This document shows positions 1 through 64,000 of a stretch of DNA of 64,000 bases, in pieces (positions within the stretch are counted from its first letter, which is position 1; every line of letters begins with the position of its first letter). Position numbers and translations under genes: made by a program. The stretch lies in contig JAJZJZ010000003.1 of the NCBI GenBank assembly GCA_021809755.1, positions 1-64,000 on the forward strand, read 5' to 3'. The DNA comes from Thermoplasmata archaeon. GTDB taxonomy: Archaea > Thermoplasmatota > Thermoplasmata > Thermoplasmatales > Thermoplasmataceae. The notes beneath the pieces were generated by a model that ran no database searches, had not been told where the DNA came from, and saw nothing but the letters and a program-made list of their open reading frames with translations.

Positions 1-78
1 TATCAGGAGGATCACGATCTGAACGTGGTGCTGAAATATATACGAGAATATTTTCAATATATTATACATCAAAATTAA
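1..78 (+). CDS. C-terminal end of a CDS cut by the window edge (…YQEDHDLNVVLKYIREYFQYIIHQN*), unknown product
   Basis: Frame 1 is open from base 1 to TAA at 76-78; no family recognised. Confidence 0.35.
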   Translation, partial: YQEDHDLNVVLKYIREYFQYIIHQN

Positions 79-395
79 GAGGGAATAATTTCATCGCAGA
101 TACCCCGTCAGTTATGAAAAGAAAAGCAAGACTCGGATAATGGATCAGGAACATCAGACTGACCAGTTACCCTTTTTTTCCAACAAATATGAAATTAGAC
201 CTCTTAGCGTAATCTGAGCCTACACAGTCAAGCAAAATTTAGATCTTAACTGTTTAATGAGACATCGTTAATGGTTAGTTAAAGATCAATTTATAGCTAG
301 CTTTTTTCAAATTGAAATCTTCACTTCGTTCTGAACTTGCTAGTTGAGAAATTTGCATAAAAGGTTAAATCAGTTTTTCGCTTTGTTGTTTTATT

Positions 396-1001
396 GTGAA
401 TAGCGATGTTTTTGAAATTGCTGTAAAGGGTATGATATTAAGATACAGGGTATGCACCAGCGTTTATCCGCCTTCTGAGGATACATATCTACTTCTAGAA
501 TCCCTATCTCTAGGAGAAAAGGTACTTGAAATAGGGTGCGGGTCTGGAATATTATCCGTTTATTGTGCAGCTCTTGGTTCTGCCGTAACTGCAGTTGACA
601 TTAATCCTTTGGCGCTGAACTGCACTGACATGAATTCTAGGCTCAACCATGTGAGTGTTGAGACGCTACTCTCAGACCTTTTCGAAAAGATTGATGACTC
701 ATACGACTCCATTATCTTTAACCCCCCTTACCTTCCAACTGAAGACAATATTGAAGGATCAGAACAGTGGAATGGTGGTAGAGATGGGTTTAAAGTGACA
801 AAAGCCTTTTTGAATTCACTTGGGTCTCATTTGAATAAAGGAGGATCTGCATGGCTGGTTCTGTCATCCTTGACTGACATCCAATCGCTAATAGACTCTT
901 ATAAACAGTTCACTTTTCAGAAGGTAAAATCAATATCATTCTTCATGGAAACACTGAATTCTTACCGTATTTCCTTAAATGAGGAGGATCATATAAGTTA
1001 A
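396..1001 (+). CDS. HemK/PrmC-type (Mtq2-like) class I SAM-dependent N5-glutamine methyltransferase
   Basis: SAM motif VLEIGCGSGILS and catalytic NPPY motif (IIFNPPYLPTED); compact archaeal size. Confidence 0.85.
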   Translation: MNSDVFEIAVKGMILRYRVCTSVYPPSEDTYLLLESLSLGEKVLEIGCGSGILSVYCAALGSAVTAVDINPLALNCTDMNSRLNHVSVETLLSDLFEKIDDSYDSIIFNPPYLPTEDNIEGSEQWNGGRDGFKVTKAFLNSLGSHLNKGGSAWLVLSSLTDIQSLIDSYKQFTFQKVKSISFFMETLNSYRISLNEEDHIS

Positions 1002-1186
1002 TATATTGTTGAAAGCCTTAAATCATAGATGGAACTTTGCCGGCTACCCGTATGAATTAATGCACTGATCTGATGTACTAAGAAATATTAAACCACATTG
1101 TTTCCATATGCAGCAATAATAGGAATCTGTCGGAACTTCCACTCGAAGAATGATAATATGATATTTTCACACTGCCCCCCATAAAA

Positions 1187-1219
1187 TTTATTAATCCCCC
1201 CCCCTCCCCTTTCGGTGCT
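1187..1219 (+). promoter_or_regulatory. Core promoter with TATA-like TTTATTAA (1187-1194) followed by homopolymer tract CCCCCCCCC-T-CCCC (1196-1209) before the ATG at 1220
   Basis: Read directly: ataaaatttattaatcccccccccTccccttttcggtgct-ATG region; box centre about 30 nt from ATG. Confidence 0.55.
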
Positions 1220-2152
1220 ATGGAACTAAGAAAAGCTCTATTATCCATAACAGCCATAGTAATTGTGATATTGTTCGTAGGTATGTCCATTAATCCAATA
1301 CAGACATCTTCCGTTGAACACGTTCAAAAACAATCGCAGAAGATTTCAGGAGATGGCACACCCACCTCCACTGCAATGAAAGCATATTCCCTGTTAAAAG
1401 AAAGTAACCTAAGTTTCATGTATACCAAAACCGTGATTTCCGGATCAGGGAATAGTAAAGTGCTTCATATTGAAATTGTATATAGCTATTCCTCAGCAAT
1501 GACCGCTCCTGAAATTGGCGAAAATATAACACAATTTTCACATGAAGGTAAAGTTAGCGTTAGTTTCAGAGGACATAGGATGTATATTACATCGAGTGTT
1601 CACATTACTGACAAATTAAATTTATCGAACACATATCACAACAGGGAGAATAGTCCCCTAATTGCCACTGATTCCATGCCGGGGTCTTTTTATTACCATA
1701 TTTATACTAAATCGCTGTCAGGATATAATGCGATACTATCGGTTACGAGGGTAGGGATTCCTCAGCTCAGCGTATATTCAGTTGCAACAGTTGGAATTAT
1801 GCTGGGAGAAGTAGTTGCATATGAGGAGGGGGCAATTATTTCCATTGATCCTGCAGCTGCTTCCATAGTTCCATATACCATAGCAATAATCGCTGCAGAC
1901 ACAGTGTATTTATATACCTATGCTCTGAGTCACCACGCACCAACAATATATATTGACGTAGGATTCAGCTATGGAACGCAATGGTATAATTTCTATAATA
2001 TTGGAGCATATGGTGAAGAAGGTATGTACATGAGCAATTATGATTCAAGTGGTGGATTGTATGAACCCTTGATGACATCATATGGACCGGGGACAGCTTC
2101 AATATTTAGCCATCATGGTGCATGGAACCCTAATGCACAGCCACCATGGTAA
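1220..2152 (+). CDS. Predicted exported/membrane-anchored protein with N-terminal TM segment and internal hydrophobic Ala/Gly-rich segment; unknown family, N-terminus resembles the 56397-57203 protein
   Basis: N-terminus MELRKALLSITAIVIVILFVGMSINPIQ parallels MKTNRVLMGVTAILIVILFIGVAMQPVN of the other protein; no enzymatic motif. Confidence 0.7.
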   Translation: MELRKALLSITAIVIVILFVGMSINPIQTSSVEHVQKQSQKISGDGTPTSTAMKAYSLLKESNLSFMYTKTVISGSGNSKVLHIEIVYSYSSAMTAPEIGENITQFSHEGKVSVSFRGHRMYITSSVHITDKLNLSNTYHNRENSPLIATDSMPGSFYYHIYTKSLSGYNAILSVTRVGIPQLSVYSVATVGIMLGEVVAYEEGAIISIDPAAASIVPYTIAIIAADTVYLYTYALSHHAPTIYIDVGFSYGTQWYNFYNIGAYGEEGMYMSNYDSSGGLYEPLMTSYGPGTASIFSHHGAWNPNAQPPW

Positions 2153-2167
2153 TATTTTGGTAATAAT

Positions 2168-2482
2168 ATGAATCTCGGTTTAACTCTTATTTTTTTTATT
2201 ACATTCAGCTCCAGCGCTAGTTTAACTTTTATTTTTCTTATTATATTCAATGTATTACTATTTCTCTCCATATTCCTGTATTGGATAGTTCTTTATAGAA
2301 TATTTCAAAAGAAGCCCGTAGAATGGAGAACCCTTCATGCTACAATGATTTTTCTTTATATTATGATATACTTATACTTCGCATTCACTATCTTTGGAAT
2401 CGTGATAAGCATTTTGGCGAGCTATCCGTATGTAAAATTATTGATATTTCGTTATAAATTAAAGAAAATGAAACACACATGA
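2168..2482 (+). CDS. Small polytopic membrane protein (about 3 TM), downstream partner of the exported protein
   Basis: 15 nt downstream of 1220-2152, same strand; strongly hydrophobic segments, basic C-terminus. Confidence 0.6.
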   Translation: MNLGLTLIFFITFSSSASLTFIFLIIFNVLLFLSIFLYWIVLYRIFQKKPVEWRTLHATMIFLYIMIYLYFAFTIFGIVISILASYPYVKLLIFRYKLKKMKHT

Positions 2483-2565
2483 TGTTAAGAAACTGAATCA
2501 AAGGTTTTTAGATTTATTCAGGTTTTTCCTTGGTTTCAGGCCTTTTGTGTGACCAATTATGCATC

Positions 2566-3091
2566 TTAATGTTTACCGAGCGTACATGCTTTTAAAACCT
2601 TCGTCTTTTTTGGAGATACCAGATCAACGGGAACAGGAAGTTTCTTCCTTCCATGTTTACCGAGATCGGATTCAATGAATGATTCATCCTGCACCATTCC
2701 CGCTTTAAGGTGATACCATGTTCTTCCAACTGCTTCCATATGATCTTGTCCTTTCCCGTTGATGAAAGCCTCTCTATGAAAAGCCATGTGGTTCTGGAAT
2801 CTGTTATTGTTACCAGATAGTGCAGGAAGTTCCTGAATGATATCCTGTCGTGGAGTTCCCTTTCAATAATTTCATCAGAACAGTTATACATGCTCGGCAG
2901 GGACAATGTTTTGATCATGACAACCTCATCAACGTTGGGTCTTCCGCCTTTGTCTGTATCATTCCTGTAAAAATCTTTCACAATATGTTTAATCATTCCC
3001 AGCCTATCATGCCATCAATCTTTGTCTGTCTGGCAATGGATTTCATGGGTTTATAGGCTTCACGGAAACCGTAATCCACAATGTTATTCAT
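2566..3091 (-). pseudogene. Degraded IS5-like transposase (N-terminal portion, at least two frameshifts, C-terminal catalytic part missing)
   Basis: Fragments in different frames read in order: MNNIVDYGFREAYKPMKSIARQTKIDGMIGWE / IKHIVKDFYRNDTDKGGRPNVDEVVMIKTLSLPSMYNCSDEIIERELHDRISFRNFLHY…WKQLEEHGITLK / AGMVQDESFIESDLGKHGRKK, typical of DUF772/IS5-type transposases. Confidence 0.75.
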
Positions 3092-3361
3092 TGATTATGC
3101 ATGCTTGTCCCATGAATAAGGCTTTCCTTTCGCACAACAGTAAATTCATGCCTGAAATACGTATTCTGTATTACCTTTTATTGGAAATGTGACACGAATA
3201 AAGATCCAATGTAAAAATAATTCTCGTGAGAAGTTTTAGGAGAAGTCTATTGCTGTAGATTTCATTATATATGAGGGTTGGCCTGAAAATCTATATTCGC
3301 GCTTTCATAATATCAACTGTCGAAATAGATAGATATTATTATTACTAAATGATAAGGAATC

Positions 3362-3697
3362 ATGGCATCTTCGGATATTTTAAAAGAGATGATAGGACAG
3401 TTCTCTGGAAATGAACAGGTCAAGAAAGAAATAGCCAACTTTGATAAAACCTTCCAGTTTTCCACCACGGAAGGCGCGAATTATTTTGTCAGTGTTGCCA
3501 AGGGCGATGTGGTGTTTGGTGAAGGAAAGGCTCCTTCAGCAAGTGTAACAATAACGGGAAAGGATGAGGTACTCTCTGATCTATATTTGGGAAAAGCCGA
3601 TCCTGTAATGTCGTACATGTCAGGGAAAATAAAGGTTTCAGGAGATATAATGAGCGCAACAAAGATTATGGGGCTTTTGAAGAAATTAAAGAAGTGA
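3362..3697 (+). CDS. SCP2 sterol-binding domain protein
   Basis: 111 aa with SCP2-like pattern (…TTEGANYFVSVAKGDVVFGEGKAPSASVTITGKDEVLSDLYLGKADPVMSYMSGKIKVSGD). Confidence 0.85.
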   Translation: MASSDILKEMIGQFSGNEQVKKEIANFDKTFQFSTTEGANYFVSVAKGDVVFGEGKAPSASVTITGKDEVLSDLYLGKADPVMSYMSGKIKVSGDIMSATKIMGLLKKLKK

Positions 3698-3701
3698 ACA
3701 T

Positions 3702-5687
3702 ATGGATATTAAGAAAATTACCGTAATCGGCGGAGGCATAATGGGAAGTGGAATAGCTCAAGTAATTGCCACTTCAGGTATCAATGTGATAGTAGAGGAT
3801 GCCTTTAAAGAGGCACTGGACAAATCAAAGAAGACAATAAGCGAAAGTCTCGGCAAATTTGTAAAATCAGGAAAAGTTTCAGAAAATGATTCAGCAACAA
3901 TTCTATCAAGGATAAGATTCAGCAGTGATCTCAAAGAAGCTGTATCAGATTCTGACGTAATTATTGAAGCTGTTCCTGAAATTCCAGATTTAAAGATAAA
4001 AATTTTCAAGGATATAGAAAAGTTTGCAAGCCCCAATGCTATTTTAGCAACAAATACTTCTAATATTAGAATTTCAGAAATTTCCGCTTCAATGAATGAT
4101 CCTGGAAGGCTCGTAGGAATGCATTTCTTTAATCCTCCCGTTTTAATGAAACTTGTTGAAGTGATTAAGGGGGAAAAGACTCACGAAAAAAATTTTGAAG
4201 CGATTTACGAACTTGTCAAGAAGATTGGAAAGGTTCCAATCAGAGTTTTAAAGGATACTGCAGGTTTTGTAGTAAACAGAATCAGTGCACCCGAATCTCT
4301 GTTCTTCTGTATGCTCCTTCAGGAAGGGATAGATTCACCAGCAGCCATAGATACTTTCGCCAAATCACAGGCTCTTCCCATGGGGCCATATGAACTCATG
4401 GATTACGTTGGTATAGATACAGTAGTCCATTCCCTGGAGTATTATTCAAAAACGCTTTCTCCGGATTATGGAAAATGTACATATTATAATTCAATGATGA
4501 AGGATAACAAACTCGGCCTTAAAACAGGAGAAGGATTCTACAGATGGGAAAACAGGAAAGCTGTCATACCTCAAGCTCAGCCATCGGATAAGGTCGAGCT
4601 CATGGATATCCTATGTCTAGAAGTGAATGAGGCAGTTAAGCTCATAGAAGATGGAGTTACCAGTCCTGATGACATTGAAACCGGAGTAAAACTGGGCATG
4701 AATAGGCCATTTGGACCTATATCGGTCGCTTCAGGGTTAACAAATTCAGAGATTAAAGAAAAACTTGAAAACATATCTAAAAAATTCAAGATTTCAGTCT
4801 TTGAACCTGCCAGGAGCATTAAGGAAGGAAAGTTGAAAGAGGTCCTCTCAGGAAAAGTGGAGAGGAAGGAATCAAAGGTAAAGGAGGTAAAGCCTGCAGA
4901 AACGGGTGCAAAGCCAGAGGGACTTATTGCAATTATAAGAGAAAACAGGGTTGCCAGACTTGAAATAAGGAATGGAAAAAATAATCTTCTCAATGCCGGT
5001 GTTCTCAACGAGCTTGAAAGTGCCATAGATTCTCTTTGGAATGATAAGGAGATATATGTCATAGTTATTGCTGGTTCAGGGGAAATTTTCTCTGCCGGGG
5101 CGGAATTAACGCAGTTCATTCCTGGAGGAATTGATTTTGTTGAATATTCCAGAAAGGGTGAAAGATTATTCAGGAGATTGTCAGAGATTCCAAAGATAAC
5201 AATTGCAGAAATGAAAGGATATGTTTTAGGAGGAGGGTTTGAACTTTCCCTTAATTGCGACATAAGGATTGCTACACCCGAGACAGTTATCGGATTTCCA
5301 GAAGTTACCATAGGTCTCCTTCCAGGATGGAGCGGCACACAGAGACTTCCAAAACTCATTGGAATGTCAAGAGCAACCCACCTGATTCTATCTGGAGAGA
5401 GATTTGATGGAACTACTGCATACAATATTGGAATAGTTTCAAAACTCTTCACCAAAGGGGAAATAAAGGAAAGAACAATGGAATTTGCGAAAGATTTGTC
5501 TGAAAAGGTATCTCCCATTGCAGCCGCACTTTCCAAGAGACTCATCAACAAGGGTTCTGAAATGTCAATGGATAATGGCCTTGAAATGGAGGCAATATCA
5601 ATGGGCCTCCTATATACAACAGATGATTTCAAGGAAGGAATTTCTGCTTTTGTGCAAAAAAGAAAGCCGGATTACAAATTCAAGTAA
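3702..5687 (+). CDS. Fused 3-hydroxyacyl-CoA dehydrogenase / enoyl-CoA hydratase
   Basis: N-terminal Rossmann VIGGGIMGSGIAQ and HFFNPPVLMKLVEVI; C-terminal crotonase fold (SAGAELTQF, GGGFELSLNCDIRIA, LLPGWSGTQRLPKLIG). Confidence 0.93.
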   Translation: MDIKKITVIGGGIMGSGIAQVIATSGINVIVEDAFKEALDKSKKTISESLGKFVKSGKVSENDSATILSRIRFSSDLKEAVSDSDVIIEAVPEIPDLKIKIFKDIEKFASPNAILATNTSNIRISEISASMNDPGRLVGMHFFNPPVLMKLVEVIKGEKTHEKNFEAIYELVKKIGKVPIRVLKDTAGFVVNRISAPESLFFCMLLQEGIDSPAAIDTFAKSQALPMGPYELMDYVGIDTVVHSLEYYSKTLSPDYGKCTYYNSMMKDNKLGLKTGEGFYRWENRKAVIPQAQPSDKVELMDILCLEVNEAVKLIEDGVTSPDDIETGVKLGMNRPFGPISVASGLTNSEIKEKLENISKKFKISVFEPARSIKEGKLKEVLSGKVERKESKVKEVKPAETGAKPEGLIAIIRENRVARLEIRNGKNNLLNAGVLNELESAIDSLWNDKEIYVIVIAGSGEIFSAGAELTQFIPGGIDFVEYSRKGERLFRRLSEIPKITIAEMKGYVLGGGFELSLNCDIRIATPETVIGFPEVTIGLLPGWSGTQRLPKLIGMSRATHLILSGERFDGTTAYNIGIVSKLFTKGEIKERTMEFAKDLSEKVSPIAAALSKRLINKGSEMSMDNGLEMEAISMGLLYTTDDFKEGISAFVQKRKPDYKFK

Positions 5688-5771
5688 TCCCTAAATTCTT
5701 ATTTTTTTTAAAAAAATTGATTTTTGAAATCTCTATATTTGAATTTATAAATAGATTGGTAATGGAAAATT

Positions 5772-6647
5772 TTAGTTAAACTCTCTCTTTTCAAATATAA
5801 ACAATCCCAATATAGTAGATATAATGAAATATCCTGCCATGATTATGAGCCCTTCTGATATTGTTGCGTTGTATGTAGTTGTGAAGATTGTTCTCTTCGG
5901 CCCAATTTGAGTGGTGGAATGGACAATATGGGCAGGGAATGGAACTGTGAATATATTTGTAATTATACCAGCTGTATATGTAATTATGAACCAAGGTTCT
6001 ATTCCAACCAGACTCGAAATTAGATCTTGCATTAGAGTGAATGCGAATAGGAAAAGGATTATAGTTATCAATATTGAATAGGCGCTCGATTTAAAAAGTG
6101 AGCTGAAGAAGAAGGCAAATCCTAGAACTGCTGCAAGATATAGAATTGAAAATAGAATGGCATCCCCTAATTGATAGGGTATACTGTATCCAAAGTAATA
6201 TATCCCATTAGCAATGGTGATTGCGAGGAAGATAAACATTATTAGAAGCGATGCAACGAACGATGCTATCCACTTTCCAATATATATGGATGATCGTCTT
6301 ATGGGTCTGCTTGCAATGAAGAATCCAGTTTTGTTCTGAAATTCACCAGATATTGAATCTCCACCAAAGAATATAGCTGATAAAATTATGATAAATGTTA
6401 TAGATTGCCCTACCCATCCTCCGTAGAAGCTTAAATTTGAAGAGAGAAATGATTGCGGTCTATAATATCCAATAATCCCTGTGAGTATAAAATCAATTAT
6501 TAGGCCTATTATAAGAAGAATCAAAAATCTCCTTGATCGAAAATAGTTTAAGAGTTCATATTTTGTAATGATAAATAGCTGATCCAAGCTCCCTGGCGTT
6601 CCTATCTGCTGATTAACGTCTACATTCATAGTTTCCATTTCAATCAC
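5772..6647 (-). CDS. ABC-2 type transporter permease
   Basis: Six hydrophobic segments; overlaps upstream ABC ATPase; pattern FFGGDSISGEFQNKTGFFIASRPIRRSSIYIGKW. Confidence 0.85.
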   Translation of the reverse strand: MIEMETMNVDVNQQIGTPGSLDQLFIITKYELLNYFRSRRFLILLIIGLIIDFILTGIIGYYRPQSFLSSNLSFYGGWVGQSITFIIILSAIFFGGDSISGEFQNKTGFFIASRPIRRSSIYIGKWIASFVASLLIMFIFLAITIANGIYYFGYSIPYQLGDAILFSILYLAAVLGFAFFFSSLFKSSAYSILITIILFLFAFTLMQDLISSLVGIEPWFIITYTAGIITNIFTVPFPAHIVHSTTQIGPKRTIFTTTYNATISEGLIIMAGYFIISTILGLFIFEKREFN

Positions 6648-7588
6648 AATGTCTCCTTAATCAAATTCAAATACGTATCTTCAAGTCTCGTAGATGAACT
6701 CTTGAATCCTATAAGCCCCAATTGCATCCCTGCTAGGCTTGCCAGTATATATTCCTGACTTTGTAAACCACCGGTATACTTGATCCTTACCGATCTTGAA
6801 TCTATCCTTTCGACGGAAACTACATTGTTAATACGTGAAATTTGTCTGTTGATTGATTCATCTATGGGCTTTGAAAATTGTGCTTCAGCGGAATCGTCTA
6901 CTGTGGAAAACTTATCGGTAATTTCTTCCAGAGGACCATAGGCCAGCAGTTTACCATGGTCAATCATGGCAACCTCATCGCAAACGTCTGCAACTTCATT
7001 TAAGAGGTGAGAGCTCATGAAAATTAATCTGTCCTTTTTCTTCAGAGACTTTACGATATCACGAACTTCTGCCATTCCTCGTGGATCAAGACCACTGGTT
7101 GGTTCATCAAGCAGAATTATGGATGGATTCCCAATAAGAGTTGAAGCAATATTTACCCTCTGCTTCATACCTTTTGAAAATTTTCCAACATTCTTATCAA
7201 GCCAGTCTGTCATCTTAACTTCAGCCACCACTTCTTCTATTTGTGAGCCTCTTTCACTTCTTGGTATCCCTCTTAGTTCTGCAACCAAACTCAACGCTTC
7301 TCGAACTGTCATAGAAGGATATATCTCAGGAGTTTCTATTAGGGCAGAGCAGTCTGATAGGGCTTTTTTCTTATTTCTTTGAACATCAATCCCATTAATC
7401 AAAGCCTGACCGGAGGTTGGCCTTATTAAATCTGTGAATATCTTCAAAGTGGTTGTTTTTCCCGCGCCATTTGGCCCTAGAAATCCTACACATTTTGATC
7501 CGGATAAATTTAAGTTTAGATTTGAAAGAGCGGTAAAAGAACCGTATTTCTTTGTTAAATTTATTGCCTCTATTACATTGTCGTCCAA
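6644..7588 (-). CDS. ABC transporter ATP-binding protein
   Basis: Walker A GPNGAGKTT, signature FSKGMKQRV, Walker B IILLDEPTSGLDPRG. Confidence 0.95.
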   Translation of the reverse strand: MDDNVIEAINLTKKYGSFTALSNLNLNLSGSKCVGFLGPNGAGKTTTLKIFTDLIRPTSGQALINGIDVQRNKKKALSDCSALIETPEIYPSMTVREALSLVAELRGIPRSERGSQIEEVVAEVKMTDWLDKNVGKFSKGMKQRVNIASTLIGNPSIILLDEPTSGLDPRGMAEVRDIVKSLKKKDRLIFMSSHLLNEVADVCDEVAMIDHGKLLAYGPLEEITDKFSTVDDSAEAQFSKPIDESINRQISRINNVVSVERIDSRSVRIKYTGGLQSQEYILASLAGMQLGLIGFKSSSTRLEDTYLNLIKETL

Positions 7589-7711
7589 TTTTTTTACCTC
7601 TTATATTTCCATATTATTAATCAATATAAATCGTTTTTCGATATTTTGATCCAACGGTGCACACACCATATGATGAAAGTTTAATTAATAAAGAAATATC
7701 ATCCCATGAGC

Positions 7712-7784
7712 GCCACTGTAGCTCAGGTGGTAGAGCAGCTGACTTGTAATCAGCAGGTCGGGGGTTCAAATCCCTCCAGTGGCT
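7712..7784 (+). tRNA. tRNA-Thr (anticodon TGT)
   Basis: Acceptor GCCACTG/CAGTGGC, anticodon arm GCTGA-CTTGTAA-TCAGC, T arm GGGGGTTCAAATCCCTC; 73 nt, no encoded CCA, no intron. Confidence 0.95.
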
Positions 7785-7818
7785 CTTTTTGAACCCCACA
7801 CAATAAATTCAAGTTAAG

Positions 7819-9021
7819 TTATTCCTCGAAATAGTCTTTTTTGAAGTGGTATTTGAAGAGCCATTCGTAGTGACCATGGAGAGAGCCCCAGTAAATTTTT
7901 TCCATAACTTTCTTCTCCATATAGTTCATGGTTGACGGTTCTATTTTTTCAACTGGTCTGTCATATGTTCCCACTACAAATGTGGCTTTGTGAAAACCTG
8001 TCTCCATGGAACATTGTGTTCTTCCTGTGAATTTATATTTTTGTCCCGTACCAGTAATCTCCCCTACAATGTTATTGGCCACAACTATTCCCTCAAGATG
8101 GGCTTCAACTCCTGCCTTTGATATGGGTATGTTTGTTGTATCACCAATGGCAAATCCATTGTCATATGTTGTTATGTGAAGATCTTTCTTGTCTACCTTG
8201 ACCCATCCATCCTCATCTGACATATCTGAACCCTTGAGAAATCCTGCAGGTTTATGCGGAGGAGTCAGGAATAGGTAATCATATTTCAAAGTCTCACCCT
8301 CCAGTGATGTAATTTCCTTCTTTTCTGCATCAACAGTGTCTGTGTTAAATGCTGTAATACTCTCTATGTCTCTTCTTTCATACATGGGTTCTATAACTTC
8401 ATTTATTGATTCTGCTGAATATATCCTTGTAAATGGAGTAACATATATTATTTCGACGTCGTCTCTTATCCCTTTCTTCCTGAAGTGTTCGTGGAGCATA
8501 AATGCAGATTCATTCGGTGAAGGGGGACATTTATAAGGCAGCCCGCCTATTCCAACAACAATTTTACCAGACTTAATTGATGAAATACGGTTATAGATCA
8601 GGCTAGCGTTATATGCATCTGTATGGAAATCCATATTAGCTTGCTTGAGACCATCAATCTGATCATAATCAGGTGAAGAACCTGTGGATATTATGACATA
8701 GTCAAAATTGATCTTCTCACTGCTACCCTCAGTTTTTACATATCTGTTTGCCAGATCAACCTTTTCAACATTATCGTAGACCATTTTTACTCCTGGGGAG
8801 ACAAGTTTTTTCACCGGCCTCCTGATCTTCGATGGGTCGGTTCCCCTGAATGCAACTTCCAGATATCCCGGCTGAAATTCCTGTTCTCTCTTTTTATCGA
8901 ATAGCGTTATAGTTACTTCACCATTCTTTATCTCCTTTGACAAATCCTTAGACAGCTTGCTGGATGTTATAAGACCTCCAGCACCACTTCCGATTATTGC
9001 TATATTTTTCATTTTTATCAC
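7819..9021 (-). CDS. Sulfide:quinone oxidoreductase-like FAD/NAD(P) flavoprotein
   Basis: IIGSGAGGLITSSKL FAD motif; SQR/FCSD-like Cys contexts GGLPYKCPPSPNESAFM and GRTQCSMETGFHKATFV. Confidence 0.85.
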   Translation of the reverse strand: MIKMKNIAIIGSGAGGLITSSKLSKDLSKEIKNGEVTITLFDKKREQEFQPGYLEVAFRGTDPSKIRRPVKKLVSPGVKMVYDNVEKVDLANRYVKTEGSSEKINFDYVIISTGSSPDYDQIDGLKQANMDFHTDAYNASLIYNRISSIKSGKIVVGIGGLPYKCPPSPNESAFMLHEHFRKKGIRDDVEIIYVTPFTRIYSAESINEVIEPMYERRDIESITAFNTDTVDAEKKEITSLEGETLKYDYLFLTPPHKPAGFLKGSDMSDEDGWVKVDKKDLHITTYDNGFAIGDTTNIPISKAGVEAHLEGIVVANNIVGEITGTGQKYKFTGRTQCSMETGFHKATFVVGTYDRPVEKIEPSTMNYMEKKVMEKIYWGSLHGHYEWLFKYHFKKDYFEE

Positions 9022-10470
9022 CTATTGCGTTGTTTGGACTATTCTTTGGCTTTCTATGTTTCTAAAGTAGTGGAATGCCGTAATGGCAAGTCCAAACACC
9101 ATTACAAGTATTCCTGCGATTATCATTACTTCCCCTTCCTGCGTGATTAATGGTGATGCCACTTTATTTAAGTATTGACTATTGACATCCATGCTCTCAA
9201 TACCAATGGCCACTAATATGAGTCCGAAAATTACTGAAAATATTGCCTGCCCCAATAACTTATTGTGCGCTTTTGCCATTTTCTGTGGTTTATCTGGTTT
9301 TGATGATCTTTGAGCGAACGCCGTGCTGAGATAAATATATGTAAAGTAACCTGCAATACTTCCAAGTATTATTCCAACTGTAAAGACAAGTCCGAATATG
9401 GAAAGCCCTGCCAGACCGCTCCAGAAACCCCCTACACTGCATCCTTGGGCAATTCTTGCTCCTATGGCGATAATCATACCTCCTACAAATCCTATGGAGA
9501 GATCTCCGACTTTACTTGCAGAGCCTGAAGGTAAACGAATTTTGAATGTCCCTCTTACCATTGAGAATATTGCCGACCCCGCAATAATCATCAATATGAA
9601 AAATGAGAATGCACTTATTATTGGGATGGTTTGATACCAATTATGGGAAACTCCGCTCCCACCAAGATATAGGCCAAATGGTGCCAGAATATACTGTGAA
9701 AATAGAGCTACAGGCGTGGTTACCCCAAGGTAATTAAAAGAATGTCCTGCTGCAAAAATGAATGATGCAATCATTGCAAATGAGAAAACTGTACCTATGA
9801 AATATGGTGAGTTCAAGATGGCTTTTTTATTCAAAATAGGTGATTTTCCTGTGCTTGCTATTCTGTTTTTCCTCAACCTAAGGGCGACCCACAGAATTGC
9901 AAGGAAGAAAAGTATTCCTATGATGGCTGCTCCAGCTGTGGCTGGAATTCCGGGTAGGATTCCGGGAAGGTAATTCAAAGAGCTTCCGTTTGCAATGTTT
10001 CCGGTTCCGTTAAATTTCCACCAGTATGTGAGATCCATCCAGTTAAAAAGAGGGAATGCGAAAATTATTGATCCAAGTGCCAACCCCAGCAACTCCATCC
10101 AGTTAACAACATACCCTGATCCAGATTTCCAGAGCATACCGACCATGCACCCCTGTCCCAGCATCATACCAAAGCCGAAGATGAATGAGCCTAGAAGAGT
10201 AAACCATCCAGCACCGGGCATAAAGGCATATGCATCAACGACCGGAATTGCTCCAATTGCCACAAGAATACCTGTTCCCAAGGCAGAAACGGCTATGCTG
10301 ATAAGTATGATTTCATATATGCTACTGTATCTTAGACCCATAACCTGATGGGTTGCTATAACCATGCAATAAGTTTTCTTTTCTGCGTAACCACCAAAAA
10401 GAAAACCGAGAATGGCATAAAATATAACTGCAAGAATTGGAGCGTATATTAGAACTGGAATAGCGGTCAT
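9022..10470 (-). CDS. YeeE/YedE-type sulfur-compound transporter (two-repeat form)
   Basis: Two repeats with GQGCMVGMLWKSGSG and AQGCSVGGFWSGLAG motifs. Confidence 0.9.
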   Translation of the reverse strand: MTAIPVLIYAPILAVIFYAILGFLFGGYAEKKTYCMVIATHQVMGLRYSSIYEIILISIAVSALGTGILVAIGAIPVVDAYAFMPGAGWFTLLGSFIFGFGMMLGQGCMVGMLWKSGSGYVVNWMELLGLALGSIIFAFPLFNWMDLTYWWKFNGTGNIANGSSLNYLPGILPGIPATAGAAIIGILFFLAILWVALRLRKNRIASTGKSPILNKKAILNSPYFIGTVFSFAMIASFIFAAGHSFNYLGVTTPVALFSQYILAPFGLYLGGSGVSHNWYQTIPIISAFSFFILMIIAGSAIFSMVRGTFKIRLPSGSASKVGDLSIGFVGGMIIAIGARIAQGCSVGGFWSGLAGLSIFGLVFTVGIILGSIAGYFTYIYLSTAFAQRSSKPDKPQKMAKAHNKLLGQAIFSVIFGLILVAIGIESMDVNSQYLNKVASPLITQEGEVMIIAGILVMVFGLAITAFHYFRNIESQRIVQTTQ

Positions 10471-10483
10471 TCAAATCACCCAA

Positions 10484-10729
10484 CTATGCCTTCTTACCGG
10501 TCACCCTGATTGTGATTTCAAATGAATTTTCAATTTCCTTTGAACCCACAAATTCATTCCTTGTTCTTTCACACCATGCCTTTGAATCCGGCACTGCCCC
10601 CGGATCGTTTGCAACAAGAACAATTAGATCCCCATTCTGGGCCTTTTTGTAGGCTCTTATGAGATCTGTTATTGGCCCTGGACACGCTGTTCCTCTGCTG
10701 TCTACATTCAATGTTGTCATTCTTTTCAC
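10484..10729 (-). CDS. TusA/SirA-family sulfur carrier
   Basis: LNVDSRGTACPGPITDLIRAYKKAQNGDLIVLVANDPGAVPDSKAWCE, CPxP motif. Confidence 0.92.
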   Translation of the reverse strand: MKRMTTLNVDSRGTACPGPITDLIRAYKKAQNGDLIVLVANDPGAVPDSKAWCERTRNEFVGSKEIENSFEITIRVTGKKA

Positions 10730-10730
10730 C

Positions 10731-11156
10731 TCATAGCATAATTATCTGGTTCTCTGCTGATTGAATCATAAAGTTGGTTGCGCCAACAATATCTTCAACC
10801 ATGGGGTCGAGATCCTTTTTCTGTAGATTTAGTGCGCTGGACATTAAAGAACAAACGTATACCTTAACGTCGCCGTCTTTGACCGAGTTTTGAAGAAGTG
10901 CATGCCATCCTTCGAACTTGATTTTTCTGAGACCCTCTCTAAGCTGCTTCATATAATCTTCAAACCCCTTTGGTACTATTGCATCTTTTTCATATCCACC
11001 CTTTAGAAACAGAGGTAGGGCAGTACCCGTAACAAAAATTCTCAATGGCATGCCCAGATTAACTGCTGTTTGGGTCAGTACCCCAAGCATTACCATTTTC
11101 TCCTCCGTTCCTGTAGAAATAACAATTGATATTCCTTTATCCGCCATGTTCATCAT
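10731..11156 (-). CDS. DsrE/DsrF-family sulfurtransferase-like protein
   Basis: DsrE2-like pattern with VKVYVCSLMSSALNLQKKDL…; operonic with TusA and YeeE; likely leaderless start at 11147 (MADKG). Confidence 0.85.
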   Translation of the reverse strand: MMNMADKGISIVISTGTEEKMVMLGVLTQTAVNLGMPLRIFVTGTALPLFLKGGYEKDAIVPKGFEDYMKQLREGLRKIKFEGWHALLQNSVKDGDVKVYVCSLMSSALNLQKKDLDPMVEDIVGATNFMIQSAENQIIML

Positions 11157-11203
11157 CTCTTTACTTGGTAATAATATATTTCAAACAAAGCGATAAGTAC
11201 CAT

Positions 11204-11219
11204 ACCTTATTTATAAGGT
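11204..11219. promoter_or_regulatory. Near-perfect palindrome ACCTTAT-TT-ATAAGGT upstream of the sulfur operon
   Basis: 7-bp inverted arms with 2-nt centre, about 27 bp upstream of TATA-like AAATATATTAT. Confidence 0.4.
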
Positions 11220-11680
11220 GCATAAAAAATGAATAAGTTGCCATACAATTGTTGACAAAGCCTCATATAACCTTATAATGATATATTCATAATTTATATT
11301 TTAATAAGACCATACAAGCTTCGTTTCCCAATACATGATATTTCTTTTCATTTTCAAACATATTGTATGAGAATAGTGCATTTATATCATCTAAAAGTTT
11401 TTGAAATGAAATAGGTCTTTTCTGTGTTATTGACTGATTGATTCATTTAGACCCCCTGGAATCAAGGGGACAAGTTCATCTTTTTAGATTATAGATAGGC
11501 AAACATAGGCATATTTAAATGCATAAATATAAAGCAAATCTCAAATTATATAAATTCAATCCCTCAGAGCATTTATGACTTTTTCATAACTTATTGCAAA
11601 TAATATTTACCATTATATCTAAATATATATAAAATTAAGAGTTAGTCAGCAGATTTATTGGTATATACGAGTCAAGTAGT

Positions 11681-12340
11681 TTAGTTGTGACTAACAACAT
11701 TGCTTTTACTAATGGCCTTAAAGTCAACAAATCCAAGCCATAATAATGCTATTCCTGCTAGTTCCGCATAGTAGAGGAATGCTGGGAAAGCAACGATATA
11801 CAATGTGCCTGCGATACTAACGACAATCACCCCTGCAATTATGCTGAGTAGCTTATTGTTTCTTGTCTTCCTATATGAAATGGCAGATATCAGGACTAAC
11901 AAAATTGCAGCCGGGAAAGTCGCGATAGAAGAGGCTATCGTAACCAAAATTGGCAGAGGCCCAAAAACAACTCCTTGAGTTATTATATCTCCTACATTTG
12001 TGGTTCCAAGAGAGACTATAAGAAATATGTCGGCTGCAATGTTGAAAATAATATATGCATCAGAAAGTCTCTTCTTACCTAGAAGAGTAACAGAGCCAAT
12101 GGCTAGAAACTCAACAAGTATTGCTACTAAGAAGAGATACAATCCCATTAATAGATCTGAGAAAATTCCAAAAGCAAATACGACTTCAATTGCAACGGAA
12201 ATCGAAAAAACCCATAGACCAGCTGACCAGTAGAAGAGGTTCCCTGTTCTTTTCCTTATAAGATTTATGGACATTATTAAAGAGAGCCCTACGCTTAGAA
12301 TAAGAATAATAATTGTTGATATCTCTGCCTCAATATACAT
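11681..12340 (-). CDS. Polytopic (about 6-7 TM) membrane protein of unknown function
   Basis: Repeated hydrophobic segments; no recognised motif. Confidence 0.6.
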   Translation of the reverse strand: MYIEAEISTIIILILSVGLSLIMSINLIRKRTGNLFYWSAGLWVFSISVAIEVVFAFGIFSDLLMGLYLFLVAILVEFLAIGSVTLLGKKRLSDAYIIFNIAADIFLIVSLGTTNVGDIITQGVVFGPLPILVTIASSIATFPAAILLVLISAISYRKTRNNKLLSIIAGVIVVSIAGTLYIVAFPAFLYYAELAGIALLWLGFVDFKAISKSNVVSHN

Positions 12341-12601
12341 CTAATTATTTCCTGTGTTATGACATTAACATAATGTTTAAAAGGTTTCCTTACAGGTCGT
12401 TTTTACATTAGCCAATTATCCATTTCACTTTGTTTATCAAGATTCTGTGTTCGTTTAGAAAAACTCTTTGGCGATCTGATTTAATATTTATGACGGTTTG
12501 CAAACTGTTTTCATTGTATTAGAGTTTTTTATTAGAATAACCCCACAAATAAGGGCATAATACAATCTTAAATAGTTATTGCTCATATAAATTAGATTTA
12601 A

Positions 12602-13843
12602 ATGCCGAAAGATAGCGATCAACGTGTTTTAAAAAAGAGGGTAGTAATAATAGGCGCGGGATTTGGTGGCTTAAGATTTTTATACGATATCAAAAAGCAA
12701 TTCAAGAATGATATGGATATTGTAATAGTTGACGAAAGAGAGACAAGTCTAGAAAAGCCGTCACTTGTCGAGGTTGCACTGGCAGGAAAACCCGTGAGTC
12801 ATACACAGATTCCAATAAAGAATATAGCCAAATCACAAAATGCGGAGTTTGTTAACTCAAGAGCAACTATGATAGATGCAGAAAAAAATCTCGTTACTCT
12901 AAAGGATGGATCTATCCTTAATTATGACTATCTTGTCATTGCCACCGGTGCAGTGAAAAATTACGATGCTATTCCTGGTTTCAAAGAATATGGATATTCA
13001 GTGTGCGACGATTATCAAGCACCAAGGATGTGGAATGCAATTAATAATTTCAAGGGGGGAAACATTGTTATTGGGGCCTCAAAAACGAAATGGGGTGAAA
13101 AGTCAACCGATATAAAACTAGATGCCCCTTGCGAAGGGCCAATAGGAGAAATAATGTTTATGCTTGATTTTTTCCTGAGAGAGCATGATTTGAGAGAAAT
13201 ATCTAGCCTTACTGTTTTTACCCCTGGTAAGATATTTTTTGATGATGTTGGACCTAAGATCCATAAGAAAATAGAACCGATAATCACAAAAAAAGGTATT
13301 AAGATCGTGACTGAAAAAGTCATCACCAGAATTGAAAAAAATTCAGTTCACTTCGAAGATGGTACAGAACTTCCAAGCGACCTCACGCTGGTAATACCTC
13401 CATATACAGGGCCAGAGTTAATCAAAGATTCTGGGTTAGGAGATGAATACGGTTTTATAAGAACAGATGAACACATGAGACATCCTCTACATCAAAATAT
13501 ATTCGTCGTAGGAGATTGCAACGCCAATTCAATGCCAAAGCTAGGTCATATTGCTACATTACAGGCTGATGTGGCAGCATCCTCTTTTGCAAATGAAATA
13601 ACTGGGAAAGGTAGTGTGATTAAATTCAAACCTGAAGTTTTCTGTATAATGAACAGAGGAGGAGTCGAGGCAACCTTAATTTTATCAGATACCCTTTTTG
13701 GTGGTAAGGTTGACAAGACACTGAACGGACCCATCGCTCACCTTATGAAATGGGGATTCGATACATATTCATACTATACCAGAGGAAAGTTGCCCCCCGA
13801 ACTTTTACAGAAATCACTGGAGACCATGCTTAAAGAATTTTAA
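12602..13843 (+). CDS. Sulfide:quinone oxidoreductase / type II NADH dehydrogenase-like flavoprotein
   Basis: VVIIGAGFGGLRFL; YDYLVIATGA; NIFVVGDCNA; two SQR-like Cys (DAPCEGP, FCIMNRGG). Confidence 0.82.
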   Translation: MPKDSDQRVLKKRVVIIGAGFGGLRFLYDIKKQFKNDMDIVIVDERETSLEKPSLVEVALAGKPVSHTQIPIKNIAKSQNAEFVNSRATMIDAEKNLVTLKDGSILNYDYLVIATGAVKNYDAIPGFKEYGYSVCDDYQAPRMWNAINNFKGGNIVIGASKTKWGEKSTDIKLDAPCEGPIGEIMFMLDFFLREHDLREISSLTVFTPGKIFFDDVGPKIHKKIEPIITKKGIKIVTEKVITRIEKNSVHFEDGTELPSDLTLVIPPYTGPELIKDSGLGDEYGFIRTDEHMRHPLHQNIFVVGDCNANSMPKLGHIATLQADVAASSFANEITGKGSVIKFKPEVFCIMNRGGVEATLILSDTLFGGKVDKTLNGPIAHLMKWGFDTYSYYTRGKLPPELLQKSLETMLKEF

Positions 13844-13909
13844 TAATAATTCCATAGGATTCAATAAAAGGGGTGTTACATTTTCTTTATTATCTTTATA
13901 AAAAGAGAA

Positions 13910-14890
13910 TCAGTTTTCTCCCTCTGCAATTGGTTCCTGATTTTCATTTTGGCTATTTCCAAAGTATATGTCAAAGAAAAAGTAGGTTAGTACAAGAAGA
14001 ATTGCTCCTCCTATTAAGGTTGCATAAAACATTTGGGTTTGCATTGCTGAATTATTTAAAACTGATGTAATCAGAAGGTTCTTGCCTAACAGGTAAGGAT
14101 ACTGTGAATATGCTAGAAAGAATATAGATATGGATAGTAATCCCTGAAATACTAGTTTGTTTTCAGCAATGTTCTTTGTTTTGTTGAACATCCAAAGCAG
14201 AGGAATTGATAAGGTAAAAATAATCGGTATTATAAATAGAGTTGAGTTGTTGGTATCTCCCATTTCAAAGATAGAAATCCCTGAAAGTAACATGCCCATT
14301 GTTGTAACTATAAAGGGTAGAAAAGGGTTTACGTCCAATCCATAATACACCGCTGCAAGTCCGAAGAAAAGTATAGCTATCCCTATTATGAATCCGTCGT
14401 CAGGAAGAAATGTGATGAATGAAATAAGATTAAAAGTTTCAGCATTGAAATTCAATCCGTGCCCACCAATGAATGCAGCATAGATCATAACTATCATTGC
14501 CCCAAGTACAAAAGTAACAATTGCATATGCTGAATAAAGCAGTCTTCTGTTAATGATTCGATTCTTTCTCTTCCACAGGTTTTCTGCTGAGATGATTAAC
14601 GTGTTTCTAAGGACATACAATATGAGAAGGATCAGAATATAGCTTATAAATGAATATGCCAATAATGGGAGAACGTCTGGCATAAGACCTTCCAGATTGA
14701 CAACATAGAAGACAAAGAAAGTTCCAGTAACTTCCCATATAGGGATTAAGAATTTGAATACCTTTTTCTCACTTTCCTTATACTTGAAAATTATGGCCGA
14801 TGCAGCCATCAGTTCAGTTGATGCAATAGTGAAAAACATTGCAAAGATTATGAGATTGAGTACCACTTCAATATCTATCGTTTGAACCAT
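13910..14890 (-). CDS. cydB: Cytochrome bd ubiquinol oxidase subunit II-like
   Basis: Polytopic protein directly downstream of and overlapping cydA. Confidence 0.75.
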   Translation of the reverse strand: MVQTIDIEVVLNLIIFAMFFTIASTELMAASAIIFKYKESEKKVFKFLIPIWEVTGTFFVFYVVNLEGLMPDVLPLLAYSFISYILILLILYVLRNTLIISAENLWKRKNRIINRRLLYSAYAIVTFVLGAMIVMIYAAFIGGHGLNFNAETFNLISFITFLPDDGFIIGIAILFFGLAAVYYGLDVNPFLPFIVTTMGMLLSGISIFEMGDTNNSTLFIIPIIFTLSIPLLWMFNKTKNIAENKLVFQGLLSISIFFLAYSQYPYLLGKNLLITSVLNNSAMQTQMFYATLIGGAILLVLTYFFFDIYFGNSQNENQEPIAEGEN

Positions 14891-16260
14891 TTTGACCTCC
14901 TTGCCCTTTCCAGTTCTGTTTCCACTGCGTCGTTTTTCAAAATTCTATATGCGAAATAGAAACAAAATGGTACGACTAGGAAATAAAAGACTATTATAGC
15001 AATACCCAGTGGAATAATTGAGGGAGAAGTGTTGGCTGCAGACTGTACAGTCATAACATTGTATATAATCCATGGCTGCCTTCCGACTTCATCTGTGACC
15101 CATCCACTATCATAAACTAAAGCAAGAAGAGGGCCGGAAATAATCATTCCATAAATGGGAAGGGTTGTTGTAATGGACTTTTTTCTGAGTAGTCTCCATG
15201 CTAGATAAAGGGCAAAAAGCCCAACAAGAAAACCCCCTCCAACCATTGTGTCGAAGGTGAGGTGAATGAATAATGGTGGCCACAAACTTTGAGGATACTG
15301 ATCTAAACCCGGTACAGTCCCCTTTCCAAATGTAAGGGGAAATGCAAGTAAACTCTGTAAATTAGGTATAGATATATCATAGAGAATTTTTCCTGAGGAG
15401 TATACTCCACCTATAATTTCAGCCGCTGACGTTGAACTGTTGAGATTTAGTTCAATTGCGGCGTATTTAAGAGGTTGTAGAGTAATAAGAAGCGAATCTG
15501 CAACACTGCCTGATATACCTGCAAGAGCTATTGAAATTAAACCCACGATTGCAACTATATTCAGACCCTTTCTGTATAATATTCTTCCATCTTCAGTTTT
15601 TGCTTTTATGAAGCTGTATGCAAGATACGTTCCAATGAGGAAGACCCCTGCAGCGATTGTAGCTGTTACTACATGAGCATCTTCATAAAATCCTGACGGA
15701 GTCAGTACTGCAGCTATTGGATTTATATTAATAAGATTCCCTGTCTTCAGATAATACGGTATGTTAAATCCAGAAGGGGTATTCATCCATGCATTTATCA
15801 GAGTGATGAAAACCGCTGACATAACGGTACCAACGGCAACCAATAAGGATAATGCCCAGTGTTTGTATCTGTTTTCAAAAAAGTCCCAGTAATAGAAATA
15901 AAGAACTAGTGAAATTGATTCTAGGAGAAAGGCGAATACTTCATAATAAAAGGGGAGGATATCCACCTTGCCCACAATTACCATGAAACTTGGCCATAAA
16001 GCAAAAAGTTCAACTGCAAGAACTGTACCACTTGCAGTCCCTACCGCAAAGAAAATTACGAATGCTTTGGTAAATCTCCTGGCCATTGCTTCATAGTATG
16101 GATCTTTCCATCTTATTGCAAGAAATTCAGCAAGAGATATGAGAATGCTAAAGCCTATACTCATGGTAACAATAAGAATATGTGAGGCTAATGTGAATCC
16201 CATAAGGAACCTGTCAAAATTTATTATTGATACCATGGTTCCTATTCCTATTACTCCCAC
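14875..16260 (-). CDS. cydA: Cytochrome bd ubiquinol oxidase subunit I
   Basis: FDRFLMGFTLASHILIVTMSIGFS N-terminus, GRQPWIIYNVMTVQSA motif. Confidence 0.93.
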   Translation of the reverse strand: MGVIGIGTMVSIINFDRFLMGFTLASHILIVTMSIGFSILISLAEFLAIRWKDPYYEAMARRFTKAFVIFFAVGTASGTVLAVELFALWPSFMVIVGKVDILPFYYEVFAFLLESISLVLYFYYWDFFENRYKHWALSLLVAVGTVMSAVFITLINAWMNTPSGFNIPYYLKTGNLININPIAAVLTPSGFYEDAHVVTATIAAGVFLIGTYLAYSFIKAKTEDGRILYRKGLNIVAIVGLISIALAGISGSVADSLLITLQPLKYAAIELNLNSSTSAAEIIGGVYSSGKILYDISIPNLQSLLAFPLTFGKGTVPGLDQYPQSLWPPLFIHLTFDTMVGGGFLVGLFALYLAWRLLRKKSITTTLPIYGMIISGPLLALVYDSGWVTDEVGRQPWIIYNVMTVQSAANTSPSIIPLGIAIIVFYFLVVPFCFYFAYRILKNDAVETELERARRSKWFKR

Positions 16261-16382
16261 AACTAAATACTTTATGAATAGAAAATCTGTTCAGGAAAAG
16301 GTGTATTTACCTGTTATGTTATCTGCCTATAGTTCTAATTAATAGAGCAATCTTGTGATCCAAACTAATAATGCGTCTTAAG

Positions 16383-16403
16383 GTAAAGAAAAATATACTT
16401 TAC
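16383..16403. promoter_or_regulatory. Inverted repeat GTAAAG-N9-CTTTAC just upstream of the TATA-like box of the mer-like cluster
   Basis: Read directly; TATA-like ACTTATTAAA follows, about 27 nt before the ATG at 16434. Confidence 0.35.
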
Positions 16404-16433
16404 AACTTATTAAACTCCCATCAATATGATATT

Positions 16434-16664
16434 ATGAATCAGGAAGTAAAGCTGAGAATATACGGAATGACATGTGAGGATTGTGTAGCCACTATTACCA
16501 GAGGCCTCAAAGAACAACCTGGAGTTCTGGATGTTAATGTTTCTTTAAAAAATGGAACTGGTATAGTTAAGGTAAATTCAGATGAGATAAATCCGAAGGA
16601 ACTCCTAAAAAACAAGGTTTTTGTTAAGCCTTCCCACTATAAAGCCACACTCTTGGAAGATTAA
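16434..16664 (+). CDS. Heavy-metal-associated (HMA) domain protein, MerP/CopZ-like
   Basis: MNQEVKLRIYGMTCEDCVATITRGLKEQPGVLDVNVSLKNGTGIVKV, MTCxxC; the ORF-track start at 16371 is probably too early. Confidence 0.85.
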   Translation: MNQEVKLRIYGMTCEDCVATITRGLKEQPGVLDVNVSLKNGTGIVKVNSDEINPKELLKNKVFVKPSHYKATLLED

Positions 16665-16669
16665 GGAGG

Positions 16670-18118
16670 ATGGATTCTATGAATAGTGAAATACAAAAAT
16701 TTGATCTTTTAATACTGGGAAAGGGTGCTGCTGCATTTTCAGCAGCTATAAAGGCCTCCGAGATCAGTAATGGAGAGATGAGAATTGCAATGATTGGAAT
16801 GGGACCATTAGGAGGAACCTGTGTAAATGTTGGTTGTGTTCCATCAAAGTACCTTCTGGAGGCATCCCATGCAGTTTTCAAGCCAGAACACCCTAAAATG
16901 GTTGGAATATTTGAAACTCCTGTAAAACATGATTTTTCTAAAATAATGGTAGGCCTGAATGATTATGTGAATCATGCAAGGGATGTGAAGTATGCAAACG
17001 TAATAGAGAATTACAAGAATGTCAAAGTGCTTGACGGACTTGGAAAATTTGTTGACAAAAAAACAGTAATTATAACTGATGCGGAGGGAAAGGAATTGTC
17101 ACGAGTTTCCGGTTCAAACATATTGATTGCTACTGGTTCAAGACCAACAGCACCTAATATCGAAGGACTCTCGGATACCGGATACCTTACCAGCGACACT
17201 TTGTGGAAAATAAAAAAACTGCCTGAATCCATAGCAATAATTGGTGGAGGAGCAATCGGTCTTGAGATGGGGCAGGCTTTGCTACATCTTGGTTCAAAAA
17301 TTATTGTCATAGAGGCTCTTGATTCATTGCTTCCGCAGACGGAGCCAGAGATAGGATTAAATTTGAAGACGGTGCTTGAAGAGGAGGGAATGAAATTTTA
17401 CCTCAGAGCTCGAGTCAACGCAGTAAAGAAAACTGCAAATGGCAAAACACTGGAGATCATTACGCATAAGGGAAAGGAGAGTTTAGAAGTAAAAGAGATC
17501 ATTGTAGCCACGGGAAGAATACCTAATACCGAGGGTCTGAATCTTGAGTCTGCCGGGGTAAAAACCGATCAAAGGGGTCTTATTATTACCTCACCGAATA
17601 TGAAGACCTCTACACCCGGCATATATGCTGCAGGAGACTGCGTTTCAAAGAGAATGTTTCTTGAAACACTGGCCGCAAGGGAAGGTGTGATTGCTGTAAG
17701 CAATATGTTTGGGGAGGATCAGGAGATTGATTATGACTCTTCAACATGGGCTGTTTTCACAAGTCCTCAGATAGCAGGTGTGGGAATGACTGAAAATGAA
17801 TTTTCAAAGAAGAACGGTGCATGTTCGTGCAGGGTCTTCTCTCTGTCAAACCTCACAAAGGCAAGCATAATGGGAGAGACTGAAGGCATCATAAAAATCA
17901 CGGTTGATCCAAGAGACAACAGAATTGTGGGTATGCACATAATGGCCCCAAATGCCACAGATATAATCACTGAGGGTGCATATGCAGTGAAAAATAGGTA
18001 TACCATAGATGATATTATATCAACAAGCCATATATTTCCATCAATATCTGAGGGAATAAAACTCGCTGCACAATCCTTCATAAGAGACCTCTCAAAAATG
18101 GCTTGCTGTGTGGAGTGA
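16670..18118 (+). CDS. merA: Mercuric reductase
   Basis: GGTCVNVGCVPSK redox-active Cys pair and C-terminal vicinal pair (SKMACCVE*), the MerA hallmark; pyridine nucleotide-disulfide oxidoreductase fold. Confidence 0.92.
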   Translation: MDSMNSEIQKFDLLILGKGAAAFSAAIKASEISNGEMRIAMIGMGPLGGTCVNVGCVPSKYLLEASHAVFKPEHPKMVGIFETPVKHDFSKIMVGLNDYVNHARDVKYANVIENYKNVKVLDGLGKFVDKKTVIITDAEGKELSRVSGSNILIATGSRPTAPNIEGLSDTGYLTSDTLWKIKKLPESIAIIGGGAIGLEMGQALLHLGSKIIVIEALDSLLPQTEPEIGLNLKTVLEEEGMKFYLRARVNAVKKTANGKTLEIITHKGKESLEVKEIIVATGRIPNTEGLNLESAGVKTDQRGLIITSPNMKTSTPGIYAAGDCVSKRMFLETLAAREGVIAVSNMFGEDQEIDYDSSTWAVFTSPQIAGVGMTENEFSKKNGACSCRVFSLSNLTKASIMGETEGIIKITVDPRDNRIVGMHIMAPNATDIITEGAYAVKNRYTIDDIISTSHIFPSISEGIKLAAQSFIRDLSKMACCVE

Positions 18119-18123
18119 TAATT

Positions 18124-18498
18124 ATGGAATATAATCAAATAATTTCAAAATATCAATTTGATGAAACAATTGAAGTTCTTAGAAAATCCATAGAAGATAA
18201 TGGCCTCAAGGTAGTTTCATTCATAGATGCCCGTGAAAACCTTAGGAAAATTGGCATCAATATTGGGGGCAATTCAATCTTTGAGGTTTTCCATCCAAAG
18301 TTTGCAATTGAAGTCTTTCAAAAAGATTTAAGGGCAGGGATCGTCCCGCCTCTGAGAATTTATGTCTATGAAGATAATGGTAAAACAAAAGTAAATGCGC
18401 AAAGTGCAACAGAGCTTTTTGCACCTTTCACAGGACTTGGTGACCTTGCCAATCGAATTGACAGTCAGATCCAAGCCATTACAAATTCAATAAAATAG
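18124..18498 (+). CDS. DUF302-family protein
   Basis: IEVLRKSIEDNGLKVVSFIDARENLRKIGI…IFEVFHPKFAIEVFQKDLRAGIVPPLRIYVYEDNGKTKV pattern; follows merA. Confidence 0.75.
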   Translation: MEYNQIISKYQFDETIEVLRKSIEDNGLKVVSFIDARENLRKIGINIGGNSIFEVFHPKFAIEVFQKDLRAGIVPPLRIYVYEDNGKTKVNAQSATELFAPFTGLGDLANRIDSQIQAITNSIK

Positions 18499-18609
18499 TA
18501 ATTTATTAATAGGGTCATTCAAAAAGATAGTAGAATGCATAGTACTGTTTAACACGATTTAAAATTTTACATTTGAAAATAGGGCTTTTTTTGAATGCTT
18601 GTACCAGAA

Positions 18610-19026
18610 TTATTCCAAATCCATAAAACTGTGCAAAACATGGCCGTATCCTGAAAGTTCCCATAGCTGAGCCCTTAAACGTTCTTTATCAGGTTTTTCC
18701 TTTAGCAATTCGCCCATCGTGGAATCCCATTTTTCCATATCATTTTTGAAATTTTTTACGATTTTTGATGCGTCCGAATGTGATAGAATCGGAGCAGTAG
18801 TGTTTCCAGTAAGGGCACACATCTGTACAAACCTTGCCAATGCAAGATCAAGAAAATAGAATTTTTCCATGTCTATAACAAGATAAATCCCCTCAGTTTC
18901 ACGATACATGAATATATCAGTTCCTTTAGGTAGTTCCATGTACTTTTCCCATTTTATGCCTGTCAAGTAATCATCAGGAAATTTCTTAAAGCCAATCTTT
19001 ATTTTCAGTTCGTCCCACTCTATCAT
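18610..19026 (-). CDS. Hypothetical protein
   Basis: 138-aa ORF with coherent soluble composition; no motif recognised. Confidence 0.5.
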   Translation of the reverse strand: MIEWDELKIKIGFKKFPDDYLTGIKWEKYMELPKGTDIFMYRETEGIYLVIDMEKFYFLDLALARFVQMCALTGNTTAPILSHSDASKIVKNFKNDMEKWDSTMGELLKEKPDKERLRAQLWELSGYGHVLHSFMDLE

Positions 19027-19043
19027 CCCTTACCCTCGATTTA

Positions 19044-19727
19044 TCAATAGTATGAAAGTAGTTTCTCCAGAATAACCTTGTCTTTTACCAATTCCTTCAG
19101 CATTTTTTTAACTTTGATATTTTCGTATTTGAAGCGATGAAATTCCAAGGTATCCCTATACAGATCCATAATCAGGTAAAATGGATCAGGATTTCCATCT
19201 CTTGGCATACCACAGCTTCCTGGATTAATGATCCTTGACTTGTATAACATGGGAAAGTGAGTATGCCCTAACATAATCCTTGAGAAATTCATCAGGTTTG
19301 GGTCCTCAGCTATCTGATCTGTCTCCTTCCCGTATGTGTATCCGAATAGATTGTTGTATGGAGAACCGTGCATCATCAGAAACCGGACCCCATCTAGCTC
19401 AATTTCAATCTTGGTTTTAAATGTATTTAGAATATCTTTTGAAGATTTGTCCAAAAATTTGATTGTGATATTTTCCATGGTATATAGGGCAATATCTAGT
19501 GTCTTTGAACTGCATTTAGGATCAACTCCGTAAAGAACTGCATTATCATGATTTCCCATGACTCTATATTTCACGTTGTCCTTGATCCATTGAAGTGTCT
19601 CAGCAGGTTGGGGGCCATAATTAACGGCATCCCCTAAAAAAATTATCTCATCATATTGTTCCTTTCTGTCTAAGGCTTTAATTGCCTCAAAGTTGGAATG
19701 GGCATCAGATATGATGAGTAATCTCAT
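19044..19727 (-). CDS. Calcineurin-like metallophosphoesterase (YfcE-type)
   Basis: ISDAHSNFEA, FLGDAVNYGP, VMGNHDNAV, MMHGSP, LGHTH motifs. Confidence 0.93.
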   Translation of the reverse strand: MRLLIISDAHSNFEAIKALDRKEQYDEIIFLGDAVNYGPQPAETLQWIKDNVKYRVMGNHDNAVLYGVDPKCSSKTLDIALYTMENITIKFLDKSSKDILNTFKTKIEIELDGVRFLMMHGSPYNNLFGYTYGKETDQIAEDPNLMNFSRIMLGHTHFPMLYKSRIINPGSCGMPRDGNPDPFYLIMDLYRDTLEFHRFKYENIKVKKMLKELVKDKVILEKLLSYY

Positions 19728-19750
19728 AGTTCTAAATGTTCTTAAACAAT

Positions 19751-20209
19751 TTACACCTTTCTTAAATTATTATTCTGTGCATCATAACGCTTAGAAAATC
19801 TCATATAAAATGAAGACAGAAAATATCCTGAAAGTGCTGATATTAATATGTATCCAATGTCACTTATATCTCCTGGAAATGGATATATTAAGATAAAAAA
19901 TAATCCAAAAACTAATCCAAGAATAATTCCTCGTTTACCAGGACTTAGCTTTCCAAAAAGATGGCCCGTCCGTTCAAATATAATGGATATGATTATTCCT
20001 CCCATTAGACCTAAGATTATAAGTGCAATAACAAGCACGAATGCAAATGTTTGAAATGAGGGAGCAGGTGATGTTCCGGATCCGTTCAAATAGGATGTGA
20101 CCTGACTTCTGTTGAGGGAAAGAATCAGATAGGAGAAGAATCCTGTGAATACCCCCCAAAAGCCACCAGACACTATTCCTGCTCTGAACAGACTTCTTGA
20201 AATGGCCAT
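19751..20209 (-). CDS. Hypothetical membrane protein
   Basis: Four hydrophobic segments. Confidence 0.6.
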   Translation of the reverse strand: MAISRSLFRAGIVSGGFWGVFTGFFSYLILSLNRSQVTSYLNGSGTSPAPSFQTFAFVLVIALIILGLMGGIIISIIFERTGHLFGKLSPGKRGIILGLVFGLFFILIYPFPGDISDIGYILISALSGYFLSSFYMRFSKRYDAQNNNLRKV

Positions 20210-20294
20210 TAACTCTTAAGAGTACGATGGCTTTTATAATTTGCCTCGCCTCTAAATGTAGCAATGTTTACAATCTTGTGAAACATCTTGCATT

Positions 20295-20825
20295 ATGTTT
20301 ACCGGGAGAGGAGACAAGGGTGAAACCGATACGGGGACTGGAGAACGTGTTAACAAGGGGTCGGCAATAATCGACCTCGAGGGAGACTTAGATGAACTGA
20401 ATTCTTTCGTTGGATTCGCCAGATCTATTTCCAGGTGGAGCGACATAAAAAGAGACCTTGAAGCAGTTCAGAGAGACCTTTTCACTGTCGGAGAGCATGT
20501 AACTTTGAAAGGAAGAAAGAGGGTCATTACAGAAGATAGGGTAAAATGGTTAGAAGAGAGAATTTCAGAGTATGGGAAAGAGTTTGGCAAGGTAACCCTG
20601 TTTGTTCTTCAGGGAGGCTCGCAGGAGGCCTCTGCACTACACATTGCCAGAACAGTTTGCAGGAGGGCAGAGAGAGATTTGACAAGAATAGCTTCTGGAA
20701 GAGAGATTGATAAGGCGGTACAGGGATACATGAACCGTCTTTCGAGTCTGTTCTTTTATCATGCGCTGGTATCCAATAAAAGGCTTGGGGTTGAGGAGGA
20801 AATATGGCCCCTAAAGTATCCTTGA
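20295..20825 (+). CDS. PduO-type ATP:cob(I)alamin adenosyltransferase
   Basis: MFTGRGDKGETDTGTGERVNKGSAIIDLEGDLDELNSFVG…ARTVCRRAERD…NRLSSLFF. Confidence 0.93.
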   Translation: MFTGRGDKGETDTGTGERVNKGSAIIDLEGDLDELNSFVGFARSISRWSDIKRDLEAVQRDLFTVGEHVTLKGRKRVITEDRVKWLEERISEYGKEFGKVTLFVLQGGSQEASALHIARTVCRRAERDLTRIASGREIDKAVQGYMNRLSSLFFYHALVSNKRLGVEEEIWPLKYP

Positions 20826-21587
20826 ACCTAGAGATTTGGGTAGGGATTTCTCTTCGGCTGCATATTTGAATAGTGTGTTGATCATCTTTTCCCTTCTTAT
20901 AGTGGTTGGTTCTCCGTGGCCCGGGTATACCTTATAATCTTCACCTATTTTCCACAATTTCCATAGGCTTTCCACCATGTCATTCTCTGAGCCTCCCACA
21001 TCTATTCTGCCTATGCCTCCAGCAAAGAGTGTGTCCCCAGTCATCAGATTCTTATCAAAGGAGAAGATAGTACTTCCTGGAGTGTGCCCTGGGTATTCAG
21101 TTCCATCAATATCAATTTCACCAATTCTAATTGTAATATGTCCCATAAATGTTTGATCTGGAGAAGGTGCCTTGAAAGCAGCACCGTGTATAAATTCTCC
21201 TATGAGCTTTTCTGATTCCCTCATGATTGGTACTTCCTTTGAACTTATTATGAATTTAGCATTGAACTGCTTTCTTAGCTCATCCACCGCAAGCACGTGA
21301 TCAAAGTGACCATGAGTCGCAAGAATGTATTTAGGTGCCAGCTTAGATTCTTTAATGTAATTGAGTATGAGTTTGCTATTACCTCCAGGATCTAAGATAG
21401 CACATTCTCCTGCACTTCCTATTACATAACAGTTTGTCATTAACTGACCGACTGTTATCTTTTTTAGTGATACCATACCGGGCATTGATGAAATATCATC
21501 CATTGGCAAATAAACATTGGTATTACGGTTCAATTGCCCATGATAACAGATACCATTTATAGACCATAGTATTTTAGCTAATGCCAA
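20811..21587 (-). CDS. Metallo-beta-lactamase fold hydrolase (GloB-like)
   Basis: ATHGHFDHVLAV, YPGHTPGSTIF, VYPGHGEPTT; likely true start near 21476-21485. Confidence 0.88.
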   Translation of the reverse strand: MALAKILWSINGICYHGQLNRNTNVYLPMDDISSMPGMVSLKKITVGQLMTNCYVIGSAGECAILDPGGNSKLILNYIKESKLAPKYILATHGHFDHVLAVDELRKQFNAKFIISSKEVPIMRESEKLIGEFIHGAAFKAPSPDQTFMGHITIRIGEIDIDGTEYPGHTPGSTIFSFDKNLMTGDTLFAGGIGRIDVGGSENDMVESLWKLWKIGEDYKVYPGHGEPTTIRREKMINTLFKYAAEEKSLPKSLGSRIL

Positions 21588-21669
21588 TTATACTGCTTTA
21601 CTATTTAATGAGATTTTAAGCCTTCATTCTAATCACTAAACCTTAAATAAATGGGTATGATGATATACA

Positions 21670-22329
21670 ATGCCATTGATCAATGATGAGTATCGAAAGC
21701 TTTTGACCAGTGAATTCCAGAAAATACTGGTACATGATGTTAAACTAATCGTTTTTATCAAGGAAGGGGAAGATTGTAAATATTGTGCCGAGACTGTTAC
21801 ACTCTGCAATGAACTTACGGAATTGAATAAGAAAATAACCTGTGAGGTTGTTAAAGAAAATGATCCTCTGGTTTCTAACTATAATATAGAGAAATATCCG
21901 GCGATTATCGTAACTGGAAATGGTATAGAGGATAGCAGGGTAAGATATTATGGAATCCCTTCTGGTTATGAATTCGGAACTCTCATAGAAGACATAGAAG
22001 AAGTTTCAAGATCTAAGAAAGAGATAGATGAAAAAGCTCTTGCAAAGATCTCCACAATAAACAAACCCATAAAGATAAAGGTCTTCGTCACTCCCACATG
22101 CCCATATTGCCCAAGAGCTGTGAAAATAGCTCATAAATTTGCTATAGCCAATCCGAATATCGTTGGAGAAATGATTGAAACCCACGAATTCCAAGAAGAT
22201 GCAGCAAAATTTGGGGTGTCAAGTGTGCCCCACATAGTAATAAATGATGATGTGCAATTTGTTGGTGCTTTGCCTGAAGAGGAGTTTGCAAATAATGTTC
22301 TGGAAGCATTCAATAAGATGAATCAATAA
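21670..22329 (+). CDS. Glutaredoxin-like protein disulfide oxidoreductase (two thioredoxin folds)
   Basis: CKYC and CPYC active-site motifs (EGEDCKYCAET; VFVTPTCPYCPRAV), SSVPHIVIN cis-Pro. Confidence 0.9.
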   Translation: MPLINDEYRKLLTSEFQKILVHDVKLIVFIKEGEDCKYCAETVTLCNELTELNKKITCEVVKENDPLVSNYNIEKYPAIIVTGNGIEDSRVRYYGIPSGYEFGTLIEDIEEVSRSKKEIDEKALAKISTINKPIKIKVFVTPTCPYCPRAVKIAHKFAIANPNIVGEMIETHEFQEDAAKFGVSSVPHIVINDDVQFVGALPEEEFANNVLEAFNKMNQ

Positions 22330-22365
22330 GATTCTTCACTAAATTTGAAGTTTGGCTTGACATTC

Positions 22366-22527
22366 TCAATCATCCTTTTTAATGATAAGGTAGACCTTTT
22401 TCCCAATGAATTCTTTTGGACATGTCACCTTGGCCCCTGATCCAAATTTTGTAACTGTCTTTTCCATGTAAGCCTGAATATTTTTCACGGTGATTTCATT
22501 TTCTTCTTTAATATCTACCTTTTTCAT
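22366..22527 (-). CDS. DUF2080-like small transposon-encoded protein (not in the ORF track)
   Basis: 53-aa ORF MKKVDIKEENEITVKNIQAYMEKTVTKFGSGAKVTCPKEFIGKKVYLIIKKDD; matches the remembered DUF2080 pattern (…KFGN-GAxVxxPKEWIGKxVxVII). Confidence 0.6.
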   Translation of the reverse strand: MKKVDIKEENEITVKNIQAYMEKTVTKFGSGAKVTCPKEFIGKKVYLIIKKDD

Positions 22528-22706
22528 ACTATGTTAATTGAATGTATATCTATTACTTTTCGTTTTTTACACATAACTGATTATTAAGGATACAATGTAA
22601 ACTTCAAAATTATAATCCGGAATTGGCATGAATAACGTTGGAATTTGTCTAAACAGTGTGAACATTTCAAGAAAATAGCATATAGATGAATAATCTTCCC
22701 ACTTAG

Positions 22707-23096
22707 ATGGAAGCTGAAGAAATACACAATATGATTGCATTAGCCAAAAGAAGAAGGTGGACCTTGCCGATTGGTATTATTTTATGGGTAAGTTCATCAA
22801 TTATTTTCGCTTATTCTATTTTAAACACAACTATGATTCCAATATATCAGGGAAATGGAAAATATATTAGCTATAAAGCCCCCCTGCTCGATTCAAACAT
22901 TATACTATATCTTGGAATTGTTTTTCTCTTACTGGTAATGGGAGTTGCTTTTTTGGCAATTTCCCAGAGGTGTCTGAGAAATGCAGTACTGATTTACTTA
23001 AAAAAACCTATAACAGACATATCCTATAATGAATATATGACTGCGAAGGGAAACATTTTAAAGTGGGAGAAGGAAGGGGTTCCAGAATATATATAA
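22707..23096 (+). CDS. Hypothetical membrane protein (2 TM)
   Basis: Two hydrophobic segments; no motif. Confidence 0.5.
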   Translation: MEAEEIHNMIALAKRRRWTLPIGIILWVSSSIIFAYSILNTTMIPIYQGNGKYISYKAPLLDSNIILYLGIVFLLLVMGVAFLAISQRCLRNAVLIYLKKPITDISYNEYMTAKGNILKWEKEGVPEYI

Positions 23097-23235
23097 TGAT
23101 CCTCAGGAGTGAATTCAATGATGTTAGAGGCGACTTTGAATGAATTTGATTATCCATTATTCCTTTTTGGTGATATGCTGAAATAAGAGCTATGAAATGA
23201 TCCAGCATGATTAATAGATAAGGTAAAATCAATGT

Positions 23236-24342
23236 TTGAGCTTTGAGATAAAATTGCCCACAATAGAAGACCGCATAAAGGAAATAGAACAGGAGATAAA
23301 AAAGACAAAATACAACAAGGCCACTGAGAGTCACATTGGTCTCCTGAAAGCAAAGATGGCAAGGCTTCAATTGGAGGCTGAAAGCCATAAGAAATCAGGT
23401 GGTGGATCAGGTTTTTCTGTTCCAAAAACTGGAGATGCCACTGTTGCACTTGTGGGTTATCCTAATGTGGGAAAGAGCAGTCTTGTGAACGCTATGACGC
23501 ACAGTGGTAGCGAAGTTGGAAATTTTGCGTTTACCACACTGAGGGTAATTCCTGGAATCCTGAAGTATAAAGGCTGCCAGATTCAGATTCTTGATCTCCC
23601 AGGGATCATTGAGAATGCTTCGTCCGGTTCAGGTAGAGGAAGAGAGGTTCTTGCAATAGTCAGGAATGCAGATCTTGTCTTATTAGTTACAGATAATGAA
23701 GCAAAGGGTATGGATAAGATAATAGAGGAACTTAGAAAAGTCGGAATAGTTTTGAACAGAAAGAGAAAGAATATTTCGATGAAAAGAGCTAACACAGGAG
23801 GAATAAGAATCCGGAAACCCAAATCTCTGACTCTTCCTGAAGAACAGATCAAGGCAATCGCCAAGGAATTTAAAATTACAAACGCAGAGTTGTATATCAG
23901 GGAATCCGTTGATTCTGACGACCTCATTGATTTCTTTAGAGGCAATGTTGTGTATCTTCCAAGTATGATTGCTGTAAACAAGATCGATCTTCCACACGAT
24001 GAAACCAAAATAAAGGAACTCAACTCTTTTGGAAAGATTGCAGAGGTTTCAGCGTCTACGGGAAAGGGTGTAGAAGAACTTAAAGAGATGATTTACGAGT
24101 CATTGAGCCTGGTCAGAGTATTTCTAAGAGATAAATCTGGAAAGATCGACTATGAACGTCCCCTTGTTCTCACGGAAGGAACAACCGTTAGGGATGTTTG
24201 CAGGAACATAAGCAGGGAAATGCTGGTATCGTTCAAATATGCAATTCTAAGGAGCGATAGAAGTAAGGTCAACGATATGAGGGTAGGACTTGAATATTCA
24301 GTGGCAGATGGAGATATAATAACCATAGTTAGCAGAAATTAA
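23236..24342 (+). CDS. DRG/Obg-family GTP-binding protein with TGS domain
   Basis: GYPNVGKSSLVNAMT, FAFTTL, DLPGII, NKIDLP, C-terminal TGS-like region; TTG start. Confidence 0.93.
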   Translation: MSFEIKLPTIEDRIKEIEQEIKKTKYNKATESHIGLLKAKMARLQLEAESHKKSGGGSGFSVPKTGDATVALVGYPNVGKSSLVNAMTHSGSEVGNFAFTTLRVIPGILKYKGCQIQILDLPGIIENASSGSGRGREVLAIVRNADLVLLVTDNEAKGMDKIIEELRKVGIVLNRKRKNISMKRANTGGIRIRKPKSLTLPEEQIKAIAKEFKITNAELYIRESVDSDDLIDFFRGNVVYLPSMIAVNKIDLPHDETKIKELNSFGKIAEVSASTGKGVEELKEMIYESLSLVRVFLRDKSGKIDYERPLVLTEGTTVRDVCRNISREMLVSFKYAILRSDRSKVNDMRVGLEYSVADGDIITIVSRN

Positions 24343-24368
24343 AATTGTCCCTGCCCTTATACAGAGGG

Positions 24369-25601
24369 TTATAGCGATGATACGTGAAACTTATAGCCAA
24401 GATCTCCAAGCTTTTTGAGAAGAATCTCCAGATGATCGGAATCTCTGAGGTTAATACTGAATGTTATGCTTTGATACCCTGGCGGAGTATCATAACTCAG
24501 ATTATCAACCTCAGCATGGAAGATGTTCCCTCCAGTTGATGATATAGTTGAAGTTATGGCCTGAAGGGTTCCTGGACGATCGGGAATTTTGCATTCTATC
24601 CTGACGAGTCCCTTGTCTTTTTCCATTGCTTTGTATATGATCTTTGAAAGAAGAAGGAGATCAATATTGCCTCCTGAGGCAACTCCTACGGTCTTTTTCC
24701 CCCTAAGATCAACCTTCTGTTCCATTATAGCTGCCAGCGGAGATGCTGCGGATGGTTCTACCAGGATCTTATGTCTCTCAAGAAGCTTAAAAAGTGCATA
24801 GGCCATTGATTCATCAGATACAGTCACCAGTTGATCAACATATTTTTTGATCATTTCAATGTTCAATGTTCCAGGATTTTGAACTGAAATACCATCTGCA
24901 ATTGTAAACCCTTTGCTACTTACTGTATATTCTCCTCTTTTGACAGTCTCGACCACAGAGTCACAGTTTTCGGATTGTACCCCTATGATTTTGACCTTAT
25001 TGTTCATAGCTTTTACAGCCTTTGCTATACCTGATATGAGACCTCCTCCACCAACAGGAACTATGATGTTTTCCACATCTGGATGTTTTTCTAGTATCTC
25101 AAGCCCAATGGTACCCTGTCCTGCAATTATCCATCTGTCATTGAAGCCATCGATAAATGTCCTGTTTTCCTTCTGTGAGAGACGCTTGGCCTCCTGGAAA
25201 GCTTCGGCATAAGAGTTTCCATATAAGATTACTTCTGCCCCGTAAGCCTTGACTGCGTTTATTTTTGCGCTTATTGTGTATGAAGGCATGATAATTTTAG
25301 AGGATACTTTAGCCAAGCGAGCTGCATAGGCCACTCCCTGTGCGTGGTTTCCCGCACTACAGGCTATCACTCCATCCTTTTGTTCCTTACTAGATAATTT
25401 TGATATTTTGAATAGTGCCCCCCTGGTCTTGAAGGATCCTGTTTTTTGGAAATTTTCCAATTTAAAATAAATCGGTGCCCCATAAATATTTGAGAATGTG
25501 GAGGAACATTCAACAGGAGTTGAAAAAATCTTTCCCTTTAGAAATTCCTGAGCCTCCTGAATGTCTTCAATGGAAGGCTCTATAAGATTTTCATCTGACA
25601 T
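24369..25601 (-). CDS. Threonine ammonia-lyase with C-terminal ACT domain
   Basis: KLENFQKTGSFKTRGA PLP site, GGGGLISG, C-terminal ACT-like VRIECKIPDRPGTLQAITSTIS. Confidence 0.93.
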   Translation of the reverse strand: MSDENLIEPSIEDIQEAQEFLKGKIFSTPVECSSTFSNIYGAPIYFKLENFQKTGSFKTRGALFKISKLSSKEQKDGVIACSAGNHAQGVAYAARLAKVSSKIIMPSYTISAKINAVKAYGAEVILYGNSYAEAFQEAKRLSQKENRTFIDGFNDRWIIAGQGTIGLEILEKHPDVENIIVPVGGGGLISGIAKAVKAMNNKVKIIGVQSENCDSVVETVKRGEYTVSSKGFTIADGISVQNPGTLNIEMIKKYVDQLVTVSDESMAYALFKLLERHKILVEPSAASPLAAIMEQKVDLRGKKTVGVASGGNIDLLLLSKIIYKAMEKDKGLVRIECKIPDRPGTLQAITSTISSTGGNIFHAEVDNLSYDTPPGYQSITFSINLRDSDHLEILLKKLGDLGYKFHVSSL

Positions 25602-25740
25602 ATTACTATATCCTCTTCGAGAATATTAACCAATTTCCTCTTGATGAATCGTCTGACAGGAAACTTTCAAGCGGATTGTAATCACTTATTGTCTCGGTTG
25701 TGTGATATGTTGTGTGCGCACTTTTGCATTTAAGAGGAAA

Positions 25741-26370
25741 TTAGATTGCTAATTCCTTTTCAGCAATTTTTCGTATATCTGAAATAATATCCTTAGCATT
25801 TTCCATAAAAAGACGCAATTTTAATTTTTCCGACTCTACGAATTTTTCATCTTTTATGGATTTCAGGTTTATTTTAACGTTGAGTAAAACGGACTCAATG
25901 GCTGCGTTGCTGAGATATCCCGCCGCGGCCGCGTCTGTTATGGCATTTTTATTTCCTATCTGACATAACCTTCTGGATAACTCCATAGTTTTATAACAGA
26001 GCTGTGCTATTTTCCAAGGGACAGATATTGCGACTTTCATTGTTCTGTTAATCTCATTTTCTCTGTGCTTCTTTTTATCATCGTTATCCTTAGGAAGTTT
26101 TCTTGCCTCCATCATTGCATTGAAAGCATTCTCATCCTCTTCCATAAATGATTCAAATTGGTTCGCATAATCCTGTGCCTTCTGACTGAGTTTCTCTAAC
26201 TCGCCCTGTACCGCTTCATAGTTCTTTTTTCCCTGTGTTAATGATATAACCATTGAACAAAGAGAACTTGAGATTACACCAACGAAAGCGCTAGCCGATC
26301 CTCCGCCTGGAGCCGGTTTTGGTGATGCCAGATCCTCCATAAACATGTTATAGTCTTTCATTGTTCCCAC
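25741..26370 (-). CDS. Cyclodeaminase/cyclohydrolase family (FTCD C-terminal-like)
   Basis: LASPKPAPGGGSASAFVGVISSSLCSMV motif; overlaps glutamate formiminotransferase gene. Confidence 0.9.
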   Translation of the reverse strand: MGTMKDYNMFMEDLASPKPAPGGGSASAFVGVISSSLCSMVISLTQGKKNYEAVQGELEKLSQKAQDYANQFESFMEEDENAFNAMMEARKLPKDNDDKKKHRENEINRTMKVAISVPWKIAQLCYKTMELSRRLCQIGNKNAITDAAAAGYLSNAAIESVLLNVKINLKSIKDEKFVESEKLKLRLFMENAKDIISDIRKIAEKELAI

Positions 26371-27257
26371 ACCTTCTTTTCAAATATCTGGTTACTCTTG
26401 AATCCGTTGAGTCTTAGATAATACTTTGCACTTTCAATGAGTGAATCCATAGGTGTGAGACCAACAATTTCTGATTCTGCTATCTCAAAACCAAATCTCT
26501 GAGCCTCCAGCCTCACAAGCTCATAGGCTCTGTAAATGGGTGTTTTTTTATAATTAGTCAAGTTCATTGATATCTGAACCATTTTCCTGTCTTCAAGGTA
26601 AAATGCCAGTGCCTTGACGAATGTCAGACCACCGTCCTTTGCTCTAAGTGCTTTTGCAATCTTCTTTCCCGATTCAATATCCTGTGTTCTTAGATTTACG
26701 TTATATGCAATGAGAAAATCTCTTGCGCCAATTATTGATGCTCCTGCAGTACCAACTTCCTGTGGGCCGAAATCCGGTTTCCACTGCTCTTTTTGAATTT
26801 CGTTCCTAATCTGTTCATACTGAAAGTTTTTATTTCTTATATTTTCAAGGTTCTTCCTCCATTCAAGTTTGGCAGCTTCACCATATAAATAGACAGGAAT
26901 TCCAAGTTCTTTTGCTACTCTGGCTCCAAGTTCATTTGCCAGATCAACACACTTCTTAATATCGACCCCTGACACCGGTATGAATGGGATTACATCTGCA
27001 GCTCCAAATCTTGGATGCTCTCCCTTATGATTATCAAGATTGATTAAATGTGAGGCTTCTCTGATTCCTCTGAATGCCCCTTCCACAACTATATCTTCAC
27101 TTCCAACAAAGGAAATTACGCATCTGTTGTGGTTTGCATCTTTTTCCTGATCAAGAAGCCTTATGCCTTTTACTGACAGAATTGCCTCTATTATCTTTGA
27201 AATAATTTCATCGTTCTGGCCCTCACTGAAATTTGGTACACATTCAACGATACCCAT
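26358..27257 (-). CDS. Glutamate formiminotransferase
   Basis: VECVPNFSEGQN, DHN-like DANHNRCVISFVG, HPRFGAADVIPFIPV. Confidence 0.94.
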   Translation of the reverse strand: MGIVECVPNFSEGQNDEIISKIIEAILSVKGIRLLDQEKDANHNRCVISFVGSEDIVVEGAFRGIREASHLINLDNHKGEHPRFGAADVIPFIPVSGVDIKKCVDLANELGARVAKELGIPVYLYGEAAKLEWRKNLENIRNKNFQYEQIRNEIQKEQWKPDFGPQEVGTAGASIIGARDFLIAYNVNLRTQDIESGKKIAKALRAKDGGLTFVKALAFYLEDRKMVQISMNLTNYKKTPIYRAYELVRLEAQRFGFEIAESEIVGLTPMDSLIESAKYYLRLNGFKSNQIFEKKVWEQ

Positions 27258-27448
27258 GAGCTTGTATATTATTCAAAGATAAAGCCCTAATCATTGAATA
27301 TTTATGATTGATTATGATGATTTGCATTCTATGTTAATATTTTATTAATCACAAAGGTGCTATATGAGCAGATCTGATAACATAAACTTAACAGGTTTGG
27401 TGTAAACTTTAAAATACCCCCAATTACTAAACATGTTTACCGAGATTA

Positions 27449-29779
27449 TTGGTGAGAATATTGATTACAAGTATGATAAAAAGAGATGGAAAAGAGGTTT
27501 CATTTGAACCGGACAAAATTACAAGGGCAATTTACAAAGCAATGCTATCAGTCAAGATAGGAAGCATGAAAGACGCTGAACTTCTAACTCAAAAAGTAGT
27601 TGCTTCACTGTCAAATGATTTTACCAAGCCCACAGTGGAACAGATTCAAGATAGGGTTGAAAATATTTTGATGGGCACCGAAATAGACGGGAAAAAGTTC
27701 AATGAAGTTGCAAAGTCCTACATTCTTTACAGAGAGAGAAGGAGAACTATAAGGCTCGAAAAGGAAAGGATGGGGGTAAAGGATGATCTGAAACTTTCCC
27801 TTAATGCAATAAAGGTGCTTGAATCAAGATACCTTATCAAGGATCAGGAGGGGAAGATCATAGAGACTCCGGGCCAGATGTTCAGGAGAGTTGCAGAACA
27901 TGTAGGTATCATTGACGCATTGTACGATTATATATCATATGAAAAAACAGGAAAATTACCAAAAGGTGCCACAAAACTTTCCTCTATTTCTGAAACTCAA
28001 TTGTCCGTGCTCAAAAATTCATTTTCCAAACTCTCTGTGGAGAAGGGAATAAAAGGAACATTCGAAGATTTCCTGGATTTCTTGTATACAAAGGGAACAA
28101 TAGCTCCTAAGACCATTGATGAATTTGAGGAAATGATGACAAGTTTGGAATATGTACCTAATTCCCCAACTCTTATGAATGCAGGTGCACCACTGGGTCA
28201 ACTTTCTGCTTGCTTCGTATTGCCCGTTGGTGACAGTATTCCGGAAATTTTTGAAGCGGTAAAACACACTGCAGAAATACACAAATCTGGTGGTGGTACG
28301 GGCTTTGCATTCTCTAGATTGAGATGTAAGGATGATATAGTCGGATCAACGAAGGGAGTTGCCTCAGGTCCAGTTTCGTTTATGAAAATTTTTGATACAA
28401 CCACAGAGGTCATAAAGCAGGGAGGGAAGAGAAGAGGAGCAAATATGGGAATATTGCGATATGATCACCCAGATATAATGGAATTTGTAATGAGCAAAGA
28501 TTCCGAAAATTCCCAGTTAAGAAACTTCAATATTTCAGTTGGTTTAGATGATGTTTTCTTTGAAAAACTTGATAAGGACGACTATATCGAATTGAAGAAC
28601 CCTCACGGTGGAAGAGTAGTTAGGAGAATGAAGGCATCTGCACTTTGGGATGCCATCGTGGCTCAGGCGTGGAAAACAGCAGATCCAGGTTTAATCTTTT
28701 TGGATGAGATTAACAAAAAAAATACGGTTAAACACCTTGGCGACATTGAAGCTACAAACCCTTGCGGTGAACAACCTCTGATGCCCTATGAATCTTGCAA
28801 TCTTGGGTCAATAAATCTCGCAAAGTTTGTGGAAAACGGTAAAATAAATTTTGAGAAACTTAGTAGGGTTATCAAGCTCTCAGTGAGATTTCTTGATAAT
28901 GTTGTGGATGCAAACAATTTTCCTGTGGATAAGATCGAGATCATGACACGAAAAACAAGGAAAATCGGATTGGGTTATATGGGCTTCGCAGATATGCTAA
29001 TAAAATTGAAGATAGCGTACAACAGTGGAGAAGCACTTGATACTGGAGAGAGAGTGATGGAATTCCTTCAAAATGAATCCCATGACGAATCGGAAAGATT
29101 GGCCAATGAAAGAGGGGTCTTCCCTGGATGGACTGGATCCTATTGGGAAAGCATTGGAAGAAAGATGAGGAATTCAACAACAACCACAATAGCCCCAACT
29201 GGAACGATTTCAATAATAGCGAACTGTTCATCCTCCATAGAACCTATATTTGCCATAGCATTCATGCGCCATGTTCTTAATGGTCAGCAGCTCATAGAAA
29301 TGAACCCTCTCTTCGAAGAAACCCTTCATGATTATGACCTTTATTCAAAGGAGTTGATGGAGCAGGTTGCAAGGACTGGAAATCTTAAAGGAACTAATCT
29401 TCCGGAAGAAATAAAGAAGATATTTGTAACAGCACAGGAAATAGACCCGGAATGGCATGTTCTTATGCAGGCAACCTTCCAGAGATTCTGTGATTCCGGT
29501 GTCTCAAAGACTATCAATCTTCCTTCTTCCGCAACCCAGGAAGATATTGCAAAGGCATACCGTATGGCGAAAGACCTGCATTGCAAGGGAATTACGGTTT
29601 ACAGGGATCACAGCAAAAGCGAACAGGTTCTCTATGTTGGTTCTGAAGAGCCTGCAAAAGAAGAAAAAATACCAATTCCCCTTGAATCGTTGCCCTCTGA
29701 GGATACACTGCCTGAAGAATTCATAAAACTGGAAGCAACGTTTGACCCGGCATGTCCTGACGGAAAGTGCGATCTCTAA
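27449..29779 (+). CDS. nrdJ: Adenosylcobalamin-dependent (class II) ribonucleoside-diphosphate reductase
   Basis: ATP-cone N-terminus, NSPTLMNAGAPLGQLSACFVLP, NPCGEQPLMPYESCNLGSINL, C-terminal CPDGKC; start may be ATG 27473. Confidence 0.93.
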   Translation: MVRILITSMIKRDGKEVSFEPDKITRAIYKAMLSVKIGSMKDAELLTQKVVASLSNDFTKPTVEQIQDRVENILMGTEIDGKKFNEVAKSYILYRERRRTIRLEKERMGVKDDLKLSLNAIKVLESRYLIKDQEGKIIETPGQMFRRVAEHVGIIDALYDYISYEKTGKLPKGATKLSSISETQLSVLKNSFSKLSVEKGIKGTFEDFLDFLYTKGTIAPKTIDEFEEMMTSLEYVPNSPTLMNAGAPLGQLSACFVLPVGDSIPEIFEAVKHTAEIHKSGGGTGFAFSRLRCKDDIVGSTKGVASGPVSFMKIFDTTTEVIKQGGKRRGANMGILRYDHPDIMEFVMSKDSENSQLRNFNISVGLDDVFFEKLDKDDYIELKNPHGGRVVRRMKASALWDAIVAQAWKTADPGLIFLDEINKKNTVKHLGDIEATNPCGEQPLMPYESCNLGSINLAKFVENGKINFEKLSRVIKLSVRFLDNVVDANNFPVDKIEIMTRKTRKIGLGYMGFADMLIKLKIAYNSGEALDTGERVMEFLQNESHDESERLANERGVFPGWTGSYWESIGRKMRNSTTTTIAPTGTISIIANCSSSIEPIFAIAFMRHVLNGQQLIEMNPLFEETLHDYDLYSKELMEQVARTGNLKGTNLPEEIKKIFVTAQEIDPEWHVLMQATFQRFCDSGVSKTINLPSSATQEDIAKAYRMAKDLHCKGITVYRDHSKSEQVLYVGSEEPAKEEKIPIPLESLPSEDTLPEEFIKLEATFDPACPDGKCDL

Positions 29780-29780
29780 T

Positions 29781-30092
29781 ATGGGAGACGATGAAATTAG
29801 AGAGGAGGGTTTATCCAGAATCCTTCTCTCCCAATCTCAAAACTTTTTCAAAAAGGATCCATTGCGGCATATTCTCAGCTATTCTTTGGCTAGGGATAAT
29901 AGATTTCTGGAGTCAGGAGTTTTTTTAAAGCCCAAATATGTTGATAAGTTTCTTGATATGCTGGAAAAGGAAGTTTTAGAAAATTTTCCAATTGCAAAGA
30001 TAGATTTTAACAGGTTTGAAGATGCGTACTATAGTGACTTTTTCGTTGAGATAAGAAAAATAGCTATAAATTTACTCAGTAAAATAAATTAA
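29781..30092 (+). CDS. Hypothetical protein
   Basis: ATG at 29781 immediately after nrdJ; acidic soluble 103 aa. Confidence 0.5.
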   Translation: MGDDEIREEGLSRILLSQSQNFFKKDPLRHILSYSLARDNRFLESGVFLKPKYVDKFLDMLEKEVLENFPIAKIDFNRFEDAYYSDFFVEIRKIAINLLSKIN

Positions 30093-30118
30093 CTCTTTAA
30101 ATATATCTATTTAAGGCA

Positions 30119-30610
30119 TTGACACTAGAAGAATTAGTTGATAAAGAAATAACTGTTGAATTGAACAGTCTTGGAATCATTAAGATAGGGATCCTAGACA
30201 GCTTTAGCGATAACGGAATACTTCTAAAAAAGGGAGATGAAAAATATTTTATCCCATGGCGTTCAATAGAGGAGTTAAGGTTAAAGAAAGAAGGGGATGA
30301 AGAGTTTAACCCTAAACTTGAGATTGATGATGCCGAGAAAGAAAGTTTTCTTGGTAGTGTGTTTTTCCTCATATCTTTAACGATCATGTCAGCACTTGTT
30401 ACTTTTATAATTTATGCAAGTTTCGTAAATTCATCTAATCTCGGTATTCCAAAGACCATAGCTTCCGCAATAGGTGGACCGTTTATTATAGTTGGATTTT
30501 TTGGCACCTTTGTTTCATTTCTAATAGGAAAAACAAAAGTTGCCCTGCTCATGGTCATAATTATTTTTATTGGCGCTCTTCTATTCATAGTATATTTTGG
30601 CATATTGTAA
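30119..30610 (+). CDS. Hypothetical membrane protein
   Basis: Soluble N-terminal half, 3 C-terminal hydrophobic segments; TTG start. Confidence 0.55.
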   Translation: MTLEELVDKEITVELNSLGIIKIGILDSFSDNGILLKKGDEKYFIPWRSIEELRLKKEGDEEFNPKLEIDDAEKESFLGSVFFLISLTIMSALVTFIIYASFVNSSNLGIPKTIASAIGGPFIIVGFFGTFVSFLIGKTKVALLMVIIIFIGALLFIVYFGIL

Positions 30611-30856
30611 AGGCAATCTGACTTTCTCATGAGTCGCTTTATGATTCTCATTAACCTTTGTTTACCTTCACTGAAACGATTCAATTACCATTTTCAGATC
30701 TATGCTCATGAATGCTATGTATGTTAAATCTGCAGAAATCTCAATATTCCATAATTCCTCATAAAATAGGTACTTCAAAAGTAAGGTTTCCAATTATTGA
30801 GACTTAATCATCATGTGAGAAAATTAATTATGTAATGGGCAATGACGACCTTACAA

Positions 30857-30941
30857 GCAGGGGTTGTCGAGATTGGTCAAAGGCGCCAGATTGAGGGTCT
30901 GGTTCCGTAGGGATACGCGGGTTCAAATCCCGTCCCCTGCA
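30857..30941 (+). tRNA. tRNA-Leu (anticodon GAG)
   Basis: Acceptor GCAGGGG/CCCCTGC, anticodon arm CCAGA-TTGAGGG-TCTGG, long variable arm, GGGTTCAAATCCC T arm; no intron. Confidence 0.95.
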
Positions 30942-30968
30942 TCTTTTTTATGATCGATTTATTTTTTA

Positions 30969-32144
30969 TCATAGAAAATCAAGGGCGTTTTTCATATCCT
31001 CTATGAGATCTTCTGCATCTTCTATTCCACATGAAAACCTTACGAGTCCGTCTTTAATTCCAATTTTTTCCCTTTGGGCCTTTGACATGGAAGAATGGGA
31101 GGTATCTATTGGAAGAGTTGCAAGTGACTCTACTCCACCTAGACTTGGAGCAGGAGATATATATTTCAGCTTTCCCAGAAACTTTCTTGCCTGATCGACG
31201 CCTCCTTTAATCTCAAAGGATAGCATTCCCCCATAGCCCCTCAGATTTTTCTTCGCAATTTTATGGTAAGGACTAGACTCAAGTCCGGGATAAAAAACAC
31301 TCTCAACCTTGTCATTTTCCATGAGAAATTTTGAAATTTTCATTGCGTTTTCATTTTGTCTTCCAACCCTCAGGCCGATAGTCTTCATCCCTCTGGCTAT
31401 GCTGTATGCCTGTGTTGGATCAAGCACCGGTCCAAGATTCTTCCTCATATCATATATTGCACTTGGATCTTCATCTGTTCCCAGAAACCCGCATATAGCG
31501 TCCGAATGCCCGGAAAGGTATTTAGTCCCGCTGTGAACAACGTAATTCGCCCCCAGTTCAAGTGGGTTTTGATTTACTGGAGATGCAAAGGTTGCATCAA
31601 TTGCCAATTTAGTCTCAGTACCATTACATAACTCTCCTATGAGTCCAATATCCGTGACCATATCAGTTGGATTTGTAATAGATTCAGCATAAATCATGTC
31701 GTATTCAGAAGCTTTAAAAGAACCTTCATTGAGATCATTAGTATCCATAAATGTCACTTCGATTCCATTTTCTCTCAGCTTATTGAGAAAGTAAGAATAT
31801 GTCTGTCCATAGAGCTCAGAAGCTGAAAGCAGCTTCATTCCCCTCTTCAGTATTGACATCGCCAGACATGATATGGCAGACATACCAGATGAAAATGATA
31901 TGCCAAATTTTGAATCTTCAATGGCTGCGTATTTCTGCTCCAGAGAGTTGACAGTAGGATTTCCCCATCTTGTATAGATGTAGGGTTTGCCCGTGGATGG
32001 ATCACTTATGGCTCCACTTTCATAATTCGGGTATATAAAAGTGGCATTTTGAAAAATTGGGGTAACAACGTTCCCAAATTCCTTTATTTTAAGTTCCCCT
32101 GCTGAAACCGCCCTTGTGTTAATTCCCCCTTTCTGATCTGCCAT
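30969..32144 (-). CDS. Cys/Met metabolism PLP-dependent enzyme (cystathionine gamma-synthase/lyase-like)
   Basis: YTRWGNPTVNSLEQKYAAIE, FSSGMSAISCLAMSIL, VVHSGTKYLSGHSDAI, LGGVESLATLP. Confidence 0.93.
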   Translation of the reverse strand: MADQKGGINTRAVSAGELKIKEFGNVVTPIFQNATFIYPNYESGAISDPSTGKPYIYTRWGNPTVNSLEQKYAAIEDSKFGISFSSGMSAISCLAMSILKRGMKLLSASELYGQTYSYFLNKLRENGIEVTFMDTNDLNEGSFKASEYDMIYAESITNPTDMVTDIGLIGELCNGTETKLAIDATFASPVNQNPLELGANYVVHSGTKYLSGHSDAICGFLGTDEDPSAIYDMRKNLGPVLDPTQAYSIARGMKTIGLRVGRQNENAMKISKFLMENDKVESVFYPGLESSPYHKIAKKNLRGYGGMLSFEIKGGVDQARKFLGKLKYISPAPSLGGVESLATLPIDTSHSSMSKAQREKIGIKDGLVRFSCGIEDAEDLIEDMKNALDFL

Positions 32145-32327
32145 AGAATTGAATTTCTTGCAGATGAATAACCCTTTCTAGAAAATAATTATAACCTGCC
32201 CTAAATGAATAAATTTTTTGGTTTTACGAAACTGGTCAATTTGGTCCGCCCACAGTTTTCTCTGGACCCACTCCTCTAATGAATATAATTTAGAATATGA
32301 CTGCGGACAAATTAAACCCTTCAATAA

Positions 32328-32948
32328 TTACTGCAATAGGTTAGTTTTGCGTCTTATCCCTTCCAATGCACATTCAAGAACTTGGTTTCTTGGCAATCTA
32401 GCATCGCAAATATGGAAACTTTTTGATAAAATATTATGGTCTATGGCTTTTCTGTATGCATCATGAACAGAACGAAGATATTCTTCATTCTCAAACATTT
32501 CGTATTGGCGATTTTCCTTCTTTCTGGCCAGAAATTCCTTTGGGTCAAGATCAAGATATATTGTTAATTCAGGTACAAGATGAACTATCCCCAGAGCGTT
32601 TTCCATCCATTTGATCCATGATATTTCATCTTTAAAATTGTTCTTGAGCATGGATCCCTGATATGCAAATGTTGAAAGTGAATAGCGATCGCATATGACA
32701 ATGTTTCCAGCTTCCAGTTTTGCCTCTATTTCCTTCGAATGGTCAATTCTGTCTTTAAGGAATAGAGATAACAACAAAAGAGGCTCTTCCCGACCTGCCT
32801 TCTCCAGGAATTCCTGATTTTCCTTAAATTTATCAGTTGGCTCATATGTGCTAAAGACCCTGTAGTTGTAAGAAGATAGGACTTTCTCAAGTGAGCCGGC
32901 CAAAGTGCTCTTTCCAGAACCATCTATTCCTTCTATCGCTATAAACAT
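32328..32948 (-). CDS. tmk: Thymidylate kinase
   Basis: MFIAIEGIDGSGKSTLAGSL, DRYSLSTFAYQGS; start refined to 32948. Confidence 0.92.
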   Translation of the reverse strand: MFIAIEGIDGSGKSTLAGSLEKVLSSYNYRVFSTYEPTDKFKENQEFLEKAGREEPLLLLSLFLKDRIDHSKEIEAKLEAGNIVICDRYSLSTFAYQGSMLKNNFKDEISWIKWMENALGIVHLVPELTIYLDLDPKEFLARKKENRQYEMFENEEYLRSVHDAYRKAIDHNILSKSFHICDARLPRNQVLECALEGIRRKTNLLQ

Positions 32949-33174
32949 GATTAATTGGAGAGAAAGAACACGATAAAATAATATTCTATCGAACACCCAG
33001 ATTTTCGCGGATCAAGGTTAACTAGTTCTGCACCACTGTGATAGACCAGTCATCCATTTTTGTTCTGAAGCTAATCAGGCATAAAAAAAGAATCGTTAAA
33101 GGTAAGAAGTTTTAAAAAAATTGATTTGGTTGAAATAAAATTTATAATTTAAAAATATAAAAATAATGTTTTTC

Positions 33175-34623
33175 TTAATTTGTCTTTACTCCCCTGCTCG
33201 ATGCTTCTCCTTCAAGAAGTTTATTTTCACCTGATATCTCGTCCAGATCCAGCCTCTTTGGTTCAGGCAGGAGTACTACTGTAAATATCAGACCCATCAC
33301 TGAAAGGAATGCCAGAATCAAAAATAGCCCTGATTCCCCAATGGAAGATGCAACGATGATTACATTTAGGAAGGTTCCTAAGAAAGCCCCTGTTTTACCC
33401 CCGGCAGCCGAAGCACCAGAACCCAACCCTCTGACTTTCGTAGGGAAGACTTCAGGAGGATATATGAAGGTAGTAACGTTTGGTCCAAACTCAATGAAGA
33501 AGTAACTCAACCCGTAAACAACCAAGAACTCACTCACATATGTTGCTGAGAGAAGTTGATGGAATATGCCTAGAATCCCAAAACTAACCGCCATGGCAGT
33601 AAACCCTATCATCTGAATTGGTTTTCTTCCTATCCTGTCAATGGTAAATGTTGCTAACCAATAACCTGGAAGAGCTGCGACCCCAAATACCAGAGCGGAA
33701 TATTCTGTAGTAGTAATGAGTTTACTTAATCCTGTTACAGTGGAAGGCACCAGAACGGATAACATTGAGTTTGACATGATTGAATTACCATACAAAGCCC
33801 AGTCCATCAGGAACCATGATCCAGCTGTTCCAAGGAGAGTCAAAAGAAATCTTTTCTGTTTTATGATGCTTACCCAGGATTCTCTAACTGTTTCTGTGCT
33901 CGCATCAGCCATTGTAGATATACCCGTATATTTTTGCCAGTTATCTGAGGCAGCCTTTGCATCACCCTTAACTCTAAGAAGATATCTTGGGGTCTCAGGC
34001 ATCTTTCTTCTGTAATAGACTACTGCCAAAGCTGGAATTGCACCGAATGCTAGAAGAAGTTTCCAGATAATATCCAGTGGGATTCCGGAAAAGATCAACC
34101 CAAGCGATATAAGAGGGCCGGCCAATAATCCAAGGGACTGCATAGAAAAAACCATACCAACAAGTTTTCCTCTGCTCCCTGTATTTGAGTATTCTGCCAT
34201 TATTGTTGAGCTTGTTGCATAATCTCCTCCTATCCCTATTCCCAGAATGAATCTCCACGCTATCAATATATAGACTCCGTTGACAGGTGTAAGGAATGCA
34301 CTTCCCAATGCGCCTATTACCAGAATTATAAGTTCAAGCCCATAAATTGCCTTTCTGCCCATCTTATCAAGCAGTCTTCCAAATATCAGGGCACCAATTA
34401 CCGCTGATAGAAGAGCTGTGGAATCTAGCAGAGAAGTCTCCAATGTGCTGAATTTGCCCCAGCCAGCCAAAACAAGTAAGCTCGTTACTACTCCAATTAT
34501 GAACAGGTCATATGCGTCGGTGAAGAAACCGAGACCCGAAATCAACCAAGTTTTGTAGTGAAAACCGCTTGTTTCCGTTTCGTTTATAGACTTTATTAAG
34601 TCTTCTTTTGTATCTTTACTCAT
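33175..34623 (-). CDS. MFS transporter, PHS (phosphate:H+ symporter)-like
   Basis: GLGFFTDAYDLFIIGVVTSLL, GIGIGGDYATSSTIMAEYSN, FGPNVTTFIYPPEVFPTKVRG. Confidence 0.88.
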   Translation of the reverse strand: MSKDTKEDLIKSINETETSGFHYKTWLISGLGFFTDAYDLFIIGVVTSLLVLAGWGKFSTLETSLLDSTALLSAVIGALIFGRLLDKMGRKAIYGLELIILVIGALGSAFLTPVNGVYILIAWRFILGIGIGGDYATSSTIMAEYSNTGSRGKLVGMVFSMQSLGLLAGPLISLGLIFSGIPLDIIWKLLLAFGAIPALAVVYYRRKMPETPRYLLRVKGDAKAASDNWQKYTGISTMADASTETVRESWVSIIKQKRFLLTLLGTAGSWFLMDWALYGNSIMSNSMLSVLVPSTVTGLSKLITTTEYSALVFGVAALPGYWLATFTIDRIGRKPIQMIGFTAMAVSFGILGIFHQLLSATYVSEFLVVYGLSYFFIEFGPNVTTFIYPPEVFPTKVRGLGSGASAAGGKTGAFLGTFLNVIIVASSIGESGLFLILAFLSVMGLIFTVVLLPEPKRLDLDEISGENKLLEGEASSRGVKTN

Positions 34624-34667
34624 ACATTCCTTCCAAGTATAGTAGTATAATAAGGTTTACCGATATA

Positions 34668-34715
34668 GTATATAGATTAGTATATTGCTATATATACAGT
34701 AATTATTCTATATAC
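34668..34715. promoter_or_regulatory. Cluster of related TATATA-core inverted/direct repeats upstream of the PHS-type transporter
   Basis: GTATATAG (34668-34675), CTATATATAC (34688-34697), CTATATAC (34708-34715); gene TATA-like box lies around 34649. Confidence 0.35.
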
Positions 34716-34865
34716 AAAAATAACCGGAGCCAATAATTAAACAATTGATTTTTCAGCTATAAAATTGCTTAGGTGACCTATTTATGAAGAGAGAAAATTT
34801 TGTTTATTTAAGCGGATTATTTTTCTTAATGTTAGGGCAAATTATTTAATTGCTTTTACATGGAA

Positions 34866-36509
34866 CTAGATTTTTTGCTGATGTCTGGGTCCCTTTTTGG
34901 AGAGTCCTAATCTCCAGTTAAGGAATATTGCTCTATCCATTTCATTTATAGCCTTAGAGACATTTGGTCTAAATTCCATCATATTCATTATATCTTTTTC
35001 AATATCGACCCCGGGGGCAACCTCAACTAGTGTAAGGTTTCCTGAGATAAGCTTGAATACTGCCCTCTCTGTGATGTATGTAACTTCTTTCTTTCTTCCA
35101 TTCATTTGTTTTGTGGAGAATAGTATCTTGTATGGATCCTTTACGAACTTCTTTCCACCGTCCCTAACTATTTTTAATCCATCCATGGTAACTTTTATGT
35201 CAGGTTTTCCTGAGGTGAAAGCCCCTGAGAAAATGATTCTTGGAGAGCCTGACACTATGACGGGAAAGCCTCCTGGGCCGGTTATTTTATTTGGGAGTGA
35301 TGATGGATTGACATTCCCATATGGATCCACTTCCATGAAACCAAGAACCGCCAGATCAATCATTCCCCCCTCATAGAGAGTGAACTGATCGGGAAGAGGA
35401 ATTATTGCAAAGGGCCCCATTGAAAGCCCAAAATCTGAGCCCTGCAGTGGTACCCCTCCCCATGGTCCAGCCTCCACGGTTGAATATACATAGTCCTTCA
35501 ACCCCTCATCATTTAACACCATTGGGACTTCTGCGGGCATACCTACTCCAAAATTTACTATAATAGGTCCCTTTTTTTCAGAGATTACGCCCGCAACTTC
35601 CTGCGCAGTTCTTCGTATAATCACATCCCTGAATGTTAAATCTCCTGATGGTTCTCTTTTCGGTGGATCTGGAGGGATTATGGTTCCGGAGATACCTGGA
35701 TTAAACTCAAGGTTTCCTCCCTGCCACGAATACATTTCTGGAGAAACTACAACATAGTCGATGAGTGGTCCGGGTACGTGTACAGCCTTGGGATTCATCG
35801 TCCCAAACTTTGCTATCCTTTCCACCTGTGAAAATACGATCCCTCTATTTGGGAGGGCTTTAGCAGCCTGTGCCATTGGAAATATGCTCCCATAGATCCC
35901 TTCCTTCTCCATGCTCATATTCCCTATTTCATCAGCAGTTGTCCCTCTAATGAGCGCGAAATCAGGCTGAGGTCCTTTGAAGAAAATGAATTCCTGACCA
36001 TCTATTGTTATGATTTCCTGGCTAACTCTCCTCTTTTTATTTGCCAGATCGTTAAGGTTCGATCCGGATTCTCTCGGATCCAGAAAAGTTCCAAGCCCTA
36101 CCCTTGTAATAAGTCCAGGTCTCGATGCTGAGATCTCCCTGAGCCAGTGGGCTACTGTTCCAATGCTTGCAGTATACCCCTCTATTTTGTTTTCCCTCAC
36201 AATCTTCTCCATCCACGGAGTAAAAGCAAGGAAAGGTGACAATATTCCTGATAAAAATCCAAAGTCTCCTGTGTCATACATGCTCTTTGCTATTATGTCA
36301 AGTCCTCTCCCTGGTGAACCGGGAGAGCTGTCTGAAATGAGGAATAGATCTTTTGGATGGCCGGTTTCCTCATAGGTTTCAAATAGTTTTAGAAGCAGAT
36401 ATTCTGGAGAAGTTGATAGGTTAAAGCCAGAGACAGCAAATGAAGAACCATCCTTGATCTTTGTGTAAATAAATTTGAGATCTCGCTCTTCTTTAATTAT
36501 ATGAGTCAT
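34866..36509 (-). CDS. Fused-subunit acyl-CoA:carboxylate CoA-transferase
   Basis: YdiF-like layout: GFNLSTSPEYLL…, VNFGVGMPAEVP…YSTVEAGPWGGVPLQGSDFG with catalytic Glu context. Confidence 0.88.
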   Translation of the reverse strand: MTHIIKEERDLKFIYTKIKDGSSFAVSGFNLSTSPEYLLLKLFETYEETGHPKDLFLISDSSPGSPGRGLDIIAKSMYDTGDFGFLSGILSPFLAFTPWMEKIVRENKIEGYTASIGTVAHWLREISASRPGLITRVGLGTFLDPRESGSNLNDLANKKRRVSQEIITIDGQEFIFFKGPQPDFALIRGTTADEIGNMSMEKEGIYGSIFPMAQAAKALPNRGIVFSQVERIAKFGTMNPKAVHVPGPLIDYVVVSPEMYSWQGGNLEFNPGISGTIIPPDPPKREPSGDLTFRDVIIRRTAQEVAGVISEKKGPIIVNFGVGMPAEVPMVLNDEGLKDYVYSTVEAGPWGGVPLQGSDFGLSMGPFAIIPLPDQFTLYEGGMIDLAVLGFMEVDPYGNVNPSSLPNKITGPGGFPVIVSGSPRIIFSGAFTSGKPDIKVTMDGLKIVRDGGKKFVKDPYKILFSTKQMNGRKKEVTYITERAVFKLISGNLTLVEVAPGVDIEKDIMNMMEFRPNVSKAINEMDRAIFLNWRLGLSKKGPRHQQKI

Positions 36510-36632
36510 GTATTGTTATTCTCGGCAACGATGTAAATGTTTAGGCTTAATCTTTAACCTTTTCTTTTAGTTTACTGATTTCCTTAACTATGAATTGTGT
36601 GCGACCCGGATTTGATTTAAGTCTTACAATAT

Positions 36633-37532
36633 TCACTTTGTTGTAACAATTATTTCGTCGGCTAGGACAAGTATGGTATGTTCCGCCTGAGATATCATAG
36701 CCCCACTATGCTCCTTAAGTACGGGAAACTGTGATATCTGTTTCTTCCCCATCATCTTCTTAAGATATGCAGTATGATCAGGGATTAAATTGGTAATCCA
36801 TCTCTCTGCAAAGGGAAGCATATTGAATGCTCCGTATACTGGGTCCTTCTTATCCTGCTTTGTACCGCTCATAATATAAATATTCCCACCAGGGCCATTG
36901 TGGATCATCCCTATCCCCGTGGACGAGAAAGGCTCTATTGCGATTACCGTACCCGGGGTTATGGTTGCTCCGTTTCCATCATCATAATTTGGAATGAAAA
37001 TTCTTGAATGAAGGTCAAAACGGTTTATTCCATGACCCCCAAGATTCTTCACCGGCTTAAATCCCATAGAGTTAATCTTTTCACCAATTGCTTTACCTAT
37101 TCTTCCTATTGGAATGTTTGGGCGCAATACTTTCAATGCAGCATCTAGAGCTTCTCTTGAAGCATCAATGAGATTTGAATAATTTCCTGTTCCTCCAACC
37201 TCAACAGTTGCTGCATTATCTGAGATAAATCCGTCTACCTGTGCACCAATATCCACCTTTACCAGATCACCTGTTTTGAATCTCTTCCCATCATTAGGTG
37301 ATGGTGTGTAATGTGCTGCCTCATGGTTTATGGAGAGATTAAGCGGAAAGGATGGTTGTGCCCCTTCCTCTCTGATGAAATTTTCTGTTTTTTCTGCAAC
37401 TTCAAGAAGAAGTGATCCAGGCTCTATTAGAGTCTGGGCGAATTCAAGTGCTGCTTTACCAATTTTTCCGGCTTTGATAATACAGGATTTTTCGTATGGA
37501 TCCATATTATGGGTCATGATCTGTTCAGACAA
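36633..37532 (-). CDS. map: Methionine aminopeptidase, type II (archaeal)
   Basis: SLNHEAAHYTPSPNDGKRFKTGDLVKVDIGAQVDGFISDNAATV; GHGINRFDLH; HNGPGGNIY. Confidence 0.92.
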   Translation of the reverse strand: MSEQIMTHNMDPYEKSCIIKAGKIGKAALEFAQTLIEPGSLLLEVAEKTENFIREEGAQPSFPLNLSINHEAAHYTPSPNDGKRFKTGDLVKVDIGAQVDGFISDNAATVEVGGTGNYSNLIDASREALDAALKVLRPNIPIGRIGKAIGEKINSMGFKPVKNLGGHGINRFDLHSRIFIPNYDDGNGATITPGTVIAIEPFSSTGIGMIHNGPGGNIYIMSGTKQDKKDPVYGAFNMLPFAERWITNLIPDHTAYLKKMMGKKQISQFPVLKEHSGAMISQAEHTILVLADEIIVTTK

Positions 37533-37593
37533 AACCCTTTTTAATTTATTTTGTTAACCGTTTTGTTTATTTAATGTATCAGCATGAATTCCC

Positions 37594-38280
37594 ATGGAGA
37601 ATTATGTTGAGAGAAAAGAAACGGTAAAGAATAAAACGGTATTGATAACTGGAGGAACTTCAGGATTAGGCAGAGCCTGCGTCGATGTTTTTCTTGATGC
37701 AGGATGGAGTGTGGCAACTTTTGGAAGACGATTTGACCTCATATCAGAAATCAAGCTGATGAATAAAAATAAAAATCTTCTGGCAGAAGTTTGTGATTTG
37801 CGAATTTCAAACCACCTGGATAATGTCCTTGAAACCTTTCTGAAGAAATTCAAAAGGTTTGATGCAGTTATTCTTAATGCAGGTGAGCTTGGAAAAACAC
37901 CCCTAGTTAATTCTACTGATCTGGAACTGAATGACTTCAGATCGGTCTTTGAAACCAATTTTTTCGGGAATATTTCACTCGTATTGAAGATATTGAAGCG
38001 CCAGCCTGTAAGTAATACCATGTTTGTGCATATCACCTCTGACGCTGCCTCAACGCCATATCCTGGGTGGGGTCCATATGGGTCTTCCAAAGCAGCAATA
38101 GATTTTCTATTCAGAATAATGCAAGTTGAAGGTGGGAAAATAGGAAATAGATTTGTTTCTTTTGATCCTGGTGATATGAATACCGAAATGCATAGATTAG
38201 CACTTCCCGATGATGATCCAGAAAATCTAAAAAACCCATTGGACTCCGCCAGAGAACTCTTGAGTGTCGTGGAGAGGTGA
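37594..38280 (+). CDS. Short-chain dehydrogenase/reductase
   Basis: VLITGGTSGLGRACVD, ILNAGELG, WGPYGSSKAAIDF (YxxxK). Confidence 0.92.
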   Translation: MENYVERKETVKNKTVLITGGTSGLGRACVDVFLDAGWSVATFGRRFDLISEIKLMNKNKNLLAEVCDLRISNHLDNVLETFLKKFKRFDAVILNAGELGKTPLVNSTDLELNDFRSVFETNFFGNISLVLKILKRQPVSNTMFVHITSDAASTPYPGWGPYGSSKAAIDFLFRIMQVEGGKIGNRFVSFDPGDMNTEMHRLALPDDDPENLKNPLDSARELLSVVER

Positions 38281-39326
38281 TAATTTTGTATCACGATTCA
38301 CTTTACCTAAATACAGAGAGAACAGAGAATGTTCCCAGAGAGATTCTGGGAAAGAATAGAAGTTCTGTTAAACTGGCAGTTGCAAGGTTAAAAGCTGGAG
38401 AGGTTTCTCTGTTTCCAGACTTCACTTATCTCAGTGAAATACTTGACCCTGGAGATCTACTCTTATTTAATGACAGTTTGATGCTCCCATCTGCTCTCTG
38501 GGCTAGAGAAAGTTCCAGTGGCAAAATATGCAGAATTCATGTTGGACAGCCAATTGATCATGGTAAATATCTTGCAGAAATAAGACCAAGATCTGAATTT
38601 GGTGCCCCTTGGAATAAGGGGGAATTTTCAATATTAAACACTGAAATAATTGCTAATGTTGTTGAACGGAATAGAGAGTTTCCCAGGTATGTGGAAATGA
38701 CTTTTCCCAATCTTATTGATGATATGCAGAAATTCCTCCTTAGGAACGGGAGCCCAATATTTTATGAAGGAATAACCAAAGCCTTTGATTATTCTTATTA
38801 CAAGAACATTTTTCAGACAAAGTTGGGATCTTCGGAATATCCTTCAGCTTCAAGACCATTCAGTACTGAAATTATAAACAAAACAGTGAAAGAAGGTGTT
38901 CACATATCAACAATTACCCTGCACTGCAACCTGGCATCACTGGAAAGAGCGGAATTTGAGAAATCAGATGTCCTTCTTCCAGAAATTTATGATGTTGGCG
39001 GTGATACGATTGAGAACATAGAAAATGCTGTTGCTTCTGGAAACCGGGTTATTGCAGTCGGTACTACTGTGGCAAGAGCAATTATTTCAGCGGTCAGTGG
39101 AGGTAAACTTAGAAGTTCCAGCGGTGTCACACGGTTAAAAATAGGTCCGGATACTGATGTTTTCCCACTTTCCGGGATAATTACTGGAGTTCATGACACA
39201 GATAGTTCACATCATGATCTCCTTTCGGCTTTCGTGGGAGATCAAATATCAATGCCATTAAACAGAATAGTTTCAACATTTGGACTCGATGGCCATGAAT
39301 TTGGAGATTCGGTAGCCATAATTTAG
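38277..39326 (+). CDS. QueA-like protein (SAM:tRNA ribosyltransferase-isomerase family homolog)
   Basis: DLLLFNDSLMLPSALW, VHISTITLHCNLASL, NRVIAVGTTVARAI, DSSHHDLLSAFVG align by eye with QueA motifs. Confidence 0.8.
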   Translation: MIILYHDSLYLNTERTENVPREILGKNRSSVKLAVARLKAGEVSLFPDFTYLSEILDPGDLLLFNDSLMLPSALWARESSSGKICRIHVGQPIDHGKYLAEIRPRSEFGAPWNKGEFSILNTEIIANVVERNREFPRYVEMTFPNLIDDMQKFLLRNGSPIFYEGITKAFDYSYYKNIFQTKLGSSEYPSASRPFSTEIINKTVKEGVHISTITLHCNLASLERAEFEKSDVLLPEIYDVGGDTIENIENAVASGNRVIAVGTTVARAIISAVSGGKLRSSSGVTRLKIGPDTDVFPLSGIITGVHDTDSSHHDLLSAFVGDQISMPLNRIVSTFGLDGHEFGDSVAII

Positions 39327-39372
39327 ATGTCAGTTTTAAATTAATTTCAATATTTTTAGATCACGATGTTTC

Positions 39373-40029
39373 CTAATACTTCTCCTGAAATTTAATTACG
39401 AATCTGCATGTTTTGGCACCTGATATAATTCTGTGTGTTGATTCTATTTCTGCCCCTAGTAAATCCTGAAAAAGTTCTCTTTCTGAATTGCAGGCCTCTG
39501 AATATTTTTCGGAAATTTGTAGAATAGGACAGTTGTATTCACATAATTCAAATGTTCTTTCTGATAATTTTTTTATTTCTGCCATGTAACCATCAGAATT
39601 CCTTAAAGTCCTTAGGTTATCCACCAGAAGACTTTCATCCATAGGTTCTATGGTTTTCCTGTATTCTTCTAGAATTTTTGCGGACCTCAAATGCAGAACT
39701 TCTGAAACTCCTTCTAAGCCGAGATTTTTCTCCACATATTCGAGGGCTTCAAGCGCAAGAGATGAATAAGACTTGGGTAAGACATTATGACCCTTCTCCG
39801 TTATAAATACCTTGCAAACAGGCCTTCCTTTCCCTGAAGGAACATAAGTTCTTTCCAGCATGCCCTCTCTTTCCAGTTCTGATATGTGCTTTAAAACGGC
39901 GGCCTTTGATATTCCAAGAATTTGGCTGAGCTCACTAAGTGATGGTTCTCCATTCCTCTTTACAGTTAAAAGCAGTTTTGTTTTTGGAGATGATTCTGAA
40001 TAGAGCCCCTTCACCTTACAATATTTCAA
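39373..40029 (-). CDS. Winged-helix transcriptional regulator with SufR-like C-terminal cysteine cluster
   Basis: LSELSQILGISKAAVLKHISELEREGML HTH; CEYNCPILQISEKYSEACNSERELFQDLLG…GAKTCRFVIK. Confidence 0.83.
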   Translation of the reverse strand: MKYCKVKGLYSESSPKTKLLLTVKRNGEPSLSELSQILGISKAAVLKHISELEREGMLERTYVPSGKGRPVCKVFITEKGHNVLPKSYSSLALEALEYVEKNLGLEGVSEVLHLRSAKILEEYRKTIEPMDESLLVDNLRTLRNSDGYMAEIKKLSERTFELCEYNCPILQISEKYSEACNSERELFQDLLGAEIESTHRIISGAKTCRFVIKFQEKY

Positions 40030-40235
40030 CTGGTTTATTAACTGTTTCGTGAATTATTTATCTATCATTACTGAACCTTTCATTAAGACATAAGAATCTT
40101 TACTGCTGAATAGATTTTTCACTTTTTTCTCTTCTCTCAGTTAAATTTTAAATTTTGAGCTGGTCATTAATCTTTGTTTTCTCTTATAACTCTAGAGCAA
40201 CGATAACAATTTATAACAGTTCTAAATTTGAATGG

Positions 40236-40553
40236 ATGAATTGGTATAAAGTTGGAAAAACAAGCAGCTTGAAAGAGGGAGATATTGCAAAGGTTAAAGT
40301 GGGCAGCATGGAGATCATAATAATGAATGTTAAGGGAAATTATTACGCGACTTCCCATCTGTGCACGCACGAGGATTATGATCTGGCTGAAGGTTTTATT
40401 GATGAGGGAACTTTAATCTGTCCTAACCATTTTGCAACCTTCAATCCTAAAAGTGGAGAAGTAATAAGTCCTCCAGAAGGATCTGGGGATATAGAGCCCT
40501 TGAAGTCTTATAAAACGAAGGTTGAAAACGGAGATATTTTGGTAGAAGCATAA
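40236..40553 (+). CDS. Rieske-type [2Fe-2S] ferredoxin
   Basis: SHLCTHEDYDLAEG…LICPNHFATFNPKSG (CxH…CxxH); start refined to MNWYKVGK. Confidence 0.9.
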   Translation: MNWYKVGKTSSLKEGDIAKVKVGSMEIIIMNVKGNYYATSHLCTHEDYDLAEGFIDEGTLICPNHFATFNPKSGEVISPPEGSGDIEPLKSYKTKVENGDILVEA

Positions 40554-42272
40554 ATGAAAATATTAGTGCTTGCAAAACAGGTGCCTGATGTAAATAAGAT
40601 CTCATTCGATGCATCGACTGGTAGGATCATACGGGATGGTGTTCCCCTTTCCATAAATTCGTTCGACAAGAAAGCAGTGGAGGAATCAATCCGAATAAGA
40701 GAAAAGATAGGGGCAGAGGTCGTCGTTGCAACAATGGGACCTCCTCAGGCGTCTGATATCCTAAATGAATCCATGAAGATGGGCGTTGATAGAGGCATTC
40801 TTATTACAGATAGACAATTTGGAGGTGCTGATACCTGGGCTACATCAAAGATTCTTTCAAGATTGATTGAGATCGAGAAACCTGATATTGTGTTGTGTGG
40901 AAAATACTCTCTGGATGGTGAGACCTCTCAGGTCCCACCACAAATATCACGGTTTTCAAAGTATTCACTGGCGACCTCCGTTTCGTCCATCGAATTCCCA
41001 GAATCAGGAAAATTGATTCTTGAAAGGGAGACTGAAGTGGGAATAGAAAAAATAGAAGTTTCAACGCCAATAGTTATTTCTGTTTCTGAAAAGATAAACA
41101 AGGCCAGAAAGATACCTGATGGAACCCCAGATATGCGGGAAAAAATCACCACTATGGATGCCAAAGGGCTGGGAATAAACATAAATGGTCAATCTGATTC
41201 ATTAACAATTGTATCAGGAACAGAAAGTGTTCAGAGTTCCAGACACGTTAAATTTATTAATATTGATGAGGCAATAAAAATAATTCAGGAATCTGCGAAA
41301 ATAGCATCAGAAGAACAGACATCTTTTGAAAAGTTAACTTTGGGGGAACAAAAAATAGGAAAAAACGTTCTGGGTATCGCTTTAGATTCACCCGAGGTAT
41401 CAATTGAAATAGCCTCAGAGCTTAGCCGTATAGCCAAAAGAGAGGGCTTTAATGTGTCAATTGCCGGAAATATAAATCCAGATTACTTGAAGGGTATATC
41501 ATGCCATAATTATTATTACATCAAAAGCAAGAGAAACGATGAAATCAGTGAGGAAGTCATATCACTTATTGAGAGGATTAAGCCCGAGTTTGTTATTTTT
41601 CCTTCCACAGTAAACGGCAGGGAAGTCTCTGCAACAATCAGCGCTGCTATGAATCTTGGGTTAACGGCCGACTGCATAAAAATATCCTATGAAGGTGGAA
41701 AGCTAATACAATATAAACCTGCTTTTGGTGGAGGTATAGTTGCGAGGATAATCTCAAAAACCAAACCTGAAATGGCAACAGTCAGACCTGGGATTCTTTT
41801 GAGAGGCATTAGTGACAACTCTTTCAAAACAGTTGAAATAGAGCCTTCAGTTAAATCATACGTTAAAGAATTAAGTTTTACACCTGTTTCAGATGAATTC
41901 AAGCCACTTTCGGGTAGCAGACTTGTTATGGGAATAGGCATGGGGGCAAGATCCAGAGAATTGATTGGGAAAGTGGTTAATATATGCAAACTCCTTAATG
42001 CAGGAGTTGCTGCAACAAGACCTGTCGTTGACATGAAGCTTATACCTAGGCAACAACAGGTGGGTTTGACCGGTATCGCCATTTCACCAGATCTATATGT
42101 AGCAGTAGGGATTTCGGGTCATGACAATCATCTTGTGGGATTAAGGTATGCTAAGAAAATCCTCGCTGTGAACAAAGACCCAAATGCTCCAGTATTTGGA
42201 TCTGCAGATTATGGAGTAATTGCAGATTCCACTGAGTTTGTAACAGCTCTGGAAAATCTCATATTCCATTAA
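40554..42272 (+). CDS. Fused electron transfer flavoprotein (EtfB-EtfA single polypeptide)
   Basis: N-terminal EtfB (MKILVLAKQVPDVNKISFD…TMGPPQASDIL) and C-terminal EtfA FAD domain (GIGMGARSRELIG…GLTGIAISPDLYVAVGISGHDNHLVG…). Confidence 0.93.
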   Translation: MKILVLAKQVPDVNKISFDASTGRIIRDGVPLSINSFDKKAVEESIRIREKIGAEVVVATMGPPQASDILNESMKMGVDRGILITDRQFGGADTWATSKILSRLIEIEKPDIVLCGKYSLDGETSQVPPQISRFSKYSLATSVSSIEFPESGKLILERETEVGIEKIEVSTPIVISVSEKINKARKIPDGTPDMREKITTMDAKGLGININGQSDSLTIVSGTESVQSSRHVKFINIDEAIKIIQESAKIASEEQTSFEKLTLGEQKIGKNVLGIALDSPEVSIEIASELSRIAKREGFNVSIAGNINPDYLKGISCHNYYYIKSKRNDEISEEVISLIERIKPEFVIFPSTVNGREVSATISAAMNLGLTADCIKISYEGGKLIQYKPAFGGGIVARIISKTKPEMATVRPGILLRGISDNSFKTVEIEPSVKSYVKELSFTPVSDEFKPLSGSRLVMGIGMGARSRELIGKVVNICKLLNAGVAATRPVVDMKLIPRQQQVGLTGIAISPDLYVAVGISGHDNHLVGLRYAKKILAVNKDPNAPVFGSADYGVIADSTEFVTALENLIFH

Positions 42273-42284
42273 TAAAAATCCCCT

Positions 42285-42920
42285 TCATTCCCAATAATAT
42301 GGTGGATAAGGTGGATCCCTGTAGTAGTAATTATTAGAACCTTTGTCTTTTTCCCTTAGTTGAACATAGATTCCAGATATAAAGGCAAGTATCGCCAGTA
42401 GCTGGGCAATTACGGAAGATAAACCAAGATTGTATAATGCAAACCAGATGGCGATTGCCCCAAGTATTGCTGCAATATAGATAATGAGCCTTTTGTTAAA
42501 GAAATAAGCGATGCCAAATATTGCAATCGCCAATAGACCTGCCAGAATTAGGTTTATTCCCAAAATAATGTAAAGAGCTATGAAACCTGCGAATGCCAGA
42601 GAAGCAGAGATCAAAATCCTGACAAAGAACAGCATGAGAATTGCTCCCATTACCGCTCCAATAGCTAGGATAAGATAAACCGGGGAGTTGGTAATACTGA
42701 AAAGGGAGGCTACATAGAGCGCAATGATGAAACCGATATAAGCTCCTAGTGCTCCAAATATGAGCATCCAGCTCTCGCTACCCCTATAGACAAGGGCAAT
42801 GCCAATTAGAAGCAGTATGATGAGCACCGTGCTCCTTGAGTAACCAAGAAAGCTGTGCTGAAAATCGAGAAGCTTCAATAATGCTCCGAGAATTCCAGAA
42901 CCAGAAGCGGATGTACTCAT
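42285..42920 (-). CDS. Polytopic membrane protein (DUF4203-like)
   Basis: About 7 hydrophobic segments, YRGSESWMLIFGALGAYIGF. Confidence 0.6.
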   Translation of the reverse strand: MSTSASGSGILGALLKLLDFQHSFLGYSRSTVLIILLLIGIALVYRGSESWMLIFGALGAYIGFIIALYVASLFSITNSPVYLILAIGAVMGAILMLFFVRILISASLAFAGFIALYIILGINLILAGLLAIAIFGIAYFFNKRLIIYIAAILGAIAIWFALYNLGLSSVIAQLLAILAFISGIYVQLREKDKGSNNYYYRDPPYPPYYWE

Positions 42921-42962
42921 CCTAAGTTTATTTGAGATATATTATTAAATTGTTTGGAAGAA

Positions 42963-43376
42963 TTAATCCGTCCTCAATTTCAATGTAACTGCTTTGGCTA
43001 GTATTATTTCATCAGACAAAAGAAGCTCTGTCTCCTCTTTTTTCCCTGTTATTTCTATTGCCTGACCGTCCCTAATTAACCAAGTGCCGTTTTTGCTTGG
43101 TTTAAAATCTTCTATGTATAGGCGACCATCTCTTGGTGTGATTCTTATGTGTTCCCGCGATATGGAAGCCGCCTTAAGCTTTTCAGTCATTATTGGTTCA
43201 AGCTGCTCCCTTCCAATAATGATTGGGGAACTACCTATCTTTGCTATTGTTGTATCTCCTTTCACTATGCGAATTTCCCCTCTTTCTGATTGATTTTTTT
43301 CCATTAAGTTGTGCACCTTTAGATTAGGAATAATGATTCTTTTCTTAAGTTTTTGCCAAACGTTCCTCTGCTGCAA
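42963..43376 (-). CDS. FHA-domain protein
   Basis: PIIIGREQLEPI…ASISREHIRITPRDGRLYIEDFKPSKNGTWL. Confidence 0.87.
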   Translation of the reverse strand: MQQRNVWQKLKKRIIIPNLKVHNLMEKNQSERGEIRIVKGDTTIAKIGSSPIIIGREQLEPIMTEKLKAASISREHIRITPRDGRLYIEDFKPSKNGTWLIRDGQAIEITGKKEETELLLSDEIILAKAVTLKLRTD

Positions 43377-43428
43377 TAAAGTGAATGCGGTTTAATTATT
43401 ATCTTTCTCCAATTAAACTTATTAATAA

Positions 43429-44055
43429 TTATGAGAGCAAAATAACTCTACAAGGTGCAGCATCGGCAGATATATTCAACGGAAGTGCCACCATCATATA
43501 TTCCCCCGGTTCAACTTTTCTGAGGTCAAGAGCTTCTATTACTGTTATTCCTTGGCCAAGAAGTGTCCAGTGTGCATCTGGCTCCATGAAATTATATTCA
43601 TCAATGGACAGATAATCAATTCCGATTAGTTTTATGTCGCTATCCAAAATAACCTTTGCAGCCTCCTTTGATATAAAAGAAAAGTTTTCCCGAAAAGCTC
43701 CGGTATAGTTTTCTGTTGTCGTTTTAAACAAGACTCTTTCATAACCCTCGTGGGGAACATCTTCAGGCTCCACATTTTTTCCTTGGATTTGGACAACCTT
43801 AACTGGCCCAACAAGATTTGACATGGGAATCTCATCGAGTTTGAATCCATTTTCAATCATGTGGTATGGAGCATCTATATGAGTACCGGTGTGACTTCCC
43901 ATGGTGATTTTACTTATTTTGATGTATGGTTTAATATGATTCATAACCGGTTCAATCCTTAGAGGCGGATCTCCCGGGTAAATTGGAGTCAAATCATTCA
44001 GCTTCCAGGTAATATCCTGTATCTTTGAAAACTTCCATTTCGATCGATCAGTCAA
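43429..44055 (-). CDS. Putative cyclase / kynurenine formamidase-like
   Basis: KITMGSHTGTHIDAPYHM motif (HxGTHxDxPxH). Confidence 0.92.
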   Translation of the reverse strand: MTDRSKWKFSKIQDITWKLNDLTPIYPGDPPLRIEPVMNHIKPYIKISKITMGSHTGTHIDAPYHMIENGFKLDEIPMSNLVGPVKVVQIQGKNVEPEDVPHEGYERVLFKTTTENYTGAFRENFSFISKEAAKVILDSDIKLIGIDYLSIDEYNFMEPDAHWTLLGQGITVIEALDLRKVEPGEYMMVALPLNISADAAPCRVILLS

Positions 44056-44056
44056 G

Positions 44057-44524
44057 TTAATCTACCTTCCTGTATCGAACCAGTTTATGCCCGCAAATTC
44101 TGCATTCCTTGAGGTTTTCCTCATAAACCTTTCTGCAACCCTTGCATCTAAAAGACCATTTAATTTCATTTTTTATTGGATCGATCCCACAAGGTTCAAA
44201 GGGAATGCCCATTTTTTTTGCAACGTTTTGGATTGAGTAGTCATTGGTTATTATTTTACCATTACTTTCAAGTGCAACTGCCAACACCTCAATGTCAGTT
44301 TCGCTGAGGTATTTGAGATCACCTGTGGTTTCAGCCTCTTCTCTTATTCTCATGACGCTGTTTTTTTGTGGATTAACCACCCTCAACATTTCCTCCTGAT
44401 CCTTTATGATCCTTGCGGGTTTTCCCCTTGCTATTTCCCATAACACCATTGATGGAACAATAATATTCTCTCCCAGAAGATTCACCGAGCCTGTAAGTAT
44501 TGCGGAGGTGTCAGGTACTATCAT
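44057..44524 (-). CDS. Nob1-type PIN-domain endoribonuclease with zinc ribbon
   Basis: MIVPDTSAILTG PIN start, ETDIEVLAVALE, TNDYSIQN, CKGC…CRIC ribbon; start refined to 44524, removing overlap with citrate synthase. Confidence 0.9.
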   Translation of the reverse strand: MIVPDTSAILTGSVNLLGENIIVPSMVLWEIARGKPARIIKDQEEMLRVVNPQKNSVMRIREEAETTGDLKYLSETDIEVLAVALESNGKIITNDYSIQNVAKKMGIPFEPCGIDPIKNEIKWSFRCKGCRKVYEENLKECRICGHKLVRYRKVD

Positions 44525-44567
44525 TTCTTTCCCATTTAATCCTTTTTGTCTATTCTCGTTTTCCAGT

Positions 44568-45725
44568 TTATTGCCTCTCCTGAATTGATATGTAAGATTT
44601 TGGTCCCTTTTCCCCAACATAGAGAGCTTTTGGTCTGAAAAGCTTGTTACTTTGAAGATATTCAAGTGATCTTGCAGTCCAGCCTGATATTCTTCCAAGA
44701 GCGAATATGGGCGTGAATATCTCAGGTGAAAGCCCCATAGAATAGTATATCATTCCCGAATAGAAGTCCACATTGGGAAAGATTCCCTTTTCTCCGAGCT
44801 TGTTTATCATGATTTCCTCTACCTTGTTTGCTGTTTCAAAAATGTTCTTCTTCTCTGATTTTTCTGATATATACGCTGCATATTTTTTTAGTATTTTTGC
44901 CCTTGGATCATATACCTTGTATACCCTGTGCCCAAATCCCATTATTTTCTCTTTTCTGGCAACCATGGCCTCAAGATATGGCCCTGCTCTATCGGGCGAA
45001 CCTATATCCATAATCATTTTCAATGCCCTTTCATTGGCTCCGCCATGAAGTGGTCCCTTAAGAGTGGAAATGGCTGAAGTTGTTGCAGAATAAATATCTG
45101 CAAGTGTGGAGATCGTAACCAAAGAAGAAAATGTGGAGGCGTTCATTCCATGATCGGCATGAAGCATTAAGGCAGTGTCCATTATCTTTGTCTCTACGGA
45201 ATCAGGATTTCTTCCAAGTGCATAGTAAAGAAAATTGCCTGCGTATGATAGTTCACTCTTTGTTTTAATGATGTCCTTCCCTTGAATGGTTCTATGAATT
45301 GCCCCTACAATTGCTGGCATTTTAGCTGTTATTGATATTGCGATCCTCCTCTGATTTTCAATGGAACTATCAGATTCTTGAGGATCATATGAGGCCAAAT
45401 TAGAAATTACTGTTCTGAGAGTCACCATAGGGTGGGTTTTCCTTCCGAATTTTTCAATAATTTCATATGTGCTTTCCGGAATCTCTGAATTGGCTTTCAT
45501 CTTTTCCAAATAATCGTTCATTTCCTTTCTGTTTGGAAGTTTTCCATAATTGAGAAGATATGATACCTCCTCATAATTTGAATTATCGCAAAGCGTTGTA
45601 ATATCATAGCCCCTATAAACCAGCCTGCCTTCCTGACCATCAACAAATCCAATTTCTGTTTCAGCAGCTATAACTCCTTCCAATCCTTTTGCATATGTAT
45701 TGTTTTGTCCGCTAGAACCTTCCAT
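44568..45725 (-). CDS. Citrate synthase
   Basis: GLEGVIAAETEIGFVDGQEGRLVYRGYDI, LMLHADHGMNASTF, GPLHGGANERAL, MGFGHRVYKVYDPRAKIL. Confidence 0.96.
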   Translation of the reverse strand: MEGSSGQNNTYAKGLEGVIAAETEIGFVDGQEGRLVYRGYDITTLCDNSNYEEVSYLLNYGKLPNRKEMNDYLEKMKANSEIPESTYEIIEKFGRKTHPMVTLRTVISNLASYDPQESDSSIENQRRIAISITAKMPAIVGAIHRTIQGKDIIKTKSELSYAGNFLYYALGRNPDSVETKIMDTALMLHADHGMNASTFSSLVTISTLADIYSATTSAISTLKGPLHGGANERALKMIMDIGSPDRAGPYLEAMVARKEKIMGFGHRVYKVYDPRAKILKKYAAYISEKSEKKNIFETANKVEEIMINKLGEKGIFPNVDFYSGMIYYSMGLSPEIFTPIFALGRISGWTARSLEYLQSNKLFRPKALYVGEKGPKSYISIQERQ

Positions 45726-45794
45726 AAATAATCTCCCTTATCTCTAATTAAAAGATGATAATTAAACCTTGACCGAAATTATAAGGATGTTGCA

Positions 45795-47396
45795 TTAATT
45801 TTTCAGTAACTTCCATATGAGTTCTAATATGGGGGTACCTGACATACTTCTTGGAATAGATTCAACAATACGGATTTCACTTTCCCTTATGAATCTGGGG
45901 AACCAGAATTCTAGAATATCAGAAATACCGGATTTGGCGATTTTGGAAGTTCCATTTTCAATAAGGAGTATGTTGGACCTTTCGATTCCTTTCTCGTTTG
46001 TAATTAGAACTGCCCCTTTTAATTTGACCTCCAATATTAACTGAGATTCTACCTCCGTGGATAGATCATTTGTGTATATTTCTGAGCCATCTGATTCGAA
46101 TATTTCTTCCTCAAATTCTATGCGATCCGAATTGAGCTTTCCATGAATCATAAGCCTATTCTGATCCTGAGGAACTTCTTCATTTACTTCCATAGTTTGT
46201 AAAAATCCACACACCTGCTTTCCTGATATGGCAATCTGGTTAGCTTCACTATTTGCTCCGATTGGCTCGCCTGTTAGTCCATAAAACAGCGCTCCATCTG
46301 AGAGTGGTTGTGAACTTATATCAACCGATTCCAAGGCTGATATGGGCGTGCTTATCCTTTCATTAAACTTTATTCTGGTAACCCTTGTTTTGAGTCTAGA
46401 GAAAATCTCAGAAATCATAGCATTGTTCCTGTGCGATTGTATAACAACCAAATGTTCCGGTTTATACTTTCTAGAATATTTCATAAGGTTGACAATGTTC
46501 TCCTTAACATAGTTCTCCAATATTATGACCTCGGGTTGAAACCATTTTACGAGCTTTGCAATTCCATTATGACTCTCTAACGAATCAAAAATTATGCAAT
46601 TACCGTTCAATAAAGGATATAAAATGCTTGTCACTATTGCTGGCGTGGAATATGTTTCACATTCAATAAGAAATTTCTTCTTTCCGTTACTATTTTTGAA
46701 AAGATTCTCTTCGTTTTTTATGGCGTTCATGATGTTAAAATATGTAAATCTGGCAATGCCACTCTTTTTGTCCTTGAAGTTTACAACTCTCTCAATAAAT
46801 ATATCTGTTATTGGATCTATGGTTTCCTGCCCAGTTATTTCAGCATAACAAAGGCTCTCGAAAATATTTGAATCCCCTCTGGCTCTCTGATTCATTATCT
46901 CAGGTGATCTTATTCCAAATTCCTTTCTGTTTCTCGGTGTTAAAAATTCGATGCTTGAAACGCCTATCTTGAAAATTTCTGAAGATATATTTTTTCCATA
47001 ATGATTTAGAAAGCCTTCAGGAGCAATGACGCCAGATGGACTTACTCTGGAAAGAACTTCTAGAAAGCTTTTCTCCGAAAGGTACGGTTCCAGTGGTATT
47101 GCCACTGTTCCGATCCTTGACATTGAAAGGAGTGCTATGGTATAGGGGAGTCCTGGTGGCAGTGTTATTAAAACCTTATCACCCTTCTTAATCGAGAAGA
47201 GTTTTTTGATTCCAGACGAAAATGATTCAACAAAGCTGAGAAGTTTTGAATAGCTATAGACCTGACCACCAAAGATAACGGCGGCATCGCTAGGCTTTCT
47301 TAAACTCGTCGCCCTGAATCCATTAAAATAGTCTTCTTCTGCATCTTCTGTTAATCTATTTTCATTTGGTTCAGACTGAACTGTTTTTTCTACCAA
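45795..47396 (-). CDS. Degenerate acyl-CoA synthetase-like (AMP-binding fold) protein
   Basis: VYSYSKLLSFVESFSSGIKKLFSIKKGDKVLITLPPGLPYTIALLSMSRIGTVAIPLEP is ANL-like; P-loop TSGTTGxPKG absent; C-terminal IPRSMSGT replaces IPRTxSGK. Confidence 0.75.
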   Translation of the reverse strand: MVEKTVQSEPNENRLTEDAEEDYFNGFRATSLRKPSDAAVIFGGQVYSYSKLLSFVESFSSGIKKLFSIKKGDKVLITLPPGLPYTIALLSMSRIGTVAIPLEPYLSEKSFLEVLSRVSPSGVIAPEGFLNHYGKNISSEIFKIGVSSIEFLTPRNRKEFGIRSPEIMNQRARGDSNIFESLCYAEITGQETIDPITDIFIERVVNFKDKKSGIARFTYFNIMNAIKNEENLFKNSNGKKKFLIECETYSTPAIVTSILYPLLNGNCIIFDSLESHNGIAKLVKWFQPEVIILENYVKENIVNLMKYSRKYKPEHLVVIQSHRNNAMISEIFSRLKTRVTRIKFNERISTPISALESVDISSQPLSDGALFYGLTGEPIGANSEANQIAISGKQVCGFLQTMEVNEEVPQDQNRLMIHGKLNSDRIEFEEEIFESDGSEIYTNDLSTEVESQLILEVKLKGAVLITNEKGIERSNILLIENGTSKIAKSGISDILEFWFPRFIRESEIRIVESIPRSMSGTPILELIWKLLKN

Positions 47397-47428
47397 TAAT
47401 GTTCAAATATCAAACTGCTTAAAACACT

Positions 47429-48847
47429 TTACATTTCTTTAATTTTAGATTTTACCTTCTCCATCTCCATAAAGACCTCAGGCAATTCTTTTACCATATC
47501 ATCTATGCCAAACCATACTTTTTGTCGGTTCATGCATCTTTCCGCTGCCCTTTTGTTGATAAAGGATGCCATTGACGAAGCTCTAAAGATTGAGACTTTC
47601 CTGCTTATCAACCCGGAAAGTAATCCGGCCAGCAGGTCCCCGGTTCCTCCCATTGTCATTCTTGCATTTCCCCCGTTTCCGAATATGGTGGTTGTCCCAT
47701 CTGTAATTATATCCGTTTGCCCCTTGAGAAATATTGTTATTCCTAGCTTTCTTGCCGCTGTTTTTGCATTTTCCAGTGTTGGATCTGTTCCGGTTAGTTT
47801 TTTAAATTCACCTTTGTGAGGTGTTATAACAATCTCTTTACCCATTAATCCTTTACCTTGTTTCCCTATTATGTTGATAGCTGAGGCATCCAGCACAATC
47901 GGGACATTTACTGCCTCTAGGATTTTTTCCATAGTGGAAATTTCGTAATCACTCTCTCCCATACCGGGTCCCATCAGGATGCAGTCATATTTCAGTAGTT
48001 CTTCCATAAAATTTTCGTTTTCCTCGCAATTTTCAAGCATTGTAGTGTGAACTTGCGAACCAATTACTGAATAATTTCTACTGTTTGAAAATATCTTTAC
48101 GAGATCTGGAGAACAGGAATGCGCTCCCATTGCTGCTATCAATGCAGAACCATGAAATTTCCAACCTGCAACTATGGCCAGCTTTCCGTTCATACCTTTA
48201 TGGGAATCCTTCTCAGCAAATGGAAAAAATAGAATGTCGCCGGGTCCAGATTCATATACTAATTTTTCATCAATGCCAATATTCTTTGTTATAATATCGC
48301 CACTATTTTGAGAATCCATTGCGTTTTTTACAAATGTGAAAGTCACCGTTTTTGTCGGTTTAACTGCAATTGATGACCCGATTCCAGATGGCACATCAAC
48401 AGATAGTATGGGCTTTTTCGAATTGTTAATTTTTATTATTGCAGATGCCAGTGGTTCTTTGATTTCTCCATGAAAACCTGTCCCAAAAATTGCGTCAACG
48501 ATGAGATCAGCCTTTGAAAGAACTGAATCCAGATCTTGAATACCATATATCTTCAATTTCCATTGAGAAATCAAATTTTTGATGAATGACGATTTAATAT
48601 GATCTAAAGCACCGGTAAATACAAGTGTGACATTATTCTCCAATTGCAATATTCTGGCTGCGGCTATCCCGTCTCCTCCATTATTACCGTTGCCACATAC
48701 AATAGTTATATTCAGCTTATTTCCATATAATTCTGTTATTGTTTCTGCAATGGCCGCACCTGCATTTTCCATTAGAGCGTTGATGTTTCCCTCTCTGTAA
48801 AAATAATTAATGTCCAGTCTGGTTGAATCTATCATCTCTGTAAACAT
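47429..48847 (-). CDS. nnr: Bifunctional NAD(P)H-hydrate epimerase / ADP-dependent dehydratase
   Basis: VCGNGNNGGDGIAAARIL (YjeF_N), DAIFGTGFHGE; ITPHKGEFKKLTG, GGTGDLLAGLL (YjeF_C). Confidence 0.95.
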   Translation of the reverse strand: MFTEMIDSTRLDINYFYREGNINALMENAGAAIAETITELYGNKLNITIVCGNGNNGGDGIAAARILQLENNVTLVFTGALDHIKSSFIKNLISQWKLKIYGIQDLDSVLSKADLIVDAIFGTGFHGEIKEPLASAIIKINNSKKPILSVDVPSGIGSSIAVKPTKTVTFTFVKNAMDSQNSGDIITKNIGIDEKLVYESGPGDILFFPFAEKDSHKGMNGKLAIVAGWKFHGSALIAAMGAHSCSPDLVKIFSNSRNYSVIGSQVHTTMLENCEENENFMEELLKYDCILMGPGMGESDYEISTMEKILEAVNVPIVLDASAINIIGKQGKGLMGKEIVITPHKGEFKKLTGTDPTLENAKTAARKLGITIFLKGQTDIITDGTTTIFGNGGNARMTMGGTGDLLAGLLSGLISRKVSIFRASSMASFINKRAAERCMNRQKVWFGIDDMVKELPEVFMEMEKVKSKIKEM

Positions 48848-49054
48848 AGATATGATATAACTTCTGGAAATAAGAATGATGCCTTTATTAGGCCTATGCT
48901 TTTGTTATTTGAGATAGATTAGTTAACCGGTGTTCATTATTCAGAATTTTAATTTTATGCAAAAAATCCCCTCATTTTTTATAGACTGAAACCTTCGGCT
49001 AACTCTATGAGACCTCTAAATAACGTTTAAATATAGTGTAAGGATTTCCTTACA

Positions 49055-49807
49055 ATGTATAAACTGCTTATAACACTCATTTTATCTGCAATAATGGGCT
49101 TTTCAATCTTTTTTACATTTCCAATCATAATGGCAAAAAACCTTGCTGAAAAGAAGGTTAGAGTCTTAAGCTCCATTGCCATTGGAATCCTCATATTTCT
49201 CATTGCAGATGTATTTTCGGATGCTTCAACTATCCTATATGGTAATTCTTCTAATGGAGGTTACATATCATCTCCATTTTATGATTTAGTGTTTTTTGTA
49301 TCTCTTGCAGTTGGATTTTTTGTCATATTTATTGCTGAGGGTAATGGAAAGAGACAATCGTCCAAATTAAGATTATCATTTTTTATTGCTTTGGGGATAG
49401 GTTTTCAGAACTTAACTGAAGGAATGGTTTTTGGCGCTGACAATATTTCCATTGGTCTTGTAGGCATAACGCTGGTTATTCTGGTCGGTTTCATTCTTCA
49501 GAATATTACGGAGGGTTTTCCCATTGCATCTCCATTCCTTGGAGAAAAGAAAAAAAACGGCAAAGCAATCCTTGGTTTGCTTTTCATTGGTGGATTTCCC
49601 ACTATTCTTGGTGGAGGGATAGGTTACTTTTATAATTCAAATGCGTTTGATCTTGTGTTTGATGGTTTAGCCATTGGAGCAATGTTTTATGTTATCATTC
49701 CAATTCTTAAACACCTGCTCAAAGATCAGGACTCTTCAATGACCAGAATCATTTATCTTGGTTCGTTCACTGGCTTTCTCATAGGGTTCCTTGTGAATTT
49801 GATATGA
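49055..49807 (+). CDS. ZIP-family metal transporter-like protein
   Basis: GIGFQNLTEGMVFGAD and GFILQNITEGFPIASPF metal-site helices. Confidence 0.8.
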   Translation: MYKLLITLILSAIMGFSIFFTFPIIMAKNLAEKKVRVLSSIAIGILIFLIADVFSDASTILYGNSSNGGYISSPFYDLVFFVSLAVGFFVIFIAEGNGKRQSSKLRLSFFIALGIGFQNLTEGMVFGADNISIGLVGITLVILVGFILQNITEGFPIASPFLGEKKKNGKAILGLLFIGGFPTILGGGIGYFYNSNAFDLVFDGLAIGAMFYVIIPILKHLLKDQDSSMTRIIYLGSFTGFLIGFLVNLI

Positions 49808-49962
49808 TCAAAATAATGGCCTCAAGATGCACTGCTTACTTTTATAGTAAAGGATTGCCCCTTAGACTATGGTAACATTCTGTCCATAATTTTTATAATT
49901 TCATATGTTTTTTTGTCGTTGACATTAGATAAGTGCATATATTGGAATGATCATACCAGTTT

Positions 49963-51297
49963 ATGGAAGATCAGGTAAAGGTAGAGTTGGAAAGGCTAAA
50001 GAAGGCTGATGTGGAGTTTCTGCAGCTTCAGTTTACGGATATTGTAGGTACCGTGAAAACACTCACTGTACCCAAAAATCGTTTTGAAGATGCTTTAAAT
50101 GAAGGTGTTGTCTTTGATGGAAGTTCTGTGGCCGGTTATGCCCAGATAGAAGAGTCAGATATGAGGGCTGTACCTGAGTTTTCGACATTCGCAGTTCTTC
50201 CATATTCAGGTCAGACAGGTAAGCTTGCGAGATATATTTGCAATGCCTATTCTCCAGACGGGAAGAGATTTCAGGGTGATCCGAGATTTGTCCTTGAAAG
50301 ACTTTTAAAAAAGCTCTGGGACCAAGGGCAGGAATTTTTTGTTGGTCCGGAATTTGAATTCTTCCTTTTCAAAAGAGATTCGGGTGGAAATCCAACCAGT
50401 GAACCCAGTGACTTTGGCGGATACTTTGATAATACCCCCATGGATTTGTCCAGTGAGGTTAGGCAGGAGATTCTTACTGATATGCGAACTCTTGGATTCG
50501 AACCTGAAGCAGCCCATCATGAGGTTGCCTATGGTCAACAGGAAATTGATCTCAGATATGCTCCAGCACTTCTAATGGCAGACAGAATTTCCATACTAAA
50601 AAGCATAATTAAAAATGTGGCACAGAGCCATGGTCTATATGCATCTTTTATGCCCAAACCTCTCAATGGCGTGAATGGATCAGGGATGCATATACATCAG
50701 AGCATAATGCTGAAAGATCAAAAGAAGAATCTTTTCTACGAGGAAAAGGAAAAGTTTGGAATGAGCAAAATGATGCGAAATTATCTCTCCGGAATATTGC
50801 AGAATGTTTCACAGGGCTCTGCTGTTTTAGCATCATGGGTCAATTCTTATAAGAGATTAATACCAGGATATGAAGCCCCGGTTTATATTTCATGGGCAAA
50901 CAAAAACAGAACTGCTCTGGTGAGAATACCTGCAGGGGAAGGGATGAGAAAAAGGATGGAACTTCGATGCCCTGATCCTGCGGGAAATCCGTATTTACAG
51001 TTTGCCACCATACTTGGCATGGGCCTTGACGGTATAAAAAAAGGATTGGAGCCTCCAGAGCCAGTTGAAAAAGATATATTCCATATGACAGCGGAAGAAA
51101 GGAAGAAGATTGGCGTTTATGCCATGCCGGAAAGCCTTGGCGAAGCACTGCATCATATGAGGGAGAGTAAGCTGATGAGGGAGATTCTTGGAGACCATGT
51201 ATACGAGAATTTTCTTACTGTAAAGCAGAAAGAGTGGGACGCCTTCCGATCACATGTTATGGAATGGGAAGTCAAGAGATATCTCCCCATTCTGTGA
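49963..51297 (+). CDS. glnA: Glutamine synthetase
   Basis: FDGSSVAGYAQIEESDM, GPEFEFFLF, EAAHHEVAYGQQEIDLR, NGVNGSGMHIHQS, ELRCPDPAGNPYLQFA. Confidence 0.97.
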   Translation: MEDQVKVELERLKKADVEFLQLQFTDIVGTVKTLTVPKNRFEDALNEGVVFDGSSVAGYAQIEESDMRAVPEFSTFAVLPYSGQTGKLARYICNAYSPDGKRFQGDPRFVLERLLKKLWDQGQEFFVGPEFEFFLFKRDSGGNPTSEPSDFGGYFDNTPMDLSSEVRQEILTDMRTLGFEPEAAHHEVAYGQQEIDLRYAPALLMADRISILKSIIKNVAQSHGLYASFMPKPLNGVNGSGMHIHQSIMLKDQKKNLFYEEKEKFGMSKMMRNYLSGILQNVSQGSAVLASWVNSYKRLIPGYEAPVYISWANKNRTALVRIPAGEGMRKRMELRCPDPAGNPYLQFATILGMGLDGIKKGLEPPEPVEKDIFHMTAEERKKIGVYAMPESLGEALHHMRESKLMREILGDHVYENFLTVKQKEWDAFRSHVMEWEVKRYLPIL

Positions 51298-51304
51298 TGA
51301 CATA

Positions 51305-51817
51305 ATGCCAATGGAAAATAAAGACCCACAAATATTTTTCATCTACCTTTATCAGGATGATCCAAAAAAATCAACTATGAAAAAACTTGAAAGATTCAAT
51401 TTGGCGAGGAGAATAGACCGGGGAAAGGCATCAAGATCTATGGTCCTCACTGTATCATCTTCTCAATATCTTATGAGTTCTGATCGAAATCTGATTCTTG
51501 AGAGAGGAATCACTGCAATTGAGGGTTCGTGGAAACAAAATGATCTTATGGCAGGAACAAAATTCAGATACGGTAGGATTCTCCCACCTCTTCTTGCCTC
51601 AAATCCTGTAAATTATGGGAAATGGAATCTACTTTCTTCTGTGGAAGCTGTAAGTGCTGCTCTTATTATTACCGGATTCAGGGAACTTGCCGAACAAATA
51701 ATCTCTAAGTTTTCATGGGGGCATTCATTTATCTCACTCAATATGGAGATTCTGGAAGAATATGCTAAATGCAAATCAGAGGAAGATATAAGGAAAGTTA
51801 TCGACTCTATTGCCTAA
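51305..51817 (+). CDS. Tsr3-like rRNA aminocarboxypropyltransferase (DUF367)
   Basis: RRLPPLLASNPVNYG-like stretch (YGRILPPLLASNPVNYGKWNLLSSVEAVSAALIITGFRELAEQIISKFSWGHSFISLNMEILEEY). Confidence 0.88.
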   Translation: MPMENKDPQIFFIYLYQDDPKKSTMKKLERFNLARRIDRGKASRSMVLTVSSSQYLMSSDRNLILERGITAIEGSWKQNDLMAGTKFRYGRILPPLLASNPVNYGKWNLLSSVEAVSAALIITGFRELAEQIISKFSWGHSFISLNMEILEEYAKCKSEEDIRKVIDSIA

Positions 51818-51822
51818 TTTCC

Positions 51823-53244
51823 TCATTCTTTTCTGACCCATTTTCCATCGTTCAATTCCCAGGTTCCGTTTGTCCATTTTTCAAAGAATTTTCTAAAACC
51901 TTTTCGCATGTCTTCGGGTGTCCTGCTAAAGGTTTCACTTTCTCCCGGCATCAGATGGATCCCTTCCACATGATTATTTATTCTCTTTGATTCTGTCAAA
52001 TATTGCTTGAGGTAGTAGAGTTCATCTGGGTCAAGTCTCATTTTTGCCATTTCAACTTGATTCATTAATGATTTTGTGTCCTTTTCATAATGAACCACAG
52101 AAGGATCGCCTTCCGCGTTCTCAATGAACATCCTTACCCCGAGACACTTCGTACATTTTCCACATGGAATAATTGTTCCCTTGATGCTTTTGCACGAATG
52201 GCATGATCTCTGAAGTTTATACAGATCAGGAAATTCATTTATGAGCGCTTTTTCAATGACGGAACCAAATACGGGATATACAATAGACCATAAACTTGAG
52301 TTTATTCCCTTTGATGACAAGAATTTGTTGAAGGCAACTGCAAAGTCCCACGTTTGATCATAAACGCCAAAGTAGTGTTCGATACCTTTGTATCTTTCCA
52401 TTGCGGTAGGATCATCAAATTCATTTCCCATGATCATGTTTGATATACCGTGTTTGTAAACAAACGGCAGAGAAGCCAAAAGATATACGGGGAAAATGAA
52501 GAGCTGAATTGGATATGAATCGGCCTTATTTTCAATCTGTTTCTTATCCATTATTTCCATATTTCTCAGAGTTTTTTTGTAGTATCGGTCGGTGTTTGAC
52601 CAAACTTTCATCACGTCAAGCCCAATGTTTTTAAAATAATAATATGAAGTTTTTGCAGGGAGCCAGTGCGCTCCGGATTCATTGTAAAAAAATGGCTTTA
52701 TGTCATAATTCATCTGTCTCATTATACCCATGGATAGCAGGCTTTCTTTTCCACCAGATGAAGAGATCATTACACTCCCTTTGCCCTTTACTTCCTCCTG
52801 CTCATTCTCTTTGATATTTTCAGCAACAATGACTGTTTCACCTTCAGCGGTATGTGGATTTATCTCCTCTTCTGAGGGAAGATATTGACGTTTAAAGAAT
52901 TCATATCTTCTCCTGCAGATTGAGTTGACGAATACCTCAATGTTATTGATCCTGATCATTTCCTTCAGGAAATCAATATCATTACGCGTTACCGGAAAAT
53001 CAAGTATGAGTTCTCTGGTAAAAAAAGAGAAGTTTATTGCCGAACCGGCCATTGCAAGTCCCGATAGATTCTCATTGTTCGTGATTTTTTGGTTATATGA
53101 GAATATTTCTTCAAAAGAAAATGGGGTATTCCCATTCATCAATAATGTTCCCTTGGTTCCGTGATCCGTGATCTTATCTGGCCTTATGGTTATGCTGTCA
53201 AAGCACCTTACCCTATGAGAATATGACATACCTTTCCACTCCAA
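51823..53244 (-). CDS. PP-loop ATPase-fold protein with C-terminal cysteine cluster
   Basis: SSSGGKESLLSMGIM PP-loop; CHSCKSIKGTIIPCGKCTKCLGVRMF. Confidence 0.75.
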   Translation of the reverse strand: MEWKGMSYSHRVRCFDSITIRPDKITDHGTKGTLLMNGNTPFSFEEIFSYNQKITNNENLSGLAMAGSAINFSFFTRELILDFPVTRNDIDFLKEMIRINNIEVFVNSICRRRYEFFKRQYLPSEEEINPHTAEGETVIVAENIKENEQEEVKGKGSVMISSSGGKESLLSMGIMRQMNYDIKPFFYNESGAHWLPAKTSYYYFKNIGLDVMKVWSNTDRYYKKTLRNMEIMDKKQIENKADSYPIQLFIFPVYLLASLPFVYKHGISNMIMGNEFDDPTAMERYKGIEHYFGVYDQTWDFAVAFNKFLSSKGINSSLWSIVYPVFGSVIEKALINEFPDLYKLQRSCHSCKSIKGTIIPCGKCTKCLGVRMFIENAEGDPSVVHYEKDTKSLMNQVEMAKMRLDPDELYYLKQYLTESKRINNHVEGIHLMPGESETFSRTPEDMRKGFRKFFEKWTNGTWELNDGKWVRKE

Positions 53245-53542
53245 AAAACAAAATACTCAGTGCTCTATCAACGCAATTACATATTTAGTCATTAGTCAAT
53301 CCACGAACTTTTTCATGTGCCTGATATTATTCGAGTTTTGGGGGGACTATGAGCTTGCAATCTTCAATGCTTATGCGTGTTCACGAAAATACGAAGAAAG
53401 GATATTTCTTCTAGTTCCCTCGGACATTTTCATAAATAAAATGCCATTAAGAATGTAACAAGTTAAGGTTAACCAGAGAATTTAAGTTGGTGTAAATTAA
53501 CTGATTTTTCCTCTGCAACTGAAATAAGGATTCTAGAACTAT

Positions 53543-53866
53543 CTACTTTTGACTTTTCATTAGAGTCAAATATTTCGCGTTTAAGAACCCCACTATTATA
53601 AACAGAGGGAAAGTTGAAACCATGATGATTAAGCCATCCTGTTCTCCGGGATTCTGATATCCTGCCATTGAAAGTGCATACCAAAAAATATATATCTCTA
53701 AGAGACCTATTATTAATGCAGCCGTCGTAAACAAAAGTATCAGTTTTTTATAAAGCAATGCTTTGATAGGGATCTGGGATCTGAAATCTCGTAAAATCAC
53801 GTATATTATTCCACCAGATTCTATTAAAAGTAACAGAACCCAAAAAAAAAGTAGTAAAATTTTCAC
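53543..53866 (-). CDS. Small polytopic membrane protein (3 TM), partner of 53870-54634
   Basis: Three hydrophobic segments; starts 4 nt after the upstream CDS end. Confidence 0.6.
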   Translation of the reverse strand: MKILLLFFWVLLLLIESGGIIYVILRDFRSQIPIKALLYKKLILLFTTAALIIGLLEIYIFWYALSMAGYQNPGEQDGLIIMVSTFPLFIIVGFLNAKYLTLMKSQK

Positions 53867-53869
53867 CCC

Positions 53870-54634
53870 CTAATTAAACCATACTTGTGTGCCACTTCCA
53901 TATTCACTTATGAAAGCGTGAGATACCCCAGCAATACTGCCACTTAAAGCGATTCCTGCTACACCTGCATAAGCATATAATGGTACGTTGTACCAGAATG
54001 TATAAACGCCTCCTGCTGAATTCAAACCGTATAAACCAACGGATGAAGTTATAGAACCCCCTTCAGCATCCCATGGGTAATAGTAATTATTAACAAAATC
54101 TAGGTGAATATACGAATATCCAGTGCTTTCATAATAATTAGTCATTGTCGATGACTCATAAGTCATCCCAGCACCTATGATTAGTAAAGCGGCACCAATT
54201 GCCTGTCCCAAAAGCGGTATAGGTGAGAAGAGTGCAATTAAGCCAGCGGCTACGGTGCCATAACTAGCCACAGTAGTTAGGCTGTTCCAAGTATTAAAAA
54301 AAGACTGCGCTGATGAGCCATAATATTCTACATTGAAATTATCGGATTCTCCATATGTTACAGACCATCCTCCTAACCACCACGGGGCGGTATAGACATA
54401 ATAATTTATATTAACCCAAACCCACGGGTCTATAAAGTTTCCGGTTGGTGTAGTTACGTTTACCTTCCATGCTTCGTATTGAGTTCCATTAAGTTTCACC
54501 GTATATAAAGTACTATGATAATAGAATGCACCCTGCGAAGTATCGATTGTGGAATTAATGTATTTAACTGGTTTCCCTAAATTAGTTACCATCTCCATAT
54601 GTGGGACCGATAATTGGACATTTTCTTTTGACAA
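53870..54634 (-). CDS. Exported-type Tyr/Gly-rich protein lacking a recognisable signal segment; possibly a 5'-truncated member of the module family
   Basis: Central hydrophobic Gly/Ala hairpin LIALFSPIPLLGQAIGAALLIIGAG plus aromatic-rich flanks; the ORF opens only at TTG and is preceded by an in-frame stop. Confidence 0.5.
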   Translation of the reverse strand: MSKENVQLSVPHMEMVTNLGKPVKYINSTIDTSQGAFYYHSTLYTVKLNGTQYEAWKVNVTTPTGNFIDPWVWVNINYYVYTAPWWLGGWSVTYGESDNFNVEYYGSSAQSFFNTWNSLTTVASYGTVAAGLIALFSPIPLLGQAIGAALLIIGAGMTYESSTMTNYYESTGYSYIHLDFVNNYYYPWDAEGGSITSSVGLYGLNSAGGVYTFWYNVPLYAYAGVAGIALSGSIAGVSHAFISEYGSGTQVWFN

Positions 54635-54857
54635 ATAATTGCTTTGTTCTAAACTAGTAACTTATTTTCCGCACATTTGAAAACGAATAACCCAGCTTTA
54701 GCTTTCAGTTGGAAAAAATATTTTCCCTTGCCAATATCCATCATCTTCTGAAGCTAATTTTTGTTAATGGAGAGGTCTTTTTGGAATGCTCATCCACCTT
54801 TCAATAATTGAGGAGCAGGTGGAACTGTAGATTGCTGAATATTGATAGGAAACCTCA

Positions 54858-55331
54858 CTAATTTTTAACACTTCCTCGCAATTTTCCCCATCTCTCTAAA
54901 TAAGCAATGACTATAACAATAACGCCTACAATTTGCAGAAAAATTAGTTGATTTAGTTCACCGATGTAGTAAACTGTGAGTAAAAAATCAAATAAAGTGG
55001 TTAAAGACATGAAAGCAATTAAAAATAAGGCATATTTTTTGGCAATCTTTCCTCGTTTCAGTTCTGCATCCACTGGAGTTATTATTTCATTTACATGATT
55101 AATATAATTTAAGTATATTGACGCAACAAATGTGATAGGTGTTGCCACAATAAAGAGAAGGAAATAAACACTTATTTGTTGGGCTACAAAGGAATAGTTA
55201 AAACCGTTACCTAACAGAGACCTAAAAACGCTCGTAAGATGGATTAGAAGTTCTAAACCAGAAAATACAATAGCCATAGTAAAGAAAAAATATGACATTT
55301 TTTTAAGATTTTCAGCTGAAGATTTCATCAT
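54858..55331 (-). CDS. Polytopic membrane protein (4 TM), unknown
   Basis: Four hydrophobic segments; same strand as the neighbouring modules. Confidence 0.55.
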   Translation of the reverse strand: MMKSSAENLKKMSYFFFTMAIVFSGLELLIHLTSVFRSLLGNGFNYSFVAQQISVYFLLFIVATPITFVASIYLNYINHVNEIITPVDAELKRGKIAKKYALFLIAFMSLTTLFDFLLTVYYIGELNQLIFLQIVGVIVIVIAYLERWGKLRGSVKN

Positions 55332-55541
55332 ACCCGTTTCGCCCTAACTTGGCAGAATTTGTTGAGTTCCATAAACCTAATTATTATTTCCATATTTATT
55401 TAACCATTTAGTGGTAAATTTGCAAATCCGCTCATGGAGTAAGGGTACGTAACAATTTGACTTGTGCTTTTCCATCAACATTCGGAATATAGATCTCAAT
55501 TATATTATTGCAAAATACAAATTCCGCAGATGATAAAAACC

Positions 55542-55760
55542 ATGTTCAGTGTTCAAGACCATTGCAGAATAAGGATAGATAAGAAGGATATTCGCGTAAG
55601 GTATTTCCTCTTGCCATTCGAGAAGCTGGTTGAATCAATCTAGTATCTTTTCTTACATGAGGACGCGAGTTTCAAGAAATATCTCATAGAACTGAGTGAA
55701 GCATGCACAGTCATGGTGAACTACGTCGAGAGAAAGGAAAGAACCCGCAAACAGACTTGA
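55542..55760 (+). pseudogene. Short reading frame with one internal TAG, probable gene remnant
   Basis: MFSVQDHCRIRIDKKDIRVRYFLLPFEKLVESI*YLFLHEDASFKKYLIELSEACTVMVNYVERKERTRKQT*; TAG at 55641-55643. Confidence 0.4.
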
Positions 55761-55836
55761 ATAAAGACTCTGGGCGGATGGCCACTCTTTCCTCCTTCTC
55801 TCAGCATGGATAGCCAGAGCTGTCTAAAAAGTTAAC

Positions 55837-56346
55837 TCATTTCAGAGATACCAGTTTATGCTTGTCATAATTTATTAAAAAGTAGAAAAGTAAACATGTT
55901 GAAACAGTGCCAAACAGAATGAAAGGAATTAGTATGAATACCACATTTCCCAGATATATCTGAAGAATAGAAGATGATGGAAAAGGGATATAAATTTCAT
56001 ATAGAAATGTAAAAGCGAACAACAACACAACAAGAGAAGTTAATGATACTTTAAAATAGAATTGAACATATTTTTTCTGTTTGTTGTACATCCAATCAGA
56101 AAATGATAAGGAAAAACCAAATTTTGTTAATTTTTTCGAATAAAAATACCAAACAATACAAAGTGGCAACATAAAAAATGTTATGAGGATAAGATTAACA
56201 TATCCCAATACCCTTTCAATAGGGTTATAGTTTGAAAAGTAAATCTCAGAATAATTTATAGCAATGAGTAACAGCCATAAAAGTCCAATTGTAATAATTG
56301 TTCTTTTGTACAGCAACAAATAATATTCTTTCGATTTTTCTTTCAT
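55837..56346 (-). CDS. Polytopic membrane protein (4 TM), partner of 56397-57203
   Basis: Four hydrophobic segments; 50 nt downstream of the exported-protein gene. Confidence 0.6.
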   Translation of the reverse strand: MKEKSKEYYLLLYKRTIITIGLLWLLLIAINYSEIYFSNYNPIERVLGYVNLILITFFMLPLCIVWYFYSKKLTKFGFSLSFSDWMYNKQKKYVQFYFKVSLTSLVVLLFAFTFLYEIYIPFPSSSILQIYLGNVVFILIPFILFGTVSTCLLFYFLINYDKHKLVSLK

Positions 56347-56396
56347 TCAGATTACCCCAATAAACTGTTGTGTATTTTAATTGTTAATATAAGAGA

Positions 56397-57203
56397 TTAG
56401 ATGTTCCCCTGATATAATGTTATTATGCCCTCTACATTACTTCCATATGGATCGAATGGAGCATTAATTTGAGTACCAGTGTAACTAAACCAGCCGATAC
56501 CAATAGTATAAGTAGTAAAACTTATTCCGTTTTGTCCTCCCATTTCGTCATACCAAGTAAAAATAGCACCACCTAAGAGAAATGCTGCGCCCACGAACCC
56601 TGCGGCCGGCCCTGAAAGTGCAGATTCAATTATTCCAGTGAACGCAAAGCCTGTCATAAATGTATCGAACATTTGCTGATTAAATCCAATTCCATTTGAT
56701 AATAAATACGCCGTCATATCTATATACAGACTGGGACCAACGTTTGAATTAGTTTTTTGTGAACTGCTATTATTGAATGATGTGCTTAATATTTTATAAT
56801 TTCCTGATGACGAGTATATCGGTATTAGTGTCATATTATTGGTTGAATTTATCATTATTGCCTGATGAAATAGTTTTCCGTTCATTGTTATGGTAACAGC
56901 CAATCCATGCACATTAGCACTACTTGAATTGTAAGAATCCCAAGTTATGTTCATTACTTCATTTGATACGTTTGATCCTGCCAGAAAAGGCGCATCATTT
57001 TTAATTTTTGTATTGTTGCTCATCGAATTAACTAAATTTAGATGGTGCTTTCCGGCAATATAACATAAAGAACCATTCCTACCATAGTTGTGAGGTGACA
57101 ATCCATTGTTAATTTGATTATTGACTGGTTGCATTGCCACTCCTATAAACAATATCACGATTAGTATTGCTGTTACTCCCATTAAAACTCTATTAGTTTT
57201 CAT
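56397..57203 (-). CDS. Predicted exported/membrane-anchored protein, N-terminally similar to 1220-2152
   Basis: MKTNRVLMGVTAILIVILFIGVAMQPVN N-terminus; internal ALSGPAAGFVGAAFLLGGAIF; start set at 57203 because the TATA-like box is 28 nt upstream. Confidence 0.65.
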   Translation of the reverse strand: MKTNRVLMGVTAILIVILFIGVAMQPVNNQINNGLSPHNYGRNGSLCYIAGKHHLNLVNSMSNNTKIKNDAPFLAGSNVSNEVMNITWDSYNSSSANVHGLAVTITMNGKLFHQAIMINSTNNMTLIPIYSSSGNYKILSTSFNNSSSQKTNSNVGPSLYIDMTAYLLSNGIGFNQQMFDTFMTGFAFTGIIESALSGPAAGFVGAAFLLGGAIFTWYDEMGGQNGISFTTYTIGIGWFSYTGTQINAPFDPYGSNVEGIITLYQGNI

Positions 57204-57234
57204 TAAACCCGAATTCCCCCCCCCCCGATATAAA
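57204..57234 (-). promoter_or_regulatory. Core promoter with TATA-like TTTATAT (57234-57228) followed by an 11-G homopolymer (57226-57216, minus strand) before the ATG at 57203
   Basis: Minus strand reads AATATTTATATCGGGGGGGGGGGAATTCGGGTTTAATG. Confidence 0.6.
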
Positions 57235-57411
57235 TATTGCGTGACACATAATAACATAGAGAAATACGACCCACTGAGAAAGCTCGAAAAGTATGAGTTA
57301 TGGTTACACTAAATCAAAGATGAGAAAATGTGTTCCAAATTCTGGTGGAACAGCAGATCAAATCGTAACATTAAAGCAATAAGAACAAGAATAAATCGAA
57401 GTGAGTATCTA

Positions 57412-58449
57412 TTATACTTGAGATGATTTTAGAATCAGGTCAACTATTCCAGATAGATCTCCGAGAGGATCGAAAGCGTATATTCCTGTTTCATGGGATA
57501 TATTTTTGAGTACTTCTGGTATTTCATTTTCCTTAATCCCTTCCCTGTTCAGTGAAATCCCTATGACTTTCCGATCTGAAAGCAGTTCCAGTACTCTGAT
57601 ATATTTCTCCAGTGGAGGAATTCTAATCCCATCAAAGCCGTCATAATCCAATCTTCCGGGTGCATGCTGGAGTATGATAGCGTCGGGTTTGGCTGCCCCA
57701 ATGATCTCAAAACTTCCAGGGTAAGCAGGATGCAGTACGGAACCCTGACCTTCTATGAACATGAACTCCGGCTTTTCATCTTCCCATGCTTTGACCACTT
57801 CATATTCAATGCCACCAGCCACGAAATCATTTATCATGGAGTCGATGACTGCAGTATATTGAAATCCCTGCATCCATGCTGTCTGACCAGTGCCAATCAT
57901 AATGGATTTTTTCCCCTTAGAATTCATTTCTCTGTTCAGGTAAACAGCAGTTGTTCTTTTTCCTATTGCACTATCCGTTCCGAGAACAGCAATTTTGAAC
58001 GATTTTACATTGAATACCTTTCCTGTGAAAAATGGCTTGAAGTTCATGAACATCTTTCTTACATCCACGATTTCGGTTCCATGCTTATTAGCCAATTTAG
58101 AGAACTCAGGATCATCAGAAATAAATTCATGTAGACCGCTTACTACCTTCCATCCATATCCAATGGCTTTCCTAATGAACGGTCTGAAATTTTCAGGTAG
58201 AAAACCTCCATCTGTCGCAACTCCGACTATTGCTGTATTACATCCGAGGTCTTTGGCCTCTTCCATAGAGCTAACTATTCTTACCGACTTATTTGCCTTC
58301 GGAACTATACTGGAAATATCCTGACCAACCTTTGTTGAATCAAGTGCAGCAATAACGTTGAATCTTGTGGTATACCTGATTAATCCGTTTGCAGTTTTTC
58401 CATATGTTGTTCCAAGAAATCCTTCACAAAGAACTACCGCGTTGTCCAA
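57412..58449 (-). CDS. DUF1611 P-loop family protein (DgcN-like)
   Basis: KIAVLGTDSAIGKRTTAVYL P-loop; MIGTGQTAWMQG; FIEGQGSVLHPAYPG. Confidence 0.85.
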   Translation of the reverse strand: MDNAVVLCEGFLGTTYGKTANGLIRYTTRFNVIAALDSTKVGQDISSIVPKANKSVRIVSSMEEAKDLGCNTAIVGVATDGGFLPENFRPFIRKAIGYGWKVVSGLHEFISDDPEFSKLANKHGTEIVDVRKMFMNFKPFFTGKVFNVKSFKIAVLGTDSAIGKRTTAVYLNREMNSKGKKSIMIGTGQTAWMQGFQYTAVIDSMINDFVAGGIEYEVVKAWEDEKPEFMFIEGQGSVLHPAYPGSFEIIGAAKPDAIILQHAPGRLDYDGFDGIRIPPLEKYIRVLELLSDRKVIGISLNREGIKENEIPEVLKNISHETGIYAFDPLGDLSGIVDLILKSSQV

Positions 58450-59417
58450 AGGTCCCCTCTTCCGGTGAGAACAACGACGACATCGTGTTCCTGTGTTTTT
58501 CTTGATAAGATATGGCTTGCTGCGGCCATTGCGGAAGATGATGCTGGCATAACCTGAATGTATTCCAGCTTCTCAATAATTCTTGAAAACCTTAGCATAT
58601 CTTCATCTGTTACAGCCTGAGCAATTCCGTGCGACTCTATTATGGCATTAAGGGCTTTCTGACCGTCTGTTGGCCTATATGAAACAAGGGGCTCATTCAC
58701 ATGGGTCTCAGTAATTACACTTGGTTCCAAGTTCTGGATTCTCCTAAGGCCTCTTCTCCATGAATAAACAACAGGATTTCCAAGAGAAGTGCTGGAAGCA
58801 ATAAGTTTTGGAAGATTTGAGATCATTCCCTTCCTGTAAAGCTTCCTGAATCCAGAATATATACCTGATAGAGTGGTTCCATTTCCCACTGGAACCGCAA
58901 GATATGAAGGACAGTGCCCCAACTGATTGTAGATTTCATATGCAATATTCTCATACCCCATGATATCTACAGCTGAATTTGGAGAACCTGGACTGCAATC
59001 ATACCAGTTTTCATCTCTTGTCTTATCTTTCATATAATCGAGAAGCTCTTCATACTTCAGATTTAATTCCATTACAGTAGCCCCATTCTCATATATTTCC
59101 TGGTTTCTTGTACCAGAATAATAAGAAGGTGTGGCTATAACGGATTTTACACCCTCAAGTGCAGCATAGTATGAAACCGAGGCTCCATAATTACCACATG
59201 TTGCCACGGCAACGGTATCAAATCCTTGTTCCTTGGCCCTCTTAATATGTAATCTCGATATCCTGTCCTTCTGAGTTCCGGTTATACTCGCTCCCTCAAA
59301 TTTAAAAAAAACCTTTTTCAGTTCTAGATATTTCTCAATGTTTCTAGCCCTAAAAAAGGGAGTCATACCCGGAGGTTTTTCTTCTTCTAAAACCTGCTCC
59401 ATTAATTCATTCACCAA
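58434..59417 (-). CDS. Threonine synthase-like PLP-dependent enzyme
   Basis: FKFEGASITGTQKDRIS (PLP Lys context), VAVATCGNYGASVSYYAA, PVGNGTTLSG. Confidence 0.85.
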   Translation of the reverse strand: MVNELMEQVLEEEKPPGMTPFFRARNIEKYLELKKVFFKFEGASITGTQKDRISRLHIKRAKEQGFDTVAVATCGNYGASVSYYAALEGVKSVIATPSYYSGTRNQEIYENGATVMELNLKYEELLDYMKDKTRDENWYDCSPGSPNSAVDIMGYENIAYEIYNQLGHCPSYLAVPVGNGTTLSGIYSGFRKLYRKGMISNLPKLIASSTSLGNPVVYSWRRGLRRIQNLEPSVITETHVNEPLVSYRPTDGQKALNAIIESHGIAQAVTDEDMLRFSRIIEKLEYIQVMPASSSAMAAASHILSRKTQEHDVVVVLTGRGDLWTTR

Positions 59418-59786
59418 GTCTTGCGACTAAATACCTAAGCAATCAATTGTACTTAAATATTTTTAATATCTTTTATACTTAATATTAATTGGCGGCTTTG
59501 TGAAACCCATAAGAAATAAAATTTCATATATTACTATAAATAAGAAAACATATTTAATATTATATATTCATATTCACATACTAAAGTATAAAAGCGCCTA
59601 TGCTTACTGCTAAGGTTAAAATTCACTTAGATAAACTCCATTTTTTAAAAGGTCTGTGCCAAGGAATTGTTAAAGGGCTCAGCTTCTTTTAAAAAAAGGA
59701 CACAATTTTTCCTTTAATTTTCGGGGTTTACGTTAAGATAAAATTAAAAAGTTATTGAAAATAATAATATAATTATAATTTATATG

Positions 59787-60623
59787 TTATAATATAATGT
59801 TCTCAAATCCTTCTCTTTCACTGATCTCCTTTACAAGGTTCAATACAGATGCTTTCGACCCCTTTTTATCAATTATAAAGCCTTTCATCGCAGGTGTTTT
59901 GATAATCACTTCCTGAAGCATATCCATTGTCAGTTCATTGTGTCGGTGCTTGGAAATAATATGTCCAACGTTTACATTGTTTTGAAGCACATAATTAGTT
60001 ATCTTCGGTGTATAATGGCCACCTCCAATACCAATGTAATTTGGATAACTATTTTCTTCGGTTTCCATAACTGCAGTGGATAATGCGTGTAGAGCCTCTG
60101 GATCAGACCAGTCCCGTGAAGTCGTACCTATTTCTGCAAAAAAGGAGGGGATATCCGTTAGCGGACCATGATGAGTTGCTTCCAATGTAATCATAAACCT
60201 GTCTCCCTTGTATTTATCTTTGACAAGTCGCAAAGCAGAGGTCATCATTCCTGGAGATGACATAGAAAATGAACCTACTTTCCCACCAAGATCTGCAGTG
60301 CTGAAGTTTCCCATGGGATGTACTGTTAAGGAACTGATTTCCTTTACAGAGGAATGCTTTGAGAGAAATATGATATTGTCTATTTGGAATTTATCTTTGA
60401 AGATTCTTTCTGGATAATTTTCAAAAAGCAATGAGTTATCTAAAATGTCCAAAGCAATATCCCCATTCATAAGGATACCTTCCTTTTCCACCCATGTAAA
60501 TTCATTTGTCATATATTCATAAATAGCTGAGCCTGCTGGGTCTGTCCTGCTTGCGATGAAAAGTTTTCTAATAGTTATGGGTTTTTGCATGTCCTGACTA
60601 TGATTGGATCGTTTGATATACAA
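59787..60623 (-). CDS. dtdA: Archaeal D-aminoacyl-tRNA deacylase (DtdA family)
   Basis: EATHHGPLTDIPSFFAEIGTT…YIGIGGGHYTPKIT…GHIISKH. Confidence 0.92.
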   Translation of the reverse strand: MYIKRSNHSQDMQKPITIRKLFIASRTDPAGSAIYEYMTNEFTWVEKEGILMNGDIALDILDNSLLFENYPERIFKDKFQIDNIIFLSKHSSVKEISSLTVHPMGNFSTADLGGKVGSFSMSSPGMMTSALRLVKDKYKGDRFMITLEATHHGPLTDIPSFFAEIGTTSRDWSDPEALHALSTAVMETEENSYPNYIGIGGGHYTPKITNYVLQNNVNVGHIISKHRHNELTMDMLQEVIIKTPAMKGFIIDKKGSKASVLNLVKEISEREGFENIIL

Positions 60624-60757
60624 TTTATTTTAATTTGCGCCCCACTTTGATTCTCTGGGGCTCTGTTTTGATAGATAGCGATTAGCCGTTGCGAATTTAT
60701 GCTGTTCCAAAGCATTCTCATAGAAAAGCTTTTTAGAATACATTAAATCGATGTGAA

Positions 60758-63112
60758 ATGGATCTAGATCTAAAGGCCATTGAATCAAAATGGCTGGATA
60801 AATGGAAAAATTCACCTCCACAAAATGTCAAGAGTGATAGAGCGTTTCTTATAGATACTCCTCCTCCCACAGTCTCCGGATTACCACATATAGGTCATGC
60901 ATTCTCATACCCCGTGCAGGATATGATTGCCAGATACAGACGAATGAGAGGCGATTTTGTCTTTTATCCATGGGGATTTGATAATAATGGACTGGCCACT
61001 GAGAGATATGCAGAGAAGGAAAGAGGCTTTAAAGTATCAAATTTATCGAAGGATGAAGTTATAAGAATTTGCAATGAAGTATCAAACGAAACCATCAGCA
61101 AGATGCTTCAGGTGTATGAAAAATTTGGTCTGAGCGCCGACTTTATGAATTATCTCACTACTTATTCCGAAGATTCCTGGGTACTTTCACAAAGGATGTT
61201 TCTTGATCTTGCAAGATCTGGAAAAGCCTATAGATCGGAATCACTGACTATCAGATGTCCTGCATGTAAAACTGCGATTTCTCAAATTGAAATGAAAGAT
61301 GAGAATCTTAAATCAGAGTATTTTTTTCTTGATTTCAAAGGAGTTGAAGGAGGATACTTAAGAATAGCAACTACAAGACCGGAGTTAATTGGTGCATGCG
61401 TTGCGGTGTGTGTAAACCCTTCAGATGAAAGATTTGCAGGTATGGTTGGAAAAGAATTTATTGTTCCAATATACGGCCATACTGTGAAATTAATCACTGA
61501 CGAATCAGTTCTACCAGAAAAGGGAACCGGGGCCGAAATGGTATGTACCTTTGGGGACCAAAATGATTATGAAATCTGGAAGAAAAATAATTTGGAAAGC
61601 AGGATAATTATAAATGAAAATGGGCGTGTTAACGACGGAAAGTTGTTTGCAAACAAGAGTATTCAGGAGGCTCGTTCTATCATTGTTCAATATCTGGAAA
61701 AGGAACATTTGATTATGGACAGGAAGAAGATTGAACATTCCGTGAATACTCATGAGAGATGCGGAACACCCCTTGAACTTGGTATAAGCAAGCAGTGGTT
61801 TATTGCGTGCATGAATCTTAAGGAAGAATTACTAGCACAAGGGGAGAAGATAAAATGGCACCCTGAATTCATGAAAGTAAGATATGATAATTGGGTTAGA
61901 GGCCTCAAATGGGATTGGTGCATATCAAGGCAGAGACCGTATGGAATCCCAATTCCTGTTTTTTATTGCACCTCGTGTGATGAAATGTTTTTCCCCTCTG
62001 ACAAAGACTTACCGGTGAACCCTTCCCAAAAAGCACCAAATTGTCCCAAATGCGGGTCTTCAAAAGTTACTGCAGATGGTGATGTTATGGATACTTGGGC
62101 AACTTCATCTCTTACCCCTTCATTGTACCTGGAGAAGGCAGGGTTAGGTTCGAAATACAACGTTATGACTGCCAGATTCCAGGGGCATGATATCATTTCT
62201 ACATGGGCTTTTACCACAATACTTAGATCGTATCTTCACTGGAACCGTATTCCATGGGAACACATTTTCATTTCAGGAAACGTTCTGGATGCTCAGGGTG
62301 CTAAAATGAGCAAAAGCAAGGGCAATACCTCTTATCCAGAGGAAATAATCGACCAATATGGTGCAGATTCCATGAGATTCTGGGCTTCTGCATATTCAAT
62401 GGGTGAAGATGCCAAGCTTAGAGAACAGGAACTTACGAGGGGTCGAAGAACTGTTATTAAAATGTTTAATGCGACAAAGCTGGTTTCCTCTTTTACCAAT
62501 GATGAAACCTCAAAGAAACTCCCCACAATGAAACATAATATGTGGATTGTACAAAAGATGAATCAGACCATAGTGAAGGTCAGCACACTTATGGATGAGT
62601 TTGAGCTGGCAAAGGCCAGACTTGAACTTGACAAATTCTTCTGGGAGATATTTTGCGATGATTATCTGGAAATATGCAAGGCAGTTTTTAGTTCCTCAGA
62701 TTTTGACATAGAACAACGAGCTGAAACCACAGGTGTGTCTAGAATGGTAATGGAAAATATTCTTATGATGTATGCTCCATTTATGCCGTTTATAACTGAG
62801 GAATGTTATGAGATTATAGGATCAAAGGAAAGCATTCATAATAAGACATGGCCAATTGGTATAAATTTGCAATATGAAGGGGTTTTTGAGCAATCAATAG
62901 AGATAATCCACATGATAAGAGCACTAAAGAGCAATCTGAAAACAAGTGGTCTTACCCTAAGATCTGCCAGAGTTGGAAGTTCTATTCCAGTTCAAAAGGA
63001 TGAGTTACAGATTATTAAGGCTGTTTCAAGACTTAATGCCATAGAGACAAAACATGAAGAAAAATTAACTGTTGAGGCAATAGAGAGCACTTCAGATAAA
63101 GAGAAATCATGA
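60758..63112 (+). CDS. valS: Valyl-tRNA synthetase
   Basis: DTPPPTVSGLPHIGHAFSYPVQD (HIGH), ATTRPELIGACVAV editing domain, KMSKSKGN. Confidence 0.95.
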   Translation: MDLDLKAIESKWLDKWKNSPPQNVKSDRAFLIDTPPPTVSGLPHIGHAFSYPVQDMIARYRRMRGDFVFYPWGFDNNGLATERYAEKERGFKVSNLSKDEVIRICNEVSNETISKMLQVYEKFGLSADFMNYLTTYSEDSWVLSQRMFLDLARSGKAYRSESLTIRCPACKTAISQIEMKDENLKSEYFFLDFKGVEGGYLRIATTRPELIGACVAVCVNPSDERFAGMVGKEFIVPIYGHTVKLITDESVLPEKGTGAEMVCTFGDQNDYEIWKKNNLESRIIINENGRVNDGKLFANKSIQEARSIIVQYLEKEHLIMDRKKIEHSVNTHERCGTPLELGISKQWFIACMNLKEELLAQGEKIKWHPEFMKVRYDNWVRGLKWDWCISRQRPYGIPIPVFYCTSCDEMFFPSDKDLPVNPSQKAPNCPKCGSSKVTADGDVMDTWATSSLTPSLYLEKAGLGSKYNVMTARFQGHDIISTWAFTTILRSYLHWNRIPWEHIFISGNVLDAQGAKMSKSKGNTSYPEEIIDQYGADSMRFWASAYSMGEDAKLREQELTRGRRTVIKMFNATKLVSSFTNDETSKKLPTMKHNMWIVQKMNQTIVKVSTLMDEFELAKARLELDKFFWEIFCDDYLEICKAVFSSSDFDIEQRAETTGVSRMVMENILMMYAPFMPFITEECYEIIGSKESIHNKTWPIGINLQYEGVFEQSIEIIHMIRALKSNLKTSGLTLRSARVGSSIPVQKDELQIIKAVSRLNAIETKHEEKLTVEAIESTSDKEKS

Positions 63113-63316
63113 TTTATGAATTTGAATAAGCATATTATTGATATGATTATTCTGAGAAGAGGCTTTATACAAGCTTTTTTGGCCATGATATGGTGTCTAT
63201 AGGCATGCATTTGACCCCGTCTACAATAGCTTAAATATAAATACTCGATTAAGGGGCAGGAAAACTACAAGGAGAATCTAAGATTATTCTGTGTTTTAAC
63301 CAAAAAGAGTGTTTAA

Positions 63317-64000
63317 ATGACAAAATTCGATGCGTTCGATCTAAGAAGCGAACTTCTGGACGCACTCAGTGAAATGAATTTCATAGAGCCTACAGAGGTT
63401 CAAGAAAAGGCAATACCCCTCGCCCTTGAAGGCAGGGACTTGATTGTCAGATCCAAGACAGGTACGGGAAAAACTGGAGCGTTTTTGATACCAATATTAC
63501 AAAATGCAACCGGTGAAAAGGGAATACAATCCATTATCGTTGTTCCGACAAGAGAACTTGCTATGCAGGTTTTGAAGGTGGCTGAGCAGATGTCCAAGCA
63601 CCTTAACACGAGACCCGTTGTTGTTTATGGTGGTGCGAGTATAGAAAATCAGATAAGGAATCTGAGAAAGGGTACTTCAATGGTAATAGGTACACCTGGC
63701 AGACTTATTGATTTAATGGAAAGAGGAGAGATCAATCTTTCAAAGATTAGATATCTGGTTCTGGATGAAGCTGATATAATGCTTGATCTGGGTTTTATTG
63801 AGGATATTGAATTCATAATCTCAAAGGCTCCGGAAAAGAAGCAATCAATGCTATTTTCAGCTACTGTTCCAGAGAGGATAGTAGGTCTTACAAAGAGATT
63901 TATGAAAAAGCCTGAATTCCTGAAAATAGGACAGGAAAAGGAAGTTACAGTTGACACAATTTTCCATATGTATACATTTTCCAATGGTGCTTCAAAGGTA
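63317..64000 (+). CDS. DEAD-box RNA helicase (truncated by the window end)
   Basis: Frame open from ATG 63317 to window end: AIPLALEGRDLIVRSKTGTGKTGAF, PTRELAMQV, GTPGRLID, VLDEADIML, FSAT. Confidence 0.93.
   Translation, partial: MTKFDAFDLRSELLDALSEMNFIEPTEVQEKAIPLALEGRDLIVRSKTGTGKTGAFLIPILQNATGEKGIQSIIVVPTRELAMQVLKVAEQMSKHLNTRPVVVYGGASIENQIRNLRKGTSMVIGTPGRLIDLMERGEINLSKIRYLVLDEADIMLDLGFIEDIEFIISKAPEKKQSMLFSATVPERIVGLTKRFMKKPEFLKIGQEKEVTVDTIFHMYTFSNGASKV

Follow-up and report, generated by a model that had tools for sequence, protein, structure and literature searches.

Random and reversible switching by repeat slippage is well known in bacteria and is a hallmark of pathogens and commensals. 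Phase variation through a homopolymer or short repeat in the promoter spacer is found for porA and opc in Neisseria and for hifA/hifB in Haemophilus. In these bacterial switches the promoter is of sigma-70 type and the repeat separates its -35 box from its -10 box.

The Haemophilus hif promoter work is cited in a 2025 review, where archaea come up solely as a topic for later research (PMC11868660). A study of homopolymers within the coding genes of prokaryotes included 18 archaeal genomes, and we found no archaeal promoter case in it (PMC2831843). Nor did we find a description of an archaeal promoter slippage switch in the open-access literature (subscription journals are mostly outside this coverage). 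The two promoters described here, from an uncultured acid-mine archaeon of a species related to E-plasma, carry long C or G tracts in the spacer that leads from the archaeal TATA box to the start codon; their genes encode exported-type proteins.

Two tract promoters in the window

The window is the whole stretch of 64,000 nucleotides that was analyzed and corresponds to contig C144 of a 2.08-Mb assembly (179 contigs, 86% complete). Genome G070, of the same genus, is collinear with much of it at ∼79–84% nucleotide identity. Features of the two promoters and their genes are collected in Table 1.

Table 1. Tract promoters and associated genes in the window (coordinates are window positions).
Feature	Position	Strand	Remarks
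C6 run just 5' of the TATA box	1175-1180	+	Not in orthologs
TATA box TTTATTAA	1187-1194	+	5' base 33 nt before start codon; direct reading
Tract C9-T-C4 in TATA-to-start spacer	1196-1209	+	Direct reading; order is T 1195, C9 1196-1204, T 1205, C4 1206-1209, TTTCGGTGCT 1210-1219, ATG 1220
Exported-type protein, 310 aa	1220-2152	+	Hydrophobic N-terminus (MELRKALLSITAIVIVILFVGMS); conserved C-terminal domain ending WNPxxxPPW
TGTCACG element	57240-57246	-	5 nt upstream of TATA box; common to most tract promoters of the genus
TATA box TTTATATC	57227-57234	-	5' base 31 nt before start codon
G11 tract (C11 on + strand) in TATA-to-start spacer	57216-57226	-	
Exported-type protein, 268 aa	56397-57203	-	MKTNRVLMGVTAILIVILFIGVAMQP...

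On the minus strand the second promoter reads TTTATAT-C-G11-AATTCGGGTTTA-ATG(57203). An earlier sequence-only reading had given 25 nt between box and ATG at the 1220 gene and 24 nt at the 57203 gene, and both distances agree with the letters as read directly. The same direct reading bears out its observation that a C run in one gene and a G run in the other (coding strand) occupy the matching promoter place. The N-termini of the two proteins, which it had called similar, are 39% identical over the first 36 aa.

At the TATA box of the 1220 gene, TTTATTAAT is unchanged in the G070 and G072 orthologs, and the flanks of the tract are conserved. The tract itself differs between the three orthologs: C9TC4 in the window, C-T-C10 in G070 and C7 in G072. 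Among paralogs with conserved flanks it ranges from C6 to C10 and from G8 to G12. The 1220 tract is interrupted by one T, which should lower its slippage relative to the pure G11 of the 57203 gene, and several tracts in relatives are also interrupted and should likewise be less prone to slip; both points speak against a slippage switch. The upstream TRTCACG element common to most tract promoters of the genus is absent from the 1220 gene and its orthologs.

A Pfam scan gave no match for the 1220-2152 protein (P0001) and only sub-threshold matches for P0002. No convincing relative of known structure was found (one match, E 0.94), and the predicted structure model had a mean pLDDT of 28.6, too poor for a fold search. 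The conserved C-terminal domain of the 1220-2152 protein (GxYGEEG ... WNPxxEPPW, alignment A2) occurs in eight genera of the family and has no Pfam or solved-structure match. Viral contigs searched for relatives yielded none, and a viral origin was rejected on this ground. The slot of the 57203 gene (window 53288-57353) is much shorter in E-plasma (L173, near 12132-12626), where all that it contains of this N-terminal family is a degenerate fragment of 89 aa (L151) that has no tract.

Placement of long G/C runs in genome, genus and order

Placement of the runs was assessed by exhaustive pattern searches together with individually read stretches. Dinucleotide shuffles of the window contained on average 0.27 C9/G9 matches vs 4 observed, and 4 were reached in one of 100 shuffles. 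In the whole 2.08-Mb assembly, C9/G9 occurs at these two sites only, as the C9 that is followed by T-C4 and as the C11. Contig C42 has a G8, the third run of at least eight bases; it too occupies the TATA-to-start spacer, here of a third gene whose N-terminus is of the type shared by the other two. All three runs of at least eight bases in the assembly are thereby located in the TATA-to-start spacer of an exported-type gene, whereas of the 22 runs read that have a length of exactly seven, not one is placed in this way.

The same placement is seen across the four genomes of the genus, in which 7/8 runs of at least nine bases and 8/12 runs of at least eight lie in TATA-to-start spacers of exported-type genes. 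In the order outside the genus, only 2/45 runs of at least nine show the arrangement. One is in G049 and belongs to the same protein family; the other, in G081, precedes an apparent cobalamin adenosyltransferase gene (L099; box position counted by hand). Fisher tests gave P values of 4e-4 for 3/3 vs 0/22, 2e-6 for the genus vs the rest of the order (runs of at least nine) and 9e-6 with an ortholog pair counted once, all of them rough, since the genus genes are partly homologous and are not independent draws, so that independence is overstated.

The striking feature is the position of the runs, not their number. Non-random tract placement is established for this genus, and chance placement was rejected from the genome-wide positions of the runs. 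The sequence-only reading had held that the repetition argues against chance and had proposed a scan of runs of at least eight for promoter enrichment; both the shuffles and the genome-wide positions, all of them promoter spacers, confirm this, and the scattered runs devoid of promoter or family enrichment that would have spoken against it were not what the genome or the genus contains. It had also suggested a shared switching mechanism. A shared mechanism is well supported, because 3/3 and 7/8 runs sit in the same promoter spacer, where a change in length would be expected to alter expression; we infer the switching itself, that is, a change of tract length within populations with an effect on expression.

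The promoter arrangement in relatives

In most promoters of the genus, TRTCACG stands 5 nt ahead of the TATA box, the tract comes next, and 9 to 14 nt separate it from the ATG or GTG. Tracts in the MELRKALL subgroup are poly-C (C9TC4, C10, C10, C6, and C7), and those outside it are poly-G (G8, G10, G11, G11, and G12, plus G9 in G049). GAGAGA is among the tract kinds in relatives, some members have GAGAGAGAGA or GGGAGAGAGAGA in the tract place, and interrupted tracts (G5AG5, G6AG4, G5AG3) occur as well. Both length and kind of the tract vary, while the TATA box is kept, as is the upstream TRTCACG in most. In a scan for GA repeats, only L196/L050 and L206/L153 among the loci read have the repeat in this promoter spacer; most of the others lie in open frames. 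The anatomy of the promoter, its recurrence, the restriction of tracts to this position and the differences in tract length and kind between relatives are all direct observations.

By count alone TRTCACG is weak (18 matches vs 11 for the reversed pattern), and the evidence for it is its position before exported-type genes. Two tract genes of sister species G071 (L067 and L072) have the same promoter arrangement and other N-termini. The tract therefore belongs to a promoter class and not just to one protein family, and the similar N-termini stressed in the sequence-only reading, although real, are not required. The protein of L176 (G070:C2:157354) resembles that of L067; its exported-type gene has a TRTCACG promoter, and where L067 has G10 ahead of the start codon it has a long AT repeat.

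The G/C-rich and often purine-rich spacer might instead be a fixed regulatory element on which promoter activity depends and which is repetitive only as a by-product; it could be a binding site, an initiator region, or a segment that is stiff or forms quadruplexes. The interrupted yet purine-rich versions, G5AG5, G6AG4, G5AG3, and GGAAGAGAAG, keep the composition and lose the purity as such an element would, and the upstream TRTCACG shows conventional regulation of the tract promoters too. But a sequence-specific site should not allow poly-C in one subgroup, poly-G in the other and GA or AT repeats elsewhere, and other TRTCACG genes exist that have no tract. Different repeat units and both strands in one place point to repetitiveness, and not to one particular sequence, as the shared property of these spacers, and we consider a fixed element unlikely.

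Copying without function is still less probable. Here a cassette of promoter and signal sequence that happened to contain a G/C run would have been copied among paralogs, the run being functionless. Cassette copying is real, as genes that are otherwise unrelated show 80–86% identity over the promoter and the initial ∼56 nt of the coding sequence. However, long pure runs persist in varied lengths and on both strands, also in L067 and L072 with their other N-termini, and without selection pure runs of 10–12 should erode everywhere. Tracts have been lost or shortened in the degenerate copies L058 (ORF of 61 aa) and L035 (frameshifted).

Promoter spacing as a candidate switch and its known counterparts

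Base composition upstream of 145 genes revealed an A+T-rich zone at -33 to -23, and in 490 kb of genus sequence (a few tract genes being part of this count) ordinary genes most often have a TATA box that begins 29–31 nt ahead of the start codon. For the genus tract genes and for G049, the 5' base of the box is 25–33 nt before the start. In archaeal leaderless genes the TATA box lies about 25–37 nt upstream (PMC3160421). Around 80% of leaderless transcripts in Haloferax have the start codon as their very first bases, and leaders six to twenty nt long are uncommon (PMC4983044), and very short leader changes alter output in haloarchaea (PMC4574771). The A+T zone and the TATA spacing fit the leaderless pattern, and leaderless transcription is predicted for the tract genes as well. 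Over the range of 25–33 nt, tract length would therefore decide on which side of the start codon transcription presumably begins. In a few ordinary genes the spacer likewise differs by an indel of one or two bases between window and G070, so the tract difference between orthologs is weak evidence when taken alone.

The explanation that fits best, and that we regard as probably correct, is slippage-driven phase variation of promoter spacing adapted to leaderless archaeal promoters. The slippage-prone repeat would set the distance from TATA box to start codon in a leaderless or nearly leaderless promoter, and replication slippage would add or remove bases in the tract. With TBP and TFB fixing where transcription begins, some 25 nt past the box, each such change should shift that point relative to the ATG: a shorter tract would give an mRNA beginning inside or past the start codon, and a longer one would add untranslated bases. 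Each exported protein might thus be tuned or switched randomly, reversibly and gene by gene, which we infer to be a means of varying surface or secreted proteins. MutS was not found in the four genus genomes by a search that was positive in 11/14 control genomes; the best evidence of its absence comes from G070 (96% complete), the other three genus genomes being incomplete.

That the tract acts instead within a longer coding region, slippage shifting the reading frame, is highly improbable: the 57203 gene does have an in-frame upstream ATG at 57257, upstream starts are present in one or other frame of some relatives and a different gene family in these genomes has a coding GA repeat, but existing upstream starts precede the TATA box, as does the sole in-frame start of the 57203 gene at its present tract length, and the 1220 gene, its G070 ortholog, and the genes on G071 C109 and G049 C33 have no upstream start in an open frame at tract lengths of -2 to +2. 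At the 1220 gene, the sequence ahead of the tract is free of start codons in every frame, the repeat is not part of a translated frame and slippage therefore cannot act by frameshift; this mechanism was rejected for the gene.

The coding GA repeat is found soon after the start codon, with 10 copies in L201 (G072:C24), 11 in L212 (G070:C3), 11 in L213 (G071:C49), and 7 in L224 (G049:C39). The product is an exported-type protein whose N-terminus is hydrophobic and whose length reaches about 500 aa. The frame from the ATG stops shortly after the repeat in all four assemblies and by arithmetic would be open at GA9 or GA12, so that from its sequence the gene looks like a frameshift-type contingency locus. 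Runs of G9 to G11 occur in a different family of the order, in the part of an exported-type gene that encodes the hydrophobic N-terminal segment (L073 in G008, L074 in G009, L075 in G010, L076 and L102 in G016). These runs have a conserved place and differing length, and one of the two G016 copies is apparently out of frame, which makes them a second candidate frameshift switch.

A strict TATA-G9-ATG pattern gave no match in 393 genomes; it misses even the 57203 gene (box TTTATATC), and a looser pattern was substituted. With the looser pattern, which also gave chance-like matches and matches in the reversed control, three loci from other families of the class were found (L237 in G480, L238 in G531, L244 in G318) that combine a TATA-like box, a G10–G12 tract and a start codon with a hydrophobic N-terminus. 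They are leads, and possibly the same design arisen independently. The box-tract-ATG arrangement also stands before two genes for proteins that are not exported, the apparent cobalamin adenosyltransferase (L099, G081:C70:22401) and an apparent aminomethyltransferase (L245, G060:C1:937607), reflecting either chance or wider use.

Returning to phase variation of promoter spacing, our confidence is evenly divided on its broader form: an archaeal leaderless-promoter system, in which a one- or two-base change can remove or bury the start codon, that governs a set of exported proteins across this acid-mine Thermoplasmatales genus and is paralleled independently in further lineages of the class. If true, free-living archaea of acid-mine biofilms would bet-hedge their exported proteins by a simple mechanism, perhaps against viruses or neighbours.

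In the VARTIG Ig-domain modules of Thermococcales, diversifying pressure likewise acts on archaeal proteins that are secreted or at the surface, but their hypervariability is in gene content and sequence, and a promoter repeat is not part of the account in the relevant passages of PMC8416519. Homopolymer-based gene inactivation has been proposed for archaea as well as bacteria (PMC2831843), there with poly-A/T within coding genes and not in promoter spacers. Contingency loci with a homopolymer or repeat in the coding region, such as the poly-G genes of Campylobacter (PMC4965091, PMC8437040), likewise have long G/C tracts in genes for exported or surface proteins, and the rest of the genome is nearly free of them, as seen here; their switching is by frameshift, whereas the 1220 tract is outside any frame with a start codon.

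The porA, opc and hif switches share with the tract promoters a slippage-prone repeat in the core promoter of surface or exported genes, made of poly-G/C of 8–12 or dinucleotides, whose length sets the spacing of promoter landmarks. There the repeat occupies the -35/-10 spacer of a sigma-70-type promoter; in our candidate switch it lies downstream of an archaeal TATA box, between box and start codon, and would shift the transcription start relative to the ATG. Because it lacks the -35/-10 placement we do not class the tract system with the bacterial promoter-spacer switches, although it may work like them.

Follow-up and report, generated by a model that had tools for sequence, protein, structure and literature searches.

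Does a run of eleven G residues between the TATA box and the start codon of an archaeal gene act as a switch? The run lies on the minus strand of the stretch of DNA analyzed here, which is 64,000 nt long and is referred to below as the window. The window has a base composition of 38% GC and comes from a draft genome (G000) of 2.08 Mb in 179 contigs that is 86% complete. A preliminary description had placed this G11 tract between a TATA-like box and the ATG of a gene for an exported protein, and had put it forward as candidate transcriptional phase variation. The placement was confirmed (tract at 57216-57226, TATA box at 57228-57234, ATG starting at 57203), and the minus-strand layout through the tract to the ATG was as described, with positions 57256 to 57201 reading TGTTATTATGTGTCACG-CAATATTTATAT-C-GGGGGGGGGGG-AATTCGGGTTTA-ATG and 31 nt separating the first T of the TATA box from the ATG. 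The locus had been presented as a single one. It is real, but it proved to be part of a multi-gene system, of which a C9 tract at 1196-1204 and a conserved box upstream of the TATA box had been missed.

Features of the G11 and C9 loci; positions are numbered along the window
Feature	Position	Strand	Evidence or remark
Conserved upstream box TGTTATTATGTGTCACG	57240..57256	-	Promoter alignment; common to other family promoters
TATA box TTTATAT	57228..57234	-	Sequence; conserved in family; 31 nt from ATG
G11 homopolymer spacer tract	57216..57226	-	Sequence; longest G/C run in draft genome
Spacer AATTCGGGTTTA, tract to ATG	57204..57215	-	Sequence
Exported protein, 268 aa, signal peptide MKTNRVLMGVTAILIVILFIGVAMQP, hydrophobic hairpin near C-terminus	56397..57203	-	
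Membrane protein, 169 aa, about five hydrophobic segments	55837..56346	-	Immunity-like position (function inferred)
Homologue of family mature domain, without its own signal peptide	53870..54634	-	About 30% identical to E-plasma family genes
TATA region TTTATTAAT of second promoter	1187..1195	+	33 nt to ATG
C9 tract, same slot between TATA and ATG	1196..1204	+	Sequence
Exported protein P0002, 310 aa, same signal peptide type as G11 gene	1220..2152	+	
Membrane protein, 104 aa, directly 3' of P0002	2168..2482	+	Immunity-like position

The run had also been called striking. Under an independent-base model, our own arithmetic gives an expectation of about 0.001 runs of at least 11 G or C per 64 kb. 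Run length alone is nevertheless a weak argument at the scale of a genome, and location is the strong one. The entire 2.08-Mb draft holds exactly three G/C runs of at least 8 nt (G11, C9, and a G8 on contig C42 that separates a TATA box from the ATG of a gene whose product has the same signal peptide), and 3/3 occupy the slot between TATA and ATG, ahead of exported proteins that share one signal peptide type. Only G11 and C9, both in the window, reach 9 nt. About 2.7% of a related genome falls within 30 nt upstream of ORF starts, and by our own arithmetic the probability that all three runs would fall in the slot by chance is about 2 in 100,000. The three genes are paralogues and hence not fully independent; the shared signal peptide lowers the chance probability further. 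Where loci were returned and could be checked, runs of exactly 7 nt in the same genome were mostly scattered.

We extended the comparison to the genus, for which four draft genomes were used, the window genome and three others, at 83-96% completeness. One of these is Thermoplasmatales archaeon E-plasma, an acid-mine-drainage archaeon for which PMC10354927 names two sites, Iron Mountain and Parys Mountain. Seven of the eight runs of at least 9 nt in the four genomes lie in the slot. When 100 related genomes were scanned, the arrangement was present in all three other genus genomes and in a single genome from a neighbouring genus; in the other related genomes, runs of this length lie mostly outside the slot. 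A census of 1.55 Mb of E-plasma, taken as stretches, identified only one ORF start with a spacer G/C run of at least 7 nt among 405 with a TATA box at 27-34 nt, and that one was a family member. Simple repeats of all kinds numbered only about a dozen there at the thresholds used, and the (AT)29, (AG)11, G10 and (AG)7 repeats all belong to exported-protein genes of the slot kind or of the sister kind described below. Non-random placement of repeats, as expected of contingency loci, was therefore met in the window genome, in the genus and among the E-plasma spacers.

The aligned family promoters have in common a box, TGNNANNATGTNTCACG, directly upstream of the TATA box. It was seen at 57240-57256 of the window and in the L101, L103, L071, L109 and L051 promoters. 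Its conservation suggests a putative common regulator of the exported-protein set, which remains unidentified. We built a model of the box and TATA only, without any tract (R1), and searched 121 genomes with it. The strongest matches fall in this genus, and the G11 promoter scored 25.4 bits (57228-57256). The promoters used for training had first been found mostly via their tracts, so the set recovered with R1 is not fully independent of them.

In the members found with R1, the slot holds (AG)5, G3(AG)4, (AT)29 or no repeat at all, and a simpler search with the box pattern yielded interrupted tracts such as G5AG5 and G6AG4. The tract is missing from some members and interrupted in others, and is thus dispensable to the promoter. 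G and C tracts are one duplex read in opposite directions. Tract length was to be compared across related genomes, and it differs, as does the type of repeat. In place of the window's C9TCCCC, the syntenic E-plasma orthologue of P0002 (71% identity) carries C10; another pair of homologues has C10 versus C6; and paralogues have G12 versus G5AG5. In the L109 group, one species has G10 and the E-plasma homologues, about 60% identical, have (AT)29 or a short TATATATAT. At one of these sites (L262, E-plasma C2:157363-157420), (AT)29 stands in place of the TATA region, and two close paralogues have the short TATATATAT. Two further marks of a contingency locus were thus met, namely a slippable repeat in the core promoter (G8-G12, C9-C10, (AG)5 and (AT)29, all placed between TATA and start or overlapping them) and a difference in length between related genomes. 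All tract-length comparisons, however, were made between species or between paralogues, and none within one species or at the level of reads. This archaeal genus does have a family of promoters with repeats in the spacer, and the finding is larger than the preliminary description claimed.

We also considered a G-quadruplex role for the tract and rejected it: an intramolecular quadruplex needs four separate G runs and G11 is only one, and in other members AG or AT repeats take its place.

A spacer repeat could alter expression if the distance between TATA and start codon matters. That distance, counted from the first T of TATA, was 29-33 nt in 9/9 intact G/C promoters, which agrees with the leaderless-type spacing proposed at the outset and meets the criterion for a leaderless promoter, a TATA box about 29-30 nt before the start codon. 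The spacing fits leaderless initiation, for which we have no transcript 5' end data. In archaeal initiation the TATA box spans -30 to -23, and the DNA is melted from -11 to -2 (PMC6640164). From this TATA position we infer that the G11 tract covers about -21 to -11, and that RNA of the G11 gene starts about 2 nt before the start codon, near 57205, with corresponding distances of 0 to 4 nt across members; here too, 5' end data are lacking.

In the mechanism we propose, slippage by the polymerase would lengthen or shorten, by whole units, the repeat that separates TATA from the start codon. Slippage within a population is inferred, as are the start-site mechanism and any effect of tract length on expression. 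Since the pre-initiation complex initiates transcription a more or less constant number of nucleotides from the TATA box, and the genes appear leaderless, tract length would set the transcript start. A start at or just before the start codon would be ON, and one inside the gene or too far upstream would be OFF or weak. Loss of a few bases would move the transcript start inside the gene, and the E-plasma C6 copy, with only 25 nt from TATA to start, would be an OFF allele of this kind. Which part of the secreted-protein repertoire is made would thus differ at random from one cell lineage to the next. No MutS_V domain was detected in the four genus genomes in searches with positive controls, and no match to NucS_C exceeded the cut-off in the same genomes, again with positive controls. 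These are drafts and the absence is provisional, but in the absence of a MutS or NucS match slippage would stay uncorrected.

The same deficiency, if real, could account for the repeats without any switch. If there is no mismatch repair, repeats would expand in unconstrained sequence and the spacer would merely tolerate them, an account that draws on the lack of MutS and NucS matches and on the poor conservation of the spacer sequence. We find it quite unlikely, since hardly any repeats so long occur in other spacers or elsewhere in intergenic DNA; they cluster instead at a single family of exported proteins with a single upstream box. It is also conceivable that the G/C tract is a fixed element, serving as a site for a regulator or an architectural protein or through the stiffness of its DNA, with no slippage switch involved. 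The slot is conserved across paralogues and species, and G and C runs provide the same duplex, as such an element would. Homologues, however, substitute AG and AT repeats for the tract, its length is anywhere from 6 to 12, some versions are interrupted or free of repeats, and sister genes have their repeats in coding DNA, and we regard a fixed element as unlikely.

Phase variation could instead be translational, with the protein beginning at an upstream ATG (57257), the G tract being coding and slippage shifting the frame. The frame from 57257 is indeed open through G11 (a 286-aa ORF), the G8 gene on C42 likewise has an open frame from an upstream start, and coding repeats do occur in the sister (AG)n family. 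We nonetheless consider this very improbable. Conservation does not extend to the upstream starts, and four of the 12 members compared have in-frame stops ahead of the tract, so in those four the tract is not coding. Moreover, an N-terminal extension would bury the signal peptide, and translation would run through the conserved TATA box and upstream box.

In our preferred reading, G11 serves as spacer in an archaeal core promoter that is subject to phase variation; it is one of a genus-wide set of simple-sequence contingency loci and acts via the spacing between TATA and start. We give this a probability of roughly 0.7. Transcriptional phase variation, first raised only as a candidate, was supported by every comparative test available. 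A more specific version holds that the E-plasma lineage has a dedicated switch in the slot, consisting of the shared box and TATA with interchangeable repeats, in which length decides whether the leaderless transcript keeps its start codon and each cell makes a random subset of toxin-like proteins. Phase variation would then work through promoter spacing in a way specific to leaderless archaeal genes. We offer that version tentatively, as a possibility we would not yet bet on.

Repeats are also found inside genes of the lineage. In a related exported family (MYSVVTERERERE...), six loci from four genomes (L204, L187, L181, L182, L189 and L184) have an (AG)n repeat shortly after the gene begins. 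Counted from the ATG, one repeat region is in frame (19 nt) and five are out of frame (23, 15, 14, 23 and 21 nt), while the downstream frames stay long, at 123 to about 500 aa in the DNA examined. The family therefore meets the criterion for a contingency locus of the coding type, in-frame and out-of-frame alleles with an intact downstream frame. As far as sequence alone can tell, these alleles show the classical signature of translational contingency loci, and show that the lineage carries repeat switches.

In other Thermoplasmatales we observed G9-G11 tracts within the signal-peptide codons of exported proteins (L041 and L067 in G079, L038 in G087, L039 in G091, L040 in G081 and L083 in G008). 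Counted from the signal-peptide ATG, only the G11 copy keeps the frame, the copies with G9 or G10 being out of frame, and most of the genes have long intact downstream frames. These look like putative frame-switching contingency loci.

What the switched proteins do can only be inferred. The exported proteins had no Pfam match over the cut-off and no NCBIfam family; weak Pfam matches (polyoma VP2, C25 peptidase and Bax1-I) fell below the cut-off and were rejected. AlphaFold models had a mean pLDDT of 34 for P0001 and 28 for P0002, too poor for a fold search. Most of the hairpin-type exported genes are followed within about 50 nt by a gene for a small protein with hydrophobic segments, and our guess, by analogy, is that the exported protein and the small membrane protein may form a bacteriocin/immunity-like pair.

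All that remains at the E-plasma site syntenic with the window cassette is a decayed relic (C3:12128-12394, in L209) that still encodes the same signal peptide, and on this basis exported-protein cassettes appear to turn over quickly. A second E-plasma relic of the exported family lies at C3:128458-128989 (in L215) and is followed by a small membrane-protein frame. In the window, the signal-peptide-less homologue at 53870..54634 is probably a decayed or silent copy. An IS5-like transposase fragment (2592-2996) separates the P0002 cassette from the next conserved gene. In E-plasma, a reverse-transcriptase-like ORF (L114:2621-3901), judged group II intron-like from its sequence only, lies directly upstream of the P0002 homologue, which has no normal start codon there. 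A search of genome contigs for P0001 relatives found none, and neither P0002 nor the box-TATA-G6 pattern was found in viral contigs, so that these sources supplied no strain variants.

In the study of bacteria and their hosts, phase variation through simple repeats holds a central place. Repeat switches of this type are well known in bacteria, and in the open-access literature, subscription papers being outside our scope, we found no report of phase variation in archaea and none joining it with Thermoplasmatales. If our reading is correct, bet-hedging with secreted proteins evolved in archaea outside host association, in free-living acid-mine organisms. The family would also be a natural test of how strictly TATA-to-start spacing governs leaderless genes. 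A 2025 review lists archaeal phylogenies as a future expansion of phase-variation work (PMC11868660). A survey of homopolymeric tracts in 81 bacteria and 18 archaea was confined to coding sequences and reported poly-A and poly-T (PMC2831843). Promoter-spacer tracts were outside the scope of that survey; the archaeal (AG)n exported family resembles frame-switching loci with repeats at the 5' end of the gene.

Archaeal bacteriocins of the sulfolobicin type have immunity proteins, and the exported hydrophobic proteins beside small membrane proteins are similar in arrangement, although no direct comparison was made. In Haemophilus influenzae, the divergent fimbrial promoter of hif has a (TA)n repeat in its spacer, a dinucleotide repeat in a promoter comparable to the (AT)29 and (AG)n of the archaeal slot; unlike hif, the archaeal family consists of separate genes with one promoter type and interchangeable repeat units. 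In Neisseria, porA and opc have poly-G or poly-C tracts in their promoter spacers, between or near the -35 and -10 hexamers that are read by sigma factor. The archaeal loci are like these in that the gene encodes a surface or secreted protein and the spacer of its core promoter contains a G/C homopolymer, whose length would set promoter strength. They differ in that the archaeal tract lies between TATA and the start codon of an apparently leaderless gene, in a promoter read by TBP and TFB.
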